Origin: Acidobacteriota bacterium
Lineage (GTDB): Bacteria; Acidobacteriota; Vicinamibacteria; Vicinamibacterales; CAVVIG01
Reading direction: 5' to 3'
Assembly: GCA_003222535.1 (NCBI GenBank)
Contig: QHWJ01000249.1
Span: 1-64,000 of the forward strand
Length of the DNA stretch: 64,000 bases
Shown here: piece after piece, positions 1-64,000 of the stretch
Layout of the letters: the number at the start of each line of letters is the position of its first letter
How positions within the stretch are numbered: the first letter of the stretch is position 1
The notes under the pieces: generated by a model
What the model was told of the DNA's origin: nothing
The model's input: only the letters and a program-made list of their open reading frames with translations
Database searches by the model: none
Translations under genes and position numbers: made by a program

Positions 1-501
1 CGACATCGGCGAGGCGCTGTTGGGTCACTTCGCGCGCGGTTTCGGCATCGGCAAGTCGTTGTTCGGCCGCTTCGCGCGCGGCCTCAACATCGGTGAGGCG
101 CTGTTCGGTCGCCTCGCGCGCGGTTTCGGCAGCGGCAAGTCGCTGTTGGGCCGTCTCGCGCGCGGCTTCCGCCTCGGCGAGTTGTTTGGCCGCCAACTCG
201 CCCGCGGCTTGCAGCTCGCCAGCCAGCGCGGCGCGCTCGGCGAGCGTCGCGTCGGCCCGCGCGTCGGCGTCACGACGCTCGCGCTCTCCGGCTGCTTCGC
301 GCGCGGCCTCAACATCGGTGAGGCGCTGTTGGGTCGCCTCGCGCGCGGTTTCGGCATCGGCAAGTCGCTGTTGGGCGGTCTTGCGCGCGGCTTCCACCTC
401 GGCGAGCCGTGTGGCCGCCAACTCGCGCGCGGCCTCGAGCTCACCAGCCAGCGCGGCGCGCCCGGCGAGCGCCGCGTCGGCCCGCGCGTCGGCGTCGCGG
501 C
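1..501 (-). repeat. Internal coding repeats: 42-bp units nested in a 225-bp duplication
   Basis: Within the coiled-coil gene the DNA repeats with a 42-bp period (14 residues). A larger segment is duplicated: 191-276 and 416-501 are near-identical, 225 bp (75 codons) apart. Differences between copies are mostly single bases, so the duplication looks recent relative to the rest of the gene. Such a repeat could change coiled-coil length by slippage. Confidence 0.7.
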
Positions 502-1261
502 GGGCGCCTTCGAGCTCCGCTGCCCGATGTTCGGCGGCCTCGATGCGCACTTGCGCAGATTCGAAATCGGTGCGTCCTTTTTGGGCGGCGGCGTCGCGCG
601 CGGCGCCGAGCTCGAGTCGGAATTGCTGCAGCGCACGTTCCAGTCGGGCGGTCTCTGCGCGCTGGGCGGCAAGCTCGTTCCCGAGCTCCTCGCGCACGCC
701 GCTGACTTCGAGCTCCTTGACGCTTTCGACAACAAAAACGCGCTGCTCCGTCTCTTCGAGAGTCCGCCGCAGCGCGCGCCCCGCCGTGCGTTCTCCATCG
801 AGTGCAGTTCGCAGCTCATCCAGGTCGCGGCGAAGCTTCGCCCCGGCCTCGCTGTCGCTCTGGAGCGTTGCTCGTGCCTCTTCGAGCTGCGCTTGGAGCG
901 TCGCCTGCGCGTCCTCGAATTGCGCCCGGATGGCATGGCCTGCCGTGCGCTCTGCCTGGACCAACCGCTGCGCGTCGGCGTGGACTGCCGTCACCTGCTC
1001 CGACGCGGCGAGCTGCGCTTCGAGGCACGCCCGCGCGGCGGCGGCCTCGGCTTCAGTCGTCGCGACGCGCGCCAGCTCGATCACCAGTGTTTCGAGGGAC
1101 TCGCACTCGTCGGGGTTCGCCAGCGCCGCTTCGAGCGTCGCCAGCCTGGCGTCGAGGGCGGTGCGAAGGTCCTCGAGCTCTCCGGTCGTTTCGGAGAGAC
1201 GGAGCCTGAGCGCGGCATACGACGGCGCGGTATCGGCTTTTGCGAAGGCGGCAGTGCGCAT
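1..1261 (-). CDS. Alanine/glutamate-rich coiled-coil protein, C-terminus cut by window edge
   Basis: On the minus strand this frame is open from an ATG at 1261 to the window edge with no stop, so at least 420 residues are present and the C-terminus is missing. The protein opens MRTAAFAKADTAPSYAAL and is then almost wholly Ala, Glu, Arg, Gln and Leu in heptad order, as expected for a long parallel coiled coil. Toward the C-terminus it becomes a 14-residue (two-heptad) repeat of the type EQRLADAETAREAT. A GTG at 1315 in the same frame is an alternative start; no strong ribosome site decides. There is no signal peptide or membrane segment at the ATG. Composition allows a cytoskeletal or scaffolding role, but no family is recognisable. 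It is divergent from the PEGA protein gene. The long plus-strand frame over the same DNA is rich in Arg/Ser/Gly with no structure and I treat it as a shadow. Confidence 0.72.
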   Translation of the reverse strand, partial: MRTAAFAKADTAPSYAALRLRLSETTGELEDLRTALDARLATLEAALANPDECESLETLVIELARVATTEAEAAAARACLEAQLAASEQVTAVHADAQRLVQAERTAGHAIRAQFEDAQATLQAQLEEARATLQSDSEAGAKLRRDLDELRTALDGERTAGRALRRTLEETEQRVFVVESVKELEVSGVREELGNELAAQRAETARLERALQQFRLELGAARDAAAQKGRTDFESAQVRIEAAEHRAAELEGARRDADARADAALAGRAALAGELEAARELAATRLAEVEAARKTAQQRLADAETAREATQQRLTDVEAAREAAGERERRDADARADATLAERAALAGELQAAGELAAKQLAEAEAARETAQQRLAAAETAREATEQRLTDVEAAREAAEQRLADAETAREVTQQRLADV

Positions 1262-1432
1262 CTTGATCCCGAGAGTGGAGTAGACGCGAATGCTGCAAGC
1301 TGAACGCCATGTCACGGTGCTCGGCCGGTTGCAAAAAATTCCTGTCGAATACGCACATCGCTGCTCTTCCCGGCCGCGTACACGGGTCAAGTGCCATCGG
1401 ACGGTTCCGTCAGATCGATTTCGCTTCTGTAA

Positions 1433-2644
1433 ATGAGCGGACGCCCACGTGCGTTCTCGGCTCGACAATCGGACCACGTGCCAGGACCGTCTCTTGCAGC
1501 CTGTCGAGCCGTGCGTGATCAATCCGCCCTCGTCCTGGCGGCCGCCAATACCGCGGCGAGCTGGGCTCGCGCCCGCCGCGCTAACTGGGACGGCGCCTCG
1601 AATGCGAGCTCGGAGTGCGAATCTCGGATTGCGGATTGCGGACACCTCGTTGCGGAACGCGGACACTTCGCGGAGGCTGAAGGCCCCGCGCCCGTCATTC
1701 CGTTCCAGCAGACGCCATCGATTCCGATCGACCAGACACATCTGGACGTCCGACCCACCGCGCGCGTGCCGGTCGACGGCTCGCGCCGCGCAGCCGTCAC
1801 GGCGGGAACGGCCGGACGCCTTGCGTCCAAGCGTTCACGGCTCGCGCGGTGGCTGTGGCTGCCGAGCGGCAGCTTCGCCGCGGTCGTGCTCGCGCTTGGA
1901 GGCACGGCCTGCGCGTACTGGCTGCGTCCACCGCGATCTGCGGCGACACGTCCCGCGGTCGTGAACGGTGAGCGGGCCCGCCCGCGGCCGAACGCAGGTG
2001 GCCAGCAATCGACAGTCGCGCCACCCAAGCCGACGGGCATGATGTTCGTGACCTCGGATCCGGTCGGCGCCCGAGTGCTCGTCGATGGCCGACCCCGCGG
2101 CGTGACGCCGATCACGGTGACCGATCTCACGCCGGCCGACCATGCGCTCGTGCTCGACAGCCCCGGCGGCTCGGTCCGACGGTCCGTCACCATCGTCGCC
2201 AACGAAACCGCGAGGGTCGCCGAGTCGATCTTTGCGGGGTGGGTCTCGGTGCTCTCACCGTTCGAGGTCGCGATCGCCGAAGGCACGCGTGGGATCCAGC
2301 TGGACGATCGCAATCAAGCGATGCTCGGGCCGGGCCCGCACGAGCTCCATATCGAGAATCGCGCGCTCGGCTACGAAGAGTTGCGCAAGGTCTTCGTGAA
2401 GCCGGGCGAGATCACAGCGCTCTCGATCGCTCCACCGCGATCGACCATCAGTGTCACCGCGACGGCGCCCGCGTCGGTCTGGGTGGACGGTTCACGAGTC
2501 GGAGAGACGCCGATTGCCGCGCTGCCGCTCGAGCTGGGGACGCACGACGTGGTCGTCAGGCACGCGGAACACGACGAGCGGCGCTTTGCGGTGACGGCGA
2601 CCATGAAGCCGATCCTGCTCAACGCCGACTTTTCGAAGCCGTGA
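1433..2644 (+). CDS. PEGA-domain membrane-anchored protein
   Basis: The predicted 403-residue protein has a disordered N-terminal third, one membrane segment near residues 140-165 (around LPSGSFAAVVLALGGTACAY), a proline-rich linker, and two PEGA-type beta domains. The first covers about residues 203-265 (TSDPVGARVLVDGRPRGVTP) and the second about 340-400 (ASVWVDGSRVGETPIAALPL). PEGA domains are surface or periplasmic beta-sandwich modules often tethered to signalling or envelope proteins; no catalytic domain is present. The membrane segment followed by PEGA domains suggests that the C-terminal part faces the periplasm. The ATG at 1433 has no clear ribosome site, and the first ~100 residues include the small DNA repeat TCGGATTGCGGATTGCGGA at about 1624-1642, so the true start may lie downstream. 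Confidence 0.68.
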   Translation: MSGRPRAFSARQSDHVPGPSLAACRAVRDQSALVLAAANTAASWARARRANWDGASNASSECESRIADCGHLVAERGHFAEAEGPAPVIPFQQTPSIPIDQTHLDVRPTARVPVDGSRRAAVTAGTAGRLASKRSRLARWLWLPSGSFAAVVLALGGTACAYWLRPPRSAATRPAVVNGERARPRPNAGGQQSTVAPPKPTGMMFVTSDPVGARVLVDGRPRGVTPITVTDLTPADHALVLDSPGGSVRRSVTIVANETARVAESIFAGWVSVLSPFEVAIAEGTRGIQLDDRNQAMLGPGPHELHIENRALGYEELRKVFVKPGEITALSIAPPRSTISVTATAPASVWVDGSRVGETPIAALPLELGTHDVVVRHAEHDERRFAVTATMKPILLNADFSKP

Positions 2645-2966
2645 ATCGTCGCGCGGCTTCGCAGGGCCAGCCGCAGAGCGCGCGCAGAACGTTCTGGCCG
2701 GGGCCAGGCATCGCCCGGGTCGTGCGTGGAGCATTCGCGTTCATGAATGCCGATTCTGACGTTCGCGATCGCGCCAGGCCCAGGCGCGACCGGGACGAGG
2801 GCTCTTGAATCGGCGGCGATCTCGAACGTGGTCACGACTACCCCGCTGCGGATGATATGAGCGGGACCGGGACCCGTCTGACTGGAGAGCGCAAGCGCGC
2901 CGAGGATCGCGGCATGATTCTTCGCGCGATTGTCCCATCGATCGACCGAGGATAGACTCGCTCCAG
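2645..2966. other. Intergenic region, nothing convincing
   Basis: This gap lies between the PEGA protein and the hydrolase. A minus-strand open frame crosses it (reading IIRSGVVVTTFEIAADSRAL), but it runs on into the antisense of the PEGA gene and matches no family I know. I see no clear terminator, promoter or palindrome. It may hold a decayed gene fragment. Confidence 0.4.
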
Positions 2967-4202
2967 TTGCGACAGCCCAAGTCCAAGCCACCCGTGGCAT
3001 CCCCGCTTCTCTTTGCGGCCGTTCTCGTTCTGTTGTTCCTGACGTCCTGGATTGTGCTGCCCGCGCCGAGCCGGACGCTGCTCACCCTCGGCGTCAGCGC
3101 CCCGGAACTTTCCGCATGGCTGGTCGTCGGCAGCCTCGTCGCTGCTGTCCTGACCCTCGCCGCGGCCGGTCGCGGCCCACTGGCGCGGGCCACGGCCGTC
3201 ATCGCCATCGTCTCCACGATGCTGGCATCGGTCCCGCTCGTGGAGCTTCCGTTCGTCGTGCGGCGATTCAATAGAACCATACGGATCGCCCTCGGCGACG
3301 ACGTCCTTCGCGGTGCGCCGTCGGATCGCTTCGCGCGCATGAGATCGGCACCGGTTGTCCTGTTCGATCTTTTTCGTGGCATCGACGCGGGCGACGCGCT
3401 CGTCGCTCGAGACATTCCTTTTGCGGCGCCTGGAGGCGCGCGCCTGACGCTCGACATCTATCGTCCGCGGGCCGCCGGACGATATCCGTCGGTCGTTCAG
3501 ATATACGGCGGCGCCTGGCAACGCGGCGCGCCTGCAGACGACGCGGGATTCGCCACCTATCTTGCGGCTCGCGGATACGTCGTGTTCGCCATCGACTACC
3601 GGCACGCGCCTCGGTGGCAGTGGCCGGCGCAGATCCAGGATGTGCGAGCGGCACTCGGGTGGATTCGCGAGCACGGCGCCGAGCACGACGCCGACGTCTC
3701 GCGGCTTGCGCTGGTCGGCCGGTCGGCGGGCGCGCACCTCGCGATGATCGCGGCCTATGATGGGGGCGCGCGGTCAGTCGCTCCCATCGCGGCGGTCGTC
3801 AGCTACTACGGTCCTGTCGATCTGGCAGACGGCTACCGCAATCCGCCGAGGCCTGATCCGCTTGATGTGCGGTCCATCGAGGAAGCGTTTCTCGGAGGGA
3901 CGCCGGACCTGATGCCGGATCGCTACCGCCAGGCGTCGCCGATCACCCATGTGTCCCGCCGCCTTCCACCCTCGCTGCTGATCTACGGCGGCCGCGACCA
4001 CATCGTCCTGCCGCGATTCGGCGCGAGGCTCGACGATCGGCTGCGCGCCGCGGGCGCGACGTCGGTGTTCCTGGAGATTCCATGGGCCGAGCATGCGTTC
4101 GACGCCGTTCCGTTCGGACCAAGCGGGCAGCTGGCGCTGTACTACACGGAACGGTTTCTCGCGTGGGCGCTGACCCGGGAGCCTTCGGATCGCGAACGGT
4201 GA
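2967..4202 (+). CDS. Membrane-anchored alpha/beta hydrolase (BD-FAE/esterase type)
   Basis: The 411-residue protein begins with about three hydrophobic segments (residues 12-30, 42-66, 70-95). A serine-hydrolase domain of the esterase/acetylesterase type follows. Visible elements are an oxyanion-type YGGAWQRG (the usual HGG is YGG here), the nucleophile elbow GRSAG, an acid in YGGRDHIV and a histidine in AEHAFD, in the right order for a Ser-Asp-His triad. The substrate cannot be told; acyl or acetyl ester cleavage at the membrane is the likely reaction. The start at 2967 is a TTG; a GTG at 2994 (VASPLLFAAV) is an equal candidate. The stop TGA overlaps the ATG of apbE by one base, so the two are probably co-translated. 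Confidence 0.75.
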   Translation: MRQPKSKPPVASPLLFAAVLVLLFLTSWIVLPAPSRTLLTLGVSAPELSAWLVVGSLVAAVLTLAAAGRGPLARATAVIAIVSTMLASVPLVELPFVVRRFNRTIRIALGDDVLRGAPSDRFARMRSAPVVLFDLFRGIDAGDALVARDIPFAAPGGARLTLDIYRPRAAGRYPSVVQIYGGAWQRGAPADDAGFATYLAARGYVVFAIDYRHAPRWQWPAQIQDVRAALGWIREHGAEHDADVSRLALVGRSAGAHLAMIAAYDGGARSVAPIAAVVSYYGPVDLADGYRNPPRPDPLDVRSIEEAFLGGTPDLMPDRYRQASPITHVSRRLPPSLLIYGGRDHIVLPRFGARLDDRLRAAGATSVFLEIPWAEHAFDAVPFGPSGQLALYYTERFLAWALTREPSDRER

Positions 4203-5242
4203 TGGTCAGGTCCAGAGCCGTTCTGCCGATCGCCGTCGCCTTCGTGACGGCATGTCGCGGCGGCATCAACGACGCGCCCCGGAGCCACATCGTCGAGCGA
4301 GCTGGAGTGGCGATGGGATCCGAGCTCCGCCTGACGGCGCGGACCGTCGACGAAGCGGCGGCGGCAGCGGCGTTCGACGCGGTCTTCACGGAATTCGACC
4401 GGCTCGACGCGCTGATGAGCGTGTGGCGCGCCGGAAGCGACGTCCTGCGAATCAACGCCGCAGCGGGTGAGCGTGCCTTGCCGGTCAGCGACGACGTGCG
4501 CGCGGCGCTGCGCACCGCTCGTCAGGTAAGCGAGTGGACCGGCGGAAAGTTCGACGTCACCTTCGGCGTGCTCACCGACGTCTGGAAGTTCGACGCCCAG
4601 GATCAGGACAATACGATCCCGGATCCCGGCGCGATTCGGAAACGGCTGCCGTTCATCGACTATCGACAAGTCGAGGTCGACGACCGCGCGGGCACGGTGT
4701 TCCTGAAGCGCAAGGGGATGCGGGTCCACCTGGGGGGCATCGGCAAGGGGTACGCGGTCGAGAAAGCGATGAACATCCTGCGACGGGCCGGCCTGCACGA
4801 TTTCATGATTCAGGCGGGCGGCGATCTGTACGTCGCGGGGCGGAAAAACGGGCGGCCGTGGCGCCTCGGGATCAACGATCCGCGCGGGCCCGCGGGCCGC
4901 AGCTTCGCAACCGTCGATCTGACGGACGCCACCTTCAGCACGTCTGGCGACTACGCGCGCTTCTTCATCAAGGACGGCATCCGCTACCACCACCTGCTCG
5001 ACCCGGCCACGGGTCAGCCGGCGCGCGGATGCCGCAGCGTCACGATCGTCGCGGACAGCCCGCTCGTGGCGGACGGTCTGTCCACGGGCGTCTTCATCCT
5101 GGGTCCCGCCGCGGGAATGGCGTTGATCGAGCGCCTGCCGCACGTGGAAGGCGTGATCGTGACGGCAAAGAACGAAGTGCTGGTGTCGTCGGGGCTGAGA
5201 GATCGCTTCATTCTGCTGGCGCAGCCCACGGATGCGCCTTAG
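4202..5242 (+). CDS. apbE: FAD:protein FMN transferase (ApbE lipoprotein)
   Basis: ApbE moves FMN from FAD onto a Thr/Ser of exported FMN-binding domains. The product is 346 residues, normal for the family. It starts MVRSRAVLPIAVAFVTACRG, a lipoprotein signal with cysteine in the TAC box, placing it on the outer face of the membrane. Family landmarks are MGSELRLTA, SVWRAGSDVLRIN, GGKFDVTFGVLTDVWKF, the flavin-binding LGGIGKGYAVEKA, QAGGDLYVAG and the catalytic-metal region HHLLDPATGQPARGCRSVTI. I chose the ATG at 4202 because it overlaps the previous stop (TGATG) and gives a perfect lipoprotein signal; an upstream in-frame ATG at 4082 lies inside the hydrolase gene. Its probable substrate is the FMN-binding protein encoded convergently at 6523-7071. 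Confidence 0.93.
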   Translation: MVRSRAVLPIAVAFVTACRGGINDAPRSHIVERAGVAMGSELRLTARTVDEAAAAAAFDAVFTEFDRLDALMSVWRAGSDVLRINAAAGERALPVSDDVRAALRTARQVSEWTGGKFDVTFGVLTDVWKFDAQDQDNTIPDPGAIRKRLPFIDYRQVEVDDRAGTVFLKRKGMRVHLGGIGKGYAVEKAMNILRRAGLHDFMIQAGGDLYVAGRKNGRPWRLGINDPRGPAGRSFATVDLTDATFSTSGDYARFFIKDGIRYHHLLDPATGQPARGCRSVTIVADSPLVADGLSTGVFILGPAAGMALIERLPHVEGVIVTAKNEVLVSSGLRDRFILLAQPTDAP

Positions 5243-5250
5243 GGCTTTGG

Positions 5251-5665
5251 AACGCAGAGACCGCAGAGTTCGCAGAGAAAAGCTTTACCACGAAGCCACG
5301 AAAGAAGACACGAAGGACACGAAGAAGACTGAGCGACCGCCGCCGCGAAGCGGCGGGCGGTGCGAAGAGAGCCGCAACACAAACCCGTGTAATCCCCGAT
5401 TGGTTTGTGGTTGCGGCTCTCTTCACACCACGTCGGGGCCGGCTACGCCGGCCCGGCGGTCGCTGCAATCTCCGCGGGTTTTGCGGTCTCTGCGTTTAGC
5501 CGTTGTCTTCTTCGTGTTCTTCGTGAGTTTCGTGGCTTTGACTGCTTCGTGTTTTCGTGGTTGCCTTCACGTGGTCTCTGCGAGCTCAACGGTCTCTGCG
5601 TTCAAATCCTCGTCTTCTTCGTGTCTTTCGTGGGTTTTCGTGTTTTCGTGGTTGCCTTTCGTGAT
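5251..5665. repeat. Long composite inverted-repeat element (ACGAAG-word family, copy 1)
   Basis: This 415-bp element fills the gap between convergent apbE and the polyferredoxin gene. The left arm (5251-5327) is AACGCAGAGACCGCAGAG followed by ACCACGAAGCCACGAAAGAA-type words. The right arm (about 5470-5545) is its reverse complement, with a further right-hand unit to about 5665. Between the arms are a GC-rich palindrome, a perfect-looking inner stem (5361-5385 against 5402-5426, containing GCCGCAACACAAAC) and a GGCCGGCTACGCCGGCC palindrome. As RNA from either strand it would fold into one very long nested hairpin, so a bidirectional terminator is possible. The layout is shared with 20908-21221. 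Confidence 0.85.
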
Positions 5666-5677
5666 CTCAATCCAGCG

Positions 5678-6523
5678 CTACCGCGCAGGCGTGGAAACGA
5701 ACATGTTGCCCTTCCGCCTCAGAATGATCCAGTGAGGGCACTTCTGCTGATCGAGGTAGAGCCGCTCGCAGTCGTCGCAGCGCACGCACTCGCTCGCGAT
5801 GATCTTCGGTCCGCGAATCGCGCCCCACTCGCACGTCTTCTCGCAGATCTTGCAGGTGCTGCATTCCGACCAACGCTTGATGCGGAACACCGTCAGGTTC
5901 GACAAGAGGCCCAGCGCCGCGCCGACGGGGCACAGGAACCGACAATACAGGTTCCGCACGAAGACCGTCGCGAGGAGCAGCACGGCGAGCCCGATCCACA
6001 TGCCGGTCGTGCCGAAGAGCCCGAACATCCAGAACGGCTCGACGTACCGGTAGACCGAGACGTCGCGCGTCACGAGGAAGTACGCCAGCACGCCCACCAG
6101 AAGGCCGTACTTGATCAAGTTGGCGTGCTTCTCGATCCTCACCGGGATCTCGACGCGCATCTTCCTCGGCACGACAGGATCCATCAGCTGAGTGAGCGCG
6201 CCGAAGGCGCAGATGCGGCCGCAGTACAGGCGCCCCCACAGGATCGTCGATCCGATCGCGAACACCCACAGGAGATACGTCGGCAGGCTGTACTTGAAGA
6301 TGGGCAGGCTGAGATCGGCGACCGCGAACAGGTCCACCACCGAGACGAGCCGGCTCTTCCAGAAACCCATGTAGCCGACCGCCGCGACGAGCGTCGCGTA
6401 CTTGAGCCGCACGCTCTTGCGGAAAAAGCCGACGAGCGCGAACGCCATGAAGGCGCCGAGCAGCGCGAGGTCGAGCGCCTGTGGACCGAGGATGTCACCC
6501 CAGCTTTCGACGACAGGGTCCAC
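5678..6523 (-). CDS. NosR/NapH-type membrane polyferredoxin
   Basis: The 281-residue protein has about five or six membrane segments and carries the cysteine motifs of NosR C-terminal and NapH proteins: LYCGRICAFGALTQL and LYCRFLCPVGAALGLL between helices. It ends with two cytoplasmic [4Fe-4S] clusters, CSTCKICEKTCEWGAI and CVRCDDCERLYLDQQKCPH (the last somewhat unusual in spacing). Such proteins pass electrons across the membrane to or from an exported flavin domain. The start is a GTG at 6523 that overlaps the stop of the FMN-binding gene by one base (TAGTG), so the two are translated as a pair and together equal a split NosR. A dedicated N2O or nitrate reductase is not seen in the window, so the terminal acceptor is unknown. 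Confidence 0.85.
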   Translation of the reverse strand: MDPVVESWGDILGPQALDLALLGAFMAFALVGFFRKSVRLKYATLVAAVGYMGFWKSRLVSVVDLFAVADLSLPIFKYSLPTYLLWVFAIGSTILWGRLYCGRICAFGALTQLMDPVVPRKMRVEIPVRIEKHANLIKYGLLVGVLAYFLVTRDVSVYRYVEPFWMFGLFGTTGMWIGLAVLLLATVFVRNLYCRFLCPVGAALGLLSNLTVFRIKRWSECSTCKICEKTCEWGAIRGPKIIASECVRCDDCERLYLDQQKCPHWIILRRKGNMFVSTPAR

Positions 6524-7071
6524 TACTTCACGGCCTCTGGCGGCAACAGCTGTCTGGCGACAATGCGCGTGCTGTCCCTGATGGCGCGAGCGGCGCTGCC
6601 GATGCTGATCGAGGCTCGCGAGACCGCGTCGACATCGGCGCCAACCCTGAACGGATCGCGGAAACTCTTGCCCTTGAACTGCGCGGCGAACTTTGGCGGC
6701 TCCACCGAGAAATAGCCGTACGGCTCCGAGTCGTACGTGACCACGGCCCCCGTGATCACGCCGGTCATGTCCATGCCCACCAGAATGTGGATCGGGCCGT
6801 GGTACCCGTGCTCCTGCGGCACCAGATCGGTCGTCCAGAAGGCGATGCCGATCGGCGCGGCCGGCGGATTCGCTTTCGGATCGGCCGCGAAAGCCTTGAA
6901 GTGCAGCGGCTCCCCGGCCAACGGCGAGAACGCCGCCGCCGCGGGGAACAGCCGCTTCAGCTCGGCGGCCGGGTTCGGCGTCGTGAAGATGCGCTCGGCG
7001 GCAGCGACGGCCATTCCGCAGCCGAGCGACAGGGCGATCAGGGCGAGCGGTGTCCGCTTCAACGTCTTCAC
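6523..7071 (-). CDS. Exported FMN-binding domain protein (NosR N-terminal/RnfG-like)
   Basis: The 183-codon gene begins at a GTG (7071) preceded by AGGA seven bases upstream and encodes a clear signal peptide (KTLKRTPLALIALSLGCGMA). The rest matches the FMN_bind fold of NosR, NqrC and RnfG: GYHGPIHILVGMDMTGVITG, then YFSVEPPKFAAQFKGKSFRD and the flavinylation region VGADVDAVSRASISI. In the consensus D-x-x-S/T-G-A-S/T the glycine is replaced by arginine here (DAVSRAS), although the acceptor serine remains. It probably holds covalent FMN added by the nearby ApbE and trades electrons with the polyferredoxin translated from the overlapping next gene. It is divergent from the adenylate cyclase, with only 40 bp between the two starts. 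Confidence 0.85.
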   Translation of the reverse strand: MKTLKRTPLALIALSLGCGMAVAAAERIFTTPNPAAELKRLFPAAAAFSPLAGEPLHFKAFAADPKANPPAAPIGIAFWTTDLVPQEHGYHGPIHILVGMDMTGVITGAVVTYDSEPYGYFSVEPPKFAAQFKGKSFRDPFRVGADVDAVSRASISIGSAARAIRDSTRIVARQLLPPEAVK

Positions 7072-7097
7072 CAGGAGTTCCTGTTCAGGGCAGCGAT

Positions 7098-7103
7098 TAT
7101 ACA
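7098..7103 (+). promoter_or_regulatory. Candidate -10 box placed for a leaderless transcript
   Basis: TATACA at 7098-7103 lies eight bases before the GTG start of the cyclase, so transcription would begin at or next to the start codon. The -35 side is weak. There is no ribosome site between the box and the GTG, which fits a leaderless mRNA. Confidence 0.35.
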
Positions 7104-7111
7104 ATCGGCGC

Positions 7112-9169
7112 GTGAAGGTCGGTGCGGGTCTTCTCGTTGGTCTCGGTGCGGCCGCGCTCATTCTCCTGATCGATACACTGCTCAGCGCCGGTTCGCGCGG
7201 GGGGCTCAGCCCCTTCGAGCTCGTCGAGCTCAGAACCTACGACTGGCGTCTTGTGCACACTGCGAGGCCGCAAGCTGCGGGCCGCGACATCGCGCTGGTC
7301 GAGATCGACGAATACTCCCTCCGCAATCTTCAGGCGAACGCGGGCCGCTGGCCGTGGCCCCGGATCGTGCATTCGTGGCTGCTCGACTACCTGATGCGCG
7401 GGCCCGCGAAGGTGATTGCCTATGACGTGAACTTTGCCGAAGCTGACACGCGCCGGGGGTTCGACTTCGGTGCGGACACCGCATCGGGAGCCGAGTCCGA
7501 TCAGGCGCTGGTCGACGCCGTAAAAGCCGCCGGAAACGTCATCCTGGTGGCCGACGCCACCTACGAGGCACGTGAAGGCCAGATGCCCCCCTTGTCTGAA
7601 AGCGGCTTCACGGTGGCGGCTGCACCCGGCTTCATCGAGCGGCGCGTCGTCTATCCGCCGTTCAAGACGCTCGCGGCCGCCGCAGCAGGCATCGGCCACA
7701 ACCTGTTCATGCTCGACGCCGACGGCCCGCTGCGGCACACGGTTCCGCTCGTCCGATCCGGCAGCCGTGCGATCCCCTCGCTCGGCCTCGCGGTGGCCAT
7801 GCGCGTCGCCGCGATCAGGCCGTCCGATGTCCGTCTCGACGACTTTGGAGCGCGAGCCTCTCCGCCTTCGCGTGAAGCGTCCGCGGGCCACCGGGGCGCG
7901 GTATTGAAGATCGGCGATCGCACGCAACCGCTGGCGTGGCGGCGTGTGAAATCCACAAGTGGTCCCGAGAGTTTCGTCTGGGCGTTGATCAACTTCCGGG
8001 GCCCCGCGCTGCTCGACGATCTCACCCGGGCCACCTATCCGACCTACTCGTTCTACGACCTCTTGTACTCCAGGGAGCAGATCCTCGCGGGCGTGAAGCC
8101 GAAGATCGATCCCGCGGTGTTCCGCGACAAGATCGTCTTCGTCGGCGCGACGGCTGCGGGGCTGTACGACGTCTTCGAGACGCCGTTCGCCAGCGGCAAG
8201 ATGCCGGGCATCCAGGTTCACGCCGCGGTCGTCGACGACATCCTCTCGAACCGTTTCCTGCGCGCGGCCCCGGACAGCGTCCGCATTGCGACGGTCGTCA
8301 TTGCGGCGCTGGCGATCGGCGTGGCCGCAACGACGCTGCCCGCGTGGTGGGCGGCCGGCGTGACGCTCATCGGCGTCGCGACCTTCGGATGGGCGGTGAC
8401 GCGGGCGTTCGCGGGTGGATCCTGGCTGAATTTCACGCAGCCGGTGGCGGCGACGGCGACGGCGCTCTTCGGCGGCGTCGCGTATCAGTACTTCGTCGAA
8501 GGGCGCGAGAAGCGGAAGATGAAGCGGCTGTTCGGGCAGTACGTGTCGAAGGACGTGTACGAGCAGCTCGTCGCGGACCCTGCGCGCGCGCGCCTCGGCG
8601 GCCACCGGCGCGACATGACGGTGCTCTTCTCCGACATCCGCGGCTTCACCACCGTGACGGAGCGCGGCGAGCCCGAAGAGATCGTCGGCATGCTCAACGA
8701 GTACTTCACGCGCATGGTGGAGATCGTCTTCCATCACCACGGGACGCTCGACAAGTTCGTCGGCGACATGGTGATGGCGCTCTTCGGCGCGCCGCTCGAC
8801 GATCCCGAGCATCCCGACCATGCGGTCGCCGCGGCGCTCGACATGCTCGACGCGCTGAACACGCTGAACGCGCAATGGCGGGCCGAGGGGCGGCCCGAGC
8901 TCGACATTGGAATCGGCATCAACACCGGGCCGATGATCGCCGGCAACATCGGGTCGGAAGCCATCATGAGCTACACCGTGGTGGGCGACGCGGTGAACCT
9001 GGGCTCCCGGCTCGAATCGTTGAACAAGGAGTACGGCACACGGATTATCATCAGCGAGACGACCCGCGACCGCCTCAGCCGCCGCTATCGTGTTCGCCCG
9101 CTCGGAGATGTCATCGTCAAAGGCAAGACGCGGCCGGTGGCGATCTTCGAGCTGGTGTCGCGTCTCTGA
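7112..9169 (+). CDS. CHASE2-domain class III adenylate cyclase
   Basis: The 685-residue protein has an N-terminal helix, a large extracytoplasmic CHASE2 sensor (about residues 30-390, with DWRLVHTARP, VEIDEYSLRNL and FVGATAAGLYDVFETPFA), three closely spaced helices (about 395-465) and a C-terminal cyclase domain (about 490-680). The two metal-binding aspartates are in LFSDIRGFT and FVGDMVMALFGAP, the lysine before the second is in TLDKFVGD, and VVGDAVNLGSRLE supplies the transition-state Asn and Arg. The Lys and Asp substrate residues favour ATP over GTP. It should make cAMP in response to an unknown envelope signal. Residues about 247-262 (RASPPSREASAGHRGA) look like an in-frame palindromic repeat inserted in CHASE2. 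A channel with a cyclic-nucleotide domain lies 1.4 kb downstream. GTG start, possibly leaderless. Confidence 0.9.
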   Translation: MKVGAGLLVGLGAAALILLIDTLLSAGSRGGLSPFELVELRTYDWRLVHTARPQAAGRDIALVEIDEYSLRNLQANAGRWPWPRIVHSWLLDYLMRGPAKVIAYDVNFAEADTRRGFDFGADTASGAESDQALVDAVKAAGNVILVADATYEAREGQMPPLSESGFTVAAAPGFIERRVVYPPFKTLAAAAAGIGHNLFMLDADGPLRHTVPLVRSGSRAIPSLGLAVAMRVAAIRPSDVRLDDFGARASPPSREASAGHRGAVLKIGDRTQPLAWRRVKSTSGPESFVWALINFRGPALLDDLTRATYPTYSFYDLLYSREQILAGVKPKIDPAVFRDKIVFVGATAAGLYDVFETPFASGKMPGIQVHAAVVDDILSNRFLRAAPDSVRIATVVIAALAIGVAATTLPAWWAAGVTLIGVATFGWAVTRAFAGGSWLNFTQPVAATATALFGGVAYQYFVEGREKRKMKRLFGQYVSKDVYEQLVADPARARLGGHRRDMTVLFSDIRGFTTVTERGEPEEIVGMLNEYFTRMVEIVFHHHGTLDKFVGDMVMALFGAPLDDPEHPDHAVAAALDMLDALNTLNAQWRAEGRPELDIGIGINTGPMIAGNIGSEAIMSYTVVGDAVNLGSRLESLNKEYGTRIIISETTRDRLSRRYRVRPLGDVIVKGKTRPVAIFELVSRL

Positions 9170-9274
9170 CGTTCGTTGTCGCACCCGGCGGCGGCGAGGG
9201 CGCCCGGATGCAAACGAACTGCAGAGACCCGATGCCATGGGCCGTCGAAACTCCGGTGAAGGATGAGGGCCCAG

Positions 9275-10393
9275 ATGAGAGCAGTCATTCCGGCGGTGGT
9301 ATTCGTCGCGCTGTGCTCGCCAGCCTACGCGCAGATCGGCGACCTCCTGAAGAAAGCACAGGAGATCGGGGAGCAGCAGAAGAAGAAGCTCGACGACGTC
9401 ATGATCAGCGCCGAGGAAGAGCGGCAGATCGGCGAGGAGGTCAGCGCAAAGATCCGCCAGCGGTTCGGCGTCGTCCAGAACGCTGGTGTCCACAAGTACG
9501 TGACGCTGGTCGGCACGATGGTCGCGCGGCAGTCGGAGCGGCCGGCGCTGCCCTGGACGTTCATCGTGCTCGACACGGACGGGGTCAACGCCTTCGCGTC
9601 GCCCGGCGGCATCGTGCACATCACGCGCGGGGCGCTCGGGCTCATCAGGAACGAAGCGGAGCTCGCGGGCGTGCTGGCGCACGAGATCGGTCACGTCGCC
9701 CACAAGCACACGGTCAACGCGATCGAGAAGAGCCACGCCGTCAAGATGGGGACCAGCGCGACGATGGCCGATCGCGCGCCGTTCCTCGATCAGCTGACCA
9801 ACAAGGCCTACGAGATGGTGCTCGAGAACGCGTTCGATCGCGGCGACGAGGCCGATGCCGACAAGGCGTCGGTGCAATACACGCAGAAGGCCGGCTACGC
9901 GTCGGGAACGCTCGCCGACTTCCTCGCGCGGCTCGACGACCGCAACAAGGATCAGCCGGCGCGCAACGGCCTGTTTGCCTCGCATCCGGAGACCAGGGAA
10001 CGGATCGAGAAGATCCGTCGGCAGGCCGGGACGAAGACAACCGCGTCCGTCGAGGCGCGCTACAAGCAGCACATCAAGTACGAACCGATACCCATCACAT
10101 CGATCGCGGCGGTCGAAGACGGATCGGCCGGATTGACCGGATCGACGTCGAGAAAGTCCGGCGACAAGAGCAAGGACAAGAAACCGGCCGAGGAGCCGAA
10201 GAAGAAAGGATTCGGTCTCGGCAACCTGATCCCGACCGTGGCGCCCGAGAGCAAGTCGGCGCAGGTGTCGGCGTCGGGCGGCGCGCGAGGAGTCGGCCCC
10301 GATCGCGCGGCCAGGGGCGGCGGAAATGCCACCGTCGTGAAGGTCGTCGTCAGCGACGCCGAGCTGGAGACGTTCAGGAAGGGCATCGCCTGA
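9275..10393 (+). CDS. Exported M48-family zinc metalloprotease
   Basis: The protein has 372 residues from the ATG at 9275; an in-frame ATG at 9263 would add four. It begins with a signal peptide (MRAVIPAVVFVALCSPAYA) and has the M48 zinc site HEIGH at residues 136-140, with the third ligand Glu at about 192 in RGDEADADK, followed by the typical SHPETRERIE near residue 235. It is related to the BepA/LoiP group of periplasmic proteases that clear misassembled outer-membrane proteins, but lacks TPR repeats. The C-terminal 120 residues are a lysine-, serine- and glycine-rich low-complexity tail of unknown use. It is separated from the cyclase by about 100 bp on the same strand. Confidence 0.88.
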   Translation: MRAVIPAVVFVALCSPAYAQIGDLLKKAQEIGEQQKKKLDDVMISAEEERQIGEEVSAKIRQRFGVVQNAGVHKYVTLVGTMVARQSERPALPWTFIVLDTDGVNAFASPGGIVHITRGALGLIRNEAELAGVLAHEIGHVAHKHTVNAIEKSHAVKMGTSATMADRAPFLDQLTNKAYEMVLENAFDRGDEADADKASVQYTQKAGYASGTLADFLARLDDRNKDQPARNGLFASHPETRERIEKIRRQAGTKTTASVEARYKQHIKYEPIPITSIAAVEDGSAGLTGSTSRKSGDKSKDKKPAEEPKKKGFGLGNLIPTVAPESKSAQVSASGGARGVGPDRAARGGGNATVVKVVVSDAELETFRKGIA

Positions 10394-10410
10394 CGTCCAA
10401 CGACTGATGC

Positions 10411-10436
10411 GGCGACCCTAAAAGGGTCGCCCTACG
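10411..10436. repeat. REP-like palindrome (GGCGACCC...GGGTCGCC) with CCTACG tail
   Basis: GGCGACCCTAAAAGGGTCGCC is a perfect short hairpin followed by CTACG. The hairpin-plus-CTACG form recurs at 17503-17653, 47347-47371 and 48117-48183. Its place just after the protease stop fits an mRNA-end stabiliser or terminator. Confidence 0.6.
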
Positions 10437-10447
10437 AGCGTGAACTA

Positions 10448-10552
10448 GGTCCTTGGTTCTTGGTTCTTCGTGCTTGGTCCGTCCAACGGTCCCTGGTCCT
10501 TGGTGCGCGGACGGGACCAAGAACGGACCGAGCACCAAGAACCAAGAACAAA
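10448..10552. repeat. Inverted-repeat element of GGTCCTTGG words (copy 1)
   Basis: The left half repeats GGTCCTTGGTTCTTGGTTCT and CTTGGTCCGTCC; the right half has the complements GGACGGGACCAAGAACGGAC and CACCAAGAACCAAGAAC. The whole could fold into one long hairpin. It lies between the convergent protease and MscS genes. A second, longer copy is at 23104-23294. Confidence 0.75.
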
Positions 10553-10605
10553 GGCCGTCGCTTCACATCGCAGTTTGTCAGACAGTGTTCAGCGCAGGAT
10601 GCGGT

Positions 10606-12024
10606 TCAGCCCGACAGGCGCAGGAACCGGCGCACGCGGGCGACGAAGGTCTGGGGCGTTTCCGCGGCGCCGCCGGGCGTCCGGGTCGCGCGGTGGCGCT
10701 CGAGCCCGGCCCGCCTCGTCTCGACCGCCGCGGCGACGCGTTCGACGATCGCCCTGTCCGCCAGGACGACGCGGCGGAAGGATTCGGCGCTGATTTCGAT
10801 CAGCTCGCAGTCGCTGACGGCCGCGACGGTCGCGCTGCGCGCGTCGCCGGTCAGCAGCGACATCTCACCGAAGAACGCGCCTTCACGCAGCCGCGCCACC
10901 TCGCCGTCGGTCTGCGAGAGCGTCACCGCCGCTTCGCCTCGCGCCAGCACGAACATCGACGCGCCCGGCTCGCCTTCACCGACGATCACTTCGCCCGCCG
11001 CGTAGAGGACGGTGCGGGACGCGCCGGCGAGCTGCGCCCGCTGCTCGCCGGTCAGCGACGCCAGGATCTCCACGCCGTCGAGCGACCGTGCCCGCGCGCC
11101 CTCGTCTGGCGGCGCGGCGCTCACGCCCTGCTCGATCTGCACTTGAATCGGGTACGGAATCGTCACGCCATGACGCCGGAAGGCGTAGTAAATGCGCGTG
11201 CGGATGAGATCGCGCACGCGCTCGTCGGCCGCGAAGTCGGCCGTCCACACCCGCACTCGATAGGTGATCGCGGACGCCGCGAAGTCGGCGACCAGTACCT
11301 CCGGCGCGGGGTCCGCCATCAGCAGCGGCGCCCCTTGAAGGGCCGAGAGAATCACCGCCTTCACCTCGTTCGGGGGCGTGTCATAGCTGGCGCCGACCTC
11401 CACCTCCACTCGTGTGTCGAGCGTCGGCTCGGAGTAGTTCGTAATCGTGTCGCGCGACAGCGCGCTGTTCGGCACCACGACGAAATTTCCCTGTTTGGTG
11501 CGGATCTTCGTGGCGCGCCACGTGATTTCGCTGACCATGCCGTCCTTGCCGCCGATCGTCACCCAATGGCCGACGCGGAACGGCTTCTCGATCTGAATGG
11601 CGAGGCCGGCGAAGAGGTTGCCGAGCGTGTCCTGCAGCGCGAAGCCGACGACGACCGCGCCGACGGCCGTCGCGGCGACGATCTTGTCCTGAAAGAAGAG
11701 CATCGCCGCGAGCCCGAACAGCCCGATCACGAGCGCGTCCTGCACGATATGCGGGAAGCGATCGGGAATCCGATCCTCACGCCAGGGATTGATGACGATC
11801 GAGACGAGGGCGTTCGCGATGCCGAAGGCGAGAAGCAGCGGGCTGGCGGTCCGGATCTGCGTGACGACGTCGGCGGGCAGCCGGCCGAACGCGACCAGCG
11901 CGGCAGCCACCGTGTAGGCCGCGAAGAGCGCGGACGAGATCAGCAGCCGGCTGCGAACGTGCCGGTTGATGCTCGCGCCTCGAAACGCGAGCGCGGTCAC
12001 GAGAAGCGCAAGCCCGACGATCAT
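10606..12024 (-). CDS. MscS-type channel with C-terminal cyclic-nucleotide-binding domain
   Basis: The 472-residue protein has four hydrophobic segments in the first 150 residues, the last being the pore-lining MscS TM3 (AVGAVVVGFALQDTLGNLFA), then the beta domain (IEKPFRVGHWVTIGG, FVVVPNSALSRDTITNYS) and the alpha/beta vestibule region. Residues about 310-440 form a cNMP-binding domain with the phosphate cassette FFGEMSLLTGDARSATV, including the Glu and Arg that contact the cyclic nucleotide. This is the layout of bacterial cyclic-nucleotide-gated channels of the MscS superfamily, which respond poorly or not at all to stretch. The nearby CHASE2 adenylate cyclase could supply cAMP; that link is inference from proximity. 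ATG start; about 55 bp after the upstream oxidoreductase gene on the same strand. Confidence 0.9.
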   Translation of the reverse strand: MIVGLALLVTALAFRGASINRHVRSRLLISSALFAAYTVAAALVAFGRLPADVVTQIRTASPLLLAFGIANALVSIVINPWREDRIPDRFPHIVQDALVIGLFGLAAMLFFQDKIVAATAVGAVVVGFALQDTLGNLFAGLAIQIEKPFRVGHWVTIGGKDGMVSEITWRATKIRTKQGNFVVVPNSALSRDTITNYSEPTLDTRVEVEVGASYDTPPNEVKAVILSALQGAPLLMADPAPEVLVADFAASAITYRVRVWTADFAADERVRDLIRTRIYYAFRRHGVTIPYPIQVQIEQGVSAAPPDEGARARSLDGVEILASLTGEQRAQLAGASRTVLYAAGEVIVGEGEPGASMFVLARGEAAVTLSQTDGEVARLREGAFFGEMSLLTGDARSATVAAVSDCELIEISAESFRRVVLADRAIVERVAAAVETRRAGLERHRATRTPGGAAETPQTFVARVRRFLRLSG

Positions 12025-12078
12025 TGAAGGCGGTTGATTTCGTTGCCAGGACGTGCGTCCCGCCCGGCGTCACCGAAC

Positions 12079-13329
12079 TCACTGCCGCATGGCCGCCATG
12101 CGATCGAAGAGTTCTTTGAGCAGCAGGACCCCCGCTTCAGCCTCCTGCCGGTTCGGTTCCTCGTTGGCATCGTTCCAGCCATAATCGTCGCCACCGGGAA
12201 TCGGCTGCACGACGATGCCATCCCGCCGCGCCACCACATTCAGGTCCTTGTACACCAGGCTGTAGTGGACGTCTTCCTGCGGAATCAGCCAGGCGATCTG
12301 CCCCCGCACCGGTACGATGCTCTCATCCGACCAGAGCTTCCTGCCGCCATACCCCGGGCAACTGATGATCACTCTCTGCGGCACCGATGCCACATCCTGC
12401 GGCGACTGAAACTCCCTTGTCTCGATCACGCCGCCGGCAATCAGGAAGTCGTTCATCAGCTGCCGCGAGTAGTCGGCGATATTGAACGTCATCCGCGATG
12501 TCCGACTCGCGTACTTCGTCGGAAACGGATGCGTCCCCGGTGGCAAATCCTGCAAGTCCGGCGTGATGTCCGCTATTCGCGGCTCGTAGTGCGCAAAGTC
12601 ATGGGTCGCGGAGTCCTCCGGCTGCTTCGCCGGCCCCGGGCTCGCCTCTCGTCGCTCAGCCCCATTGCCTTCTGACGGTGCCGTGTCCGAGAGCCTGTAC
12701 GCATCCGTCCACTCAATCGGAGTTCCCGGCAGGCCGAGGTAGCTCTGATACATGGCAAACGACGTCCGCGCCATCGCCTCCCACTGGGCGCCGAACTCCG
12801 GGGCCGCAGCCGACGTCAACGCGATGCGCGAGTCCGGACTCCACACGCCCGTCGCCCTCGACGACCGCACGTACGGCGGCCGTTCCTTCGCAAAGATCGT
12901 CACGCGCAGCCCCGTTCGCTGCGCCGTGATCGCCGCCGTCAAACCGAGCGCCCCGCAACCGATCACCGCCACGTCGCGGCTTCCCGTCGCAGCCTCGCGA
13001 GCCTTTTTCACCGCGATATCAGCAGCCCCCCACGACAGCGACCACCCGCTTCCGCCGTGTCCAAAGTTGTGCACGACAACCTTGTTGCCCACGTGCTCGA
13101 CGTCCGTCCTTGGCCCCGCGGCGCGAAACGGCCTCAGGCAAACCGTCGTTCGGAAGATCCGGTCGACATGGGCCCGTATCGGAACGATCGGCCCCACCGC
13201 GTCGTAAAACGGCAGCGCCTGCACCCCGCCCGCCGCAGGAGCACTCCCGCGTCTCCCGCATCCGGCGAGGCCGGCCAGGCCCAATCCGGCAAACGCGCCC
13301 GACTGCCGCAAGAAGGACCGACGATTCAT
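12079..13329 (-). CDS. Tat-exported FAD-dependent oxidoreductase (DAO family)
   Basis: The protein has 416 residues. The start MNRRSFLRQSGAFAGLGLAG is a twin-arginine signal with a following Cys (LAGCGRR) that may be lipidated. The dinucleotide-binding region is DVAVIGCGALGLTAAITAQR, and the C-terminal IPGGDDYGWNDANEEPNR fits the second FAD segment of D-amino-acid oxidase-like enzymes. The substrate is probably an amine or amino acid in the periplasm, but this cannot be settled. I chose the ATG at 13329 because the signal peptide starts there; the frame stays open upstream only through repeat DNA. A loop at about residues 225-245 (AERREASPGPAKQPED) is encoded by a palindromic, repeat-like segment (12610-12660). 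Confidence 0.82.
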   Translation of the reverse strand: MNRRSFLRQSGAFAGLGLAGLAGCGRRGSAPAAGGVQALPFYDAVGPIVPIRAHVDRIFRTTVCLRPFRAAGPRTDVEHVGNKVVVHNFGHGGSGWSLSWGAADIAVKKAREAATGSRDVAVIGCGALGLTAAITAQRTGLRVTIFAKERPPYVRSSRATGVWSPDSRIALTSAAAPEFGAQWEAMARTSFAMYQSYLGLPGTPIEWTDAYRLSDTAPSEGNGAERREASPGPAKQPEDSATHDFAHYEPRIADITPDLQDLPPGTHPFPTKYASRTSRMTFNIADYSRQLMNDFLIAGGVIETREFQSPQDVASVPQRVIISCPGYGGRKLWSDESIVPVRGQIAWLIPQEDVHYSLVYKDLNVVARRDGIVVQPIPGGDDYGWNDANEEPNRQEAEAGVLLLKELFDRMAAMRQ

Positions 13330-13437
13330 GGGCGCATCTCCTGACGTTCGCCGTGAGGCCGGCACCACTTCACGACCCGACGCGAATGTCCCCCGATGGT
13401 TTGCGCAGAGGCCGGCCGTGCCGGCGCCGCACGAGCG

Positions 13438-13645
13438 CTTAACAGCCCGTGGTGAAAGTCCGGCTGCATTCGGGGCCCCCAGCGCGGCTGCCGCGCTGGG
13501 GACCCCGTTCGGCCGGCGATGCATCCCCGCTGGCTGCGTTCCTCCTCCCTCAAATATTCCCGATATTCTCAGTCGTCGCGCCTTGCCATCGGGGCGCCTC
13601 GCCGGCCTCGGTGCGACGCCGGGACTTTCACCACGGGCTGTTAAG
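13438..13645. mobile_element. MITE-like element with 24-bp perfect terminal inverted repeats
   Basis: CTTAACAGCCCGTGGTGAAA plus GTCC at 13438-13461 reappears as an exact reverse complement at the right end (13622-13645), giving a 208-bp element with 24-bp perfect termini. Inside is a strong hairpin (CCAGCGCGGCTGCCGCGCTGG at about 13479-13499) and no gene. Long perfect termini without coding content are typical of non-autonomous transposable elements, though a structured REP/BIME element is also possible. No clear target duplication can be seen; the termini end in CTTAA/TTAAG. It occupies the gap of about 420 bp upstream of the Tat oxidoreductase. Confidence 0.72.
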
Positions 13646-13753
13646 AGCGTAGTGCACGACTGCCCGGCGGCCAAACAGTCACCTTCGCCCGCGAATGAGG
13701 CGTTCGCGACCATAGGAACGATTAGCCATTAGATGGCCATCCGCCACTAGCCT

Positions 13754-14854
13754 TCAGCCATTGATTGCCTCAGCCACGTAGTCGATCTGCGCCTCGGTCA
13801 GCTCCGCATACATCGGGAGCGAAAGAATGCGCGCCGAGGCGGCCTCGGTCGCGGGGAAATCCCCGGCCTTGTAGCCGAGCCAGGCGCAGGCTTCCTGCAG
13901 ATGTGCCGGGACCGGGTAGTGGATTCCGGTGTCGATCTCACGTGCGCGGAGCCGGTGCTGCACGGCGTCCCGCTGGCCCGTTTCGATCACGTAGAGATGA
14001 TAAACGTGCTCGATGCCGGCCGGCGCCGTCGGAGTCCGCACGCGACGTGCGAGCCGCGCGGCGTATGCGTCGGCGTGGCGGCGCCTCGCCGCGTTCCAGC
14101 CGTCCAGATGCGGCAGCTTGACGCGAAGCACGGCGGCCTGCAGCGCATCGAGCCGCGAGTTGGTGCCGGCGATGGCATGGTGGTACTTCACGCGCTGGCC
14201 GTAGTTGCGCAGCAGCCGCAGCTGTTCGGCGGCACGATCGTCGTCGGTCGTGATCATTCCGCCGTCGCCGAACGCGCCGAGATTCTTCGACGGATAGAAG
14301 CTGAACGCCGCGGCGTGGCCGAAGCTGCCCGCCCGCCGTCCCTTGTATCGCGCGCCGTGGGCCTGCGCGGCATCCTCGATCACCAACAGGCCGTGCCGCC
14401 GCGCGACCGCCAGGACGGCGTCAAGGTCGACCGGCTGGCCGTAGAGATGCACCGGCACGATGGCGCGTGTTCGCGAATTGATCGCCGCCGCGAGGGCGTC
14501 CGGGTCGATGGTGTAGGAGGACGGGTCCATGTCGACGAGGACCGGCCGCGCGCCGACCGCGGTAATCGCCTGGACCGTCGCGATGAAGGTGTTGGCCGCG
14601 GTGATGACTTCGTCGCCCGCGCCCACGCCGAACGCACCGAGCGCCAGCTCGATTGCGGAGAGACCTGTGGCGACGCCAATCGCATGGCGCGTCCCGATGA
14701 AGGCGGCGTACTCCGCCTCGAAGCGCTCGACCGCTGCACCCAGGATGAAGTCGGCGCGCGCGATCACCTCTCGAACCGCCCGGTCCAATTCGCCGCTGAT
14801 CGGCGCGTGCTGCGCGCGGAGATCGACGAACGGCACATGCATGGTGGCAATCAT
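13754..14854 (-). CDS. DegT/DnrJ/EryC1/StrS aminotransferase, sugar-nucleotide type
   Basis: This is a PLP enzyme of 366 residues that aminates a keto-sugar nucleotide. The N-terminus (MHVPFVDLRAQHAPISGEL), GTRHAIGVATGLSAIELAL, NTFIATVQAITAVGARPVLV, IEDAAQAHGARYKGRR and the PLP-lysine motif FSFYPSKNLGAFGDGG are all family hallmarks. It starts at an ATG (14854) sharing ATGA with the stop of the glycosyltransferase upstream; an ATG at 14842 is possible. Its partners are a Gfo/Idh/MocA dehydrogenase and a hexapeptide acetyltransferase. Together they look like the WlbA-WlbC-WlbB (WbpB-E-D) set that makes 3-acetamido sugars, so it is probably the C3 transaminase. The uronate-forming dehydrogenase is not in the window. 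Confidence 0.9.
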   Translation of the reverse strand: MIATMHVPFVDLRAQHAPISGELDRAVREVIARADFILGAAVERFEAEYAAFIGTRHAIGVATGLSAIELALGAFGVGAGDEVITAANTFIATVQAITAVGARPVLVDMDPSSYTIDPDALAAAINSRTRAIVPVHLYGQPVDLDAVLAVARRHGLLVIEDAAQAHGARYKGRRAGSFGHAAAFSFYPSKNLGAFGDGGMITTDDDRAAEQLRLLRNYGQRVKYHHAIAGTNSRLDALQAAVLRVKLPHLDGWNAARRRHADAYAARLARRVRTPTAPAGIEHVYHLYVIETGQRDAVQHRLRAREIDTGIHYPVPAHLQEACAWLGYKAGDFPATEAASARILSLPMYAELTEAQIDYVAEAING

Positions 14855-15558
14855 CGTTTCAATCCAAGGCCCAGATAGACGACCGGCCGGATGATGCTCC
14901 ACCAGTCGGCCAGGCCGCGCATTTTCGTATATCCCAGCTCGTGCGGCGGGTAGATTTTGGTCACGGGCACTTCGACATGCCGGTATCCGAGCCGGATGGT
15001 CTTCAGCAGCAGGTACGGCTCGAGCTCGTATCGGTCGAGCCACGCCTGGCGCCAGTCGATTCGCGGATCGCGAAGCAACTCGGTGCGAAACGCGCGAAAT
15101 CCGTTGGTGCTCTCGGTGACGCGCTTCCCGGCCGTCATCGACACGATCAGCGGATGGACCACCCGCGTGCCGAACACGCGATACTCCGGCATATTACCGA
15201 ACCCGCCCCCGCCGAGATAGCGCGACCCCTGAACGAAATCGGCGGTGCCGTTCAGGATCGGCTGAAGCAGCGCCGGAATCTCGAGCGGCTCGTCCTTGTC
15301 GTTCCCTGCCTGGATCACCAGAACCTCGTAGCCTTTGTCCAGCGCGTACTGGAACACGCGTTTCATCGACGCGCCAACGCCCTGATTCGTCTCGTTTCGA
15401 AGAACGACGACGCCCGGGTCGATGCCGACGAGCGCGCCGTCGGTCGATCCGTCGTCGTGCACGAGCAGATCGTACGCGCGGTTCCGCGGGTGACGGGCGA
15501 GCGTTCGGCGGATCTTCTCGCCTTCGTTGTACGCGAAGGCGGCGGCCAGGACGCGCAT
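14851..15558 (-). CDS. Family 2 glycosyltransferase, DPM1-like
   Basis: The 235-residue protein has a GT-A fold. It shows AFAYNEGEKIRRTL at the start, the nucleotide-sugar DDGSTDG, a DxD-equivalent QAGNDKDEP and QGSRYLGGGGFGNMPEYR typical of polyprenyl-phosphate mannosyl/glucosyl transferases and related cell-surface transferases. No membrane segment beyond a weak C-terminal one is seen. It overlaps the aminotransferase by four bases (ATGA), so it belongs to the surface-sugar operon. Acceptor and donor are unknown. Confidence 0.88.
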   Translation of the reverse strand: MRVLAAAFAYNEGEKIRRTLARHPRNRAYDLLVHDDGSTDGALVGIDPGVVVLRNETNQGVGASMKRVFQYALDKGYEVLVIQAGNDKDEPLEIPALLQPILNGTADFVQGSRYLGGGGFGNMPEYRVFGTRVVHPLIVSMTAGKRVTESTNGFRAFRTELLRDPRIDWRQAWLDRYELEPYLLLKTIRLGYRHVEVPVTKIYPPHELGYTKMRGLADWWSIIRPVVYLGLGLKR

Positions 15559-15591
15559 TCTAGCCTCGTGAGCGGGCCGCTTCTGTCCATC

Positions 15592-15659
15592 GCTCGTCCT
15601 GAGCCTGTCGAAGGGCGAGCCGCCGAGATGGCTCGTGGTTCGACAGGCTCACCACGAGC
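15592..15659. repeat. Paired palindromic repeats (CCTGAGCCTGTCGAAGG family)
   Basis: GCTCGTCCTGAGCCTGTCGA and, after a short spacer, GCTCGTGGTTCGACAGGCTC face each other and share the CCTGTCGAA core. They lie between the acetyltransferase stop and the glycosyltransferase start within the sugar operon. Related copies are at 28212-28310. Confidence 0.7.
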
Positions 15660-15686
15660 GTGTTCAGACACATCGCGCGCACAACG

Positions 15687-16394
15687 CTACCGGCGGATTT
15701 TCGGCGGCCGCGTGATGGGACGCGGCAGGGGCGCGACGGCCGTCCACTCGGGACGGCGCCGGACGTCGAGGCCCTGCTCGTACGGAATCACGATGCCGAA
15801 CGGACATTCGACCGAATCGACCGGGCCGATGACGCGCGCGGGGCTGCCGGCGACCAGCATCCCCGGCGCCACGTCGGCGGTCACGACGCTGCCGGCGCCG
15901 ACGAGCGCGTTCTCGCCAATCGTGATGAGCGGCAGCAGCGTCACGTTCACTCCGACGCGCGCGCCGCGCCGGATCGTCGGGCCCTGCATGCATTTGCCGC
16001 AGATGGGGTGGGGATCGTTCGCAATCGTCACGCCCGGCGCCAGGAACACATCGTCCTCGATGACCGTGAACTGCGCGATGTAGACGTTGCAGTGAATCTT
16101 CACCCGGTCGCCGATGACGCAGCCGTAGTCGATCGTCGAATTGTTCCAAAGCGCGCAGTGACTGCCGATGCGGTTCTCTTCCCGCACGATCGCGTGATGC
16201 CCGGTCTCGAAGACGTCGCCGATCTCGACCGCGGCGTAGATGATGGTTCCCGAGCGGATGCGCGCCCCGGGCCCGACGCGCGTGTCGCCGGTCACGCCCG
16301 GACGGCCGGACGGATAGCCCAGCAGCACACCGGGATCGATCACGCTCCCGTCGCCGAGGTGCACGTCCACGGCGCCGATCACGTCACACTTCAA
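15687..16394 (-). CDS. Hexapeptide-repeat N-acetyltransferase (WlbB/WbpD-like)
   Basis: The protein has about 235 residues of left-handed beta-helix. Repeated hexads are visible through IGAVDVHLGDGSVIDPGVLL, VGPGARIRSGTIIYAAVEIG and LLPLITIGENALVGAGSVVT. The segment IYAAVEIGDVFETGHHAIV contains the catalytic-type histidines, and NDPHPICGKCMQGPTIRRGA is typical of sugar-nucleotide acetyltransferases. It likely acetylates the 3-amino group made by the DegT enzyme. The start is uncertain: a TTG at 16394 overlaps the upstream gene by 11 bases; a GTG at 16382 is the alternative. Confidence 0.85.
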   Translation of the reverse strand: MKCDVIGAVDVHLGDGSVIDPGVLLGYPSGRPGVTGDTRVGPGARIRSGTIIYAAVEIGDVFETGHHAIVREENRIGSHCALWNNSTIDYGCVIGDRVKIHCNVYIAQFTVIEDDVFLAPGVTIANDPHPICGKCMQGPTIRRGARVGVNVTLLPLITIGENALVGAGSVVTADVAPGMLVAGSPARVIGPVDSVECPFGIVIPYEQGLDVRRRPEWTAVAPLPRPITRPPKIRR

Positions 16395-17424
16395 CGGCGG
16401 CGCCTCGCAGCCGCATCGACGCCTCGATGGCGGCCAGCGTCCGGACCACGCCAAGACCGAAGCGGCCTTTCGCGAGCTGCGGCCGTCCCGTCACGATGCT
16501 GGCGACAAAATCCAGGCACTGATTCTTCAGCGGCTCGCTCGGCTCGATCTTGGGGCTGACGATATCGCCATCGCGCACGAGCAGCTTGAACTCTCCGTAC
16601 GAATCCACGATGGCTTCTCCGGCCGACACGCCGCGCTCGAATACCCGCACCCGCTCGCCGTCGTTCAGGTCGTTGAACACGACGCGCCGGCGGCTGCCGA
16701 CGGCGACGACCTCCCGGACCTTGTCCGGATCCGTCCAGCTCACGTGGATATTGCCCACCACGTCGCTGCTGTAGCCCAGCGTGGCGAAGGCGACGTCGTC
16801 GCGAGTCGTCCGCAGCACCCGCGTGCCGATCGCCGACGCCCACAGCGGCTGTTCATCGAGCAGGTAATTGAAGATCGCGATGTCGTGCGGCGCCAGGTCC
16901 CACACGGCATTCACATCCTGCCGGATCGGACCGAGGTTGGTGCGCGTCGCGTGCAGGTAGTACGGCCGGCCGAACTCGTCCGGCCTCATGCACTCCTTCA
17001 TCTTGCGGACGCCCCCATTGTACAGGAACGTGTAGCCGACCATCAGGACGCGGCCAGCCGACTCCGCCAGATCATAGAGCGCGTTGCACCCGTCGACGTT
17101 GAGCGCCATCGGCTTTTCCACGAGGACATGCCGGCCGTTGTGCAGCGCGATGCGGACCAGTTCCTCGTGCGTGGACGCCGGCGTCGCAATCACCAGCGCG
17201 TCGACGTCGTCGCGTGCGAAGAGATCGTCCAGGTTGTCGCAGGTGGACACGGCACGATGCCGGTCCCGAGCCAGGGCGAGGCGATCGGGCCGCCGATCGC
17301 ACACGACGGTCAGTTGCGCATCGGGCAGCTCGTTCAGGACGCGCGCGTAATTCGGCCCCCAGGAGCCGAACCCGACGAGGGCGAGTCGAACGCGCTGCCC
17401 GGCGGGGTGGCGATCATGCGGCAC
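16384..17424 (-). CDS. Gfo/Idh/MocA-family sugar-nucleotide dehydrogenase (WlbA/WbpB-like)
   Basis: This NAD(P)-dependent oxidoreductase has 346 residues. The Rossmann motif is LALVGFGSWGPNYARVL, followed by the EKP catalytic lysine in VLVEKPMALN and the conserved WDLAPHDIAIFNYLL, whose histidine acts in catalysis. In Wlb/Wbp pathways this enzyme oxidises C3 of a UDP-N-acetyl uronate, feeding the aminotransferase and acetyltransferase encoded next. It is the first gene of the four-gene minus-strand module; no clear promoter was picked out upstream. Confidence 0.88.
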   Translation of the reverse strand: MPHDRHPAGQRVRLALVGFGSWGPNYARVLNELPDAQLTVVCDRRPDRLALARDRHRAVSTCDNLDDLFARDDVDALVIATPASTHEELVRIALHNGRHVLVEKPMALNVDGCNALYDLAESAGRVLMVGYTFLYNGGVRKMKECMRPDEFGRPYYLHATRTNLGPIRQDVNAVWDLAPHDIAIFNYLLDEQPLWASAIGTRVLRTTRDDVAFATLGYSSDVVGNIHVSWTDPDKVREVVAVGSRRRVVFNDLNDGERVRVFERGVSAGEAIVDSYGEFKLLVRDGDIVSPKIEPSEPLKNQCLDFVASIVTGRPQLAKGRFGLGVVRTLAAIEASMRLRGAAVEV

Positions 17425-17502
17425 AGGGCCGTCAACAGTAAATCCGGCGGTTATCGTGAGTCAACCAACGCGAGCGCGCCTCTCATCAAGACAGGCTGAG
17501 CC

Positions 17503-17653
17503 ACGGCACCGCTGAAGCGGTGCCCTACGACATTGACTCCTCTCGTACGTCGGAGGCACGGCACCGCTGAAGCGGTGCCCTACGACCTCTGACTCCTCTC
17601 GTACGTAGGGCACCGCTTTAGGGGTGCCGCCGGCTATTTCAGCGGTGCCGCCG
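17503..17653. repeat. Array of GGCACCGCT-AGCGGTGCC palindromes
   Basis: Two GGCACCGCTGAAGCGGTGCC hairpins followed by CTACGAC, each trailed by TGACTCCTCTCGTACGT, precede a degenerate GGCACCGCTTTAGGGGTGCC. Then comes a duplicated GCCGCCGGCTATT that also supplies the TAG stop of the ADOP permease gene. This is the most expanded copy of the CTACG-tailed REP family in the window. Confidence 0.8.
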
Positions 17654-17654
17654 G

Positions 17655-20063
17655 CTATTGCACGCGCAGCGCGACGATGGGATCCACTCGGGTGGCGCGA
17701 AGGGCGGGGATCACGCTGGCGACGAAGCCCGAAGCGGCAAGCAGCAGGGACACTCCCACGAAGACGATCGGATCGAGCGGGCTGACGTCGTACAGCAGGC
17801 CGGCGATCGCGCGTGTAATGACAAACGACGCCGCGAGGCCGGACGCCGTGCCGCCGGTGACGAGCAGCATGCTCTTCCCCAGCACCAGCCGCAATGTGCT
17901 CGCGGCATCCGCGCCGAGCGCCATGCGCACACCAAGCTCGCGGGTTCGCTCGGTCACACTGTACGACACGACGCCGTAAATGCCGACGATCGCCAGCAGC
18001 AGCGCCGACACCGCGAACGCGCCGAGAAGCAGCATGCTGATGCGCGGGAGGAAGACCGACCGGGACACGACGTCGACCATCGTGCTGACATCGTAGATGG
18101 GCTGTTCGGCGTCGATGGCCAGCACTTCGCGCCGAATCGAGTCGACGAACGCCTTCGGATCGGACGCGGTCCGCACGATGAGCGCCATGCCGTTCAACGG
18201 CGACTGCCACGCCGGCATGAACAGCTCCGCCCGCGGCTCGCTGTCCAGGCCGTAATGCTTGACGTCGCCGACGACGCCGATGACTTCGCCGAGGCCGTGC
18301 GGGTTGCGCACGACCCTCCCGATGGGATCCTCGCCGGCGAAATATCGCCGCGCCATCGTTTCGTTGATGACGATCGTGCCCGGAGCGCCCTGGCGATCGC
18401 GATCGTCGATGAGCCGCCCCTTGAGCAGCGCGATCTTCATCGTCTCGAAGTAGCCGGGCGTGGCCGTGCGGATGTCGGCGCGCGGCTCCTCGCCGTTGGC
18501 CGGCGCCTTCTTGCCGTCGATCGTGAACGGCAGCGCGAAATCGATGCCGACCGGATACATCGGCAGGGCGCTGACGCCCGCCGCCGACTGCACGCCTGGC
18601 AGCGACCCGACGCGGCGGATGGCGTTCATGTAGAAGCGCGTTCGATCGAGACCGGTCCGATACCTGGTCTGAGGAAGGTAGATCTGGACGGCGAGCAGAT
18701 TGGCCGGCTCGAAGCCCGGCGAGACGCGCATCAACTGCGCGAAGCTGCGCGTCATCAACCCGGCGCCGACCAGCAGCATCAGCGCCAGCGCGACCTCGAT
18801 CACGACGAGCGCGCTGAGCAGCCGGCCGCCGGAGCTCCGCGTCGCGCCGGAAAACGCGTTCATCGTGTCGCAAAGTCCCGCGCGCGACGCCTGGAGCGCC
18901 GGCACCAGGCCGAAGACGAGCGCGACGAGCACCGACACGATGAGGGCGAAGAGCAGCACGCCGCCGTCGAGCCGCACCTCCTGCATGCGCGGCAGGCTGC
19001 CCTCGGGCAGCGCGTGCACGAGGCGTACGCCCGCCCACGCGACGAGCAGTCCGAGCGCGCCGCCGATCGCGGAGAGCAGGAAGCTTTCCGCCATCACCTG
19101 ACGCACGAGCTGCAGGCGTCCGGCCCCGAGCGCGGCGCGGACGGCGATCTCGCCGCGCCGGCTGGAGAGGCGCGCCAGGATCAGGTTCGCGACGTTGGCG
19201 CAGACGATGAGCAGCAGGAATCCGACGGCGCCGGAGATCATGAGGAGCGCCGGCCGCACGGTCGTGACCAGTTGTTCCTGCGCCGCGATCACGCGCGCGC
19301 CCCAACCTGTATTACTGTCCGGATACGTCGTGGCGAGGCGCCCCGCAATGAGCGTCATGTCCCGTTGTGCCCGCTCCAGCGGCACGCCGTCTGCGAGGCG
19401 TCCGACGACATTCAGCGAGCGCCCCTTGCGCGACCGGCCGTGGGCGTCGCTCGGGTCGAAACTGAGCGGCGTCCAGATATCGACGTTCCCGCCCGGCGGG
19501 AAGTCGAACGCGGCAGGCATCACGCCGATCACCGTGTACGGCTGCGCGTCGAGCTGAATCTTGCGCCCGATCGTGCCCGGCGATCCGCCGAAGTGCCGCT
19601 CCCAGAACGACTGGCTCAGGATGGCGACGCGATCGGCGCCCGGCGTGCCTTCCTCGGGGAGGAACGTGCGGCCGAGCATGGCGTTGACGCGGAGCATCGC
19701 GAACAGACCCGGCGTCGCTTTCACGCTGGGCACGTCCAACGGTTCGCCGTTGCCCGCGAAGGCGTAGCGGAGCTGCCGGAACGCGGCCATCGACCGGACC
19801 GCCAGGGACTGCTCCTGCCAGTCGACAAACGTCAGCGGCGCGACCAGGTCGGTGGTGCCGGTGGGGCTCTGCTCCCACAGCACGACCAGCCGCGAGGGGT
19901 CCTGGTAGGGAAGCTGGTTCAGCAGCACGGCCTTGATCACGCTGAAGATGGCGGTGTTCAAGCCGATCCCGAGAACGAGCGTCAGGATCGCGACGCCGGC
20001 GAAGGTCGGCTGCCGCGCGAGCGAGCGGAGCGCGTAGCGGAAGTCGCCGAGCACGTTGCCCAT
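17655..20063 (-). CDS. ADOP-type ABC transporter permease (MacB/FtsX repeats)
   Basis: The protein has about 802 residues with the acidobacterial duplicated orphan permease architecture. It has an N-terminal DFRYALRSLARQPTFAGVAI, a first helix running into LGIGLNTAIFSVIKAVLL, a MacB-type periplasmic domain, three helices, then a second periplasmic domain (FETMKIALLKGRLIDDRDRQ, GVVGDVKHYGL) and a final three-helix FtsX block (IVGIYGVVSYSVTERTRELG). Such genes usually lack an adjacent ATPase, and none is seen here. The role may be mechanotransmission or efflux, but the family is poorly characterised. I chose the ATG at 20063, where homology begins; an ATG at 20099 would add 12 residues. Confidence 0.9.
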   Translation of the reverse strand: MGNVLGDFRYALRSLARQPTFAGVAILTLVLGIGLNTAIFSVIKAVLLNQLPYQDPSRLVVLWEQSPTGTTDLVAPLTFVDWQEQSLAVRSMAAFRQLRYAFAGNGEPLDVPSVKATPGLFAMLRVNAMLGRTFLPEEGTPGADRVAILSQSFWERHFGGSPGTIGRKIQLDAQPYTVIGVMPAAFDFPPGGNVDIWTPLSFDPSDAHGRSRKGRSLNVVGRLADGVPLERAQRDMTLIAGRLATTYPDSNTGWGARVIAAQEQLVTTVRPALLMISGAVGFLLLIVCANVANLILARLSSRRGEIAVRAALGAGRLQLVRQVMAESFLLSAIGGALGLLVAWAGVRLVHALPEGSLPRMQEVRLDGGVLLFALIVSVLVALVFGLVPALQASRAGLCDTMNAFSGATRSSGGRLLSALVVIEVALALMLLVGAGLMTRSFAQLMRVSPGFEPANLLAVQIYLPQTRYRTGLDRTRFYMNAIRRVGSLPGVQSAAGVSALPMYPVGIDFALPFTIDGKKAPANGEEPRADIRTATPGYFETMKIALLKGRLIDDRDRQGAPGTIVINETMARRYFAGEDPIGRVVRNPHGLGEVIGVVGDVKHYGLDSEPRAELFMPAWQSPLNGMALIVRTASDPKAFVDSIRREVLAIDAEQPIYDVSTMVDVVSRSVFLPRISMLLLGAFAVSALLLAIVGIYGVVSYSVTERTRELGVRMALGADAASTLRLVLGKSMLLVTGGTASGLAASFVITRAIAGLLYDVSPLDPIVFVGVSLLLAASGFVASVIPALRATRVDPIVALRVQ

Positions 20064-20102
20064 GAGGAACGCCGCCGTCAGTGTAACCGATACTGACACG
20101 AA

Positions 20103-20222
20103 GAGGTTCGGGGTTCAGGGTTCCGGGTCCAAGGTTCGTTCGCGTTCGGGGTTCCTGGTTCCGTTGAACGCCGAACCCTGACCCTGAACGTTGACCCCGA
20201 ACCGAGAACGAACCTTGAACCG
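20103..20222. repeat. Inverted-repeat element of GGTTC/GAACC words
   Basis: The left half runs GGTTCGGGGTTCAGGGTTCC and GGTCCAAGGTTCG; the right half runs GAACCCTGACCCTGAACG and GAGAACGAACCTTGAACCG. Whole-element folding would give a long imperfect hairpin. It sits in the 210-bp gap between the divergent ADOP and CMD genes, so any promoter there must lie beside or inside it. Confidence 0.7.
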
Positions 20223-20273
20223 AGCGCGGCACGGGCACCAGTTCTGTGCGACGATGTCGCGCCGGAGGCTTGT

Positions 20274-20897
20274 ATGAATTCGATGATCATCGGCGTGGCG
20301 CTCGTCGTGTTTGGCGTGGCGGCGGCCGCCCAGGGGCAGGATCGCATGCCGCCGATTCCGGCCGAAAAGCTCTCCGAGGCGCAAAAGAACGCCATCGCCG
20401 AGTTCAAGGCGGCGCGGTCAGTGGACATCTCCGGTCCGTTCGTGCCGCTGCTGCGCAGTCCCGAGCTCATGAGCCGGGCGCGGGCGATGAGTGACTACCT
20501 TCGATACAAAAGTGCGTTGCCTCCCCGGTTGAGCGAGTTCGTGATTCTGATGACAGCCCGGCGCTGGACCCAACAATACGAATGGAACGCCCACCAACCG
20601 CTCGCCCTCCAGGGCGGTCTCGGCGCCCACATCGTGAAAGCGATCGCCGACGGCCGTCGTCCCGACGGGATGGCGGACGACGAGGATGCCGTCTACACGC
20701 TGTGGGATGAAGTGCAGCGCAATCAGAAGGTGAGCGACGCGACCTACGCCCGTGCGGTGGCGAAGGTCGGCGAGCAGGGCGTGATCGACCTGCTGGGCCT
20801 CACCGGCTACTACACGATGCTGGCGATGGTGATGAACACGACGCGCACGCCGCTGCCGGATGGCGTCAAGCCGCCGCTCGCGCCGCTTCCACGGTGA
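20274..20897 (+). CDS. Exported carboxymuconolactone-decarboxylase-like protein
   Basis: The 207-residue protein has a cleavable signal (MIIGVALVVFGVAAAAQGQD) and one all-helical AhpD/CMD-like domain. The core SEFVILMTARRWTQQYEWNAHQPLAL carries the family's conserved Glu and His but lacks the CxxC of peroxidase members, so the lactone-decarboxylase-like or unknown subgroup is likelier. GGAGG lies about nine bases upstream of the ATG. It is a single-gene unit, followed by a long composite inverted repeat. Confidence 0.82.
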   Translation: MNSMIIGVALVVFGVAAAAQGQDRMPPIPAEKLSEAQKNAIAEFKAARSVDISGPFVPLLRSPELMSRARAMSDYLRYKSALPPRLSEFVILMTARRWTQQYEWNAHQPLALQGGLGAHIVKAIADGRRPDGMADDEDAVYTLWDEVQRNQKVSDATYARAVAKVGEQGVIDLLGLTGYYTMLAMVMNTTRTPLPDGVKPPLAPLPR

Positions 20898-20907
20898 GCC
20901 CACGTTC

Positions 20908-21221
20908 AACGCAGAGCACGCTGAGGTCGCAGAGACGAAAACTCAACCACGAAGACGCGAAGGAAACGAAGGACACGAAGAAGACCGGGCGTGCGACCGG
21001 CCCGCTCGCGGGCCGCGAGGGCACCAACGGCGCCGCAACACAAACGACCGCGATCGAACGTTTGTGATTGCGACGCCGTTGGCGCCATCGCTGAGCGGCC
21101 GGCTGCGCCGGCCGCAGGTCGCACGCGGATCTCCGCGTGCTCAGCGGTCTCTGCGTTCAAGACCGTTGTATTCTTGGTGTTCTTCGTGTGTTTCGTGCAT
21201 TTCGTGATCTTCGTGGTGAGG
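20908..21221. repeat. Long composite inverted-repeat element (ACGAAG-word family, copy 2)
   Basis: The element has the same order of parts as 5251-5665: AACGCAGAGCACGCTGAGG, then CAACCACGAAGACGCGAAGG-type words, a GC-rich palindrome and an inner stem. The inner stem pairs 21020-21046 with 21059-21086 and again contains GCCGCAACACAAAC. A GGCCGGCTGCGCCGGCC palindrome, GCGGTCTCTGCGTT and TTCTTCGTGTGTTTCGTGC words complete it. The outer arms differ from copy 1 in many bases but keep the words, which implies relatedness at the level of structure. It separates two plus-strand genes. Confidence 0.85.
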
Positions 21222-21234
21222 CCCTTTCTTGTCT

Positions 21235-21240
21235 TAATAT
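21235..21240 (+). promoter_or_regulatory. Candidate -10 box (TAATAT) for a leaderless DUF5996 transcript
   Basis: TAATAT ends six bases before the ATG at 21247, with no room for a ribosome site. The sequence on the -35 side belongs to the end of the preceding inverted repeat (TTCGTGGTGAG). Confidence 0.35.
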
Positions 21241-21246
21241 CTATCG

Positions 21247-22155
21247 ATGGCTGCCGATTCTTCCGACGCGGAGCGCTGGCCGGCGCTGCCGCTCGCCTGG
21301 TGGGCGGACACGTACTCGACGCTGCACATGTGGACACAGGTCGTCGGCAAGGTGCGCCTCGCGCTGGCGCCGCCGGTGAATCACTGGTGGCACGTGACGC
21401 TGGCGGTGACCGCGCGCGGTCTGACGACGCGCGCGATGCCCTATGCGGGCGGGTCGTTCGAAATCGCCTTCGACTTCATCGACCATCAACTTCGCATCGA
21501 CACGAGCGAGGGACGATCGCGATCGCTGGCGCTCGAGCCGCAGACCGTCGCCGAGTTCTACAGCCGCGTGTTCGCCTCTCTCGGCGAGCTCGGCATCACC
21601 GTGCACATCTGGCCGATGCCTGTCGAGATTCCCGCGCCGGTGCGATTCGATCTGGATCACGACCACCGGTCCTACGACGCGGCATCGGTCACGCGCTGGT
21701 GGCGCGTGGTCTCGCAGGCGGACGAAGTGCTCAACGAGTTCCGCGGGGAGTTCATCGGAAAGAGCAGTCCGGCGCACTTTTTCTGGGGCAGCTTCGACCA
21801 CGCCGTCACCCGCTTCAGCGGCCGCCGCGCGCCGGAGCGCGAAGGGGCCGACCCCATCACGCGCGAAGCGTACTCGCATGAAGTGATCAGCGTCGGCTTC
21901 TGGCCGGGCAGCGCCGGGGTGTCCGACGCGGCGTTCTACGCCTACGCGGCGCCGGAACCGCCGGGCTTCAAGACCGCGCCGGTCGGACCGCGGGCGGCGT
22001 TCTACAACCACGATCTCAACGAGTTCATCCTGAACTACGAGGACATGCGCGCGGCTCCATCTCCCCGAGACGCCCTCCTCGAGTTCGCCCGGAGCACGTA
22101 TGACGCCGGCGCATCGCTCGGCGGATGGGATCGGCAGGCGCTCGAGCGTCATTAA
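21247..22155 (+). CDS. DUF5996 family protein
   Basis: The 302-residue protein closely follows the DUF5996 pattern: WPALPLAWWADTYSTLHMWT near the start, GKVRLALAPPVNHWWHVTL, ARGLTTRAMPYAGGSFEIAF and the C-terminal FYNHDLNEFILNYEDMR. There is no signal or membrane segment, so it is probably cytosolic. The function of the family is unknown; conserved aromatic and histidine residues (HFFWGSFDHAVTRFSGR) could form a binding pocket. The ATG is preceded by a -10-like box only. Confidence 0.85.
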   Translation: MAADSSDAERWPALPLAWWADTYSTLHMWTQVVGKVRLALAPPVNHWWHVTLAVTARGLTTRAMPYAGGSFEIAFDFIDHQLRIDTSEGRSRSLALEPQTVAEFYSRVFASLGELGITVHIWPMPVEIPAPVRFDLDHDHRSYDAASVTRWWRVVSQADEVLNEFRGEFIGKSSPAHFFWGSFDHAVTRFSGRRAPEREGADPITREAYSHEVISVGFWPGSAGVSDAAFYAYAAPEPPGFKTAPVGPRAAFYNHDLNEFILNYEDMRAAPSPRDALLEFARSTYDAGASLGGWDRQALERH

Positions 22156-22156
22156 A

Positions 22157-22252
22157 CAATTTGGAATTAAGAATCTGGAATTTGGAATTCGCGCTGAATG
22201 TGGAATTCTTGCGCATTTCAAATTCCAAATTCCAAATTCCAAATTGCTAATT
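22157..22252. repeat. Inverted-repeat element of AATTCCAAATT words
   Basis: Left: CAATTTGGAATTAAGAATCT and GGAATTTGGAATTCGCG. Right: TTTCAAATTCCAAATTCC and AAATTCCAAATTGC. It is A/T-rich, unlike all surrounding DNA, and separates the convergent DUF5996 and DUF2090 genes. The right end supplies the last Asn codon and TAG stop of the DUF2090 gene. Confidence 0.8.
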
Positions 22253-23098
22253 CCGTCTTCGCGCGTCCCAGGCGTCGACGAGCCGCAGATAGTTGGCGCA
22301 GATATCTGCCGCGGCCTGTCCGGCGGTTCTCGTCCCGCTCAGAAACGCCTCTGACGGCTCCCAGAAGACCGATCGGCCGATCGCAAATCCGACGGCCGTC
22401 GGGCTGCCGGCTGCCGCGGCGAACCATCGATGGATCGTGTCGAGGTCCGCGGCTTTCCCGAGAATGATCTGCCGGCACCACGAATCAGCCGCGATGGCCG
22501 CGTCAATGATGCGGGCGCCTTCCTTCGACGGCGTCCCCTCGATCTTCCAGAAGTCCGGCGCAAGCGCGCGCCGGTACGCTTCTCCGATGAAACCGGCGAG
22601 CATCGCCGGCCGGCCCGACGCCTCGAATTCCTCCTCGGGCTCCTGCCGGCGCGCGACGAGCACCTCGATCACGAGCGGCTTGCCGGCGCCATGACACCAG
22701 GTCTGGAGCGCTTTGAGCTTCGCCCATTGCCCGTCGCGGATCTCTCGGTCATCGTCCGGGCGGTGGCGGACGAGCACCTTGACGAACGCGCCGGTCAGCG
22801 CGCGCGAGAACGGCTCGCACCACGCGAGCGGAAACGACCCGGCCTTCTCGGCCGGCGTGCCGACATTGACGCCGGCCTTCAACGCCTCGGTGATCACAGG
22901 CGACGCGTACTGCTCGTCGATCAGCAGCGCGCCGCATTCGCGCACCGCCGCCGAGCGGTCGCGCGCCAGCAGGAAGCCGTCGTACGCGAGACGCTTGACC
23001 TCCGCGATGCGCGTGCGTGGCATCGACCGCGCGTCGCACCATTCCTCCCACTGCCATCGATGATCGGCGGCGAGCATGTAGACGCGATCAGTATTCAT
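22247..23098 (-). CDS. DUF2090 protein of inositol catabolism (stand-alone IolC C-terminal domain)
   Basis: The 283-residue protein is a TIM-barrel aldolase-like DUF2090 domain. It opens MNTDRVYMLAADHRWQWEEW and has the conserved LLIDEQYASPVITEALKAG, KVLVRHRPDDD, KPLVIEVLVAR, DFWKIEGTPS and GFAIGRSVFWEP. In many bacteria this domain is fused to the C-terminus of the IolC kinase; here it is a separate gene after iolE. The fused context suggests it cleaves or handles 5-dehydro-2-deoxygluconate 6-phosphate in place of the IolJ aldolase (inference). ATG at 23098. It is the last gene of the iol minus-strand run, separated from iolE by a word-repeat element. Confidence 0.85.
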   Translation of the reverse strand: MNTDRVYMLAADHRWQWEEWCDARSMPRTRIAEVKRLAYDGFLLARDRSAAVRECGALLIDEQYASPVITEALKAGVNVGTPAEKAGSFPLAWCEPFSRALTGAFVKVLVRHRPDDDREIRDGQWAKLKALQTWCHGAGKPLVIEVLVARRQEPEEEFEASGRPAMLAGFIGEAYRRALAPDFWKIEGTPSKEGARIIDAAIAADSWCRQIILGKAADLDTIHRWFAAAAGSPTAVGFAIGRSVFWEPSEAFLSGTRTAGQAAADICANYLRLVDAWDARRRN

Positions 23099-23103
23099 GT
23101 GCA

Positions 23104-23294
23104 CGCACGTCCTTGGTCCTTTGTTCTTGGTGCTTAGTCCGTTCCTTGGTCCTTGGTCCGTCCTTGGTCCGTGGTCCCTGGTCCCTGTTACCGATGTCCC
23201 CGGCCGTCCAGTCCGCGCACAAAGGACCAAGGACTCTGGACGGACCAGGGACTATGACGGACCAAGCACCAAGGAACCAAGGCCCAAGGACCAA
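23104..23294. repeat. Inverted-repeat element of GGTCCTTGG words (copy 2)
   Basis: The left part reads CGTCCTTGGTCCTTTGTTCT and GGTCCTTGGTCCGTCCTTGG; the right part reads AAAGGACCAAGGACTCTGG and CCAAGGCCCAAGGACCAAG. It fills the gap between iolE and the DUF2090 gene inside the iol run, so it must either be read through or end the iolE message. It shares its words with 10448-10552. Confidence 0.8.
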
Positions 23295-23309
23295 GCGCGG
23301 TGAGATGTC

Positions 23310-24209
23310 TCATAGCCCCAGCCGGCGAAGATACTCACGGTTGCGGACGGCGCTGGCCGATGGCGTCCCCAGACCCGGCAGCACATCCTGTTCGACGACG
23401 ATCCACCCTGCGTAGCCACCGGCGCGGAGCGCGTCGACCGCGCCGGCCAACGGCACCATCCCGCGGCCCAGCTCGCAGAAGATCCCGCGGCTGACCGCCG
23501 TGTGGTAGTCCCAGCCCTCGTCGCGGGCCGCGCGCGCGAGATCGGGGTCGCAGTCCTTGAAGTGGACGTGCCAGATGCGATCGAGATACCTGGCGATCGT
23601 GGCCAGCGGATCGCCGCCGCCGTACATCAGATGGCCCGTATCGAGGCAGAGCCCCAGGAGCGACGGCGTGGTTCTCGACAGCAGCGCGTCGATTTCACGC
23701 GGCGTCTCGACGTACCCGGCGCAGTGATGGTGGAACACCGTCCGCAGGCCGGCGGCATCCCGCACCGCGTCCGCGACCTGCCCGGCGCGTCCGGCAAACG
23801 CGTCCCACTCGGCCTCGCTCAAGCCGTCCTCCTCACGGATCCGGCCGGCGCGCGCGGTGCGGTTCGGCACGCTCGCGTTGTCGTCGGAGAGCACCAGCAC
23901 CGTGTCGGGGCCGGCCGCCTCGGCCAGCAAACGCGCCGTCCGCACCGCTCGCGCGACGCCTTCGTCGAGCGCCTCCGCCCGGGCCAGTGCGACCGGCACG
24001 AACGCGCCGGCGAGCGCGAGGCTGCGTGTCCCGACGTCGGCGGCGAGCGCGGCGGGCGCGGTCGGCAGGAATCCCCAGTCACCCAGCTCGGTGCCCGAGT
24101 ATCCGGCCGCGGCTATCTCGTCGAGGACCTGCGACGCGGGCGCGTGCCTGGCCGCCTTTTCGAATTCGAGCACCCCCCAGGAGCAGGGTGCGTTTGCCAC
24201 ACGAATCAC
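23310..24209 (-). CDS. iolE: IolE-like inosose dehydratase (sugar-phosphate isomerase fold)
   Basis: The 299-residue TIM barrel starts VIRVANAPCSWGVLEFEKA, the IolE/MocC signature. It has TELGDWGFLPT, the metal-site region TVFHHHCAGYVETPREIDAL, LGLCLDTGHLMYGGGDP and WHVHFKDCDP. IolE dehydrates 2-keto-myo-inositol to the trihydroxycyclohexane-dione that IolD hydrolyses. It starts at a GTG overlapping the iolD stop by four bases (GTGA), so the two are coupled. Confidence 0.9.
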   Translation of the reverse strand: MIRVANAPCSWGVLEFEKAARHAPASQVLDEIAAAGYSGTELGDWGFLPTAPAALAADVGTRSLALAGAFVPVALARAEALDEGVARAVRTARLLAEAAGPDTVLVLSDDNASVPNRTARAGRIREEDGLSEAEWDAFAGRAGQVADAVRDAAGLRTVFHHHCAGYVETPREIDALLSRTTPSLLGLCLDTGHLMYGGGDPLATIARYLDRIWHVHFKDCDPDLARAARDEGWDYHTAVSRGIFCELGRGMVPLAGAVDALRAGGYAGWIVVEQDVLPGLGTPSASAVRNREYLRRLGL

Positions 24210-26203
24210 AGGAAGTCGCGCCCCTTGCGCCGCGCCGTTTCATACGCCGCGCGCGCGCGCTGGACCTCGGGCGACGTGGACACCTCCGCAACCGGCACCT
24301 CCCACCAGGACTCGTAGCCGCTCACCCGCGCCTCGCGATCGACCGGGACGACGATGACCGAGGTTCGGGTGTCGGCGTGTGCGGCGGTAAGCGCCTCGCG
24401 GAACGATGCCAGGGTGTCGGCGCGCCAGACCCGCGCGCCGAGCGACGCGGCATTGGCGGCGAGATCGACCACCAGCGCGTCGCCGTCGAGATCGCCGGTT
24501 GCCGGATTGCGATGGCGGTAGCGTGTCCCGAACCCGCCGCTCCCGATCGACTCCGACAAGCCGCCGATGCTCGCGAAGCCCTCGTTGTCGAGAAGGATGA
24601 TCGTGATCTTGATGCCTTCCTGCACCGCGGTGACGATCTCCTGCGCCATCATCAGGTACGACCCGTCGCCGACCAGGACGTACACGTTCCGGTCAGGGGC
24701 TGCCATCTTCACGCCGAGGCCGCCGGCGATCTCGTACCCCATGCACGAGTAGCCGTACTCCATGTGATAGCCCTTCGGATCGCGTGCGCGCCACAGCTTA
24801 TGAAGGTCGCCCGGGAGGCTTCCGGCGGCGCAAACGATCACGTCGGTGGGGGCGAGGGTATCCTGCAACACTCCAATGACCTGCGCCTGCGAGATCCGCA
24901 TGCGACCGGGCGCTGGGGCCTGACTGGGGACTGGGGACTCGAGAGCACCCTGCGGGTCCGGCGCGCACACGCGATCGACTTCGGCGCGCCATTCCGACCG
25001 CGACGCCGCCACCGCCCCGGTGTATTCCGCGCTCACGTGGTAACCGGCGACGAGCGGCAGAAGCTCGTCGAGCACCGCGCGCGCGTCGCCGACGAGCGAC
25101 AGCGCCGCATGCTTCGCCGCGTCGACTTCCGCGACGTTGACGGCGATGAAGCGGACGTGCTCGTGCTGAAACGCCGTCTTGGAGGCTGTCGTGAAATCGC
25201 TCAGCCGCGAGCCGACGACGAGGACCAGATCGGCGTCGCGCGCCAGAAGATTCGCGGCGCGTGTGCCGGTCGCGCCGATGCCGCCGAGCGACAGCGGGTG
25301 CGGGTCCGGCAGCGCGCCCTTGCCGGCCTGCGTCTCGCCGACGGCAATGCCCGTCGCGTCCGCAAAACGCCGCAGCGCATCGGTGGCCTCGCTGTAGATG
25401 ACGCCGCCGCCGGCGACGACGAGCGGCCGCCGGCTCGCGCGAAGGAGTCGCGCCGCCGCCTGCAGCCGATCGCGATCGGCGCGTGGGCGCGCGATCGTCC
25501 ATACGCGCGGCTCGAACAGCGCCGCGGGGTAGTCGTACGCCTCCGCCTGCACGTCCTGCGGCAGCGCCAGCGTCACGGCTCCTGTCTCGGCCGGCGACGT
25601 CAGCACGCGCATCGCCTCGGGAAGCGCGGTGATGATCTGGTCCGGACGGTTGATCCGATCCCAGTATCGCGACACCGGCCTGAAGCAGTCGTTCACCGAC
25701 ACGTCCTGTGACTGGCTGGACTCGAGCTGCTGGAGCACCGGTGCGGGGCGCCGGCTCGCGAAGATGTCGCCGGGGAGCAACAGCACGGGGACGCGGTTGA
25801 TCGTCGCGCCGGCCGCGCCGGTGATCATGTTGGTCGCGCCGGGACCGATCGAGCTCGTGCAGGCGAGCGTCCGCAGCCGGTTGTGCATCTTCGCGTAAGC
25901 GGCCGCCGTGTGCACCATCGCCTGCTCGTTGCGCGCGAGGTAGTAGCGCAACGCGGGTTCGCAGGGCGCCGCCTGAGCGGTGCCGTCGATTCGGGATTCG
26001 TAGGGCGCCGCTTGAGCGGTGCCGTCGGTTCGCAGTCCTTGCAGCGCTTCACCGATGCCGGCCACGTTGCCGTGGCCGAAGATCCCGAACACGCCGCCGA
26101 ACAGCGGCTGCTCACGCCCGTCGCGCGCGGTGCGCTGCTGCGACAGGAATCGCACGACCGCCTGCGCCATCGTCAGACGTATCCGTGGCTGGGATGCCGT
26201 CAT
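24206..26203 (-). CDS. iolD: IolD, ThDP-dependent trihydroxycyclohexane-1,2-dione hydrolase
   Basis: The protein has 665 residues with the three ThDP-enzyme domains. RLTMAQAVVRFLSQQ and GVFGIFGHGNVAGIGEAL are typical of IolD, RNEQAMVHTAAAYAKMHNR contains the catalytic Glu, and the ThDP/Mg motif is GDGSYLMMAQEIVTA with the Asn in IILLDNEGFASIGGL. The reaction opens the ring to 5-deoxyglucuronate. Residues about 59-83 are a repeat-derived insert (two copies of DGTAQAAP) between GEALQG and LRYYLARNEQ, where related enzymes have a short loop. A second low-complexity stretch near residue 425 (ESPVPSQAPAPG) is encoded by GACTGGGGACTGGGGACT. The start ATG overlaps the iolC stop by four bases. Confidence 0.94.
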   Translation of the reverse strand: MTASQPRIRLTMAQAVVRFLSQQRTARDGREQPLFGGVFGIFGHGNVAGIGEALQGLRTDGTAQAAPYESRIDGTAQAAPCEPALRYYLARNEQAMVHTAAAYAKMHNRLRTLACTSSIGPGATNMITGAAGATINRVPVLLLPGDIFASRRPAPVLQQLESSQSQDVSVNDCFRPVSRYWDRINRPDQIITALPEAMRVLTSPAETGAVTLALPQDVQAEAYDYPAALFEPRVWTIARPRADRDRLQAAARLLRASRRPLVVAGGGVIYSEATDALRRFADATGIAVGETQAGKGALPDPHPLSLGGIGATGTRAANLLARDADLVLVVGSRLSDFTTASKTAFQHEHVRFIAVNVAEVDAAKHAALSLVGDARAVLDELLPLVAGYHVSAEYTGAVAASRSEWRAEVDRVCAPDPQGALESPVPSQAPAPGRMRISQAQVIGVLQDTLAPTDVIVCAAGSLPGDLHKLWRARDPKGYHMEYGYSCMGYEIAGGLGVKMAAPDRNVYVLVGDGSYLMMAQEIVTAVQEGIKITIILLDNEGFASIGGLSESIGSGGFGTRYRHRNPATGDLDGDALVVDLAANAASLGARVWRADTLASFREALTAAHADTRTSVIVVPVDREARVSGYESWWEVPVAEVSTSPEVQRARAAYETARRKGRDFL
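25959..26030 (-). repeat. Two tandem REP copies inserted in frame in iolD
   Basis: TAGGGCGCCGCTTGAGCGGT (right copy, from 26001) and CAGGGCGCCGCCTGAGCGGT (left copy, from 25962) are 39 bp apart and each ends GCCGTCG. They are the GGCACCGCT-AGCGGTGCC/CTACG palindrome family, read on the minus strand as DGTAQAAPYESRI and DGTAQAAPCEP. The unit of 39 bp (13 codons) preserves the frame. Confidence 0.85.
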
Positions 26204-27156
26204 ATGAACGGTTCTCCTCGAGCGGCGACGAACGCGGCGACTTCCTCGAGCGTCGGCATGAAGTTCGCGCAGCCGTGGCGGGTGACGACGATGGCGCCGC
26301 AGGCATTGCCCATGCGCGCGGCCCGCTCGAGCGGCCAGCCTTGCAGGTAGCCGTACAGAAACCCGCTGGCAAAGGCGTCGCCCGCGCCGAGCACGTTCAG
26401 GACCTCGATCGGGAACGGTGCGACGTCGGCGGGCGGGCTTTGCGCGCGGAGCACGGTGGCTCCGCGCGCCCCGCGCTTCAGCACCAGGGCGTCGATGCCG
26501 CTCTCGAGCAGCGCCGCCGCCCCGCGTCCGGCATCGGAGGAACCGGACGCGGCGGCGATCTCCTCTTCCGTGCCGACCGCCATCGTGGCCGATCGCAGCA
26601 GCCTCTGCATCTGGCCGGCAAACGCAGGCGCGCTCTCCCACTGATCCGCGCGGTAATCGATGTCCACGACGAGGGGAACCCCGGCCGCGCGCGCGGTGGC
26701 GGCCGCCGCGAAGGTCGCGTCGCGCGCGGGCTCGTGACTGAGCCCGGTGCCGGTCAGGAACACGACCCGGCTGTCGCCGACCGGCGCCCGTGCGACGTCA
26801 TCGATCGTGAGCGCCCGGTCCGCGCAGTTGTCGCGATAGAACGTCAGGGGAAACCGGTCCGGCGGCTGGATCGTGAGGATGACGGCGCTCGTGCGGCGGC
26901 CGCGTTTGCGCGGGATGAATTGTGTGTCGACCCGCTCGCGCTCGAGGAACGTGGTCACGAAGTCTCCCACCTCGTCGTCGCCGACGGCCGTCAGCAGCGC
27001 CGAGCGCAGCCCGAGCCGGCGCGTCCCGACGCTCACGTTGGTGGGACACCCGCCGACGTACGCGTCGAAGCTGCGGACGTCGGTGATCGGGCAGCCGATT
27101 TCGTGCGCGTACAGATCGATGCTGCTGCGTCCGATGGCCAGCACGTCGTAGGTCAT
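26200..27156 (-). CDS. iolC: IolC, 5-dehydro-2-deoxygluconokinase (PfkB family)
   Basis: The 318-residue ribokinase-fold enzyme has the IolC start MTYDVLAIGRSSIDLYAHEI, GGCPTNVSVGTRRLGLRSAL, the substrate lid, KRGARGATVL and the catalytic anion hole LNVLGAGDAFASGFLYGYL (base Asp in GAGD). It phosphorylates 5-dehydro-2-deoxygluconate made by IolB/IolD. It lacks the C-terminal DUF2090 domain found in many relatives; that domain is encoded separately at 22247-23098. ATG at 27156 overlaps the regulator stop (ATGA). Confidence 0.93.
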   Translation of the reverse strand: MTYDVLAIGRSSIDLYAHEIGCPITDVRSFDAYVGGCPTNVSVGTRRLGLRSALLTAVGDDEVGDFVTTFLERERVDTQFIPRKRGRRTSAVILTIQPPDRFPLTFYRDNCADRALTIDDVARAPVGDSRVVFLTGTGLSHEPARDATFAAAATARAAGVPLVVDIDYRADQWESAPAFAGQMQRLLRSATMAVGTEEEIAAASGSSDAGRGAAALLESGIDALVLKRGARGATVLRAQSPPADVAPFPIEVLNVLGAGDAFASGFLYGYLQGWPLERAARMGNACGAIVVTRHGCANFMPTLEEVAAFVAARGEPFI

Positions 27157-28178
27157 CGGGCCAGCGCGTCCGCGCCGCGCAGCGCGCACCCGCACGACTC
27201 GCGCACACGCAGCGCGTTCCTGAGCCGGACGATGCGGGCGCGGCCGCCCGGCCTGGCGATGCGGTCGACGAGCAACCGCGCCGCCGCCGCGCCCAGCTCG
27301 CGTTTCGGCAGATCGATCGTGGTCAGCCGCGGCGAGAACGCCTCCAGCCACGCGTGGTCGTCGCATGTGACGACGGCGACTTCGTCCGGGCAGCGCATGC
27401 GGTATTGCCGCAGCGCTTCCATGAATCCCACCGTCATCAGGTAATTGGCGATGAACACCGCGTCGGGGCGGCTCTTGAGCAGCTCGAGCCCCGCGCGATA
27501 GCCCGACTCGATTCGGAAGTCGCCGTCGACGACGAGCGCGGGATCGAGCCGGAGCCTGGAGTCGCGCAGCGCGGCCTTGTACCCGTCGAGACGCCGGCGG
27601 CTCGTGCTCGCGCCGCGCAGCCCGCCGATGAACCCGACGCGGCGATACCCGAGCCGCAGCAGATGCGTGACGCCCTGGTAAGCCGCGCCCTTGTCGTCCA
27701 TTTCGACCGCGTCGGTCACGAAGCCCGGCACCGCGCGGGCGAGCAGCACCACCGGGACGCCCGCCTTCGCGAACGCGCGCTGGAGATCGGGCGGCATGCG
27801 GCCGGGCGCCTTCGTCAGGATGACCCCGTCCACGCGTTTGGCGAGGAACAGCCGGAGGTAGACCTCCTCTTTCCTGAGATCGTTATCGCTGCTGGCGATG
27901 AGCAGCGTGTAGCCGGCGGCGTGTGCCGTGTCCTCCGCGCCGCGGACGACTTCGGGAAAGAACGGGTTGGCGATGTCGGGGACGATCATGCCCAGCGTCT
28001 GGGACCGCTGCCTGGCGAAGCTGCGCGCGAGCAGATTCGGGTGATAGCCGAGCGTCGCGACCGCCGACTGGACGCGGGCCGTCAGCGCGGCGCTCACGAA
28101 CGCGCTGTCGTTGAGCACTGCCGAGACGGTGGCCGCCGACACCCGGGCGCGCTTGGCGACGTCGTAGATGTTCGGCAT
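27153..28178 (-). CDS. LacI/GalR-family regulator, probably of the iol genes
   Basis: The 341-residue protein has an N-terminal helix-turn-helix and hinge (MPNIYDVAKRARVSAATVSA, then VSAALTARVQSAVATLGYHP and LARSFARQRS) and a periplasmic-binding-protein-like effector domain (LGMIVPDIANPFFPEVVRGA, DDHAWLEAFSPRLTTIDLPK). It is the first gene of the run and overlaps iolC by four bases, so it is probably autoregulated and controls inositol use. Divergent iolB lies 465 bp away, a natural place for its operators. The effector is probably an inositol intermediate; no operator was identified with certainty. Confidence 0.88.
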   Translation of the reverse strand: MPNIYDVAKRARVSAATVSAVLNDSAFVSAALTARVQSAVATLGYHPNLLARSFARQRSQTLGMIVPDIANPFFPEVVRGAEDTAHAAGYTLLIASSDNDLRKEEVYLRLFLAKRVDGVILTKAPGRMPPDLQRAFAKAGVPVVLLARAVPGFVTDAVEMDDKGAAYQGVTHLLRLGYRRVGFIGGLRGASTSRRRLDGYKAALRDSRLRLDPALVVDGDFRIESGYRAGLELLKSRPDAVFIANYLMTVGFMEALRQYRMRCPDEVAVVTCDDHAWLEAFSPRLTTIDLPKRELGAAAARLLVDRIARPGGRARIVRLRNALRVRESCGCALRGADALAR

Positions 28179-28642
28179 CGGGTCACGAACCGCAGAGCCC
28201 GCTGAGCACGCCTGGTTCGACAGGCTCATCCTGAACCCTTCGCCCCCCGCTCACCCTGAGCCCGTCGAAGGGTGAGCATCTCGCTCAGGACAGGCTTGTC
28301 GAAGGATGCGCCCCTCGCCTTCAACGTTCGCGGCGGACATTCTAATACATCCGGGCGGCGATTCCCGCGGGCAGCGGACCACGATGGCGGTCACTCAGCA
28401 AAGCGGTTCGGCGCGCGGAAAATGGCTTGACATTGCGTTTTCAGGCACGCATTCTTTGGCGGCTGGCGAAGCGCTTCGTTGCCCGCCTGCGGCGTGCGCG
28501 ACGCCCGCGAAAGACAAATGCAACCACGAAAACACGAAGGTACCAGAAAGGACACGAAGAAGAGTACGAAAAGGTTTCTTCTTCGTGATCTTCGCAACGG
28601 CTTCGTGCTTTCGTGGTTAACCGGAGCACTCTTCGCCCCACG
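28179..28642. promoter_or_regulatory. Divergent regulator/iolB control region with two repeat elements
   Basis: This 464-bp gap lies between the LacI-type regulator (minus) and iolB (plus). It contains paired palindromes of the CCTGTCGAA family (28212-28310). A possible plus-strand promoter follows: TTGACA at 28427-28432, 17-bp spacer, CATTCT at 28450-28455. An ACGAAG-word inverted repeat (28521-28621) then lies between that promoter and the iolB start. I could not point to a LacI operator. Confidence 0.5.
28521..28621. repeat. Short ACGAAG-word inverted repeat in the iolB leader
   Basis: CAACCACGAAAACACGAAGG, a second word block ending CACGAAGAAG, a short loop, then TTCTTCTTCGTGATCTTCG and CTTCGTGCTTTCGTGGTTAA. 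It lacks the nested inner core of the long copies. If transcription starts at the upstream candidate promoter, this hairpin would be in the iolB 5' leader. Confidence 0.8.
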
Positions 28643-29518
28643 ATGACGAGTCAGACACCGTTGTATCGATCGATGCGCGTGCCCGCCGGCCGGACCGGGG
28701 CGGCCGTGAACCTGACGCCGCGGGCGCTCGGCTGGGACTCCATTCATTTCGCCGTGCGCCACCTGCCGCGCGGCGCCGTGTGGTCGGGGCGGACCGGGCG
28801 GGAGGAGCGGTGTGTCGTCCTGCTGCGGGGGCTGTTCTCTGTCGGCTGGGGCGGCGGTCCGCACCGCGTCGGCCCGCGCGCCGATGTCTTCGCCGGGTAT
28901 CCGCACGCCGTGTACCTGCCGGCCGGCACCGCCTTCCGTATCGTCGCCGAGCGGTCCTGCGAGGTGGCGGACTGCCGCGCGCCGGCATCGGCCAGCCGCT
29001 CGGCTTCGCGAGGGCGGTTCGAGGCTCGCGTCATCGGGCCGGCGGACTGCGGCGGGGAGATCCGCGGCGGCGGGAACGCCACGCGGCAGATCGTGGACAT
29101 CGTGCCTCCGGGTTTCCCGGCCGAACGGCTGCTGCTGTGCGAGGTCTACACGCCGGGCGGCAACTGGTCCAGCTACCCGCCGCACAAACACGACACCGAC
29201 GACCCGCCGCGCGAAGTGGATCTCGACGAGATTTACTACTACCGCTTCCGGGATCCCGGCGGCTACGGCTTTCAGCGTTTGTACACGACCCGGCGCGATG
29301 AGACGCTTCGCGTCGTACACGGCGACGTCGTGGCGATCCGGGAGGGGTATCACCCGTTTGTTACAGCCCATGGCTACGATGCGTACTACCTGAACGTGCT
29401 GGCGGGCGAGCGCCGCTCGATGGCGGCGAGCGACGATCCGGCGCACGCCAGATTCCGGCGGCAATGGCCGCCGCCCGATCCGCGCCTGCCAATGGTGCAG
29501 CGGGCAGTGAGTGGATGA
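28643..29518 (+). CDS. iolB: IolB, 5-deoxy-glucuronate isomerase
   Basis: The 291-residue bicupin enzyme converts 5-deoxyglucuronate to 5-dehydro-2-deoxygluconate. Diagnostic segments are LGWDSIHFAVRHLPRG, YTPGGNWSSYPPHKHDTDD, DEIYYYRFRDPGGYGFQRLY and HGDVVAIREGYHPFVTAHGY, which include the metal-binding His and Glu residues of the second cupin. It is placed on the opposite strand from iolCDE and followed after 28 bp by the TonB receptor gene. The ATG at 28643 was chosen over an in-frame upstream ATG at 28613 that lies inside the repeat. Confidence 0.93.
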   Translation: MTSQTPLYRSMRVPAGRTGAAVNLTPRALGWDSIHFAVRHLPRGAVWSGRTGREERCVVLLRGLFSVGWGGGPHRVGPRADVFAGYPHAVYLPAGTAFRIVAERSCEVADCRAPASASRSASRGRFEARVIGPADCGGEIRGGGNATRQIVDIVPPGFPAERLLLCEVYTPGGNWSSYPPHKHDTDDPPREVDLDEIYYYRFRDPGGYGFQRLYTTRRDETLRVVHGDVVAIREGYHPFVTAHGYDAYYLNVLAGERRSMAASDDPAHARFRRQWPPPDPRLPMVQRAVSG

Positions 29519-29546
29519 TGACCAATTCTCAACTCCGGAGGAATTC

Positions 29547-32500
29547 ATGAAACGGATGTCGCACGGCCTGCTGGTTCTCGTCGCGGTCTTTCTGGTGGGC
29601 CTGTCGAACGCTTCGGCCCAAGTCGATCGCGCCACGGTACTGGGCACGGTCAAGGATTCGAGCGATGCCGTCGTTCCCGGCGCCACCGTGACGGCGCGCA
29701 GCGTCGCGACCGACGTCCCGTCGCAGTCGATCTCCGATGCGCAAGGCGCGTTCATCATCGGCGGCCTCATTCCCGGGGCGTACATCGTCGAGGTCGAGCT
29801 GGCCGGATTCCAGAAGCGCAGCCGGCGGGTGGATCTGGACACCGGCTCGCGCACCCGCGTCGATTTCAGCCTGTCGCTTGGGGCCGTCGAGCAGAACATC
29901 ACGGTCGTCGGTTTGTCGCCGCTGATGAACACCGAGCAGTCGACGCTCGGGACGGTGATCAGTCAGCCCGAAGTCCGACAGCTGCCGCTGTCCCTGCGGA
30001 ACTGGGACGATTTGATCGGGCTCGCCCCCGGCGTGCAGGGCGATCGCTACACCGAGCAGGCGGGCAGCACGGCCGCCGGGCGCACGGGCGGGGTGAACGT
30101 CCACGGCATGCGGTCGCTGGCGAACAACTTTCTGCTCGACGGCCTCGACAACAACTCGATCTCCGAAAACGTCCAGGAGCTGACGACGCAGGTGTCGCGG
30201 CCGTCGGTGGATTCGATCGGCGAGTTCAAAGTGGTGACCAGCGCGTACTCGGCCGAGTTCGGGCGGTCGCCGGGCGCCGCCATCAGCGTCACCACGAAAT
30301 CGGGCACCAACCTGTTCCACGGCACCGGATACGAGTTCCTGCGGAACGACAAGTTCAACTCGAACGACTTCTACTCCATCCGGCAGGGCGCGGCGAAACC
30401 GGACCACAAGCAGAACGACTTCGGCGGCAATCTCGGCGGCCCGATCGTGCGCGGCAGGGCGTTCTTCTTCGGCGACGTCGAGGCGACGCGGCTGACGCAA
30501 GGCGTCATCCGTCCGTCCGTCGTGCCGACCGCCCTCGAGCGCCAGGGCATCTTCGCCGGCACCGTGCGCGACCCGCTCACCGGCCTGCCGTTCGCGAACA
30601 ACACGATCCCGGCCGAACGGATCGATCCGGTCGCGCGCCAGATCATGGACCTGTTTCCGCTGCCGAACGCCACGGGGCCGAACAACTACTTCCGCGTCGG
30701 GGCGAACACCACCGACGACTCCCAGCGGTACCTGCTGCGCAGCGACGGGCACCTGAGCGCGAGCGACAACATCTTCGGCCGCTTCTTCTACTCGGACCGC
30801 GATCGATTCATTCCCGGCAACTACGGCGGCATCGCGGACGGCACGAGCACGTCGGCGTGGGGCCGCCAGAACATGAAGACCTACACGTTCGCCGCCGGGT
30901 GGAATCACACGCTGGCCGCCAACGCGCTGAACGAGTTCCGCTTCGGGTACAACAAAGCGGATTCGCACGCCGTGCAGGATCCGTTCGGGCAGACCGGCAT
31001 CGCGCTCAAGGGCGTGCCCAACGACCCGCGGGTGGCAGGCGGTCTGGCAGGGATCAATTTCAGCACCGGCGGCTATCGCCTCGGATCGCCGGATTTCCTG
31101 CCGAAATACCAGTTGACCGAGCAGTTTCAGTTCACCGACACGCTCACCTGGTCGCGCAATGCGAACCAGTGGAAGTTCGGCGTCGATCTGATGATGCCTC
31201 TGAAGAACACGTTCCTCGACGTGCCGGCCACGCGCGGCTCGGTGACGTTCCGTCCGACGTTCACGGGGCAGGTGCTCGGCGACTTCCTGCTCGGCTACGT
31301 GGCCGACGCGCAATTGTCGAACATCGCCGAGACGCACCAGCGGCTGTCGGCGTACGCCTTCTACGTGCAGGACGACTGGAAGCCGACCGGCAAGGTGACG
31401 GTGAACGCCGGCCTGCGATACGACTTCATGACGCCCGCGTACGAAGAGGACAATCACATGTCCAACTTCAACGGCGTGGACGGCCTCGTCCAGGCCAGGG
31501 ACGGCTCGATCGCGGACCGCGCGCTGGTGAACCCGGATCGCAACAACTTCGCGCCGCGCCTCGGCCTCACCTACCTCCCGACCGAGAAGACGGTGCTGCG
31601 CGGCGGCTACGGCGTGTTCTACAACCTCTACGATCGCATCGGCAGCGAAGATCAGCTCTCGCTGAACGCGCCGTTCCTGATCAACAGCTCGGTCGCGGGC
31701 GCAACCGGCCGGCCGCAGTTCTTCCTGCGCGACGGTTTCCCGTCGAACTTCCTGACGCCGAACCTCGCCGTTCAGCGGATCCGCGCGATCAACCCGGCGG
31801 GAACCAAGACGTATTACCACCAGTGGAGCGCCGGGGCGCAGAAGCAGCTGACGGCGACGCTCGTGGCGTCGGCGGATTACATCGGGACGCAGGGACACCA
31901 CATCTGGACGCTGCGCAACCTGAACCAGCCCAATCCGGTGACCAGGCTGCTCCCGTACCCGACGCTGGGGGCGATCGAGTACGCCGACCAGGACGGCTCG
32001 TCGCTGTACAACGGCCTCGAGCTCGCTATCGAGCGGCGCTTTGCCAGTTCAGTCGGATTCCGCGTGGCGTATACCCTCTCGAAGGCGACCGACAATTCCG
32101 GCGAGCATCTGTTCACCGGCGGATCACCGAGCTTCCTGCAGGATGCGACCAATCGCGACTCGTGGCAGGGACTGGCCGACCAGGACACGCGTCACCGCGT
32201 CGCCGCGAACTGGATTCTCGACCTTCCGGTCGGCTCCGGTCACAAATGGCTGGCGGATGGCGCGGCAGGGAAGATCCTTGGCGGCTTCACCTTCAGCGGG
32301 ATCGTCACGGGCCGTACCGGACGGCCGTTCACGGTCACGCAGAGCGGCAACAACGTCGGCCAGCTGATGAGTGGCCTGCCGAACCGCATCGGCGATGGCG
32401 AGGGCGCCAGGACGGTCGATGCCTGGTTCGACAAAACCGCGTTCCAGGTCGTGCCATCGGGCACGTTCGGCAACTCGGGCCGTAATATCCTGCGCGGACC

Positions 32501-32711
32501 GGGGCTGATCAACGTGGACACGGCGCTGCAGCGGCGGTTCACGATCACGGGTCAGACGGCGATCGAGCTGCGGTGGGAAGTCTTCAACCTGTTCAATGCC
32601 GTCGAGTTCGGGCTGCCGGACTCGAACATCAGCAACAGCACGTTCGGTACGATTCAGCGTCTCGCCGGCGATCCACGCGTGATGCAGTTCGCGTTGAGGT
32701 TTGTCTTCTAG
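29547..32711 (+). CDS. Oar-like TonB-dependent outer-membrane receptor
   Basis: The protein has 1054 residues. GGAGGA precedes the ATG by five bases, and the signal peptide is MKRMSHGLLVLVAVFLVGLS ending before QVDRATV. Residues about 25-115 are a carboxypeptidase-regulatory beta-sandwich (GTVKDSSDAVVPGATVTARS), then a plug domain (LPLSLRNWDDLIGLAPGVQG, TKSGTNLFHGTGYEFLRNDK) and a beta-barrel ending RLAGDPRVMQFALRFVF with the terminal Phe. This is the acidobacterial TonB/Oar class. Its site between iolB and the kinase/ABC genes suggests uptake of an inositol-containing compound, but the ligand is not determined. Confidence 0.93.
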   Translation: MKRMSHGLLVLVAVFLVGLSNASAQVDRATVLGTVKDSSDAVVPGATVTARSVATDVPSQSISDAQGAFIIGGLIPGAYIVEVELAGFQKRSRRVDLDTGSRTRVDFSLSLGAVEQNITVVGLSPLMNTEQSTLGTVISQPEVRQLPLSLRNWDDLIGLAPGVQGDRYTEQAGSTAAGRTGGVNVHGMRSLANNFLLDGLDNNSISENVQELTTQVSRPSVDSIGEFKVVTSAYSAEFGRSPGAAISVTTKSGTNLFHGTGYEFLRNDKFNSNDFYSIRQGAAKPDHKQNDFGGNLGGPIVRGRAFFFGDVEATRLTQGVIRPSVVPTALERQGIFAGTVRDPLTGLPFANNTIPAERIDPVARQIMDLFPLPNATGPNNYFRVGANTTDDSQRYLLRSDGHLSASDNIFGRFFYSDRDRFIPGNYGGIADGTSTSAWGRQNMKTYTFAAGWNHTLAANALNEFRFGYNKADSHAVQDPFGQTGIALKGVPNDPRVAGGLAGINFSTGGYRLGSPDFLPKYQLTEQFQFTDTLTWSRNANQWKFGVDLMMPLKNTFLDVPATRGSVTFRPTFTGQVLGDFLLGYVADAQLSNIAETHQRLSAYAFYVQDDWKPTGKVTVNAGLRYDFMTPAYEEDNHMSNFNGVDGLVQARDGSIADRALVNPDRNNFAPRLGLTYLPTEKTVLRGGYGVFYNLYDRIGSEDQLSLNAPFLINSSVAGATGRPQFFLRDGFPSNFLTPNLAVQRIRAINPAGTKTYYHQWSAGAQKQLTATLVASADYIGTQGHHIWTLRNLNQPNPVTRLLPYPTLGAIEYADQDGSSLYNGLELAIERRFASSVGFRVAYTLSKATDNSGEHLFTGGSPSFLQDATNRDSWQGLADQDTRHRVAANWILDLPVGSGHKWLADGAAGKILGGFTFSGIVTGRTGRPFTVTQSGNNVGQLMSGLPNRIGDGEGARTVDAWFDKTAFQVVPSGTFGNSGRNILRGPGLINVDTALQRRFTITGQTAIELRWEVFNLFNAVEFGLPDSNISNSTFGTIQRLAGDPRVMQFALRFVF

Positions 32712-32780
32712 TTTGAACCCAGAACCCTGTCCCGTTCCCTCCAGGCGAGGGTAATGACGCCGACGTATTGATTTGGGACA

Positions 32781-32882
32781 AGCCACGGAGACACTGAGAC
32801 ACAGAGGCGCCCGCCGCTCGGCGGCGCCGCGTCGAGCGCGCTACCTGCAGCGTGTTCTTCTCTGTGTCTTTTGTGTCGAGAT
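32781..32882. repeat. CCACGGAGACAC/GTGTCT word inverted repeat
   Basis: AGCCACGGAGACACTGAGAC with ACAGAGGCGC on the left, a GC-rich hairpin (GCCCGCCGCTCGGCGGCGCC) in the middle, and TTCTTCTCTGTGTCTTTTGT on the right. It lies in the 260-bp gap between the TonB receptor and the PfkB gene and may terminate the receptor transcript. Confidence 0.75.
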
Positions 32883-32935
32883 CGATGCCGTCGGCGGCCG
32901 GCTGCGCGCCGAACCATTTCGTCGCGCGCTCGAAC

Positions 32936-32964
32936 CGGACACGCATCGAGAGGCGCAGTATACT
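32936..32964 (+). promoter_or_regulatory. Promoter CGGACA-N17-TATACT for a leaderless PfkB transcript
   Basis: CGGACA (32936-32941), a 17-bp spacer and TATACT (32959-32964) form a good sigma-70-like promoter. The predicted start of transcription, about seven bases after the -10, falls on the ATG at 32972, so the mRNA would have no leader. Confidence 0.45.
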
Positions 32965-32971
32965 CCGCCCC

Positions 32972-33901
32972 ATGACGGCTTCTGACGAGCGGTGGGACGT
33001 GGTCGGCGTCGGCGCGAACTCGGTCGACTTCGTGAACCTGCTGCCCGGGTATCCGCAGCCGTTCGGCTCGTTCGCGAAAATGCAGATCAAGGATCGCCGC
33101 GTGCTGTGCGGCGGTCAGACGGCGACGGCGATGTGCACATGCGCGAGCCTCGGCCTTCGCAGCAAGTACGTCGGCGTCTCGGGCACGGACGAGAACGGCC
33201 GGCGCATTCGCGCCGAGCTCACGAAGCGCGACGTCGACATCGCCGACCTGATCATCCGCGACGCGGAGAACCAGTTCGCGGTCATTCTGGTGGACGAGAC
33301 GACCGGCGAGCGCATCGTGTTGTGGGACCGCGACGACCGGCTGCGGCTGCGCGAGCGCGAGCTGCCGATCGAGGCGCTGACCGCGGCGCGCGTCGTCCAC
33401 GTGGACGACGTGGATGACGACGCGGCGATTCGCGCGGCGCGGATAGCGCGCGGGGCCGGCGCGCTGGTCACGAGCGACATCGATCGGCTCACCGATCGCA
33501 CCGAGGAGCTCGCGGCGAGCGTGACGCACGCGATTTTCGCGGAGCATGTGCCGACCCACCTGTCCGGCACCAACGACATGGAGGCGGCGCTTCGAAAGCT
33601 CCGCAGGAAGCACGACAACGTGCTGGTGGTCACGATGGGCGAGCACGGCGCCATGGCGCTCGACGGCGACCGGTTCCACCACGAGCCGGCGTTCAAGGTG
33701 CACGCGCTCGACACGACCGGCGCCGGCGACGTGTTTCGAGGGGGCTTCGTCTACGCCCTCGTGCACGGCCAACCGATCGAGCAGGCGCTCCGCACCGCCA
33801 ATGCCGCCGCCGCCGTCAGCTGCACGCGGCTTGGCGCGCTGAACGGCGTGCCGACGCTCGACGAAGTCCGCGAGCTGATGGCCGCGAACGTGCAGCGGTG
33901 A
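32972..33901 (+). CDS. PfkB-family carbohydrate kinase
   Basis: The 309-residue ribokinase-fold protein has VVGVGANSVDFVNLLPGYPQ at the N-terminus, GGQTATAMCTCASLGLRSKY as the first signature and LDTTGAGDVFRGGFVYALVH as the second, with the catalytic Asp in GAGD. It is distinct from IolC, and its sugar is unknown. It heads a plus-strand run with the unknown protein, sugar ABC transporter and iolG, so an inositol-derived or co-imported sugar is plausible. Confidence 0.87.
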   Translation: MTASDERWDVVGVGANSVDFVNLLPGYPQPFGSFAKMQIKDRRVLCGGQTATAMCTCASLGLRSKYVGVSGTDENGRRIRAELTKRDVDIADLIIRDAENQFAVILVDETTGERIVLWDRDDRLRLRERELPIEALTAARVVHVDDVDDDAAIRAARIARGAGALVTSDIDRLTDRTEELAASVTHAIFAEHVPTHLSGTNDMEAALRKLRRKHDNVLVVTMGEHGAMALDGDRFHHEPAFKVHALDTTGAGDVFRGGFVYALVHGQPIEQALRTANAAAAVSCTRLGALNGVPTLDEVRELMAANVQR

Positions 33902-33905
33902 CCCG

Positions 33906-35264
33906 ATGATGCCCGCACCGGTCACCACGCTTGTGACGGCGCTGATCTCGATGGCTCCGGCGGCACGGGATCACTACGGCCGGGGATTCGTGGCCGCCGC
34001 GGCGGGCGAAGCCATCGCGACCGTGCGCGCGGGTTGCGCCGGATGTGCCTGGGGCCAGACGGGGCGTGAAGCGGCGGCGCTCCGAGTGTTCGTGGACGGC
34101 AGGTACTCGCAGCACCTTCTGCTCTCGCGCGGCGAGACGGTCGCCGATTATCGCATCACGCTCGGCGCCGTGGCGCCTGGCCGCCACCGGCTGACGATCG
34201 ATCGCGATCCGACGCTGAGCGCCGTCGGGGCAGGATCTGCGGCGATCGACGTCCCCGACGTCTCGATTCTCTCCCGGGGAAGCGACGATTTCACCGCACA
34301 GTCGATGGCGCCGATTCTCTACGCGCGGCCGAACACGGTCGGGCGCTTCACCGACCTGCCTCTTGTCGCGTGGTACGAGATCGTGCCGACGCCGCGGGGG
34401 CGACAGTTCCGCTATTCGGTGATCTTCTCGAACGAGGACGGCGGTACGGCGACCGATCGCCTGATGGCGACATGGGGACGCACGACCGACATCGAGTTCG
34501 TCTACGGCGTCGAGGTCGGCGGCGACGGGCGGATCCTCGCGGAGCAATTCCAGGGCCCGGGGCACGAGGTGCCGCCGTTCAAGGGCCGGCACGAGGCGCG
34601 TCATCCGCTGCTGTGGGTGTCGACCGACAACAACATGGTGAGCGAGTCGGGTCCAACGCGCGTGCGCTACGCGCCGGCGCCCGCGCGCTTCGACCTGCGC
34701 GACGAGTCGCGGGAAGCGGTCATGGACGCCAACCCGTGGACCTATGCGGTGGCGTCCCTCGAGATGCGCCGCGAAGGGAAGATCGCTGACCCAGCACCGC
34801 CTGGCCACAACACGATTCCGGATCCGCGGCAGTTCGTCTACGTGGAAGCGTGCGGCGAGGTCGGGAATGCCGCGCTCGCGTTCGCCATTCAAATCAGTGG
34901 CGTCCGGCTTCAGCCGGACCGTGTACGTAGTGTCAGCCTTCAGGCGGACCGTAACCTCGAGTGGATCCCGTCCGACCGCGGCATGCGTCAGTACCGCATC
35001 GTGCGTGACGGCTGCTTTCGGGCTGCCATCCCGGTCGCGGCGGGAACGCGCGCGCATGACGTTCGCGCGCTCCGCGTGCAGGTGTTCGAACGGCCCGCTG
35101 CCGACGGTGCGGCGCCGGCGCCCCCCGGCCCGGTGCGGCTCACACGCATCAACAAAGTATTCATGCTCGACGAGCAATTCGTGCCCGGCCCGTCGATTCT
35201 GAAATGGGAAGGGTCCGAGACCATCCGCGCCAATGGCTCGCCGTTCGAGGTCCCGATCCCGTGA
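33906..35264 (+). CDS. Unknown protein between sugar kinase and sugar ABC transporter
   Basis: The 452-residue protein matches no family I recognise. It begins four bases after the kinase stop at a double ATG, has a weak hydrophobic N-terminus (TTLVTALISMAPAA) and is mostly predicted beta, with aromatic and polar segments (FRYSVIFSNEDGGTATDRLM, HEARHPLLWVSTDNNMVSES). A secreted or periplasmic sugar-binding or enzyme role would suit the context but is a guess. Residues about 333-348 (GVRLQPDRVRSVSLQA) come from two palindromic repeats in frame. The last bases overlap the ABC ATPase start (GTGA), so it belongs to the same operon. Confidence 0.72.
   Translation: MMPAPVTTLVTALISMAPAARDHYGRGFVAAAAGEAIATVRAGCAGCAWGQTGREAAALRVFVDGRYSQHLLLSRGETVADYRITLGAVAPGRHRLTIDRDPTLSAVGAGSAAIDVPDVSILSRGSDDFTAQSMAPILYARPNTVGRFTDLPLVAWYEIVPTPRGRQFRYSVIFSNEDGGTATDRLMATWGRTTDIEFVYGVEVGGDGRILAEQFQGPGHEVPPFKGRHEARHPLLWVSTDNNMVSESGPTRVRYAPAPARFDLRDESREAVMDANPWTYAVASLEMRREGKIADPAPPGHNTIPDPRQFVYVEACGEVGNAALAFAIQISGVRLQPDRVRSVSLQADRNLEWIPSDRGMRQYRIVRDGCFRAAIPVAAGTRAHDVRALRVQVFERPAADGAAPAPPGPVRLTRINKVFMLDEQFVPGPSILKWEGSETIRANGSPFEVPIP
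34902..34949 (+). repeat. Two GTCCGGCTTCAGCCGGAC-type palindromes in frame in a gene
   Basis: GTCCGGCTTCAGCCGGAC at 34902-34919 is a perfect palindrome. A degenerate second copy with the GTAGTGTC prefix follows at 34927-34949. Perfect copies with the same prefix flank coxC at 52333-52355 and 53090-53112. Confidence 0.85.
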
Positions 35265-36760
35265 GCGGGCGCGCGCCGGTCCTCGAGATGCGAGGCATCA
35301 GCAAAACGTTCCCGGGCGTGGTGGCGCTCGATGGCGTCGACTTCACGCTCCACGCAGGCGACGTCCACATGCTGCTCGGCGAGAACGGGGCGGGCAAATC
35401 GACCCTGATGAAAATCCTCAGCGGGGCCTGCGGCAAGGACGCCGGCGAGATCAGAGTCAACGGACGGCCGGCCGCCATCGACAGCCCCGGCGATGCGCTC
35501 GCGCTCGGCATCCGTGTGATCTATCAGGAGCTGAATCTCGTCCCGCAGCTCTCGGTCGCGGAGAACATCTTCCTCGGGGCGGCACCCACGCGCTGGGGTG
35601 GCGTGGTCGACTGGCGGACGCTCTACGGCAACACGTCGAGGCTGCTGGGCGATCTCGGCATGACGCTGGATCCGGGAGCGTCCGTGTCCCGCCTCGGCCT
35701 CGCCCAGCGGCAGATGGTGGAAATCGCAAAGGCGTTGAACAATTCTGACGCGTCGATTCTCGTCATGGACGAGCCGACGTCTTCGTTGACGAGCCGGGAA
35801 GTCGCGCAGCTGTTTTCGCTGATCGAGCGCCTCTCGTCGCGCGGTGTGGCCATCGTGTACATCACGCACCGGCTCGACGAAGTGTTCCGCATCGGCCGCC
35901 GGATCACCGTCATGCGCGACGGACGTCACATCACCACACGACCGATCGCCGACGTGACGGTCTCCGAGCTCGTGCGGCTCATGGCCAATCGGGACCTGAC
36001 CGAGCATTTCCCGAAGGTGCGCGCCGAGCGCGGACCGGAGCTGCTGCGAGTCGAGCGCGTCAGCCGGCGCGGCGCGCTGACCGACATCACCTTCTCGCTG
36101 CATGCCGGCGAAGTGCTGGGGATCGCCGGGCTTCTCGGCGCCGGACGCACGGAGCTCGCGCGGGTGATCGCCGGCGCCGATCGGCTCCACGAGGGCAGGC
36201 TGCTTGTCGACGGCCGCGAGGTCCGGTTCCGCGGTCCTGCCGACGCGATCGCACGGGGCATCGGCCTGCTTCCCGAGGACCGCAAGGCGCAGGGCCTCGT
36301 CGCGGGCCTGACCGTGGCGCGCAACATCGCGCTGCCGCACGGACGGCGGCTTTCGCGGCTCGGCGTGCTGCCGCGCCACTGCGAGGTTCGGGTGGCGAAG
36401 CCGATCGGCGAGGAGCTGCGCGTGAAGGCGACCCCGACGCAGGCCGTGCGCCTGCTGAGCGGCGGGAACCAGCAGAAGGTCGTGCTCGGCAAGTGGCTCG
36501 CCGGCGACGTCCGGATCTTCATCTTCGACGAGCCGACCCGCGGCATCGACGTCGGTGCCAAGGTCGAGATCTACCACCTCATCAACCGCCTCACCGCGCG
36601 TGGCGCGGGCATCATCATGATTTCGTCGGAGCTGCCGGAGCTGCTCGGCATGAGCGACCGCATCCTCGTGATGCATCGCGGCCGGATTCAAACGGAGATC
36701 GAGGCGGCGGACGCGACCGAGGAAGGCGTGCTGGCCGCCGCGCTGGGGCTGGCGTCGTGA
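35261..36760 (+). CDS. Sugar ABC transporter ATPase, CUT2 (RbsA/MglA) type
   Basis: The protein has 499 residues and two ABC domains in one chain. Domain 1 has LGENGAGKSTLMKILSGACG, Q-loop IYQELNLVPQLSVAENIFLG, a degenerate signature SRLGLAQRQMVEIAKALNN and ILVMDEPTSSLTSREVAQLF. Domain 2 has the usual altered Walker A of this group (AGLLGAGRTELARVIAG), LLSGGNQQKVVLGKWLAGDV and IFDEPTRGIDVGAKVEIYHL. Start is a GTG at 35261 overlapping the previous stop. It powers monosaccharide or inositol uptake with the permease and binding protein encoded next. Confidence 0.94.
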   Translation: MSGRAPVLEMRGISKTFPGVVALDGVDFTLHAGDVHMLLGENGAGKSTLMKILSGACGKDAGEIRVNGRPAAIDSPGDALALGIRVIYQELNLVPQLSVAENIFLGAAPTRWGGVVDWRTLYGNTSRLLGDLGMTLDPGASVSRLGLAQRQMVEIAKALNNSDASILVMDEPTSSLTSREVAQLFSLIERLSSRGVAIVYITHRLDEVFRIGRRITVMRDGRHITTRPIADVTVSELVRLMANRDLTEHFPKVRAERGPELLRVERVSRRGALTDITFSLHAGEVLGIAGLLGAGRTELARVIAGADRLHEGRLLVDGREVRFRGPADAIARGIGLLPEDRKAQGLVAGLTVARNIALPHGRRLSRLGVLPRHCEVRVAKPIGEELRVKATPTQAVRLLSGGNQQKVVLGKWLAGDVRIFIFDEPTRGIDVGAKVEIYHLINRLTARGAGIIMISSELPELLGMSDRILVMHRGRIQTEIEAADATEEGVLAAALGLAS

Positions 36761-36884
36761 CCGATTGCGTGGATCGCCCCGCCTTCGCGCCGAAGGCGCC
36801 TCGGCGCCGGGCGGCCCCGGCTCGCCTGAAAGGCCCGCGCTCCAGCGGCATGAAGCACGGGCACAGGTTTCAGCCCGGACGCGC

Positions 36885-37898
36885 ATGATCATCGCCTCGA
36901 GCGCCGCGCCGCCCGGCGCGCGAAGCGTGGACGCGATGGCTCCCCCCACATCACGCGCGCATCGCCTGCTCCTGCCCGCCCGCCAGTTCGGCACGGTGAT
37001 CGGGCTGGTGGCGCTCTGCGCGGTCCTCTGGATCCTGACGCCGCATTTCCTGACGGTCTCCAACCTGCTGAACGTTGCCGAGCAGACGAGCATCAACGCG
37101 ATCGTCGCCGTCGGGATGACGTTCGTCATCCTGTCGGCCGGCATCGACCTCTCGGTCGGCTCCATCGTCGCGATCGCGGGCGTTGTCCTGGGGACCGCCC
37201 TTCAGGCGGGGCAGCCGCTGGTCGTCGCGCTGGCGCTCGGGGTCGCCACCGGGTTCGCATGCGGCCTGGCCAACGGCGCGCTGATCAGCTGGGGCGGCCT
37301 CCCTCCATTCATCGTCACGCTCGGGACGATGAGCATTGCGCGCGGCGCGGCGCTCCTCTTCACCGAGGGGCGGCCGATCTCGGGCTTCGACGCGGGGTTT
37401 CGCGTGCTCGCCACCGGCCGTGCCGGCTTCGTCCCGGCGCCGGTGATCGTGATGGGGATCGTGTACGCCGCCGCGCATTTCGTGCTGACCCGCACGACGT
37501 TCGGGCGCTACGTCTACGCGATCGGCGGCAACGAGGAAGCCACGCGCCTGTCGGGCGTCCCGGTCCGCTTCCACAAGACGATGATCTATGGCGTGTCGGG
37601 ATTGATGAGCGCGACGGCGGCGGTGATTCTGACCGCGCGGCTCAATTCCGCGCAGCCGATCGCGGGGATGATGTACGAGCTGGATGCCATTGCCGCCACG
37701 GTGATCGGCGGCACGAGCCTCATGGGCGGCGACGGCACGCTCGGGGGCACGCTGGTCGGTGCGCTGATCATGGGCGTGCTCCGGAACGGCCTCAACCTGC
37801 TGGGCGTGTCGTCGTTTCTCCAGCAGATCGTGATCGGCGGCGTGATTGTCGTGGCCGTGCTGCTCGACACGGTGCTGAAGAGGAGAAATCGAACGTAG
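36885..37898 (+). CDS. Sugar ABC transporter permease, CUT2 (RbsC) type
   Basis: The 337-residue protein has eight to ten hydrophobic helices. Family marks are FLTVSNLLNVAEQTSINAIV, VILSAGIDLSVGSIVAIAGV, GNEEATRLSGVPVRFHKTMI and AATVIGGTSLMGGDGTLGGT. ATG at 36885; an ATG 51 bases later (36936) is possible. The 124-bp gap before it carries palindromic GC-rich repeat DNA (CGCCTCGGCGCCGGGCGGC and GCCTGAAAGGC), unusual between two subunits of one transporter. Confidence 0.92.
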   Translation: MIIASSAAPPGARSVDAMAPPTSRAHRLLLPARQFGTVIGLVALCAVLWILTPHFLTVSNLLNVAEQTSINAIVAVGMTFVILSAGIDLSVGSIVAIAGVVLGTALQAGQPLVVALALGVATGFACGLANGALISWGGLPPFIVTLGTMSIARGAALLFTEGRPISGFDAGFRVLATGRAGFVPAPVIVMGIVYAAAHFVLTRTTFGRYVYAIGGNEEATRLSGVPVRFHKTMIYGVSGLMSATAAVILTARLNSAQPIAGMMYELDAIAATVIGGTSLMGGDGTLGGTLVGALIMGVLRNGLNLLGVSSFLQQIVIGGVIVVAVLLDTVLKRRNRT

Positions 37899-37942
37899 GG
37901 CGATCCTTTCGGGCGCTCGGCAAAAGCCTTCGCACTACGTTA

Positions 37943-37985
37943 AAAAGGAGCGTGAGCCTTGAATGAGAAAAGGAGCGCGAGCCTT
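37943..37985 (+). repeat. Direct repeat of an 18-bp word before the binding-protein gene
   Basis: AAAAGGAGCGTGAGCCTT (37943-37960) recurs with one change at 37968-37985, 25 bp later. Each carries a purine-rich AAGGAG. Just before lies GGCAAAAGCCTTCGCACTAC, a repeat word also found (as GGCTAAAGCCTTCGCGCTAC) at 43128-43147. Confidence 0.6.
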
Positions 37986-38006
37986 TTGAGGCGAGCGGTA
38001 AAGACT

Positions 38007-39029
38007 ATGAAAAAGGCACTCGCGCTGATCCTTGTGGTCGCGGCCTTCTCGACGTGCTGCAACCGCGGCACCACCACGACCACCACCGGCAGGCCGACTG
38101 TGGCGTTCGTGCTCAAGACGCTGAACCACCCGTTCTTCGTCGACATGCGCCGCGGCGCGCAGGAGGCCGCCGACCGCCTCGGCGTCACGCTCCAGGTGCA
38201 GGCCGCCGAGCGGGAGATCGACGTCGAGAAGCAGATGCAGATTGTCGAGAACCTGATCCAGACCGGCGTCCAGGCGCTGTGCATCACGCCGAGCGGCTCG
38301 CGTGAGATCGTCTCCGCGCTCGTCAAGGCCAGGGACGCGAAGGTGCCGATCATCGTCGTCGACACGCGCGTCGACGCCAAGGCTGCGGCCGATGCGGGCG
38401 TGCGCACCGAGACCTTCGTCGGCTCGGACAACTACGAGGGCGGCAGGCTCGCGGGCGAGTATCTGGTCAAGGTGACCGGCGGGAAGGCGCGCGTCGGCAT
38501 CCTCGAGGGCATTCCCGGTCACGAGACCGGCGACTCGCGCCTGCGCGGCTTCCGCGACGCCGTCAAGGCGACACCGGGCATCACGATTGTGGCGTCGCAG
38601 CCGGCGAACTGGGAGCGCGACCAGGGATTCAACGTGTTCCAGAACATGCTGCAGGCGCACTCCGACATCGACAGCGTGTTCGCGTGCAGCGACCTGATGG
38701 CGCTCGGCGCGCTCGAGGCCATCGCCGCCGCCGGCAGGACCGGCGGGATCAAGGTGATCGGCTTCGACGCGCTCGACGATGCGAAGAAGGCGATTGCGGC
38801 AGGGACCATGGAGGCCTCGGTGGCGCAGTTCCCGTCGGAGATGGGACGCGCGGCCGTGGAAAGCGCCGTCAAGGTGATTCGAAGCGAACCGGTTCCCCCC
38901 GACATCAAGGTGCGGCTCGAGCTCGTGACCAGACATCTTCTGAAGCCGGTGTCCTTGCTGGTCACGAAGATTCGCCGCGCTGGCTGGCGGGTCCGTCGCT
39001 CAGGCGAAGCTTCGACACGGAGAACGTGA
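38007..39029 (+). CDS. Sugar ABC transporter substrate-binding lipoprotein (RbsB-like)
   Basis: The protein has 340 residues. The N-terminus MKKALALILVVAAFSTCCNR is a lipoprotein signal with a double cysteine. The body is a type I periplasmic binding protein: VAFVLKTLNHPFFVDMRRGA, QIVENLIQTGVQALCITPSG, VPIIVVDTRVDAKAAADAG, GSDNYEGGRLAGEYLVKVTG and KVIGFDALDDAKKAIAAGTM. The domain should end near LVTRHLLK; the last ~28 residues (KIRRAGWRVRRSGEASTRRT) form a basic tail not typical of the family. Position suggests inositol or a related polyol as ligand. Confidence 0.92.
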   Translation: MKKALALILVVAAFSTCCNRGTTTTTTGRPTVAFVLKTLNHPFFVDMRRGAQEAADRLGVTLQVQAAEREIDVEKQMQIVENLIQTGVQALCITPSGSREIVSALVKARDAKVPIIVVDTRVDAKAAADAGVRTETFVGSDNYEGGRLAGEYLVKVTGGKARVGILEGIPGHETGDSRLRGFRDAVKATPGITIVASQPANWERDQGFNVFQNMLQAHSDIDSVFACSDLMALGALEAIAAAGRTGGIKVIGFDALDDAKKAIAAGTMEASVAQFPSEMGRAAVESAVKVIRSEPVPPDIKVRLELVTRHLLKPVSLLVTKIRRAGWRVRRSGEASTRRT

Positions 39030-39030
39030 C

Positions 39031-40059
39031 ATGAAGGGACGCCTCGCTGTCGGACTGATTGGGCTCGGCCGGTTGGGGCGCGTGTATGCGCGGGACCTCG
39101 CGGGCCGGATCGCCGAGACGCGGCTGGTGGCCGTGGCCGATCCGGCGGGATCGCTGGCCCAGGAGGTGGCCGCGGAATTCGACGTGCCACACCATTACGC
39201 GGACCCGCTGGCGCTCATCGACGATCCCGCCGTCGACGCGATCGTGATCGTCAGCCCCACGCACACCCACCGGGAGCTCGTGATCGCGGCCGCGGGCCGC
39301 CGCAAGCCGACGTTCTGCGAGAAGCCGCCGGCGCTCTCGCTCGACGAGGTGGCGGCCATGCAGGAGGCCATCGCGCGCTCCGGCATGTTCTTCCAGATGG
39401 GATTCATGCGGCGGTTCGACGCCGGCTATGCATCGGCGAAGAAGCAGCTCGACACAGGACGCATCGGGACGGCGCTGGTGTTCAAGTCGACGTCGCGCGA
39501 CCCGTTTCGCCCCAGCCTCGAGTACGCGAACCCGAAGAGCAGCGGCGGCATGCTGATCGACATGGGGATTCACGACTTCGATCTCGCCCGGTGGTTCATG
39601 GGCGAGGTGCGCACGGTATCGGTCGTCGGCGCGACGATCGCGTACCCGGAGCTCGTCACCGTGGGCGACATCGACAATGCTGTGGCGAGCCTGACGTTCG
39701 CCGGCGGCACGCTCGGCGTCGTCGACCTGAGCCGCAGCGGCATCTATGGCTACGACATCGCGACAGAGATCCTCGGCCTGGAGGGGACGCTGCGGATCGG
39801 GTATCTGCGCGAGACGCCCGTGATGCTGCTGACGAAGAATTCGGTCGCGCACGACACGGTGCCGTATTTCATGGAGCGGTTTCGCGACGCGTACACCGCG
39901 CAGCTGCAGAACTTCGCGCAGAACGTCCTGCAGGGCCGCACGCCGCCCGTCACGATCGAGGACGGGCTCGAGGCGCTGCGGATCGGCGTCGCCGCGACGC
40001 GCGCGCACGAGACCGGCGGCTCCGTGGTCGTGAGCGAGGTCAAGGGCACGACCGTCTAG
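39031..40059 (+). CDS. iolG: IolG-type inositol 2-dehydrogenase (Gfo/Idh/MocA)
   Basis: The 342-residue NAD-dependent enzyme has the Rossmann motif VGLIGLGRLGRVYARDLA and the catalytic Lys in TFCEKPPALS. QMGFMRRFDAGYASAKKQL, KSTSRDPFRP and the active-site segment GGMLIDMGIHDFDLARWFMG match inositol 2-dehydrogenases. It oxidises myo-inositol to 2-keto-myo-inositol, the substrate of IolE. It starts two bases after the binding-protein stop, so it is the last gene of the plus-strand transporter operon. Confidence 0.92.
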   Translation: MKGRLAVGLIGLGRLGRVYARDLAGRIAETRLVAVADPAGSLAQEVAAEFDVPHHYADPLALIDDPAVDAIVIVSPTHTHRELVIAAAGRRKPTFCEKPPALSLDEVAAMQEAIARSGMFFQMGFMRRFDAGYASAKKQLDTGRIGTALVFKSTSRDPFRPSLEYANPKSSGGMLIDMGIHDFDLARWFMGEVRTVSVVGATIAYPELVTVGDIDNAVASLTFAGGTLGVVDLSRSGIYGYDIATEILGLEGTLRIGYLRETPVMLLTKNSVAHDTVPYFMERFRDAYTAQLQNFAQNVLQGRTPPVTIEDGLEALRIGVAATRAHETGGSVVVSEVKGTTV

Positions 40060-40127
40060 ATCACGCTGCGATCAAACGACGATCAACGCAGAGCCCGCAA
40101 AGCCCGCAGAGAGAGAACGTAGCGCAG

Positions 40128-42542
40128 CTAATCTGCACGCAACACCGCGATCGGATCCAGACGCGCGGCGCGGTACGCCGGGACGAGGCTCGCCACCAGC
40201 GCGACCAGCGCAAGTACACCGACGACAGCGGCCAGCGTCAGCGGGTCGGCCGCACTCACTCCGAAAACGAGCTTCTCCAGCAGTTTCGCTGAGCCCAACG
40301 CGGCGACCGCGCCGGCAGCGATGCCAACGAGCGTCGGCGTCATGCCTTCGACGATCACCAGGCGCAGCACATTGCTTGTCCGCGCACCGAGCGCGGTCCT
40401 GATGCCGATTTCGCGGCTGCGCCCGCGGACGATGTACGAGAGGACGCTGTAAATGCCGACCGAGGCGAGCGCAAGAGCCAGCGACGCGAAGAGGCCAAGC
40501 ACGAAGGCGCTGAAACGCTGCGACGTGAGCGTCTCGTCCAGGACCTCGTCCATCGTCTTGATATTCTGGATCGGCTGCTCGGGATCGATCGCGTGCAGCG
40601 CGGCGGTCGCGGCCTGGGCGATCGAGGCTGGCGGCGTCGACGTCTTGATGACGATCGAGAGACCACGCCAATCGTGCTCGTGCGTGTACTCGTACACCGT
40701 CGCCATCGGCGGCTCCGAAAGCTCGCCCTGTTTCACGTCGCCGACGATCCCGATCACCTGCTTCAAGACCGTCTTCGACTGGAGCGGCAGCGTGACGCGC
40801 CGGCCGATGGGATCGGCGTCCCCCCAGAGGAGCTTCGCGGCGCCACGGCTGACGAGCATCACATCCGTGTCGGTGTCCGCAACATCTCGTCCGCGCAGCA
40901 GCTGAATGCGCATCGTCTTCAGATAGCCGGGCGTGATCTTCCGCACGGCCGCGGTCGGCTGGTCACGCGGCAGCAGCTCTGGCTGTCCCTCGTGAACAAT
41001 CGGCTGCACCGAACCGCCCTGAACCGGCAGGTTGTCGATCGCCGCCGCCGCCTCGACGCCCGGCAGCCCGCGGATGCGCTGCAGCGCGCTGTCGAAGAAC
41101 GCGGTCGTGAGCGCCGGAGTCTGGTATCGCACTTGCGGGAGCGCCACCTGCATCGTCAGCACGTTGCGGGGATCGAAGCCCGCCTCCACGTGCCGCAGCG
41201 CCGAGAGGCTGCGGAGCATCACGCCGGCGCCCATCAGCAGGACGACCGATAGGGCCACCTCGCACACGATCAGGAGCCGCCGGGTGCGAATGCCGACGGC
41301 GCCGTCACTCCGGCCCCCTTCCTTCAGCGCGTCGTTGAAATCCGTCCGGCCCGCGCGCAGCGCGGGCAGTGCGCCCGCGAGAATGGCGGCGACGATCGAC
41401 GCGCCGAGGGCGAACAGCAGAACGCGCCCGTCGATCGATATCTCCTCGGCGCGGGGCACCTGATCGGTCAGCAGCGCGGCGGAGGCCGCGAGGCTCGCGC
41501 GCGCGAGCAGCAGGCCGATGGCGCCGCCGGCCGTCGCCAGGACGAGCGCTTCGGTCAGCAGCTGCTGGAACACGCGTCCGCGTCCAGCGCCGAGCGCCGA
41601 GCGGATCGCCAGCTCTTTGCGGCGGCCCAGGCCACGCGCGAACAGCAGGTTGCCCACGTTGGCGCAGGCGATCAGCAGGACGAGCGCGACCGCCGCGAGC
41701 AGCATCGCGAGGGTCGTTCGGATGTCGCCGACGATCAGATCCTGCAGAGGCACCACCGTTGCGCCCCATCCTGTGTTGGCCTGCGGATATTCGCGTTCGA
41801 GCCGCTGTGAGATCGCGTCCATTTCCGCCTGCGCTTGCTTCACGCTGATGCCCGGCTTCAGCCTCGCGGCGACTGCATCGTTGTGGTTGTCGCGGACGGC
41901 GCGTCGGGCGTCGGTGTAGGCGAGTGGCACCCAGATGTCGCGGTCCGTCACGGGCCACGCCTTCGCCGAAAAGCGCGCCGGCATGACGCCGACGATGGAG
42001 TAGGCCTCGCCGTCGAGCGTCAGCATGCGACCGACCACGTCGGGCGCGGCCCCGAGATGGCTGCGCCAGAACCTGTCGCTGAGAATGACGACCTGTCCGC
42101 GCCCCGGCGAATCCTCCTCGGGGAGGAACACGCGCCCAAGCGCGGCCCGCGCATGTGCGACCTTGAAGAACTCTGCTCCGACCGCACCTGCGAGTACTCG
42201 TTCTGCATTGCCACTGCCGGTGAGTGCGAACTGTCGTCCCCGGAAGAGCGCCATGCTTTCGAAGGTTTGGGCGGCGCGCTGCCAGTCGTAGAAGTTCGCG
42301 GGCGACACCGAGAAGCGTTTCATGCCAGGGAAAGTGCTCTGAGGCGGCACGTGGAAGATGCGGACGAGGCGGTCGGGCTCGTCGAAGGGCAGCGGCCGCA
42401 GCAAAACCGCGTTGACGATGCTGAAGATGGCGGTATTGGCGCCGATGCCGAGTCCGAGGACGACGATCACGGCGACGGCGAAACCGGGCGCTCGGAACAA
42501 CGACCTCATGCTGTAGCGGAGGTCTGCAGCCAACGTGTGCAC
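40128..42542 (-). CDS. ADOP-type ABC transporter permease, second copy
   Basis: The protein has 804 residues and the same domain order as the ADOP at 17655-20063: VHTLAADLRYSMRSLFRAPG, GIGANTAIFSIVNAVLLRPL, MacB-like domain (YSIVGVMPARF), three helices with NVGNLLFARGLGRRKELAIR, second periplasmic domain (YLKTMRIQLLRGRDVADTDT) and the closing FtsX block SVGIYSVLSYIVRGRSREIG. It starts at a GTG (42542) with AGGAG 11 bases upstream. No ATPase is adjacent. The two copies are clearly paralogous but diverged, so this is not a recent duplication. Confidence 0.92.
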   Translation of the reverse strand: MHTLAADLRYSMRSLFRAPGFAVAVIVVLGLGIGANTAIFSIVNAVLLRPLPFDEPDRLVRIFHVPPQSTFPGMKRFSVSPANFYDWQRAAQTFESMALFRGRQFALTGSGNAERVLAGAVGAEFFKVAHARAALGRVFLPEEDSPGRGQVVILSDRFWRSHLGAAPDVVGRMLTLDGEAYSIVGVMPARFSAKAWPVTDRDIWVPLAYTDARRAVRDNHNDAVAARLKPGISVKQAQAEMDAISQRLEREYPQANTGWGATVVPLQDLIVGDIRTTLAMLLAAVALVLLIACANVGNLLFARGLGRRKELAIRSALGAGRGRVFQQLLTEALVLATAGGAIGLLLARASLAASAALLTDQVPRAEEISIDGRVLLFALGASIVAAILAGALPALRAGRTDFNDALKEGGRSDGAVGIRTRRLLIVCEVALSVVLLMGAGVMLRSLSALRHVEAGFDPRNVLTMQVALPQVRYQTPALTTAFFDSALQRIRGLPGVEAAAAIDNLPVQGGSVQPIVHEGQPELLPRDQPTAAVRKITPGYLKTMRIQLLRGRDVADTDTDVMLVSRGAAKLLWGDADPIGRRVTLPLQSKTVLKQVIGIVGDVKQGELSEPPMATVYEYTHEHDWRGLSIVIKTSTPPASIAQAATAALHAIDPEQPIQNIKTMDEVLDETLTSQRFSAFVLGLFASLALALASVGIYSVLSYIVRGRSREIGIRTALGARTSNVLRLVIVEGMTPTLVGIAAGAVAALGSAKLLEKLVFGVSAADPLTLAAVVGVLALVALVASLVPAYRAARLDPIAVLRAD

Positions 42543-42639
42543 GATGGAATCTCCTGACTTTTGACGGATGCCGGGTGCGGAAGGTTGCCCGGCCAGGCCG
42601 GGCCTAACAGCGCACGCACCAGACGGCGCAGAAGTAAGC

Positions 42640-42770
42640 GGGCGCGCCGGGTTCGGCGAGGCTCGCCGACCAGCCTCCGCCAAGGCTACGGCGGTCCGCC
42701 GGAGCTTCAGCGAAGGCGGCGCGCCCCGTCGGTCTAGTGGCGGGCGAGTCTTTCAGCGAGCCTCCGCACC
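42640..42770. repeat. GC-rich palindromic repeats (CCGCCTTCGCTGAAGC type)
   Basis: The segment holds GCCTCCGCCAAGGCTACGGC and GCCGGAGCTTCAGCGAAGGC with inverted partners, ending in GCGAGCCTCCGC. It occupies most of the gap between the convergently placed end of the GYD gene and the start of the ADOP gene. A similar word lies in frame inside the CHASE2 cyclase gene (7850-7895). Confidence 0.6.
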
Positions 42771-42785
42771 TTTTTGAAACCGGTT

Positions 42786-43106
42786 CTAGTGACCCGGCGC
42801 CGTGTAGGTCGTCCCCTTCCTGGAGGCCTGATCGATCTCCTCTGGCGTCAGCAGGACAACCGTCTTTGTGTTGACTGCGCCGCTCGCACTGATCGTCAGG
42901 GACATTCCCGCGACCGACGCGTTGTCCGGGGCGTCGACGATCACGTAGGCATCGTTGTCGCCAAACGCGAAATAGAATGCTTCGAGCTTCCCACCCGCGC
43001 TCTTGACGGCCGCTTCCGCGGCCTGGCGCCGCTTCGTGCCGCCGTCTTTCATCACGCCTTTCGCCCCTTCCGGCGTGTACGAGGCCACCAGCAGATACTT
43101 CGCCAT
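42786..43106 (-). CDS. GYD-domain protein
   Basis: The protein has 106 residues, a typical length for the GYD family: MAKYLLVASYTPEGAKGVMK, AAEAAVKSAGGKLEAFYFAF and GDNDAYVIVDAPDNASVAG. The start has a strong GAGGAGG site. The fold is a ferredoxin-like dimeric alpha/beta barrel of unknown role; no signal peptide. It stands alone between repeats. Confidence 0.88.
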   Translation of the reverse strand: MAKYLLVASYTPEGAKGVMKDGGTKRRQAAEAAVKSAGGKLEAFYFAFGDNDAYVIVDAPDNASVAGMSLTISASGAVNTKTVVLLTPEEIDQASRKGTTYTAPGH

Positions 43107-43197
43107 GCTGCACCTCCTCCTTCGCTCGGCTAAAGCCTTCGCGCTACACCGAGCGAGACAATATACTCCTCGCATCGGGTGCGCGCAGGAGGTGGCC

Positions 43198-43329
43198 ATG
43201 AGCGCAGACGAGTTCCGGCGGCTGGCTCTCAGTCTCGATCCGAAAACGTCGCGTTTGTCATCGCCGCTTGTAGCGGAAGTTGACCACGGTTTCCTGATCC
43301 ACGACCAGCGGTTTGACGAACTGGTGTGA
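43198..43329 (+). pseudogene. Truncated MmcQ/YjbR-like gene remnant
   Basis: A good ribosome site (AGGAGG) and TATACT box precede an ATG whose first residues MSADEFRRLALSL match the usual start of MmcQ/YjbR DNA-binding-fold proteins. After about 13 residues the match stops, and the frame runs into the antisense of the next gene's 3' end, stopping at 43329. The remaining ~100 codons of the family are missing, so this looks like a 5' fragment left by a deletion. Confidence 0.5.
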
Positions 43330-45426
43330 CGTGCCCGCGCGCGGCACGTCGATGCGAATCGGCAGGACTCCGGCTGCGCGACGTTGCAGGCTGATCACGT
43401 TCTGTGACGGCTGGAGCTGCTTCTGCGCCTCGGCCACCTTCGGCGATTCTCCCGTCACGGTGACCGTCTCCGCCACCTGCCCCACCGACATTGTGAAGTC
43501 CAGCTGCCGTGGCTGCTGATCGAAGACGAACGAGCGGCTTGCCAGGGCAAATCCGGCAAGCTGTGCGGTCACGGTCAGCGGACCCGAGGGTACCCCGGAC
43601 AGCACGAAGGTCCCATCACTACGGGTGATCGCCGTCTGGCTCGACCCCCCTGCGTCGAGCATGATTGTGACGCCTGCCAACGCGGCGCCTCCTCGGTCGG
43701 TTGTGCGTCCACGGATCTGACCGGGCAGCGCGTTTGCGGCAGGCGGCATGACCACGCCACCGCTGGCGCCGTATCGGCTGCTTTCCACGCGTCCCACTCT
43801 GAGCTCGCGGTCCATCGCGCTTCGCTCGATGACGTTGCCATCGACCGCGCGCACGGAGTAGCTGTCGGGCACGAACACTTCCCATTCGACGATGCCGACC
43901 GGCATGTCCATCTTCGGCAGCCGCATTGACATGTCGCCCTTCCGCGCGAACGGCGTCCCGGCGTTCAGATACACGAACGAGACCGTATAGGGTCCCTTGG
44001 GACGGAAGCCCGGGCGCAACAGCGGCACGCGCGTACCGTCGGCGCCCAGCACCGGCTTCGCGGCTTCGCCTGCAACGTCCGCGGAGACGATCGAAGCGCC
44101 TGGAGGCAGCGTGACCCTCAGAAAGGCCTGGGCGCGATTCTGCACCTGCAGCAGGACCTCGGTGAGCGCCCGTCCTTCAGCGGTCGCGAGCGTCGTCGCC
44201 ACGGCGAAATCGGCGAACGCGGCGAGCACCCCGGCATCAGTGAATCGCTTCGCGTCCAGCGCCAGGCCCGCGGGCACGGCGCTGCGCTGATAGCGGAAGG
44301 CGGAGAGAATCGGCAGTCGCGAGAGGGATTGCAGCGCCTGGTTGAGCTCACGCACATCGATTCGATGCATGCCGTCGCGGTCCGCCGCGCTCAGCTCGAG
44401 CGTGCCCACGCCTTCGATGGCGATCTCGCCGCGCTCCCGCTGGACGTCCGGCAAGGACGGAAAACCGGTGTCCAATGTGAACGATCCGCCGTCGTGCGGG
44501 CGCTCGAGGCTGACCAGGAACTGATGACGGCGTGCCGCGGGATCGCCGACCGTCAGCACGACGGTGCCATCCCGCTGGCCGCCCGCATCGCTGGTCTCGA
44601 GCGAGCTCCCCGAGATGCTCGTCAGCTCGTAGCCGGATGGCAGCTTAACGGCAATCGTGCGGGGCTCACCCTGCACCACCGTCACGTCGACGAGTGCCAC
44701 CATCCGCACGTCCGAGTCGCCGAGCGTCACCAGCGTCATGACTTCCGCGAGCATGCGCACGTCGCGAGCCGCCGCCGCCGGCGCACTGTCGCGCATCGAC
44801 CACCACACCTCGGTCGAGGAGCCCGGAGAGAGCGTCGCCTCCACCATCGTGCGCCCGTCGACAGTCGCCTGGCGAGTGATGAGGCCCGCGGAGAGGTGAA
44901 CGCCGGCCTGCTCACCGGGCAGATCGATCTCGACCCGCGCCGTTCCCGCCGGCGGAACCGGGAGGACGAACGACGCGCGTCCAGGGGCGAACGTCAGCGG
45001 GGCGCCCCACTCGAGTGTCAGCGCAAACGGACCGGGTCCCGGCAGCAGGGCCGTATGCGCGGTGCCTTCGACCAGCAGCGGGAGCGGCCGGCCCGCCGCG
45101 CTGGCGTCGACAAGCGTCGCTCCCGACAGCAGGCTCACGCGGTTGAGACCCGATCGCAGCACCTCTCCCGTCAGGGTGAACACGCCGCGTGCGGTCTCGC
45201 GCTCGACGCGGACGCGGAGATCGGCGCTGGCGAGGACCGCCGCCACCGGCGCGATCGCGGGGCTTTGCGGCGGCCGGCTCGCGAGATCGATCAGGCGATT
45301 GTATTCGGTGAGTGAGAGCGTGACCGCTCTCGGGGATTCATTCGGCCGCGGCGGCGTCTGCGCCGCAACGGCGTGAGCGAACGACACAAGGACCGCCGCC
45401 ACCATCGTCATGTTTGGTCTGGTCAT
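43258..45426 (-). CDS. Secreted protein with C-terminal carboxypeptidase-regulatory domain
   Basis: The protein has 722 residues and a signal peptide (MTMVAAVLVSFAHAVAAQTP). The first 550 residues are beta-rich and match the paralog at 45457-47257 in pattern, including the phrase LTEYNRLIDLASRP (here) or LPVDEYRALRERA (there). About residues 575-655 form a carboxypeptidase-regulatory-like domain (GRTTDRGGAALAGVTIMLDA). The C-terminus carries TVTVTGESPKV, a short TonB-receptor-like phrase. No enzyme motif is seen; an outer-membrane-associated structural role is possible. Confidence 0.78.
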   Translation of the reverse strand: MTRPNMTMVAAVLVSFAHAVAAQTPPRPNESPRAVTLSLTEYNRLIDLASRPPQSPAIAPVAAVLASADLRVRVERETARGVFTLTGEVLRSGLNRVSLLSGATLVDASAAGRPLPLLVEGTAHTALLPGPGPFALTLEWGAPLTFAPGRASFVLPVPPAGTARVEIDLPGEQAGVHLSAGLITRQATVDGRTMVEATLSPGSSTEVWWSMRDSAPAAAARDVRMLAEVMTLVTLGDSDVRMVALVDVTVVQGEPRTIAVKLPSGYELTSISGSSLETSDAGGQRDGTVVLTVGDPAARRHQFLVSLERPHDGGSFTLDTGFPSLPDVQRERGEIAIEGVGTLELSAADRDGMHRIDVRELNQALQSLSRLPILSAFRYQRSAVPAGLALDAKRFTDAGVLAAFADFAVATTLATAEGRALTEVLLQVQNRAQAFLRVTLPPGASIVSADVAGEAAKPVLGADGTRVPLLRPGFRPKGPYTVSFVYLNAGTPFARKGDMSMRLPKMDMPVGIVEWEVFVPDSYSVRAVDGNVIERSAMDRELRVGRVESSRYGASGGVVMPPAANALPGQIRGRTTDRGGAALAGVTIMLDAGGSSQTAITRSDGTFVLSGVPSGPLTVTAQLAGFALASRSFVFDQQPRQLDFTMSVGQVAETVTVTGESPKVAEAQKQLQPSQNVISLQRRAAGVLPIRIDVPRAGTSHQFVKPLVVDQETVVNFRYKRR

Positions 45427-45456
45427 GGCACACCATCAGATCCTGCGGGGTGAACG

Positions 45457-47257
45457 TCACTTTCGGGTCCGCTTGAAGGCGAGATCGACTGACGGCGCGC
45501 GCGCTTCGGCGGTCAGCTCGGAGGCCATGAATATCGACGGCCCGAACGGAGGAAAGCTCACGTGCACCGGCAGTGAGCCGAGAACCATGCGGCCGGCCGG
45601 CTCGTTCCTGAAACGATCGACGAGTCCCTGAAGGCCGGCGGCCGCGCGCTTGTCCCGCTCGCCCGCGTCCCTGGCGATTGCCGCGATCGGCTGGCGCAGC
45701 GCCTCCGCAAATGGACCCGGGTCGCTTTCAACGCGGAACGACCCGGGTTGCGGCTCGACGCGAAAGCGCGGGGAGGTCGGGTTTGTCGATCCACGGCTCG
45801 ATGCGCTGCACATACACGAGCTCGACGACGAAGGTCGGCGCCTCCGCGCCGCCGTGACCCTTGTCGAGCGGCAACAGCACGGTGTTGGCAGCCGCCACAC
45901 CTGGACGAATCGCACGCCCCCCGACCTCGGCGCTCCATACGGTCGAGCCCGCCGGCATCGTCACCTTGAGAAAACTCCGCTGGTTGTTGCGCACGGCATA
46001 GCGTGCATCGATCAGGAGCCGCCCATCTTCGGACATCAACGCGCGGTACCGCGCTTCCTCGACGTTGGCGATGAGCACGGCTTGCGGCGCATAGCGGGCG
46101 ACCGTCACGGTGAGCGAGCGCGTCTCGGTGCCCGCCAGGGGTCTGAGGCGGAACGCAATCATCGAGGGCGACTCGCGGTTTGCCACGAGGTCGCCGAGCT
46201 CCATCGGATCGGCCGGCTCCAGCCCACGCGCCTGGCGCTCTCCAATCTCGCCGGCTCCGACGACGTCGACGGCGACGCCACCGGTTTCGCGCTCGGCGGA
46301 TGGGATTCGCATGAGCGGCACGGCGATCGAACCTTCGCGAGCTGCTCGCGCTTCGCCCTGTACGACGAAGGAAGCCTCCGTCGCGACCGGCTCGAGCAGC
46401 CGCACGCGCAGCGAGCCGCCGATCGTCTCCCAGTCACCGACCGTCGCGCCGTTCACCTCGTCGACGACGAGCCCTGCGGGAAGCGCGACCATGACGTCAC
46501 GCGCGAGCCCCTGAACGACCTCGACACGCACGGACGCGGCGATCAGGCAGGTGTCTTCGCCGAGTCCGACGATCTCGGTGACGCGCGCGCGAAGCCGCAG
46601 CGGCTGTTCCGCCCGTCGATCGTCGACCCTGCGTTTCCACCGCAGTGTCATCGGCTGGTTCGGCCGGCCGAACGTGGTCCATCGGCTTTCGTTGGCTGCT
46701 TCTGCGTGCTCGGCGATGAAGCCTCCCGTCAGCGAGAGATCGACACCGCTCTTCGGCAAGACGAGCGTGGCTCTCGATATCGGAGATGGTGATGCGGGCA
46801 AGGTGATCGATTCCGTGCCCGCCGACGAGGCCAGCGGGATGACGATATCGAGCGTCAGCACGGAGCGGCCCGCGCGCGCCAGCAGCACGTGCGCCGGCGG
46901 GCCTTCGACGAGCGAGACAGGCTGGCCGTCGAGCCTTGCGTCGCGCACCATCAAGCCGGCCGGAATCTGGACCCGGGTCCAGCCTTCCCGCAGGACATCG
47001 ATGGTCAACAGCGCGCGGCCGCCGACCGAGTCGCTGTCGACGCGCAGGTCGTACTCGACCCGCGTCACGGTGGCGTCCACGGGCGGTGCCGGAGGCAGTG
47101 GCGCGGCCGGGATTGCTCGCTCGCGAAGGGCGCGGTACTCGTCGACTGGAAGGACAACCCAGCCCTCCGGTGGCGCGGGAGTCTGGGCGGCGATGGCCGC
47201 CGCGCCGCACACCGTCCAAACAACGATCCCGGCCAATACGAGGCGTGCTCGATCCAT
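45457..47257 (-). pseudogene. Frameshifted paralog of the neighbouring secreted protein
   Basis: The gene opens at an ATG (47257) with GAGGA upstream and a signal peptide (RLVLAGIVVWTVCGAAAIAA). It reads about 510 residues to VYVQRIEPWIDKPDLP and then stops early in that frame (45728). Family-like sequence continues in the neighbouring frame as PRFRVEPQPGSFRVESDPGP to a stop at 45457. One indel near 45765-45785 would join the two parts. It may be a real disruption, programmed slippage or an assembly error; the break lies at a G/C run (CCCGACCTCCCCGCG on the coding strand). The product is beta-rich, exported and of unknown function. Confidence 0.75.
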
Positions 47258-47634
47258 ACCGTCCTCCTGCATTTCAGTTCTGTCCTGGAAGCGCATGCGC
47301 ATTGCTCGGACACGCTCCCGGTGCTGCCAGGCACTCATCGTTGGAAGGCACCGCTCGAGCGGTGCCCTACGCATGTTTTCGCCCAGGCACCCCTGAAGGC
47401 CTCGCCGAAGCTCGCTCGGATCGTAAATGAGCGGAGGCGGGAGGTTTTCAGCCGAGCGTGCTGCGTCAGTGTGGAAAGCTGACCGACGCGTCACTGCAAG
47501 TGGCGGACCGGGAGTAAATCTGGAGAGAAACGTGCAGAAATCGCGGCGATCGCGTGTTCGCGCGATGGTCCCGATCCACGCGAATGGAGGGACGTCCCCA
47601 AAAAGGAGGACGTTCGTGATGACGCTTTTCGCGA
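47258..47634. other. Intergenic region with REP palindrome and small hairpin
   Basis: This gap separates the frameshifted gene from the small secreted protein gene, both on the minus strand. GGCACCGCTCGAGCGGTGCC with a CTACG tail lies at 47347-47371, and a degenerate half copy follows to 47404. GTAAATGAGCGGA at 47426 repeats a phrase found at the PEGA gene start (about 1429). ACGTCCCCAAAAAGGAGGACGT near 47594 can form a hairpin. No gene was recognised. Confidence 0.5.
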
Positions 47635-48198
47635 TTACGACGTCTTGCTGTACGTCAGCGTGCGGGTCGTCGATGCGCCGCCTGACTCGAGATCTCGAAC
47701 AAGCGTCAGCGTGCCTCCGCTCACGCTCAGGATGTCGCGGCCCCAGTTCATGCCCTGTTTGTAGTGCAGATGCAGCGCCGCACCGTCCCAGTGCGCGCGC
47801 GTCTTGAGCGCAAGGACGTCGCCCGGCGGCGTCGACATCGTCCTGCCGTCGAGCGTGAAGACGGCTTTTGCCGATCCGATCTGAACCGTGACGTCGCTAC
47901 CGCTCTGCGTGATCGCGATTGTCTCCGGCGCCTGGTTGAACGTCGTCTCCGCGTAGGGGCCGCTGATCCCGCCGCCTCTGCCACCGCCGCCCCGGCCCGC
48001 CGCGACCGGAGGGTCGGTTTTCGTCAGCTTCCACATCCCGGAGAAGTTGGCGCTTCCCTGAGCCGTCCCGCGAGCAGATGGGATCAGAACACACACCGCG
48101 ATCAACAACAGCACAGGCACCCCTGAAGGGGTGCCCCACGTACGCAGGCCCCGCGTACGTAGGGCACCGCTCGAGCGGTGCCCGCATGACTTCGTCAT
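47635..48198 (-). CDS. Small secreted protein with repeat-derived N-terminus
   Basis: The protein has 187 residues. The mature part begins SANFSGMWKLTKTDPPV, a lipocalin-like opening common in exported acidobacterial proteins, followed by a glycine-rich stretch (AGRGGGGRGGG) and beta strands (VTVQIGSAKAVFTLDGR, ALHLHYKQGMNWGRDILSVS). The first 31 residues contain a stretch (GHRSSGALRTRGLRTWGTPS) encoded by two palindromic REP copies at 48117-48183, placed between MTKSC and the hydrophobic core VPVLLLIAVCVLIPSARG. The original signal peptide therefore seems lengthened, or the start has moved to an internal GTG. Function unknown. Confidence 0.68.
   Translation of the reverse strand: MTKSCGHRSSGALRTRGLRTWGTPSGVPVLLLIAVCVLIPSARGTAQGSANFSGMWKLTKTDPPVAAGRGGGGRGGGISGPYAETTFNQAPETIAITQSGSDVTVQIGSAKAVFTLDGRTMSTPPGDVLALKTRAHWDGAALHLHYKQGMNWGRDILSVSGGTLTLVRDLESGGASTTRTLTYSKTS
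48117..48183 (-). repeat. Twin REP palindromes at the 5' end of a gene
   Basis: GGCACCCCTGAAGGGGTGCC and GGCACCGCTCGAGCGGTGCC stand on either side of ACGTACGC...GCGTACGT, giving a head-to-head pair with CTACG-type tails. Same family as 17503-17653 and 47347-47371. Here it lies within the first 30 codons of the secreted protein gene. Confidence 0.85.
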
Positions 48199-48214
48199 GT
48201 TCGTGCCCTCCACA

Positions 48215-49330
48215 CTAGTTGCTCGCCGTCTTCGGCATGAGGGGTTGAGGCTTGTAGAAGTGCGACGGGTCGGCTCCGGGTCTCGGCCGGAATTTCTGCG
48301 AGCGCCCGCCGAACACCTCCGCGGTGTACAGATTTCCCTCCGAGTCGGCGGAGAACTCATGGACGGACCAGAACAACCCGGGCGCGGTGCCGTGCGTGCC
48401 CCAGGCGTACACCAGATGTCCGTTCAGGTCGTACTTGAGAAACTTGTCGAGCGGTCCGGAAAACACCCACAGCGCCTGGTCGCCGCTTATCCGGATGTGG
48501 TACGGCTGCTGGATGTTCGGGAACTGATCGAGGTACTTGCCGTTCTCGTCGAACACCTGGATGCGATTGTTCGCGCGATCGGAGACGTACACGCGGCGGT
48601 TCCGGTCGACCGTGATCGAGTGCGGCGTGTTGAACTGGCCGTTTCCGGTACCCCGGGTGCCCCACGTCATCAGGAACTTGCCATTCCTGTCGAATTTCGC
48701 GACGCGGGTGTTGCCGTAGCCGTCGCTGACGAAGAAGGTGCCGTCGGGCAGCCATGCGATGTCGGTCGGCCGTTTGAAGTGCTTGTCGTCGTTGCCGGCT
48801 TCGTCCCGCTCGCCGAGCGTCATCAGCAGCTTCTTCCCGTCGTTCGAGAACTTGAAAATCTGGTGATGGATGTCGTCGACCACCCAGACGCTGTGCTCCG
48901 GATCGTACGGACTGATCAACACCGAGTGTGGCCCGCGGCCGTCCTCGAACAGATGATCCCACTCGGTCCACGACTCGACCGCCTTCCCGTTCGCGTCGAC
49001 GACGACGATGCAGTTGCGGAATTCCGGGGTGGGAGTGGTGGCCTGCTCGCCGAAGGAGCCCCAGAACCCGGTGAAGCCGCTCGGCAGCTTGTCCGGAAGC
49101 TTCAGCTCGCCGCGGTTGGCGACGAAGATGCGGTTGGGCGTCTCGGCGAAAATCCCGCCGGTCGATCCCCAGATGTATCCAGGCCTGGCATACGCCAGCG
49201 GCTGCGGCCAGTTCGGCACGACGTCGTACGGGCCGGTTCGATCGTCGCCGCCTTTCTCCTGGAGCGATGCGGGCGCGGTGGCGTACCCGACGCCGACGAC
49301 CGCGAGCAGCGAGAGCAGGAATATGCGCAT
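48215..49330 (-). CDS. Exported NHL-repeat beta-propeller protein
   Basis: The protein has 371 residues and a signal peptide (MRIFLLSLLAVVGVGYATAP). It contains five to six NHL-type blades, clearest at HFKRPTDIAWLPDGTFFVSD, FNTPHSITVDRNRRVYVSDR and FWSVHEFSADSEGNLYTAEV. It resembles bacterial proteins related to peptidyl-alpha-hydroxyglycine alpha-amidating lyase, but the catalytic residues cannot be checked by eye, so a binding or scaffold role is equally possible. A strong GGGGAGG precedes the ATG, and a promoter is visible just upstream. It stands 16 bp before the small secreted protein gene and may be co-transcribed with it. Confidence 0.83.
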   Translation of the reverse strand: MRIFLLSLLAVVGVGYATAPASLQEKGGDDRTGPYDVVPNWPQPLAYARPGYIWGSTGGIFAETPNRIFVANRGELKLPDKLPSGFTGFWGSFGEQATTPTPEFRNCIVVVDANGKAVESWTEWDHLFEDGRGPHSVLISPYDPEHSVWVVDDIHHQIFKFSNDGKKLLMTLGERDEAGNDDKHFKRPTDIAWLPDGTFFVSDGYGNTRVAKFDRNGKFLMTWGTRGTGNGQFNTPHSITVDRNRRVYVSDRANNRIQVFDENGKYLDQFPNIQQPYHIRISGDQALWVFSGPLDKFLKYDLNGHLVYAWGTHGTAPGLFWSVHEFSADSEGNLYTAEVFGGRSQKFRPRPGADPSHFYKPQPLMPKTASN

Positions 49331-49360
49331 GCGAACCCTCCCCTTACGGTTACGAGTCGC

Positions 49361-49389
49361 ACTATAATCGCCGCCGTTCATCTCGTCCA
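49361..49389 (-). promoter_or_regulatory. Minus-strand promoter TGGACG-N17-TATAGT for the NHL gene
   Basis: On the minus strand TGGACG (49389-49384), a 17-bp spacer and TATAGT (49366-49361) sit 31 bp before the ATG at 49330, giving a leader of about 24 bases with GGGGAGG. The plus strand of the same site reads TATAAT (49363-49368), so a divergent promoter is possible too. Confidence 0.45.
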
Positions 49390-49426
49390 GAAGGGTGTCG
49401 GAGAAATGTGAACACGCTCCCGGCGA

Positions 49427-49585
49427 CACGTGGGTCGGATAGGTCACGTGGGTCGGGTAGGTCACGTGGGTCGGGTAGGTCACGTGGGTCGGGCAGGTCA
49501 CGTGGGTCGGGCAGGTCGCGTGGGTCGGGCAGGTCGCGTGGGTCGCGTAGGTCACGGTGGGTTGGTTAGGTCGCGTAGGTCGGGT
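49427..49585. repeat. 18-bp tandem repeat array, about eight and a half units
   Basis: The unit is CACGTGGGTCGGGTAGGT. Five near-perfect units run from 49427 to 49516, then drift (CGCG for CACG, GCAGGT for GTAGGT) to 49585. It lies in the 410-bp gap between the divergent NHL and cytochrome/Vgb genes. There are no spacers, so it is not CRISPR. The rest of the gap (49586-49744) shows only the ribosome site of the next gene. Confidence 0.9.
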
Positions 49586-49744
49586 ACTCAGACGGGTTCC
49601 TAGCGGCCAATCGTATCCAGTTTTCGGAAGGCGTCCATGGAATCGGTATTGGGTGGACATCTTCTCGCAGACAGGTAGGATGTCTGGTATCGAAGCCCGC
49701 GAGCAGCACGGGTGGGCGCGGAGATGGCTACCGGAGGAGTGATT

Positions 49745-50998
49745 ATGAGCAGACGCATGCTTCCGATCCTGGTGGTGACGGCTGGTCTCAGCTCGTTGGC
49801 TTCCGCGTCGGCCCAAGGACGCCAGGGCCGGCAGGCCCAGTTGCCCGAGGGGAATGGCAAGGCGCAGGTCGAGGCGGCGTGCAGTAAGTGCCACGGGGTC
49901 GACCGCGTGACGAGCAACGGCGACACACGCGAAGGGTGGGCGGCCCTCATCGCGTCGATGGTGACTCTGCCTAAGCAAGAGGCCGAGGTCATTACAGAGT
50001 ATCTGGGCAAGAACTTCCCGACATCCCCGAAGCCGCCCGCGGTGATCGTTCCCGGACCCGTCACGGTGTCGATCAAGGAGTGGGTCGTGCCATCGCTCGG
50101 CTCCAGGCCTCATGATCCGCTGGCGACCAGGGACGGCGCCATCTGGTGGACCGGCATGTGGGCCAACGTCGTGGGGCGGCTCGATCCGAAAACCGGGCAG
50201 ATGAAGGAATATCCGCTGAAGACGCCGAAATCAGGACCGCATGGCCTGACGGCAGACAAGGACGGGAACATCTGGTACACGGGGAACACCGCGTCGCTTG
50301 TCGGGAAGCTGGATCCCAAAACCGGTGCGATAACGGAGTACAAGATGCCGGATCCCGCGGCCCGCGATCCTCACACGCCCATCTTCGATCGCAAGGGGAA
50401 TCTCTGGTTCACGCTGCAGGGCGCGAACATGGTGGGACGGATCATCCCGAGCACCGGCGAAGTGAAGGTCGTGAGCGCCCCGTCGCCCAGGACCAACCCT
50501 TACGGCATGGTGACGGATTCAAAGGACACGCCGTGGTTCGTCCAGTTCAACGTGAACAAGATCGCCAGCATCGATCCGGTGACCATGGCGATTACGGAAC
50601 ACACGTTGCCGAATGCCGAAACGCGTCCGCGCCGCCTCGCGATCAGCAGCGACGATGTCATCTGGTATGCGGATTATTCGCGTGGCTATCTCGGACGGTT
50701 CGATACGAAGACGGGGAAGACGACGGAATATCCGTCTCCGAGCGGTCCCAGGTCGCAGCCGTATGGCATCGCCGTGACATCAGACGACATCGTGTGGTAC
50801 AGCGAATCGGCGGTGAGCCCGAATACGCTCGTGCGGTTCGACCCGAAGACCGAGAAATTTCAGACCTGGCCGATTCCGTCCGGAGGCGGCGTCGTGCGGA
50901 ACATGATGAAGACCGTCGACGGCAAGAATCTCGTGATGGCCTGCAGCGGCGTGAACCGGGTGGCCTTCGTGGAAGTGGGAATCCGCACCTCACGGTGA
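49745..50998 (+). CDS. Exported cytochrome c-like / Vgb-type beta-propeller fusion
   Basis: The protein has 417 residues, with GGAGGAG before the ATG. A signal peptide (MLPILVVTAGLSSLASASAQ) is followed by a small haem domain with CSKCHG at about residues 46-51. The rest is a repeated virginiamycin-B-lyase-like propeller whose blades read GRLDPKTGQMKEYPLKTPKS, GKLDPKTGAITEYKMPDPAA and GRFDTKTGKTTEYPSPSGPR. Fusion of a single-haem domain to such a propeller recalls quinohaemoprotein dehydrogenase partners. The lyase catalytic residues cannot be confirmed, and antibiotic inactivation should not be assumed. A redox role in the periplasm is more likely. Confidence 0.82.
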   Translation: MSRRMLPILVVTAGLSSLASASAQGRQGRQAQLPEGNGKAQVEAACSKCHGVDRVTSNGDTREGWAALIASMVTLPKQEAEVITEYLGKNFPTSPKPPAVIVPGPVTVSIKEWVVPSLGSRPHDPLATRDGAIWWTGMWANVVGRLDPKTGQMKEYPLKTPKSGPHGLTADKDGNIWYTGNTASLVGKLDPKTGAITEYKMPDPAARDPHTPIFDRKGNLWFTLQGANMVGRIIPSTGEVKVVSAPSPRTNPYGMVTDSKDTPWFVQFNVNKIASIDPVTMAITEHTLPNAETRPRRLAISSDDVIWYADYSRGYLGRFDTKTGKTTEYPSPSGPRSQPYGIAVTSDDIVWYSESAVSPNTLVRFDPKTEKFQTWPIPSGGGVVRNMMKTVDGKNLVMACSGVNRVAFVEVGIRTSR

Positions 50999-51012
50999 GC
51001 AGCCACGGACCG

Positions 51013-51729
51013 ATGAAGACATTCAGACCATGCCTGGCCGAGTTCCTGGGCACGTTCTACCTCTGTTTTGCGGGCATCGGCGCCATTCTCAGCAACACCC
51101 CGGCGGTCGGCGGGACGTCGGGGCTGCTCGGCATCGCGCTCGCGCACGGTCTCGCGCTGTCGATCGCCGTCAACGTCTTCGGCGGCGAATCGGGGGCGCA
51201 CTTCAACCCGGCGGTCACCGCGGGCTTTCTCGTCACCGGGCGCATCGCGCCGGGGCTCGCCGGGGCGTATGTCATCGCGCAGCTCCTCGGCGCGACGACC
51301 GCAGCGGGCTTCTGCCGCGCGATCTTCCCGATCGAAGCGGTCACGGCCGCGAACCTCGGGATTCCACTCCCAGCGGCGTGGGCGTCGGCGGGCACGGTGC
51401 TCCTGAGTGAATTCATCATGACCTATCTGCTGATGACGTCGATCTTCGGGACCGCGGTCGACGAGCGCGGGCGAGTCGTGAAGATCGGCGGGTTCGGCAT
51501 CGGTCTGACCGTCGCGTTCGACATCCTCTGCGGCGGAGCGGTCACCGGCGCGTCGATGAATCCGGCGCGATCGTTCGGACCCGCGCTCGAGATGATGCAC
51601 TGGGAGTTTCACTGGATGTACTGGGTGGCACCCATAGCCGGCGCGTGCACCGCCGCGCTCGTGTACGAGCACGTCCTGCTGAAGCCGCTACGTCCCAAGG
51701 TCGACGAAGCACGCGCGACGACGCGGTAG
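51013..51729 (+). CDS. MIP-family channel (aquaporin)
   Basis: The 238-residue protein has six membrane segments and the two pore motifs GAHFNPAVTAGF and GASMNPARSFGPALE. The spacing and the lack of the glycerol-facilitator extra loop favour a water channel (AqpZ-like). It starts 14 bp after the propeller gene, so it is likely co-transcribed with it. Confidence 0.9.
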   Translation: MKTFRPCLAEFLGTFYLCFAGIGAILSNTPAVGGTSGLLGIALAHGLALSIAVNVFGGESGAHFNPAVTAGFLVTGRIAPGLAGAYVIAQLLGATTAAGFCRAIFPIEAVTAANLGIPLPAAWASAGTVLLSEFIMTYLLMTSIFGTAVDERGRVVKIGGFGIGLTVAFDILCGGAVTGASMNPARSFGPALEMMHWEFHWMYWVAPIAGACTAALVYEHVLLKPLRPKVDEARATTR

Positions 51730-51801
51730 GCCGCCCCATTGCCGCCGGCGCAGAAACTCAGGCCAGATGGACGCGGGACGCGGGTGGCGGGCAGGCCTGA
51801 A

Positions 51802-51857
<56 letters not shown>

Positions 51858-51886
51858 GCTCACGAGCACGTCGTGCTCTTCAGGCT

Positions 51887-52180
51887 CTATCCGTAGTGCC
51901 TCCATTCGCGCGTCAGGTAGTCGCCCATCGTCAACACCAGCAGAATACCCAGCCAGAAGACGCTGCCGATCACGACGGCCCACGTGAGGCGCGGGCTGTA
52001 CTTCACGTGCATGAAGAACAGGATCACGAGCACCGATTTGAAGACCGCGATCGTGAGCGCGGCGATCGTGTTCAGCGGCCCGAGATCGAGAAACGCGATC
52101 CACACCGTCAGGAGCGTACAGAACATCAGGATCGCGAAGATCGTGTAGTAGATGCGCTTCGGGAGAACGTGACCAGTCAT
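51887..52180 (-). CDS. Cytochrome c oxidase subunit IV, caa3 type
   Basis: The small 97-residue protein has three membrane helices (YYTIFAILMFCTLLTVWIAF, AALTIAVFKSVLVILFFMHV, VVIGSVFWLGILLVLTMGD). The FKSVLVILFFMHVKYSP segment is diagnostic of bacterial oxidase subunit IV. It is the last gene of the oxidase run. ATG at 52180. It is separated from coxC by a 176-bp gap full of word repeats. Confidence 0.9.
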   Translation of the reverse strand: MTGHVLPKRIYYTIFAILMFCTLLTVWIAFLDLGPLNTIAALTIAVFKSVLVILFFMHVKYSPRLTWAVVIGSVFWLGILLVLTMGDYLTREWRHYG

Positions 52181-52212
52181 CAACGCTCAACTCTCAAGGC
52201 TCAACGCCTCTG

Positions 52213-52287
52213 CCGTGACCACGAAAACACGAAAATACGAAGCAGACAAAAAAGGCGTTTTTCGTGTCTTCGTGCTTTCGTGGTTGC
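52213..52287. repeat. Short ACGAAG-word inverted repeat between coxD and coxC
   Basis: TGACCACGAAAACACGAAAA with ACGAAGCAGAC on the left and TTTTTCGTGTCTTCGTGCTT with TCGTGGTTG on the right form one hairpin. Because it is internal to the oxidase operon, it may attenuate expression of coxD relative to coxC. Confidence 0.8.
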
Positions 52288-52332
52288 ATTTATTCAAGAT
52301 CCTGAAAACCCGACGCTCAACTCTCGCGTAAC

Positions 52333-52355
52333 GTAGTGTCCGGCTTCAGCCGGAC
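52333..52355. repeat. GTCCGGCTTCAGCCGGAC palindrome, left copy beside coxC
   Basis: A 23-bp unit: GTAGT plus the 18-bp palindrome. It ends two bases from the coxC stop. Its exact reverse complement is at 53090-53112 just upstream of the coxC start, so the gene is bracketed by inverted copies. Confidence 0.85.
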
Positions 52356-52356
52356 T

Positions 52357-53067
<711 letters not shown>

Positions 53068-53089
53068 GTCTCAACTCTCAGCTCTCAAG

Positions 53090-53112
53090 GTCCGGCTGAA
53101 GCCGGACACTAC
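53090..53112. repeat. GTCCGGCTGAAGCCGGAC palindrome, right copy beside coxC
   Basis: An exact reverse complement of 52333-52355. It sits in the 54-bp gap between coxA and coxC, flanked by CTCAACTCTCA words. Confidence 0.85.
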
Positions 53113-53121
53113 CGGACATGC

Positions 53122-54741
53122 TCAACTCTCAACTGTCACCGTGGTTTGATAGTCGTACGCGTCCCACGTGACGACGGGGGACTCGGCGAAATTCTCCGTC
53201 GGCGGCGGCGACGTCGTCGTCCACTCGAGGCCGACCGCGCCCCACGGGTTCGAGCCGGCCAGTTTGCCGTAGCGGAGCGACCACATCAGGTACAGCATCG
53301 GTATCAGGTAGCCGACACCGAGAATCGACGCGCCGGCCGACGAGAGGACGTTCAGCACCTGAAACTCCGGCGGATACGCGTGGTACCGGCGTGGCATCCC
53401 GAGGTAGCCGAGGATGAACTGCGGGAAGAACGTCAGGTTGAACCCGAGGAAGATGATTCCGGCGCTCAGCTTGGCGAGGAACTCGTTGTAGAGCCGCCCG
53501 CTGATCTTCGGCCACCAGTAGTGAAGGCCGCCCAGGTATCCCATCAGGGTCCCTCCGACCATGATGTAGTGGAAGTGCGCGATGATGAAGTACGTGTCGG
53601 TGACGTGCACGTCCAGGCCGACTGACGCCAGGAAGAGCCCCGTCAACCCGCCGATCGTGAACAGTCCGATGAAGCCGATCGCATAGAGCATCGGCGTCTG
53701 CCACGACACCGAACCCCTGTACATCGTCGCGGTCCAGTTGAAGACTTTGACGGCCGACGGGATCGCCACCAGGAAACTGAGCGCCGAGAAAATCAGCGCC
53801 GAGTAGACGGACTGGCCGGCGACGAACATGTGGTGCCCCCACACCAGGAAGCCGAGCACGGCGATCGCCACGCTGGCGAACGCGACGAAGCCGTAGCCGA
53901 ACACCTGCTTGCGGCAGAAGGCCGCCACCAGCTCGCTGACGACGCCCATCGACGGCAGCACCATGATGTAGACGGCCGGGTGCGAATAGAACCAGAACAG
54001 ATGCTGGAACAGCACCGGGTCACCGCCGAGCCTGGGATCGAAGAAGCCGAAGTGGAATAGACGCTCCACGGCGACGAGCAGGATCGTGATCGCGAGCACC
54101 GGCGTGCCGAGCACCATGATCAGGCTCGTGGCGTACATCGACCAGAGGAAGAGCGGCATCCGGAACCACGTCATCCCCGGCGCGCGCATGCGGTGTATGG
54201 TGACGATGAAGTTGAGGCCGGTGAGAATCGACGAGAAGCCGGTGATGAAGATCCCGAGCGCGGTCGGAATGACGTTGGTCGTCGAGGAGACGGTGCTGAA
54301 CGGCGTGTAGAAGGTCCACCCGGTGTCGACGCCCCCGGCGATGAGCGCGTAGAGCGTGAAGAGGCCGCCGAGGATATAGATATACCAGCTCGCGAGGTTC
54401 AGCTTGGGGAGTGCGAGATCCTTGGCGCCGATCATGATCGGCACGAGGAAGTTGCCGAGCGTGGCGGGAATCGATGGAATCAGGAAGAAGAACACCATCA
54501 TCACGCCGTGCATCGTGAACAGCTTGTTGTAGGTCTCGTCGGAGACGAAGTCGCCCGCCGGCGTCGCGAGCTCGAGCCGAATCAGCACGGCGAACGCGCC
54601 GCCGACGAAAAAGAAGAGCGTCACGGCGGCGAGGTACAGGAGCGCGATGCGCTTATGATCGCGGGTCAGCAGCCACGACCGGATGCCGTAGCCGTCGTTC
54701 AGGTAATGCCGCGGCGGCATGAAAACAGTACCAGTGGACAT
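53122..54741 (-). CDS. ctaD: Cytochrome c oxidase subunit I (caa3, A2 type)
   Basis: The haem-copper oxidase core has 539 residues and 12 helices. Landmarks are the low-spin haem His in [20 protein letters not shown], the CuB/Tyr helix [20 protein letters not shown], the CuB histidines in [11 protein letters not shown] and the haem a3/a ligands in [20 protein letters not shown]. The D-channel Glu of HPEVY is replaced by Ala within YSHPAVY, the mark of A2-type oxidases. The C-terminus is hydrophilic. ATG at 54741. The last codons and stop (VTVES, then TGA) are encoded within a CTCAACTCTCAA word repeat. Confidence 0.96.
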
Positions 54742-54743
54742 TG

Positions 54744-55694
54744 CTACCTTGTCTGTACAGGGGGCAGCGATTGGAGCGACTTGACGTACTCGACGAGCTC
54801 CAGCAGCTGCTCTTCGGTGACCAGGCCCTGGAACGTCGGCATGATCGGCTGGAAGCCCGCGGTCACCCTGGCGGACGGATTCAGGATCGATTCCCGTACG
54901 TAGGCTTCGTCCACCGTAATGGTCTCGCCGCTCTGAAGCGTGGCGGTCTTCCCGAACAGCCCTTCGAGGACCGGCCCGCGGCCCTGCGCGTCGGGACGAT
55001 GGCAGGTGTTGCACGCGAGATCCTGGAACAGCCTGGCGCCCGCCGACGCGAGCGAGCCTTCCGGCGCTCCGCCGCTCAGCCACGTCTGGTATTCGCTCGG
55101 ATCCATCACCACGACCTCGCCCACCATGCCTGAATGCCGCGTGCCGCAGTACTCGGCGCAGAACAGGTGATAGCGGCCGGGCTTCGTCGGCTGAAACCAG
55201 ATGTTCGTGTACCGTCCGGGCAGCACGTCGGCCTTCACGCGGAACGCCGGGACGAACACGTCGTGGATGACGTCCTCCGACGTCATGATCAACTTCACCG
55301 GGCGGCCCACCGGCACGTGCAGCTCGTTGATCTCGCGCTGGCCGTCGAGGTGCTGGAACTTCCACATCCACTGCTTGCCGACGACGTAGATGTTCAGCGT
55401 CTCGTCGGGGGGACGCGACATCGCGAAGAACACGCTGGCGCCCCATACGAAGATGACGATCGTGATGAAGAAGGGGATGACGGTCCACGTGAGCTCGAGC
55501 GCCATGCCGCCGTGAAAACTCGCGCCGACGCTGTCCGGCGAGCGCCGGCGGTACTTCACCGCGTAAAACACGATCAGGCCCGCGATGAGCACCGAGAAGA
55601 ACGCGGATACCACGATGAGAAAGAAGTACAGCGCGTCCACGCGGCCGGCCATGGTCGACGCGCTGTCGGGGAAAAGCGGGGTCCCTTTCCACAT
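54744..55694 (-). CDS. ctaC: Cytochrome c oxidase subunit II with fused cytochrome c
   Basis: The protein has 316 residues. Two membrane helices (about 21-45 and 68-92) precede the CuA domain, whose ligands are visible: His144 in SEDVIHDVF, Cys179, Glu181, Cys183, His187 and Met190 in [15 protein letters not shown]-terminal haem c domain has CNTCH at 228-232 and a distal Met in FQPIMPTF. The fusion makes this a caa3 oxidase that takes electrons from complex III-type partners through its own haem. ATG at 55694 ([13 protein letters not shown]) is preferred, two bases past the sco stop; ATG at 55715 is possible. Confidence 0.95.
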
Positions 55695-55695
55695 A

Positions 55696-56580
55696 TCAGC
55701 GTCGGCCTCGTCCATCGACACGCCTGTCCTGGGCGAGCGGCTCATCCTTCGAACCACGAGCCTTCTCTCTCCGCACCATGGCGACGATGAACGCGGCGAG
55801 TGCGAAGACGGTAGTGGCGCCGGCCAGCCGCATCGCACGCATGATCGCCGGGCCGTACCGTCCGGTCATCGGGTCGTAGTGGTAGCAGTACAGCAGCAGC
55901 GAATCGACGGGCGAGCCGGCCTTGCCGGCCGACGCCTCGACGAGGGCGAAGCGCAGATCGCGTGGTCCGTACTCGACGCCGAAGAGATACCGCGCGAGCC
56001 GTCCGTCGGGCGTCAGCACGATGACGCCGCTCGGGTGCGCGAACTGCTGCGTGCCGGCGTCCCAGGCGTACCGGAAGCCGGCCGCCTTCGTCAGCCGATC
56101 GATCGACGGCTGGTCGCCAGTCAGGAAGTGCCAGCCCTCCGCCGCGCCCGGCCGCTTGTAGCGTTCGAGGTAGACGGCCTTCTTCGCGGCGCCCGGGTCG
56201 AGCGACAGCACGCCAAGCGCGCTCGAAAGGCCGTTGACGACGATCGTGCACAGCATGGGGCAGTCGTAGTACGCGAACACCAGGACGACCGGCCGCTTGC
56301 CGAAGTAGTCGCCGAGGCGCACGGTCGCGCCGGCCTCGTCGCGAAACGTCGTATCGAGGGGCACGCGCTGATCGAGGTTCTGATCGAACCCGATCTCGCG
56401 CAGCGCCTTTGGCAACTGTGACGCAGGAGGGCCTGCCTCGCGCTTGAACCCGGCGCTCGCTGGCCCACTCGACAACTGACCATGGGCCTGGGCGCTGCGC
56501 ACAGAGGACACAAAGGCGACAAAGGACACAAAGGACAGAATCCAGATCAGCAATCGCCGGTGTTGGCCTCGCAGCCGCAC
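55696..56580 (-). CDS. SCO1/SenC copper chaperone for CuA assembly
   Basis: The thioredoxin-fold protein has about 294 residues. The copper site is YYDCPMLCTIV (Cys107 and Cys111 from the chosen start) with a later His in FAHPSGVIVLTPDG. A C-terminal helix (TTVFALAAFIVAMVRRE) anchors it. It delivers copper to the CuA centre of the adjacent subunit II. The start is uncertain: a GTG at 56580 gives a signal peptide, whose hydrophobic core LSFVSFVAFVSSV is encoded by a GGACACAAAGG-word repeat (56501-56541). In-frame ATGs at 56646 and 56673 lie in or beyond the inverted partner of that repeat (56611-56643). Confidence 0.9.
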   Translation of the reverse strand: MRLRGQHRRLLIWILSFVSFVAFVSSVRSAQAHGQLSSGPASAGFKREAGPPASQLPKALREIGFDQNLDQRVPLDTTFRDEAGATVRLGDYFGKRPVVLVFAYYDCPMLCTIVVNGLSSALGVLSLDPGAAKKAVYLERYKRPGAAEGWHFLTGDQPSIDRLTKAAGFRYAWDAGTQQFAHPSGVIVLTPDGRLARYLFGVEYGPRDLRFALVEASAGKAGSPVDSLLLYCYHYDPMTGRYGPAIMRAMRLAGATTVFALAAFIVAMVRREKARGSKDEPLAQDRRVDGRGRR

Positions 56581-56669
56581 GCGCCGCGGTCGTGCGATCG
56601 GCGAATTCTCCCTTCGTGTCCTCTGTCCCCTTTGTGTCCTTGGCATCGATCCCCTTGGTATCGACCCAG

Positions 56670-57050
56670 TCATCGCGTCTCCTCGGTTCTTGCCGGGAGA
56701 CCCCGTTGCAGAGTGAGTTTCATCGCGGCGTCGATCGGAATCCGCACAACGCCGGCGTTCCGGTCGACCCAGCCGTACGACCCGAGCCACTGGTCCTCCT
56801 TCGCGCGCAGATCGCTCAACTCCTGGCGTGGATCCGTCTGCAGCCGTGGCTCGGGCGGGAGGCGGTCTCCCTGCGAACGCGCGAGCGGGTATTCCGCCGG
56901 GACGCGCGCGTTTTCACGGCTCTCGAAGTACCGGAAGAGCCCGAAAATCAGGAGATGAACGATCACCGCGACGACCAGGAGCCCCGCGCCGAAGCGGAAG
57001 ATACCCCCGATGTCGACGTCGCTCGTCTCGTGATGGAGTTTTTCCTGCAT
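56670..57050 (-). CDS. Small membrane protein of the ACIII/oxidase cluster
   Basis: The 126-residue protein has one helix near residues 20-40 (FGAGLLVVAVIVHLLIFGLF). It ends with a conserved-looking tail (YGWVDRNAGVVRIPIDAAMK) seen in small proteins that accompany SCO and complex III genes. The tail would be periplasmic. Its role may be assembly of the oxidase or supercomplex; that is inference from position between actF and sco. ATG at 57050. Confidence 0.75.
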   Translation of the reverse strand: MQEKLHHETSDVDIGGIFRFGAGLLVVAVIVHLLIFGLFRYFESRENARVPAEYPLARSQGDRLPPEPRLQTDPRQELSDLRAKEDQWLGSYGWVDRNAGVVRIPIDAAMKLTLQRGLPARTEETR

Positions 57051-57123
57051 GTGATCACGTTTAATCGCGTGAGTCAGGTGGGTCAAGTAGGCGACCTACC
57101 CGACCGCGGAGATGCAGCCATGA

Positions 57124-58341
57124 TTAGTGAGCCGTCCTCGGCGGCGCGCCGCGCTCGATGATGCGGCCGAGCGCACTTTCGAACTCGGGGTCGTGCACCG
57201 GCAGCAGCGGGCGGCCGCGAAGCTGGCGGATGAAGCACGCGAGCCAGATCGACCCGAGCGTCAACGGGAGCACGACGTCGAGCCAGCTCACGAAGATGCC
57301 GTTCTGATGGAACTCGGGAGCGATCAGCCAGAAGAGATCGATCAGCCGCACGATCAGGATGCCGATCGCAACCTTGACGAGCAGATCCGGCTCGCGCTTC
57401 GCCCTGCGCGAGAGCAGCACCACGAACGGCGCCGAGAAGTGAAACAGGATCAACGTCAGGCCCACGGCCCGCCAGCCGGTCTGCAGACGGTGAAGATACC
57501 AGCTGATTTCCACGGGCAGGTTGCCCGACCAGATGATCAGGTATTGCGAGAACGAGAAATAGGCCCACAACATCACGAACGCGAGCATCAGGTTGCCAAG
57601 GTCGTGAAAATGCGCGGGCACCACGATGCGATTGAGCGGGGGCCGGCGGCTGAGCCACACGAGTGCGGCGGTGAGGAACGCCAGGGCCGAGAGACCCTGG
57701 CCGCCCACAATCAGCACGCCGTAGATCGTCGAGAACCAGTGCGGCTCGAGCGACATCAGCCAGTCGAACGACGCGAACGTGATCGTCAAGCCGTACGCGA
57801 GGAGCCCGCCGCCGCTGAGCCTCTGCATGCGGCGCGCGAGCCGGGGCTCGGCGGTGCGATCCTGCTCGAGCGACCAGGCATTCAGGAAGTACGACAGCCC
57901 GTTCCACACGAGGAAGTAGACGGCCGCCCGGACGAGGAAGAACGGCGTGTTCAGGTACAGGTGCTTGTGCTGGAGCGCCTCGTCGTGCGCGACCAGATCG
58001 GCGTTCGTCCACCCGTAGAGACGATTCATGCCGAACGCGATGGGAAGAAAGAGCAGCGTCATCACCGGCAGCACGCGCGCCGCCGCGCCGATGGGCCGGC
58101 GAATGACGACCCCCCAGGCGCCGCCCGAGAGCTGATGCACCATGCCGAGCGCCAGGCAGCCGAGCGTCACGCCGAGGCACAGCATGTAGGCCATCAGGTA
58201 CGACTGCAGGAACTGCCTGACGTCGAAGAACAGGCCGGCGAGCGACACGGCCGCGCCCACCCCGCCCGCGATCAGCAATCGACGCTGATGGCCCGCCAGC
58301 TCCGGGATGGCGGCGTCGGCCGTGTTCGTGAGAGACGTCAC
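57124..58341 (-). CDS. actF: ActF, quinol-side membrane subunit of alternative complex III
   Basis: The 405-residue protein has ten predicted helices, including SYLMAYMLCLGVTLGCLALG, FASFDWLMSLEPHWFSTIYG, HFHDLGNLMLAFVMLWAYFS and ISWYLHRLQTGWRAVGLTLI, typical of ActF/ActC-type NrfD relatives. With ActC it forms the membrane part of a complex that oxidises menaquinol and reduces cytochrome c or caa3 directly. The start is a GTG overlapping the actE stop (GTGA). The 73-bp gap to the next gene carries GTGGGTCAAGTAGG words of the 18-bp repeat type. Confidence 0.92.
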   Translation of the reverse strand: MTSLTNTADAAIPELAGHQRRLLIAGGVGAAVSLAGLFFDVRQFLQSYLMAYMLCLGVTLGCLALGMVHQLSGGAWGVVIRRPIGAAARVLPVMTLLFLPIAFGMNRLYGWTNADLVAHDEALQHKHLYLNTPFFLVRAAVYFLVWNGLSYFLNAWSLEQDRTAEPRLARRMQRLSGGGLLAYGLTITFASFDWLMSLEPHWFSTIYGVLIVGGQGLSALAFLTAALVWLSRRPPLNRIVVPAHFHDLGNLMLAFVMLWAYFSFSQYLIIWSGNLPVEISWYLHRLQTGWRAVGLTLILFHFSAPFVVLLSRRAKREPDLLVKVAIGILIVRLIDLFWLIAPEFHQNGIFVSWLDVVLPLTLGSIWLACFIRQLRGRPLLPVHDPEFESALGRIIERGAPPRTAH

Positions 58342-59066
58342 CTGATCTTGTCCCGCTCCGCGACAGGCACTTCGTCCAGCGTCGCGTGCCCGCTGAGCTG
58401 CAGCGCGCGCACGTAGGCGATGATCGCCCAGCGATCCTCCGCCCTGATCTGCGCGGCGTAGTCGGGCATGGCGCCGAAGCCGTTGGTGACCACGTCGAAA
58501 AAGTGTCCGACCGGCGCGTCGCGCAGGCGGTCCTGATGGATCGAGGGTGGACGCCGGTAACCACGCAGCACGACCATCCCGTCGCCCTGGCCGGTGCGGC
58601 CGTGGCACGGCGCACAGAAGATGTCGAAGCGCTCCCGGCCGCGCGCCATCACCGCCGCGTCGACGCGAAACGGAAAGACCGTCGCGTCCTGGCCATTCAC
58701 TTTCCCGACATACAGCAGCGGGTCGTCGTGCAGGTGGCCGCGGGCGACGGTGCCTTCGACGAGCGGCCGCGCCGACCGGAGGTCGGTGAAGAATGTCGAC
58801 TCGCGCAGCGGGACGTACTTCGGCTGATCGTGCATATCCTGGCGGCAGCCCGAGAACATGAGGGCTGCCGCCAAGGAGGACACAAAGGGTACAAAGGACA
58901 CAAAGGGTAAAAAGGACAGAGAGGGTAAAAAGGACAGAGAGACCAGGGTGTGCCGCGGATGGGGACCGAAGGTGAATGGCCGTCGGCGCGTCGACGGACC
59001 CGCCCACGGGCGATCCTTTGTGTCCTTTGTCACCTCTGTGTCCTTGTTCTTGTTCTTAATCCGCAA
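58338..59066 (-). CDS. actE: ActE, mono-haem cytochrome c lipoprotein of alternative complex III
   Basis: The mature domain starts at a lipoprotein Cys (LMFSGCRQDM) and includes CAPCHG as haem site, a distal Met in FGAMPDYAAQI and a typical ActE body (FFTDLRSARPLVEGTVARGH, MARGRERFDIFCAPCHGR). The N-terminus is abnormal. From the only upstream start, a TTG at 59066 overlapping the actD stop, residues 2-16 and the hydrophobic stretch FLPSLSFLPFVSFVPFVSSL are encoded by two inverted GGACACAAAGG-word repeats (59011-59058 and 58873-58945). The signal peptide is therefore repeat-derived, or translation begins at one of several internal GTG/TTG codons within it. Confidence 0.88.
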   Translation of the reverse strand: MRIKNKNKDTEVTKDTKDRPWAGPSTRRRPFTFGPHPRHTLVSLSFLPSLSFLPFVSFVPFVSSLAAALMFSGCRQDMHDQPKYVPLRESTFFTDLRSARPLVEGTVARGHLHDDPLLYVGKVNGQDATVFPFRVDAAVMARGRERFDIFCAPCHGRTGQGDGMVVLRGYRRPPSIHQDRLRDAPVGHFFDVVTNGFGAMPDYAAQIRAEDRWAIIAYVRALQLSGHATLDEVPVAERDKIR

Positions 59067-59595
59067 CGGTATTTACCTCTCGCGGATTGAGGGTCTCGAG
59101 GAAGCGGCGCGTCGCCTCGACGTCGAACTTCGGATCAATCGCCTCGATGCACAGGAAGAACCGGTTGCGGCTGGCGAGCGCGAATCGCGGCACGTTGAAC
59201 ACCGGGTGATACGGCATCGGCAGTCCGTTCAGCGCGAGCATGCCGAGCACGGCGGACAGCGCGGCGGCGAGAATCGTGCACTCGAAGGTGACCGGGATGA
59301 ACGCCGGCCAGCTGTGCAGCGGCTTGCCGCCGATGTTCAACGGATACGCCAGCGCCGACGACCAGTACTGGAGAGCGTACCCGCCAAGGCAGCCGCACAG
59401 CCCGCCGATCAACACGATGAGCGGCAGCCGTGTGTGATGCGAGCCGAGCGCCTCGTGCAGTTGCTCGATCGGGAACGGCGAGTACGCGTCCAGGCACCGA
59501 TAGCCTTCGCCGTACGCACGCTCGGCCGCCAGCACCAGCGAGCTGACATCGTCGAACTCCGCCATCAGGCCGTAGAGAGGGGAGGGGCCCTTCAT
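59056..59595 (-). CDS. actD: ActD (DUF3341), alternative complex III membrane subunit
   Basis: The 179-residue protein has LYGLMAEFDDVSSLVLAAER, the DUF3341 Tyr/Pro-rich segment DAYSPFPIEQLHEALG, and two helices (LPLIVLIGGLCGCLGGYALQ, FIPVTFECTILAAALSAVLG). It binds at the side of ActC in known complex III structures. Start ATG overlaps the actC stop (ATGA). Confidence 0.93.
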   Translation of the reverse strand: MKGPSPLYGLMAEFDDVSSLVLAAERAYGEGYRCLDAYSPFPIEQLHEALGSHHTRLPLIVLIGGLCGCLGGYALQYWSSALAYPLNIGGKPLHSWPAFIPVTFECTILAAALSAVLGMLALNGLPMPYHPVFNVPRFALASRNRFFLCIEAIDPKFDVEATRRFLETLNPREVNTVAD

Positions 59596-60983
59596 TCGCC
59601 CACCCTGGCTTCAGGGAGAATCGTGCGCATCTCGAAGATCGAGATCATCGGCAGGAAGCGGAGGAACAGGAAGAGCAGCGACAGGAACAGCCCGATCGTG
59701 CCGACAAACGTCGACCAGTCCCAGAACGTGGGCGAGTACAGGCCCCACGACGACGGCAGATAGTCACGATGCAGGCTGGTCACGATGATCACGAACCGCT
59801 CGAGCCACATGCCGACGTTCACGATGAGCGAGATGATGAACAGGACCGGCACGCTCGTCCGCACCCGCTTGAGCCAGAGGGCCTGCGGGACGACGACGTT
59901 GCAAAAGATCAGCGCCCAATAGGCGAAGGCGTAGGGACCGATCATCCGGTTCAGCGGGACGAAGCCCTCGTACCTGTCGGCGCTGTACCACGCGATGAAC
60001 GCTTCCGTCAGATAGCCGTACGCGACGATCAGGCCGGTGACCAGCATCACCTTCGCCATGTTCTGCAGGTGGCGCATGGTGATGAAATCCTCGAGGTTGT
60101 AGACCGCGCGAATCGGGATCGCGAGCGTCAGCACCATCGCGAACCCGGAGTAAATCGCGCCCGCGACGAAGTACGGGGGGAAGATCGTCGTGTGCCACCC
60201 CGGCACGATCGAGACCGCGAAGTCGAAGCTGACGACGGTGTGGACGGAGACGACGAGCGGCGTCGCGAGCCCCGCGAGCAGCAGATACGCCGTCTCGTAG
60301 CGGTGCCAGTGATGCGCGGATCCGCGCCAGCCCATCGCGAGCATCCCGTAGATGACGCGCCCGACCGGGGACTGCGACCGATCGCGCAGCGTCGCGAGAT
60401 CGGGGATCAGCCCGACGAACCAGAACAGCAGCGAGACGGTCGCGTAGGTCGAGACGGCGAAGACGTCCCAGATCAGCGGGCTCCGGAACTGCGGCCAGAG
60501 GTTCATCGTGTTGGGATACGGAACCAGCCAGTAGGCGAGCCACGGCCGCCCGGTGTGAAACACGGGGAAGACGGCGGCGCAGGCGACGGCGAACAGCGTC
60601 ATCGCCTCGGCGAACCGGTTGATCGACGTCCGCCATGTCTGTTTGAGCAGGAGGAGAATCGCGGAGATGAGCGTGCCGGCGTGGCCGATGCCGATCCACC
60701 ACACGAAGTTCGTGATGTCAAAGGCCCAGCCGATCGGGATGTTGTTGCCCCAGATGCCGATTCCCGTCAGCACCAGATAGGTCAGCGAGACGAGCAGCAG
60801 CAGCGTGAAGAACATGGCGGTGCCGAACCCGGCATACCAGCCGAGCGGCGTCTTGCGCGCCAGCACGATTGCGCTGATCTTGTCGGTGACGGTCCCGAAC
60901 GTATGGCCGGGCGCGATCACGGCCGGCGTCCGGATGGCGGCGGCGCGACTCGGATCTTCGACGGGTTGCAGGCTGTCGGCCAT
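59592..60983 (-). CDS. actC: ActC, NrfD/PsrC-type quinol-binding subunit of alternative complex III
   Basis: The 463-residue protein has ten helices. Typical segments are GWAFDITNFVWWIGIGHAGT, FRSPLIWDVFAVSTYATVSL, TVVSFDFAVSIVPGWHTTIF and NVGMWLERFVIIVTSLHRDY. It carries the quinol site next to the iron-sulfur subunit ActB, encoded upstream. It is coupled to actD by a four-base overlap but separated from actB by a 240-bp word-repeat element. Confidence 0.95.
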   Translation of the reverse strand: MADSLQPVEDPSRAAAIRTPAVIAPGHTFGTVTDKISAIVLARKTPLGWYAGFGTAMFFTLLLLVSLTYLVLTGIGIWGNNIPIGWAFDITNFVWWIGIGHAGTLISAILLLLKQTWRTSINRFAEAMTLFAVACAAVFPVFHTGRPWLAYWLVPYPNTMNLWPQFRSPLIWDVFAVSTYATVSLLFWFVGLIPDLATLRDRSQSPVGRVIYGMLAMGWRGSAHHWHRYETAYLLLAGLATPLVVSVHTVVSFDFAVSIVPGWHTTIFPPYFVAGAIYSGFAMVLTLAIPIRAVYNLEDFITMRHLQNMAKVMLVTGLIVAYGYLTEAFIAWYSADRYEGFVPLNRMIGPYAFAYWALIFCNVVVPQALWLKRVRTSVPVLFIISLIVNVGMWLERFVIIVTSLHRDYLPSSWGLYSPTFWDWSTFVGTIGLFLSLLFLFLRFLPMISIFEMRTILPEARVGE

Positions 60984-61001
60984 CCTTCGTTACGCCCGAG
61001 C

Positions 61002-61220
61002 GACACAGAGTGGGCAGAGAACACAGAGAGTCATCAGCCACGGAGACACGGAGACACAGAGATATTCTGAACAGGAGACAAGGAGATCGGGAGTTGCGCT
61101 GTTCTTCAAGAGAGAACCTCCTGGCCTCCTGATCTCGTGTTCAAGAAACCCCTCTGTGCCTCTGTGTCTCCGTGTCTCTGTGGCTGATCCACTCTGTGTT
61201 CTCCTCTTCCTCTGTGTCGT
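61002..61220. repeat. CACGGAGACACGGAGACAC word inverted repeat between actB and actC
   Basis: Outer arms are ACACAGAGTGGGCAGAGAAC with GCCACGGAGACACGGAGACA, and TGTGTCTCCGTGTCTCTGTG with CCACTCTGTGTTCTCC. An inner inverted pair is CTGAACAGGAGACAAGGAG against CTGATCTCGTGTTCAAG. It is a long hairpin inside the respiratory operon, which would have to be read through or bypassed by a promoter upstream of actC; none was identified. Confidence 0.82.
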
Positions 61221-61225
61221 CGCGT

Positions 61226-64000
61226 TCATTCTCCTAACGCCGGATTCACGTTGCGGACTGCCGCGAGGTAGGTCGTTCGCGGCCGCGTGTTGAGCTCGCC
61301 CAGCAGGGCGTAGCTGCGCTCCTCGGCCTGCAGCTTCGCGACCCGGCTGGCCGGATCGTTCAGATTGCCGAAGACGATCGCGTCGGCGGGACACGCCTGC
61401 TGGCACGCCGTCTTGATCTCACCGTCACGAACCGGACGGCTTTCCTTCTCCGAGTCGATCTTCGCCGCGTTGATCCGCTGCACGCAGTACGTGCACTTTT
61501 CCATCACGCCGCGGCTGCGCACGGTGACATCGGGATTGCGTCCAAGCCTGAGGCTCGGCGTATTCCAGTCCTGATACAGGAGGAAGTTGAAGCGGCGGAC
61601 CTTGTAGGGGCAGTTGTCCGAGCAGTACCTGGTGCCGACACAGCGGTTGTACACCATGTCGTTCAGCCCTTCGTGGCTGTGCGCGGTCGCGCCGACCGGA
61701 CAGACGACCTCGCACGGCGCGTTCTCGCACTGCATGCACGGCACGGGCTGGAAGTACGTCTCGGGATTGTCCGCGCGGCCGCGGTAATACGTGTCGACGC
61801 GCAGCCAGTGCATCTCACGGCCGCGCAGCACCTGATCCTTGCCGACGACGGGGATGTTGTTTTCCGACTGGCAGCCGACGACGCACGCGTTGCACCCGAT
61901 GCAGGCGTTGACGTCGATCGCCATCCCCCACTTGTAGCCTTCGTACGGATAGTTGGGATACAGCGTGATGGTCCTGGGCGGAGTCTCGTCACCTTCGTGT
62001 ACCGATTTCGGATCGCGCACGTACGCGTCGCGCGTGGACGCGCGCACCATCCCGCGGCCTTCCATGAGGTGGTGATACTGCGTGCAGGCGAGAGAGAACT
62101 TCTCGAACGTGCGGACGATCTCGACCCCGGCGCCAAACGACAGCGCGTCGGACGTGCGGATCGCGTTCGCGTTGAAGCCGGCGCCGGTCGCCACACGACC
62201 GCCGCGGGAGCGGCCGTACCCGAGGTGGACGGTGACGCAGTCGTCAGGATGGCCGACGACGGTGAACAGCGCGCCCCGCACTGAACGGGCGCGATACCGC
62301 AGCTCGACGAGATCGGTGATGATCTGTCCGTGTTCGCCCCCCTGAAAAGCCGGTGATCCGGCGGCCCTGAGCTTCGCCGCGGTCGCAGGGCTCACCAGCA
62401 CGGCGTTGTCCCACGTCAACCGCGTGATCGGCTTCGGCAGTTCCTGGAGCCACCCGTTGTTCGCGAAGCGGCCGTCGAGCACCGACGGATCGTTGCGGAA
62501 GTTGATTTCGATGTCATCGGCCGCATGTGTCGTCGGCGTCGGTTCGACGGTCGGGCTGAAGCCGGGCACGACCTGGACTCGCGCCGGCGCGAACGCGGTG
62601 TTCGGGACGACGCCGTCGTGCAGCCATCGCCGCCACGACGCATCGAACTCTTCGTTTGCCGGGGGTGCCGGCAGGGTCCGGCTCGAGCCGGACCCGGACC
62701 AGAACTCGCGCACGATGTCGTGCGCCGATCGCTCGGGCCGGTCGCTCATCGCCGCCAGCAACTCGTGCGCCGACTTGCCGCCGTAGAGCGGCGCGATGAG
62801 CGGCTGCACGATCGACACGGTCCCGTCGTAGCCGCGCGCGTCGCTCCAGGCTTCGAGGAAGTGCGCCTCGGGAATCTGCCAATGGCACAGCGCCGACGTC
62901 TCATCGTCGTACAGGCTGAGATGAACGCGGAGCAGCGCCTTGTTCAAAGCCTCGGCGAACCTGAAATCGGCCGGCGCGGTGTACACCGGGTTGCCGCCGA
63001 CGATGACGAGGACGTCGACCTTGCCGGCGTTCATGTCGGCGACGAGATCCCGAAGCGAGTCGAGCTGATTGGTCGGTTCCGCTTCGACCGACTGCGTATA
63101 GACGACCGTCTTGCCGACGTTGCCAAGCGCCTGGTTGATGCCGTGCGCCAGGGCGTGGACGGCGGGCGGCTGGCCGTCGCCGGCGACGACGAGGCTGCTG
63201 CCGCGATGCGCCTGCAGATCCTCAGCGACCGCGTCGATCCATTTCGCGATCGCCGGGCTGAACCCCTGCACCACAGCAGCCCCACCCGTCGCACCTGATG
63301 CCCCCGCCCCCCCTGACCCCCCCGCCCCCCCCGATTCACCCGACCCCCCTGACCTACCCGACCCCGACTTGCCTGCCTCGCCAAGCGCGCTCGCGATCTC
63401 GCGCGCGATCCGCGCAATGGCGCTCGGCTTCAAGGGTAGGCGATGATCCGCTCGCGCTCCCGTGGACGTGGGCATCGACTCGATCGCGTAGAGCCGATTC
63501 ATGCGATCGGCCTGCTCGGGACGCCGGCGCGCCGCGAAATCGCGCGCGTAGCGGATCGATCCCGGTCCGCAGCCGAGAACATCGGCGTCGAGAGACAGGA
63601 TGACGTCGGCCTGGCCGAAACGGTACTGCGCGTCGACGTACTCGCCGAAAGCGAGCTTCGCGCCGCCGCGCACATGCTCGCGGCTTGCCGGATCCCACTG
63701 ATGCCATTTCGCGGAAGGAAAGCGCGCAAGCAGGTCTCGGATCTGAGCGGCGAGCGTCGGCGAGTTGACCGACTCAGTGAGGATGCGGAGCCCCGCGCCC
63801 TCGAGCGGACGCTGTGCCGTGAGCGCCGCGCTGATGGTCCCGAGAAACGCGGACCACGGGCGGATGTCGCCCAGGTTCAGCAACGTCTGCGAGCGATCCG
63901 GATCGTAGAGGCCGAGAACCGCGGCCTGAGCGAACACATCGGTCGCGCCAAGACTCCCCGGATGCAGCGGGTTGCCTTCGATTTTCGTCGGACGGCCTTC
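61226..64000 (-). CDS. actB: ActB, iron-sulfur/molybdopterin-like subunit of alternative complex III, N-terminus beyond window
   Basis: 925 codons are present; the frame stays open through base 64000 with EGRPTKIEGNPLHPGSLGA, so the N-terminal part is missing. The first two thirds resemble the molybdopterin-oxidoreductase fold, which lacks the metal cofactor in ActB. The C-terminal third has four cubane-type cysteine sets: CIGCNACVVGCQSENN, CMQCENAPCEVVCPVGA, CVGTRYCSDNCPYKVRRF with CTYCVQRI, and CQQACPADAIVFG. Three in-frame oddities are repeat-derived: a GSGRSGGSGESGGAGGSGGA linker (63290-63370), VVQGFSPAI just after it, and VVPGFSPTVEPTP (about 62550-62585). Electrons pass from quinol at ActC through these clusters. 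Confidence 0.93.
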   Translation of the reverse strand, partial: EGRPTKIEGNPLHPGSLGATDVFAQAAVLGLYDPDRSQTLLNLGDIRPWSAFLGTISAALTAQRPLEGAGLRILTESVNSPTLAAQIRDLLARFPSAKWHQWDPASREHVRGGAKLAFGEYVDAQYRFGQADVILSLDADVLGCGPGSIRYARDFAARRRPEQADRMNRLYAIESMPTSTGARADHRLPLKPSAIARIAREIASALGEAGKSGSGRSGGSGESGGAGGSGGAGASGATGGAAVVQGFSPAIAKWIDAVAEDLQAHRGSSLVVAGDGQPPAVHALAHGINQALGNVGKTVVYTQSVEAEPTNQLDSLRDLVADMNAGKVDVLVIVGGNPVYTAPADFRFAEALNKALLRVHLSLYDDETSALCHWQIPEAHFLEAWSDARGYDGTVSIVQPLIAPLYGGKSAHELLAAMSDRPERSAHDIVREFWSGSGSSRTLPAPPANEEFDASWRRWLHDGVVPNTAFAPARVQVVPGFSPTVEPTPTTHAADDIEINFRNDPSVLDGRFANNGWLQELPKPITRLTWDNAVLVSPATAAKLRAAGSPAFQGGEHGQIITDLVELRYRARSVRGALFTVVGHPDDCVTVHLGYGRSRGGRVATGAGFNANAIRTSDALSFGAGVEIVRTFEKFSLACTQYHHLMEGRGMVRASTRDAYVRDPKSVHEGDETPPRTITLYPNYPYEGYKWGMAIDVNACIGCNACVVGCQSENNIPVVGKDQVLRGREMHWLRVDTYYRGRADNPETYFQPVPCMQCENAPCEVVCPVGATAHSHEGLNDMVYNRCVGTRYCSDNCPYKVRRFNFLLYQDWNTPSLRLGRNPDVTVRSRGVMEKCTYCVQRINAAKIDSEKESRPVRDGEIKTACQQACPADAIVFGNLNDPASRVAKLQAEERSYALLGELNTRPRTTYLAAVRNVNPALGE

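Follow-up and report, generated by a model that had tools for sequence, protein, structure and literature searches.

How a secreted protein can be made from a gene in which a palindromic repeat separates the start codon from the signal-peptide core is the question raised by this locus. In the window (the whole stretch analysed, 64,000 nt of contig QHWJ01000249.1 from an Acidobacteriota bacterium), codons 6-28 of a 187-aa secreted-protein ORF consist of a pair of palindromes, and the ORF reads MTKSC-GHRSSGALRTRGLRTWGTPSGVP-VLLLIAVCVLI. A first-pass annotation had identified these palindromes as twin REP elements, head to head, and had proposed that they split a plausible start (MTKSC) from a normal signal core, leaving either an odd, long N-region or an internal GTG start. 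The features that bear on this are:

47635-48198, minus strand: small secreted protein gene, 187 aa including the insert, open from the ATG at 48198 to the stop at 47635
48196-48198, minus strand: conserved ATG start (MTKS), with ATGAC.AAGTCA common to the window and the G065 ortholog
48206-48211, minus strand: Shine-Dalgarno-like GGAGGG, its GGAGG and the start codon being 8 nt apart
48116-48183, minus strand: inserted inverted REP pair, 68 nt, recognized by its palindromes and its absence from orthologs
48159-48183, plus strand: first REP (closer to the ATG), with its GTAG tag at 48159-48162 on the plus strand and a rare CTCGAG loop
48116-48139, minus strand: second REP, with a GTGG tag and a CTTCAG loop
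48118-48120, minus strand: internal GTG, a candidate alternative start within the second hairpin, judged by its opening cost
48061-48120, minus strand: signal-peptide hydrophobic core and cleavage region (VPVLLLIAVCVLIPSARGTA)
48215-50113, minus strand: upstream NHL-repeat ORF in an operon-like arrangement, the order being kept in orthologs

Read on the minus strand, 48183-48116 is GGGCACCGCTCGAGCGGTGCCCTACGTACGCGGGGCCTGCGTACGTGGGGCACCCCTTCAGGGGTGCC: two REP hairpins in inverted order whose tags point inward. The individual palindromes, of the form GGCACC..GGTGCC, span 20-22 nt each (48116-48136 and 48162-48183), and the pair taken together has 33-nt arms (48116-48148 and 48150-48182) that are 82% complementary with 1 nt between them. 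We give almost no credence to the idea that the palindromes arose by chance, or that they belong to an ancestral N-terminal extension common to the orthologs. As to chance, the hairpin pattern has 16 matches in the window (palindromes being read on both strands) vs 0.34 expected, and none of 100 shuffles reached 16; this and the ORF bear out the placement of two palindromes at codons 6-28. An ancestral extension is weighed below with the orthologs.

The repeats belong to a dispersed family. In the own genome (G000; 8.06 Mb, 450 contigs, 95.5% complete) a loose hairpin pattern detected about 150 hairpins (150 forward and 148 reverse readings), and a GTAG-tagged pattern with at most one mismatch found 137 copies, as compared to 0 for a reversed-pattern control. 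Across 193 genomes of the class the tagged pattern occurred at all in 14, and among 26 other members of the taxonomic family it was absent except in G062 (2 copies) and G063 (3 copies); from this distribution we infer that the family expanded recently in the lineage of the own genome. A sample of 68 stretches (737 kb) around REP sites contained 80 clusters and 115 oriented copies, tagged GTAG (102), GTGG (7), GCAG (4) or GAAG (2); of five copies with the CCTTCAGG loop, three carry GTGG. Among the sampled pairs of neighbours, 11 were inverted with tags inward, 1 was inverted with tags outward and 22 were direct, and 58 REPs were single. The family shows three hallmarks of the GTAG REP superfamily, namely a short dispersed palindrome, an unpaired GTAG at one end and frequent inverted dimers. 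The window also holds a three-REP cluster of this family at 17504-17629, two direct and one inverted, and, 0.8 kb from the insert and 5' of where the next secreted-protein gene probably starts, a single REP at 47346-47367 that is followed by a degraded second half. The CTCGAG loop was seen in only two sampled copies, both in the window (the insert and the copy at 47347), and the sharing of this loop over 0.8 kb suggests that local copying may have occurred.

Relatives of the secreted protein were sought in the 193 genomes of the class and found in 52, with six genomes besides the own one at E < 1e-50. In two of these six (G052 and G063; loci L042 and L044, also L170 and L169) the domain forms the terminal part of the NHL-repeat protein and lacks a separate start; this fusion hints that the NHL gene and the secreted-protein gene may function together. 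The insert is absent from all four unfused close orthologs (G065, G064, G059 and G058), in each of which an N-region of 4-5 residues leads directly into the hydrophobic core. The annotation had suggested looking for orthologs with a direct MTKS-to-core junction, and these exist: MTKS is joined straight to the core in G065 (L041/L168; MTKSSLLLLLALVVFFPAVTPAQG, MTKSSLLLLL) and a short MTES version likewise in G064 (L043/L171; MTESRLLLLLALIVVVPAVTPAQG, MTESRLLLLL), each gene being preceded, as in the window, by this NHL-repeat gene, while G059 begins MMKRVVPLLV and G058 MKKRVLLWLV. The repeat therefore does split start from core, and the same N-terminal residues encoded without repeat nucleotides, which would have spoken against this, were seen in none of the orthologs. 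Judged by eye, the N-region is short at 18 of the 18 listed loci besides the own one.

The start itself is homologous, with 13 of 15 positions identical between the window (ATGACGAAGTCATGC) and G065 (ATGACCAAGTCAAGC). Global pairwise DNA alignment of the insert region was of little use. In an excision scan with exploratory scoring the best solution was the removal of 72 nt (24 codons) beginning exactly at the hairpin; other lengths and places scored close to this, and the orthologs are only about 60-70% identical. An insertion of approximately 72 nt after codon 4-5 is nevertheless, to judge from the repeat-free orthologs with their direct junction of N-region and core, well supported. A tblastn-type search and one MAFFT run did align the insert to ortholog upstream DNA, as an ancestral extension would predict, but the aligned stretch lies 5' of the orthologs' ATG and a restricted alignment leaves a clean gap. 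We rejected this upstream match as an artefact of unrelated low-complexity residues: it was gone when frames were aligned from about the ATG on, where the start is shared.

A plausible scenario is that an inverted GTAG-type REP pair of a non-autonomous mobile family was copied, presumably by a REP transposase, into the gene just after codon 4-5, adding about 24 codons and leaving the frame unbroken. Counting against this part of the scenario, the only Y1_Tnp gene in the 8.06 Mb (95.5% complete) of the own genome, a RAYT-like gene at L070:1319-1968, has on its flanks 34-nt inverted repeats of another family, which contain CCGGCTTCAGCCGG or a variant of it, and a cognate RAYT with the same REPs as flanks was not found there. 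The cognate enzyme may have been lost, may act in trans or may be encoded in the portion absent from the assembly.

We favor the possibility that translation still begins at the original ATG and continues through the REP pair, the precursor then carrying a long N-region (MTKSCGHRSSGALRTRGLRTWGTPSG), basic and devoid of acidic residues, ahead of a hydrophobic core and cleavage region that are kept behind the insert. All three coding-strand frames through the insert are stop-free, and the ORF gains the REP-encoded peptide stretches GHRSSGALR... and TWGTPSGVPVLL; a GTAG in place of GTGG in the second REP would create an in-frame TAG stop. The GGAGGG and the ATG are intact, 16 nt separate the stop of the NHL-repeat ORF from this ATG, and the calculated cost of opening positions -20 to +15 around it (ViennaRNA) is nearly unchanged, at 16.5 kcal/mol in the presence of the insert and 16.1 in its absence. 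Signal peptides can accommodate N-regions that are long and basic. Export would be expected to continue because of this tolerance and because the whole pre-sequence is removed, and the insertion would have been retained because it is near neutral rather than because it confers a new function. Taken together, in-frame insertion, the ATG start, read-through, continued export and near neutrality form the reading that we consider likely. We also observed short tandem repeats (PTHVTYPTHATCPTH-like when translated) at 49430-49600, just 5' of where the NHL gene probably starts.

It is also possible, if rather unlikely, that the REP pair is now a 5' leader, folding into an RNA hairpin that separates the NHL gene from the secreted-protein gene, and that the start has moved to the GTG at 48120 (MPVLLLIAVCVLI...). 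Such a start would give a normal short signal peptide. Di Nocera et al. (2013; PMC3733652), in the accessible part, caution that many N-terminal REPs of ORFs may, owing to misplaced starts, be extragenic, and they judge the majority of 5' cases from P. putida, C. koseri and S. maltophilia not to be codogenic; this counts against translation of the REP pair from the ATG. In L154 of the same genome, a signal-peptide gene with a REP near its start, two relatives (L201 and L202) appear to start 3' of the REP position, in a search that ranks many paralogs. Several observations argue against the internal start in the present gene: (i) the GTG sits in a strong hairpin that costs 32.7 kcal/mol to open, as compared to 22-24 for three other in-frame starts, and a well-spaced Shine-Dalgarno sequence is absent; (ii) the original ATG and GGAGGG have been kept and the start matches that of the orthologs; and (iii) the ATG frame through the repeat is open despite using a phase that is usually closed. 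As between the two outcomes that the annotation left side by side, the ATG start with a long N-region is thus better supported than the internal GTG, although neither is proven.

Alternatively, the insert may have crippled the gene, either because hairpins 15 nt past the start hinder translation or because the N-region stops export, and the gene would then be in the process of being lost. The predicted structure right after the start is indeed very stable (MFE -108.5 kcal/mol for a 221-nt stretch with the insert vs -50.8 for the same stretch without it), but we find this improbable given that there is no frameshift or stop, that conserved residues of the mature part are intact and that the ATG is almost as easy to open as before. 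The gene 3' of the insert is intact, with 62-69% identity to three orthologs. A Pfam scan of the secreted protein gave no match. The structure model has a mean pLDDT of 64 (below 50 for residues 1-46), predicts the REP-encoded part to be unstructured and matches fatty-acid-binding protein (FABP)-like barrels in Foldseek at an rmsd of approximately 5-6 A; with low confidence, the mature part may be a beta barrel of the calycin/FABP-like kind.

There is ample precedent in the same genome for REPs lying within open frames. For at least 18 of the 80 sampled clusters the surrounding open frame matches a Pfam family; gatA, purH, metH, lnt and iolD are among these genes. These 18 frames were picked by eye from the cluster table, and two others of 20 were left out (L101, an antisense-looking frame, and L117, with the REP before the likely start). 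Eleven of the 80 clusters were flagged as lying within a single open coding frame that has coding signal both before and after the REP, which corresponds to 11 of the 18 being flagged in the same frame on both sides of the REP; by design the survey misses N-terminal insertions, and the window REP pair was itself unflagged. The Pfam scan gave a family match in 18 of 18. Domain positions span or flank the REP in nine (Omp85/TamB-like, DnaE-type polymerase, MetH, Lnt, GatA, polyprenyl synthase, DUF2085, ABC-F and PurH), four (kinase, Hsp70, TolC-type and CtaA) have a domain match split into at least two stretches, with the position of the first one listed, and the listed domain lies on one side of the REP in the remaining five (MutL-like, O-antigen ligase, anti-sigma, TPR and IolD). 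Judging from these frames, REP codons must be read through if full-length products of genes such as gatA and purH are made. Orthologs were inspected for gatA alone among the 18. In this gene (L164:3999-5567; see also L186-L189) the REP site is length-variable and relatives carry other low-complexity repeat peptides there; it is therefore a permissive loop rather than a clean empty site, and one that seems, from these sequences, to tolerate insertions repeatedly.

Within the window, an IolD-like (TPP enzyme) gene (24209-26797, minus strand) contains another in-frame REP pair of this family, at 25964-26024, encoding GTAQAAPYESRIDGTAQAAPCEP. At L157:4093-5628 (minus strand), a CtaA/COX15-like frame contains a REP and several copies of another repeat, which encodes LILRQAQDER. 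A large secreted protein gene at L133:2387-3136 (minus strand) has two tandem in-frame REPs between its ATG and signal core; its start residues (ATGAGAAC) are shared with one of five relatives examined (G044, L196), in a search that ranks many paralogs, and it may be another example of this type of insertion.

Intragenic copies are not distributed evenly over the reading phases. All nine forward copies are in the GTA-GGG phase and 12 of 15 reverse copies in the GGC-ACC phase, and the main phase is stop-free in 115 of 115 copies in both orientations; the lead of the main reverse phase over another, equally open phase is weak (10 vs 2 clusters, p = 0.04). The window insert falls outside both common phases. 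In the phase that it uses, a reverse copy is open in 10 of the 115 oriented copies (stop in 105) and a forward copy in 13 (stop in 102). The open frame of the insert is consistent with selection for an open frame but is not proof of it. We rejected the combination of GTGG and CTCGAG as such proof because both variants are also present outside the secreted-protein gene. A bolder reading, which strikes us as a long shot, is that the family is built to live inside genes and acts there as a mobile element supplying short neutral peptides, its main phase being stop-free and its intragenic copies being almost confined to that phase, with two peptide types (V-GHRFSGA and GTAEAVPY). If this were so, insertions between start and core would be removable N-region extensions that could tune secretion.

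The orthologs show that a REP pair can sit between a conserved start and a signal core with the frame still open, and an Acidobacteriota genome is hereby added whose REP family is found in frame within many conserved genes. With a genome of this type, the phases, peptides and protein positions open to a mobile palindrome can be examined directly. The case also carries a warning that gene callers may misplace starts at REP sites.

Precedent for in-frame REPs comes from the work of Di Nocera et al. (PMC3733652), the accessible part of which describes GTAG-tagged palindromes of 20-40 nt, often in inverted dimers, in frame within ORFs. More than half of the intragenic REPs there are dimers or groups encoding 20-30 aa, some of them N-terminal, and Opitutus terrae is the richest in GTAG repeats. 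The REP pair described here resembles these elements in being an inverted dimer of GTAG palindromes, in frame and N-terminal, and differs from the cases in that text in that the host belongs to the Acidobacteriota, the orthologs put the original start 5' of the repeat and a flanking RAYT was not found. The accessible part of that paper mentions Acidobacteriota once, for transposases, and we found no paper on intragenic REPs in Acidobacteriota in the literature searched. With REPINs, as presented in the portions of PMC3116915 and PMC8266576 at hand, our elements share two inverted REPs, a short spacer and many dispersed copies; unlike in the REPIN/RAYT system, the cognate RAYT was not found and 22 of 34 sampled neighbouring pairs are direct.

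Rickettsia palindromic elements (RPEs; Ogata et al.) are small in-frame palindromes tolerated in conserved genes (excerpts of PMC3733652 and PMC2229807), and a guanylate kinase with an RPE is stated in the latter excerpt to remain active. The likeness lies in the in-frame position within conserved protein genes and in absence from orthologs (all four close unfused ones for the secreted-protein gene). As RPEs appear in those excerpts, they are 105-146 bp or CGTC-tagged and unrelated in sequence, while the tags here are GTAG, GTGG, GCAG and GAAG and the lineage is not an obligate intracellular one. Enterobacterial RU-2, according to the accessible part of PMC2759123, supplies part of the signal peptide of YPO1552, so that there too a small mobile element gives an N-terminal part of an exported protein; RU-2 is part of the predicted signal itself, whereas the REP pair here separates the old start from the old core. 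On the evidence of these sequences, then, the kind of event is known and the case is new, with unusually clean ortholog evidence.
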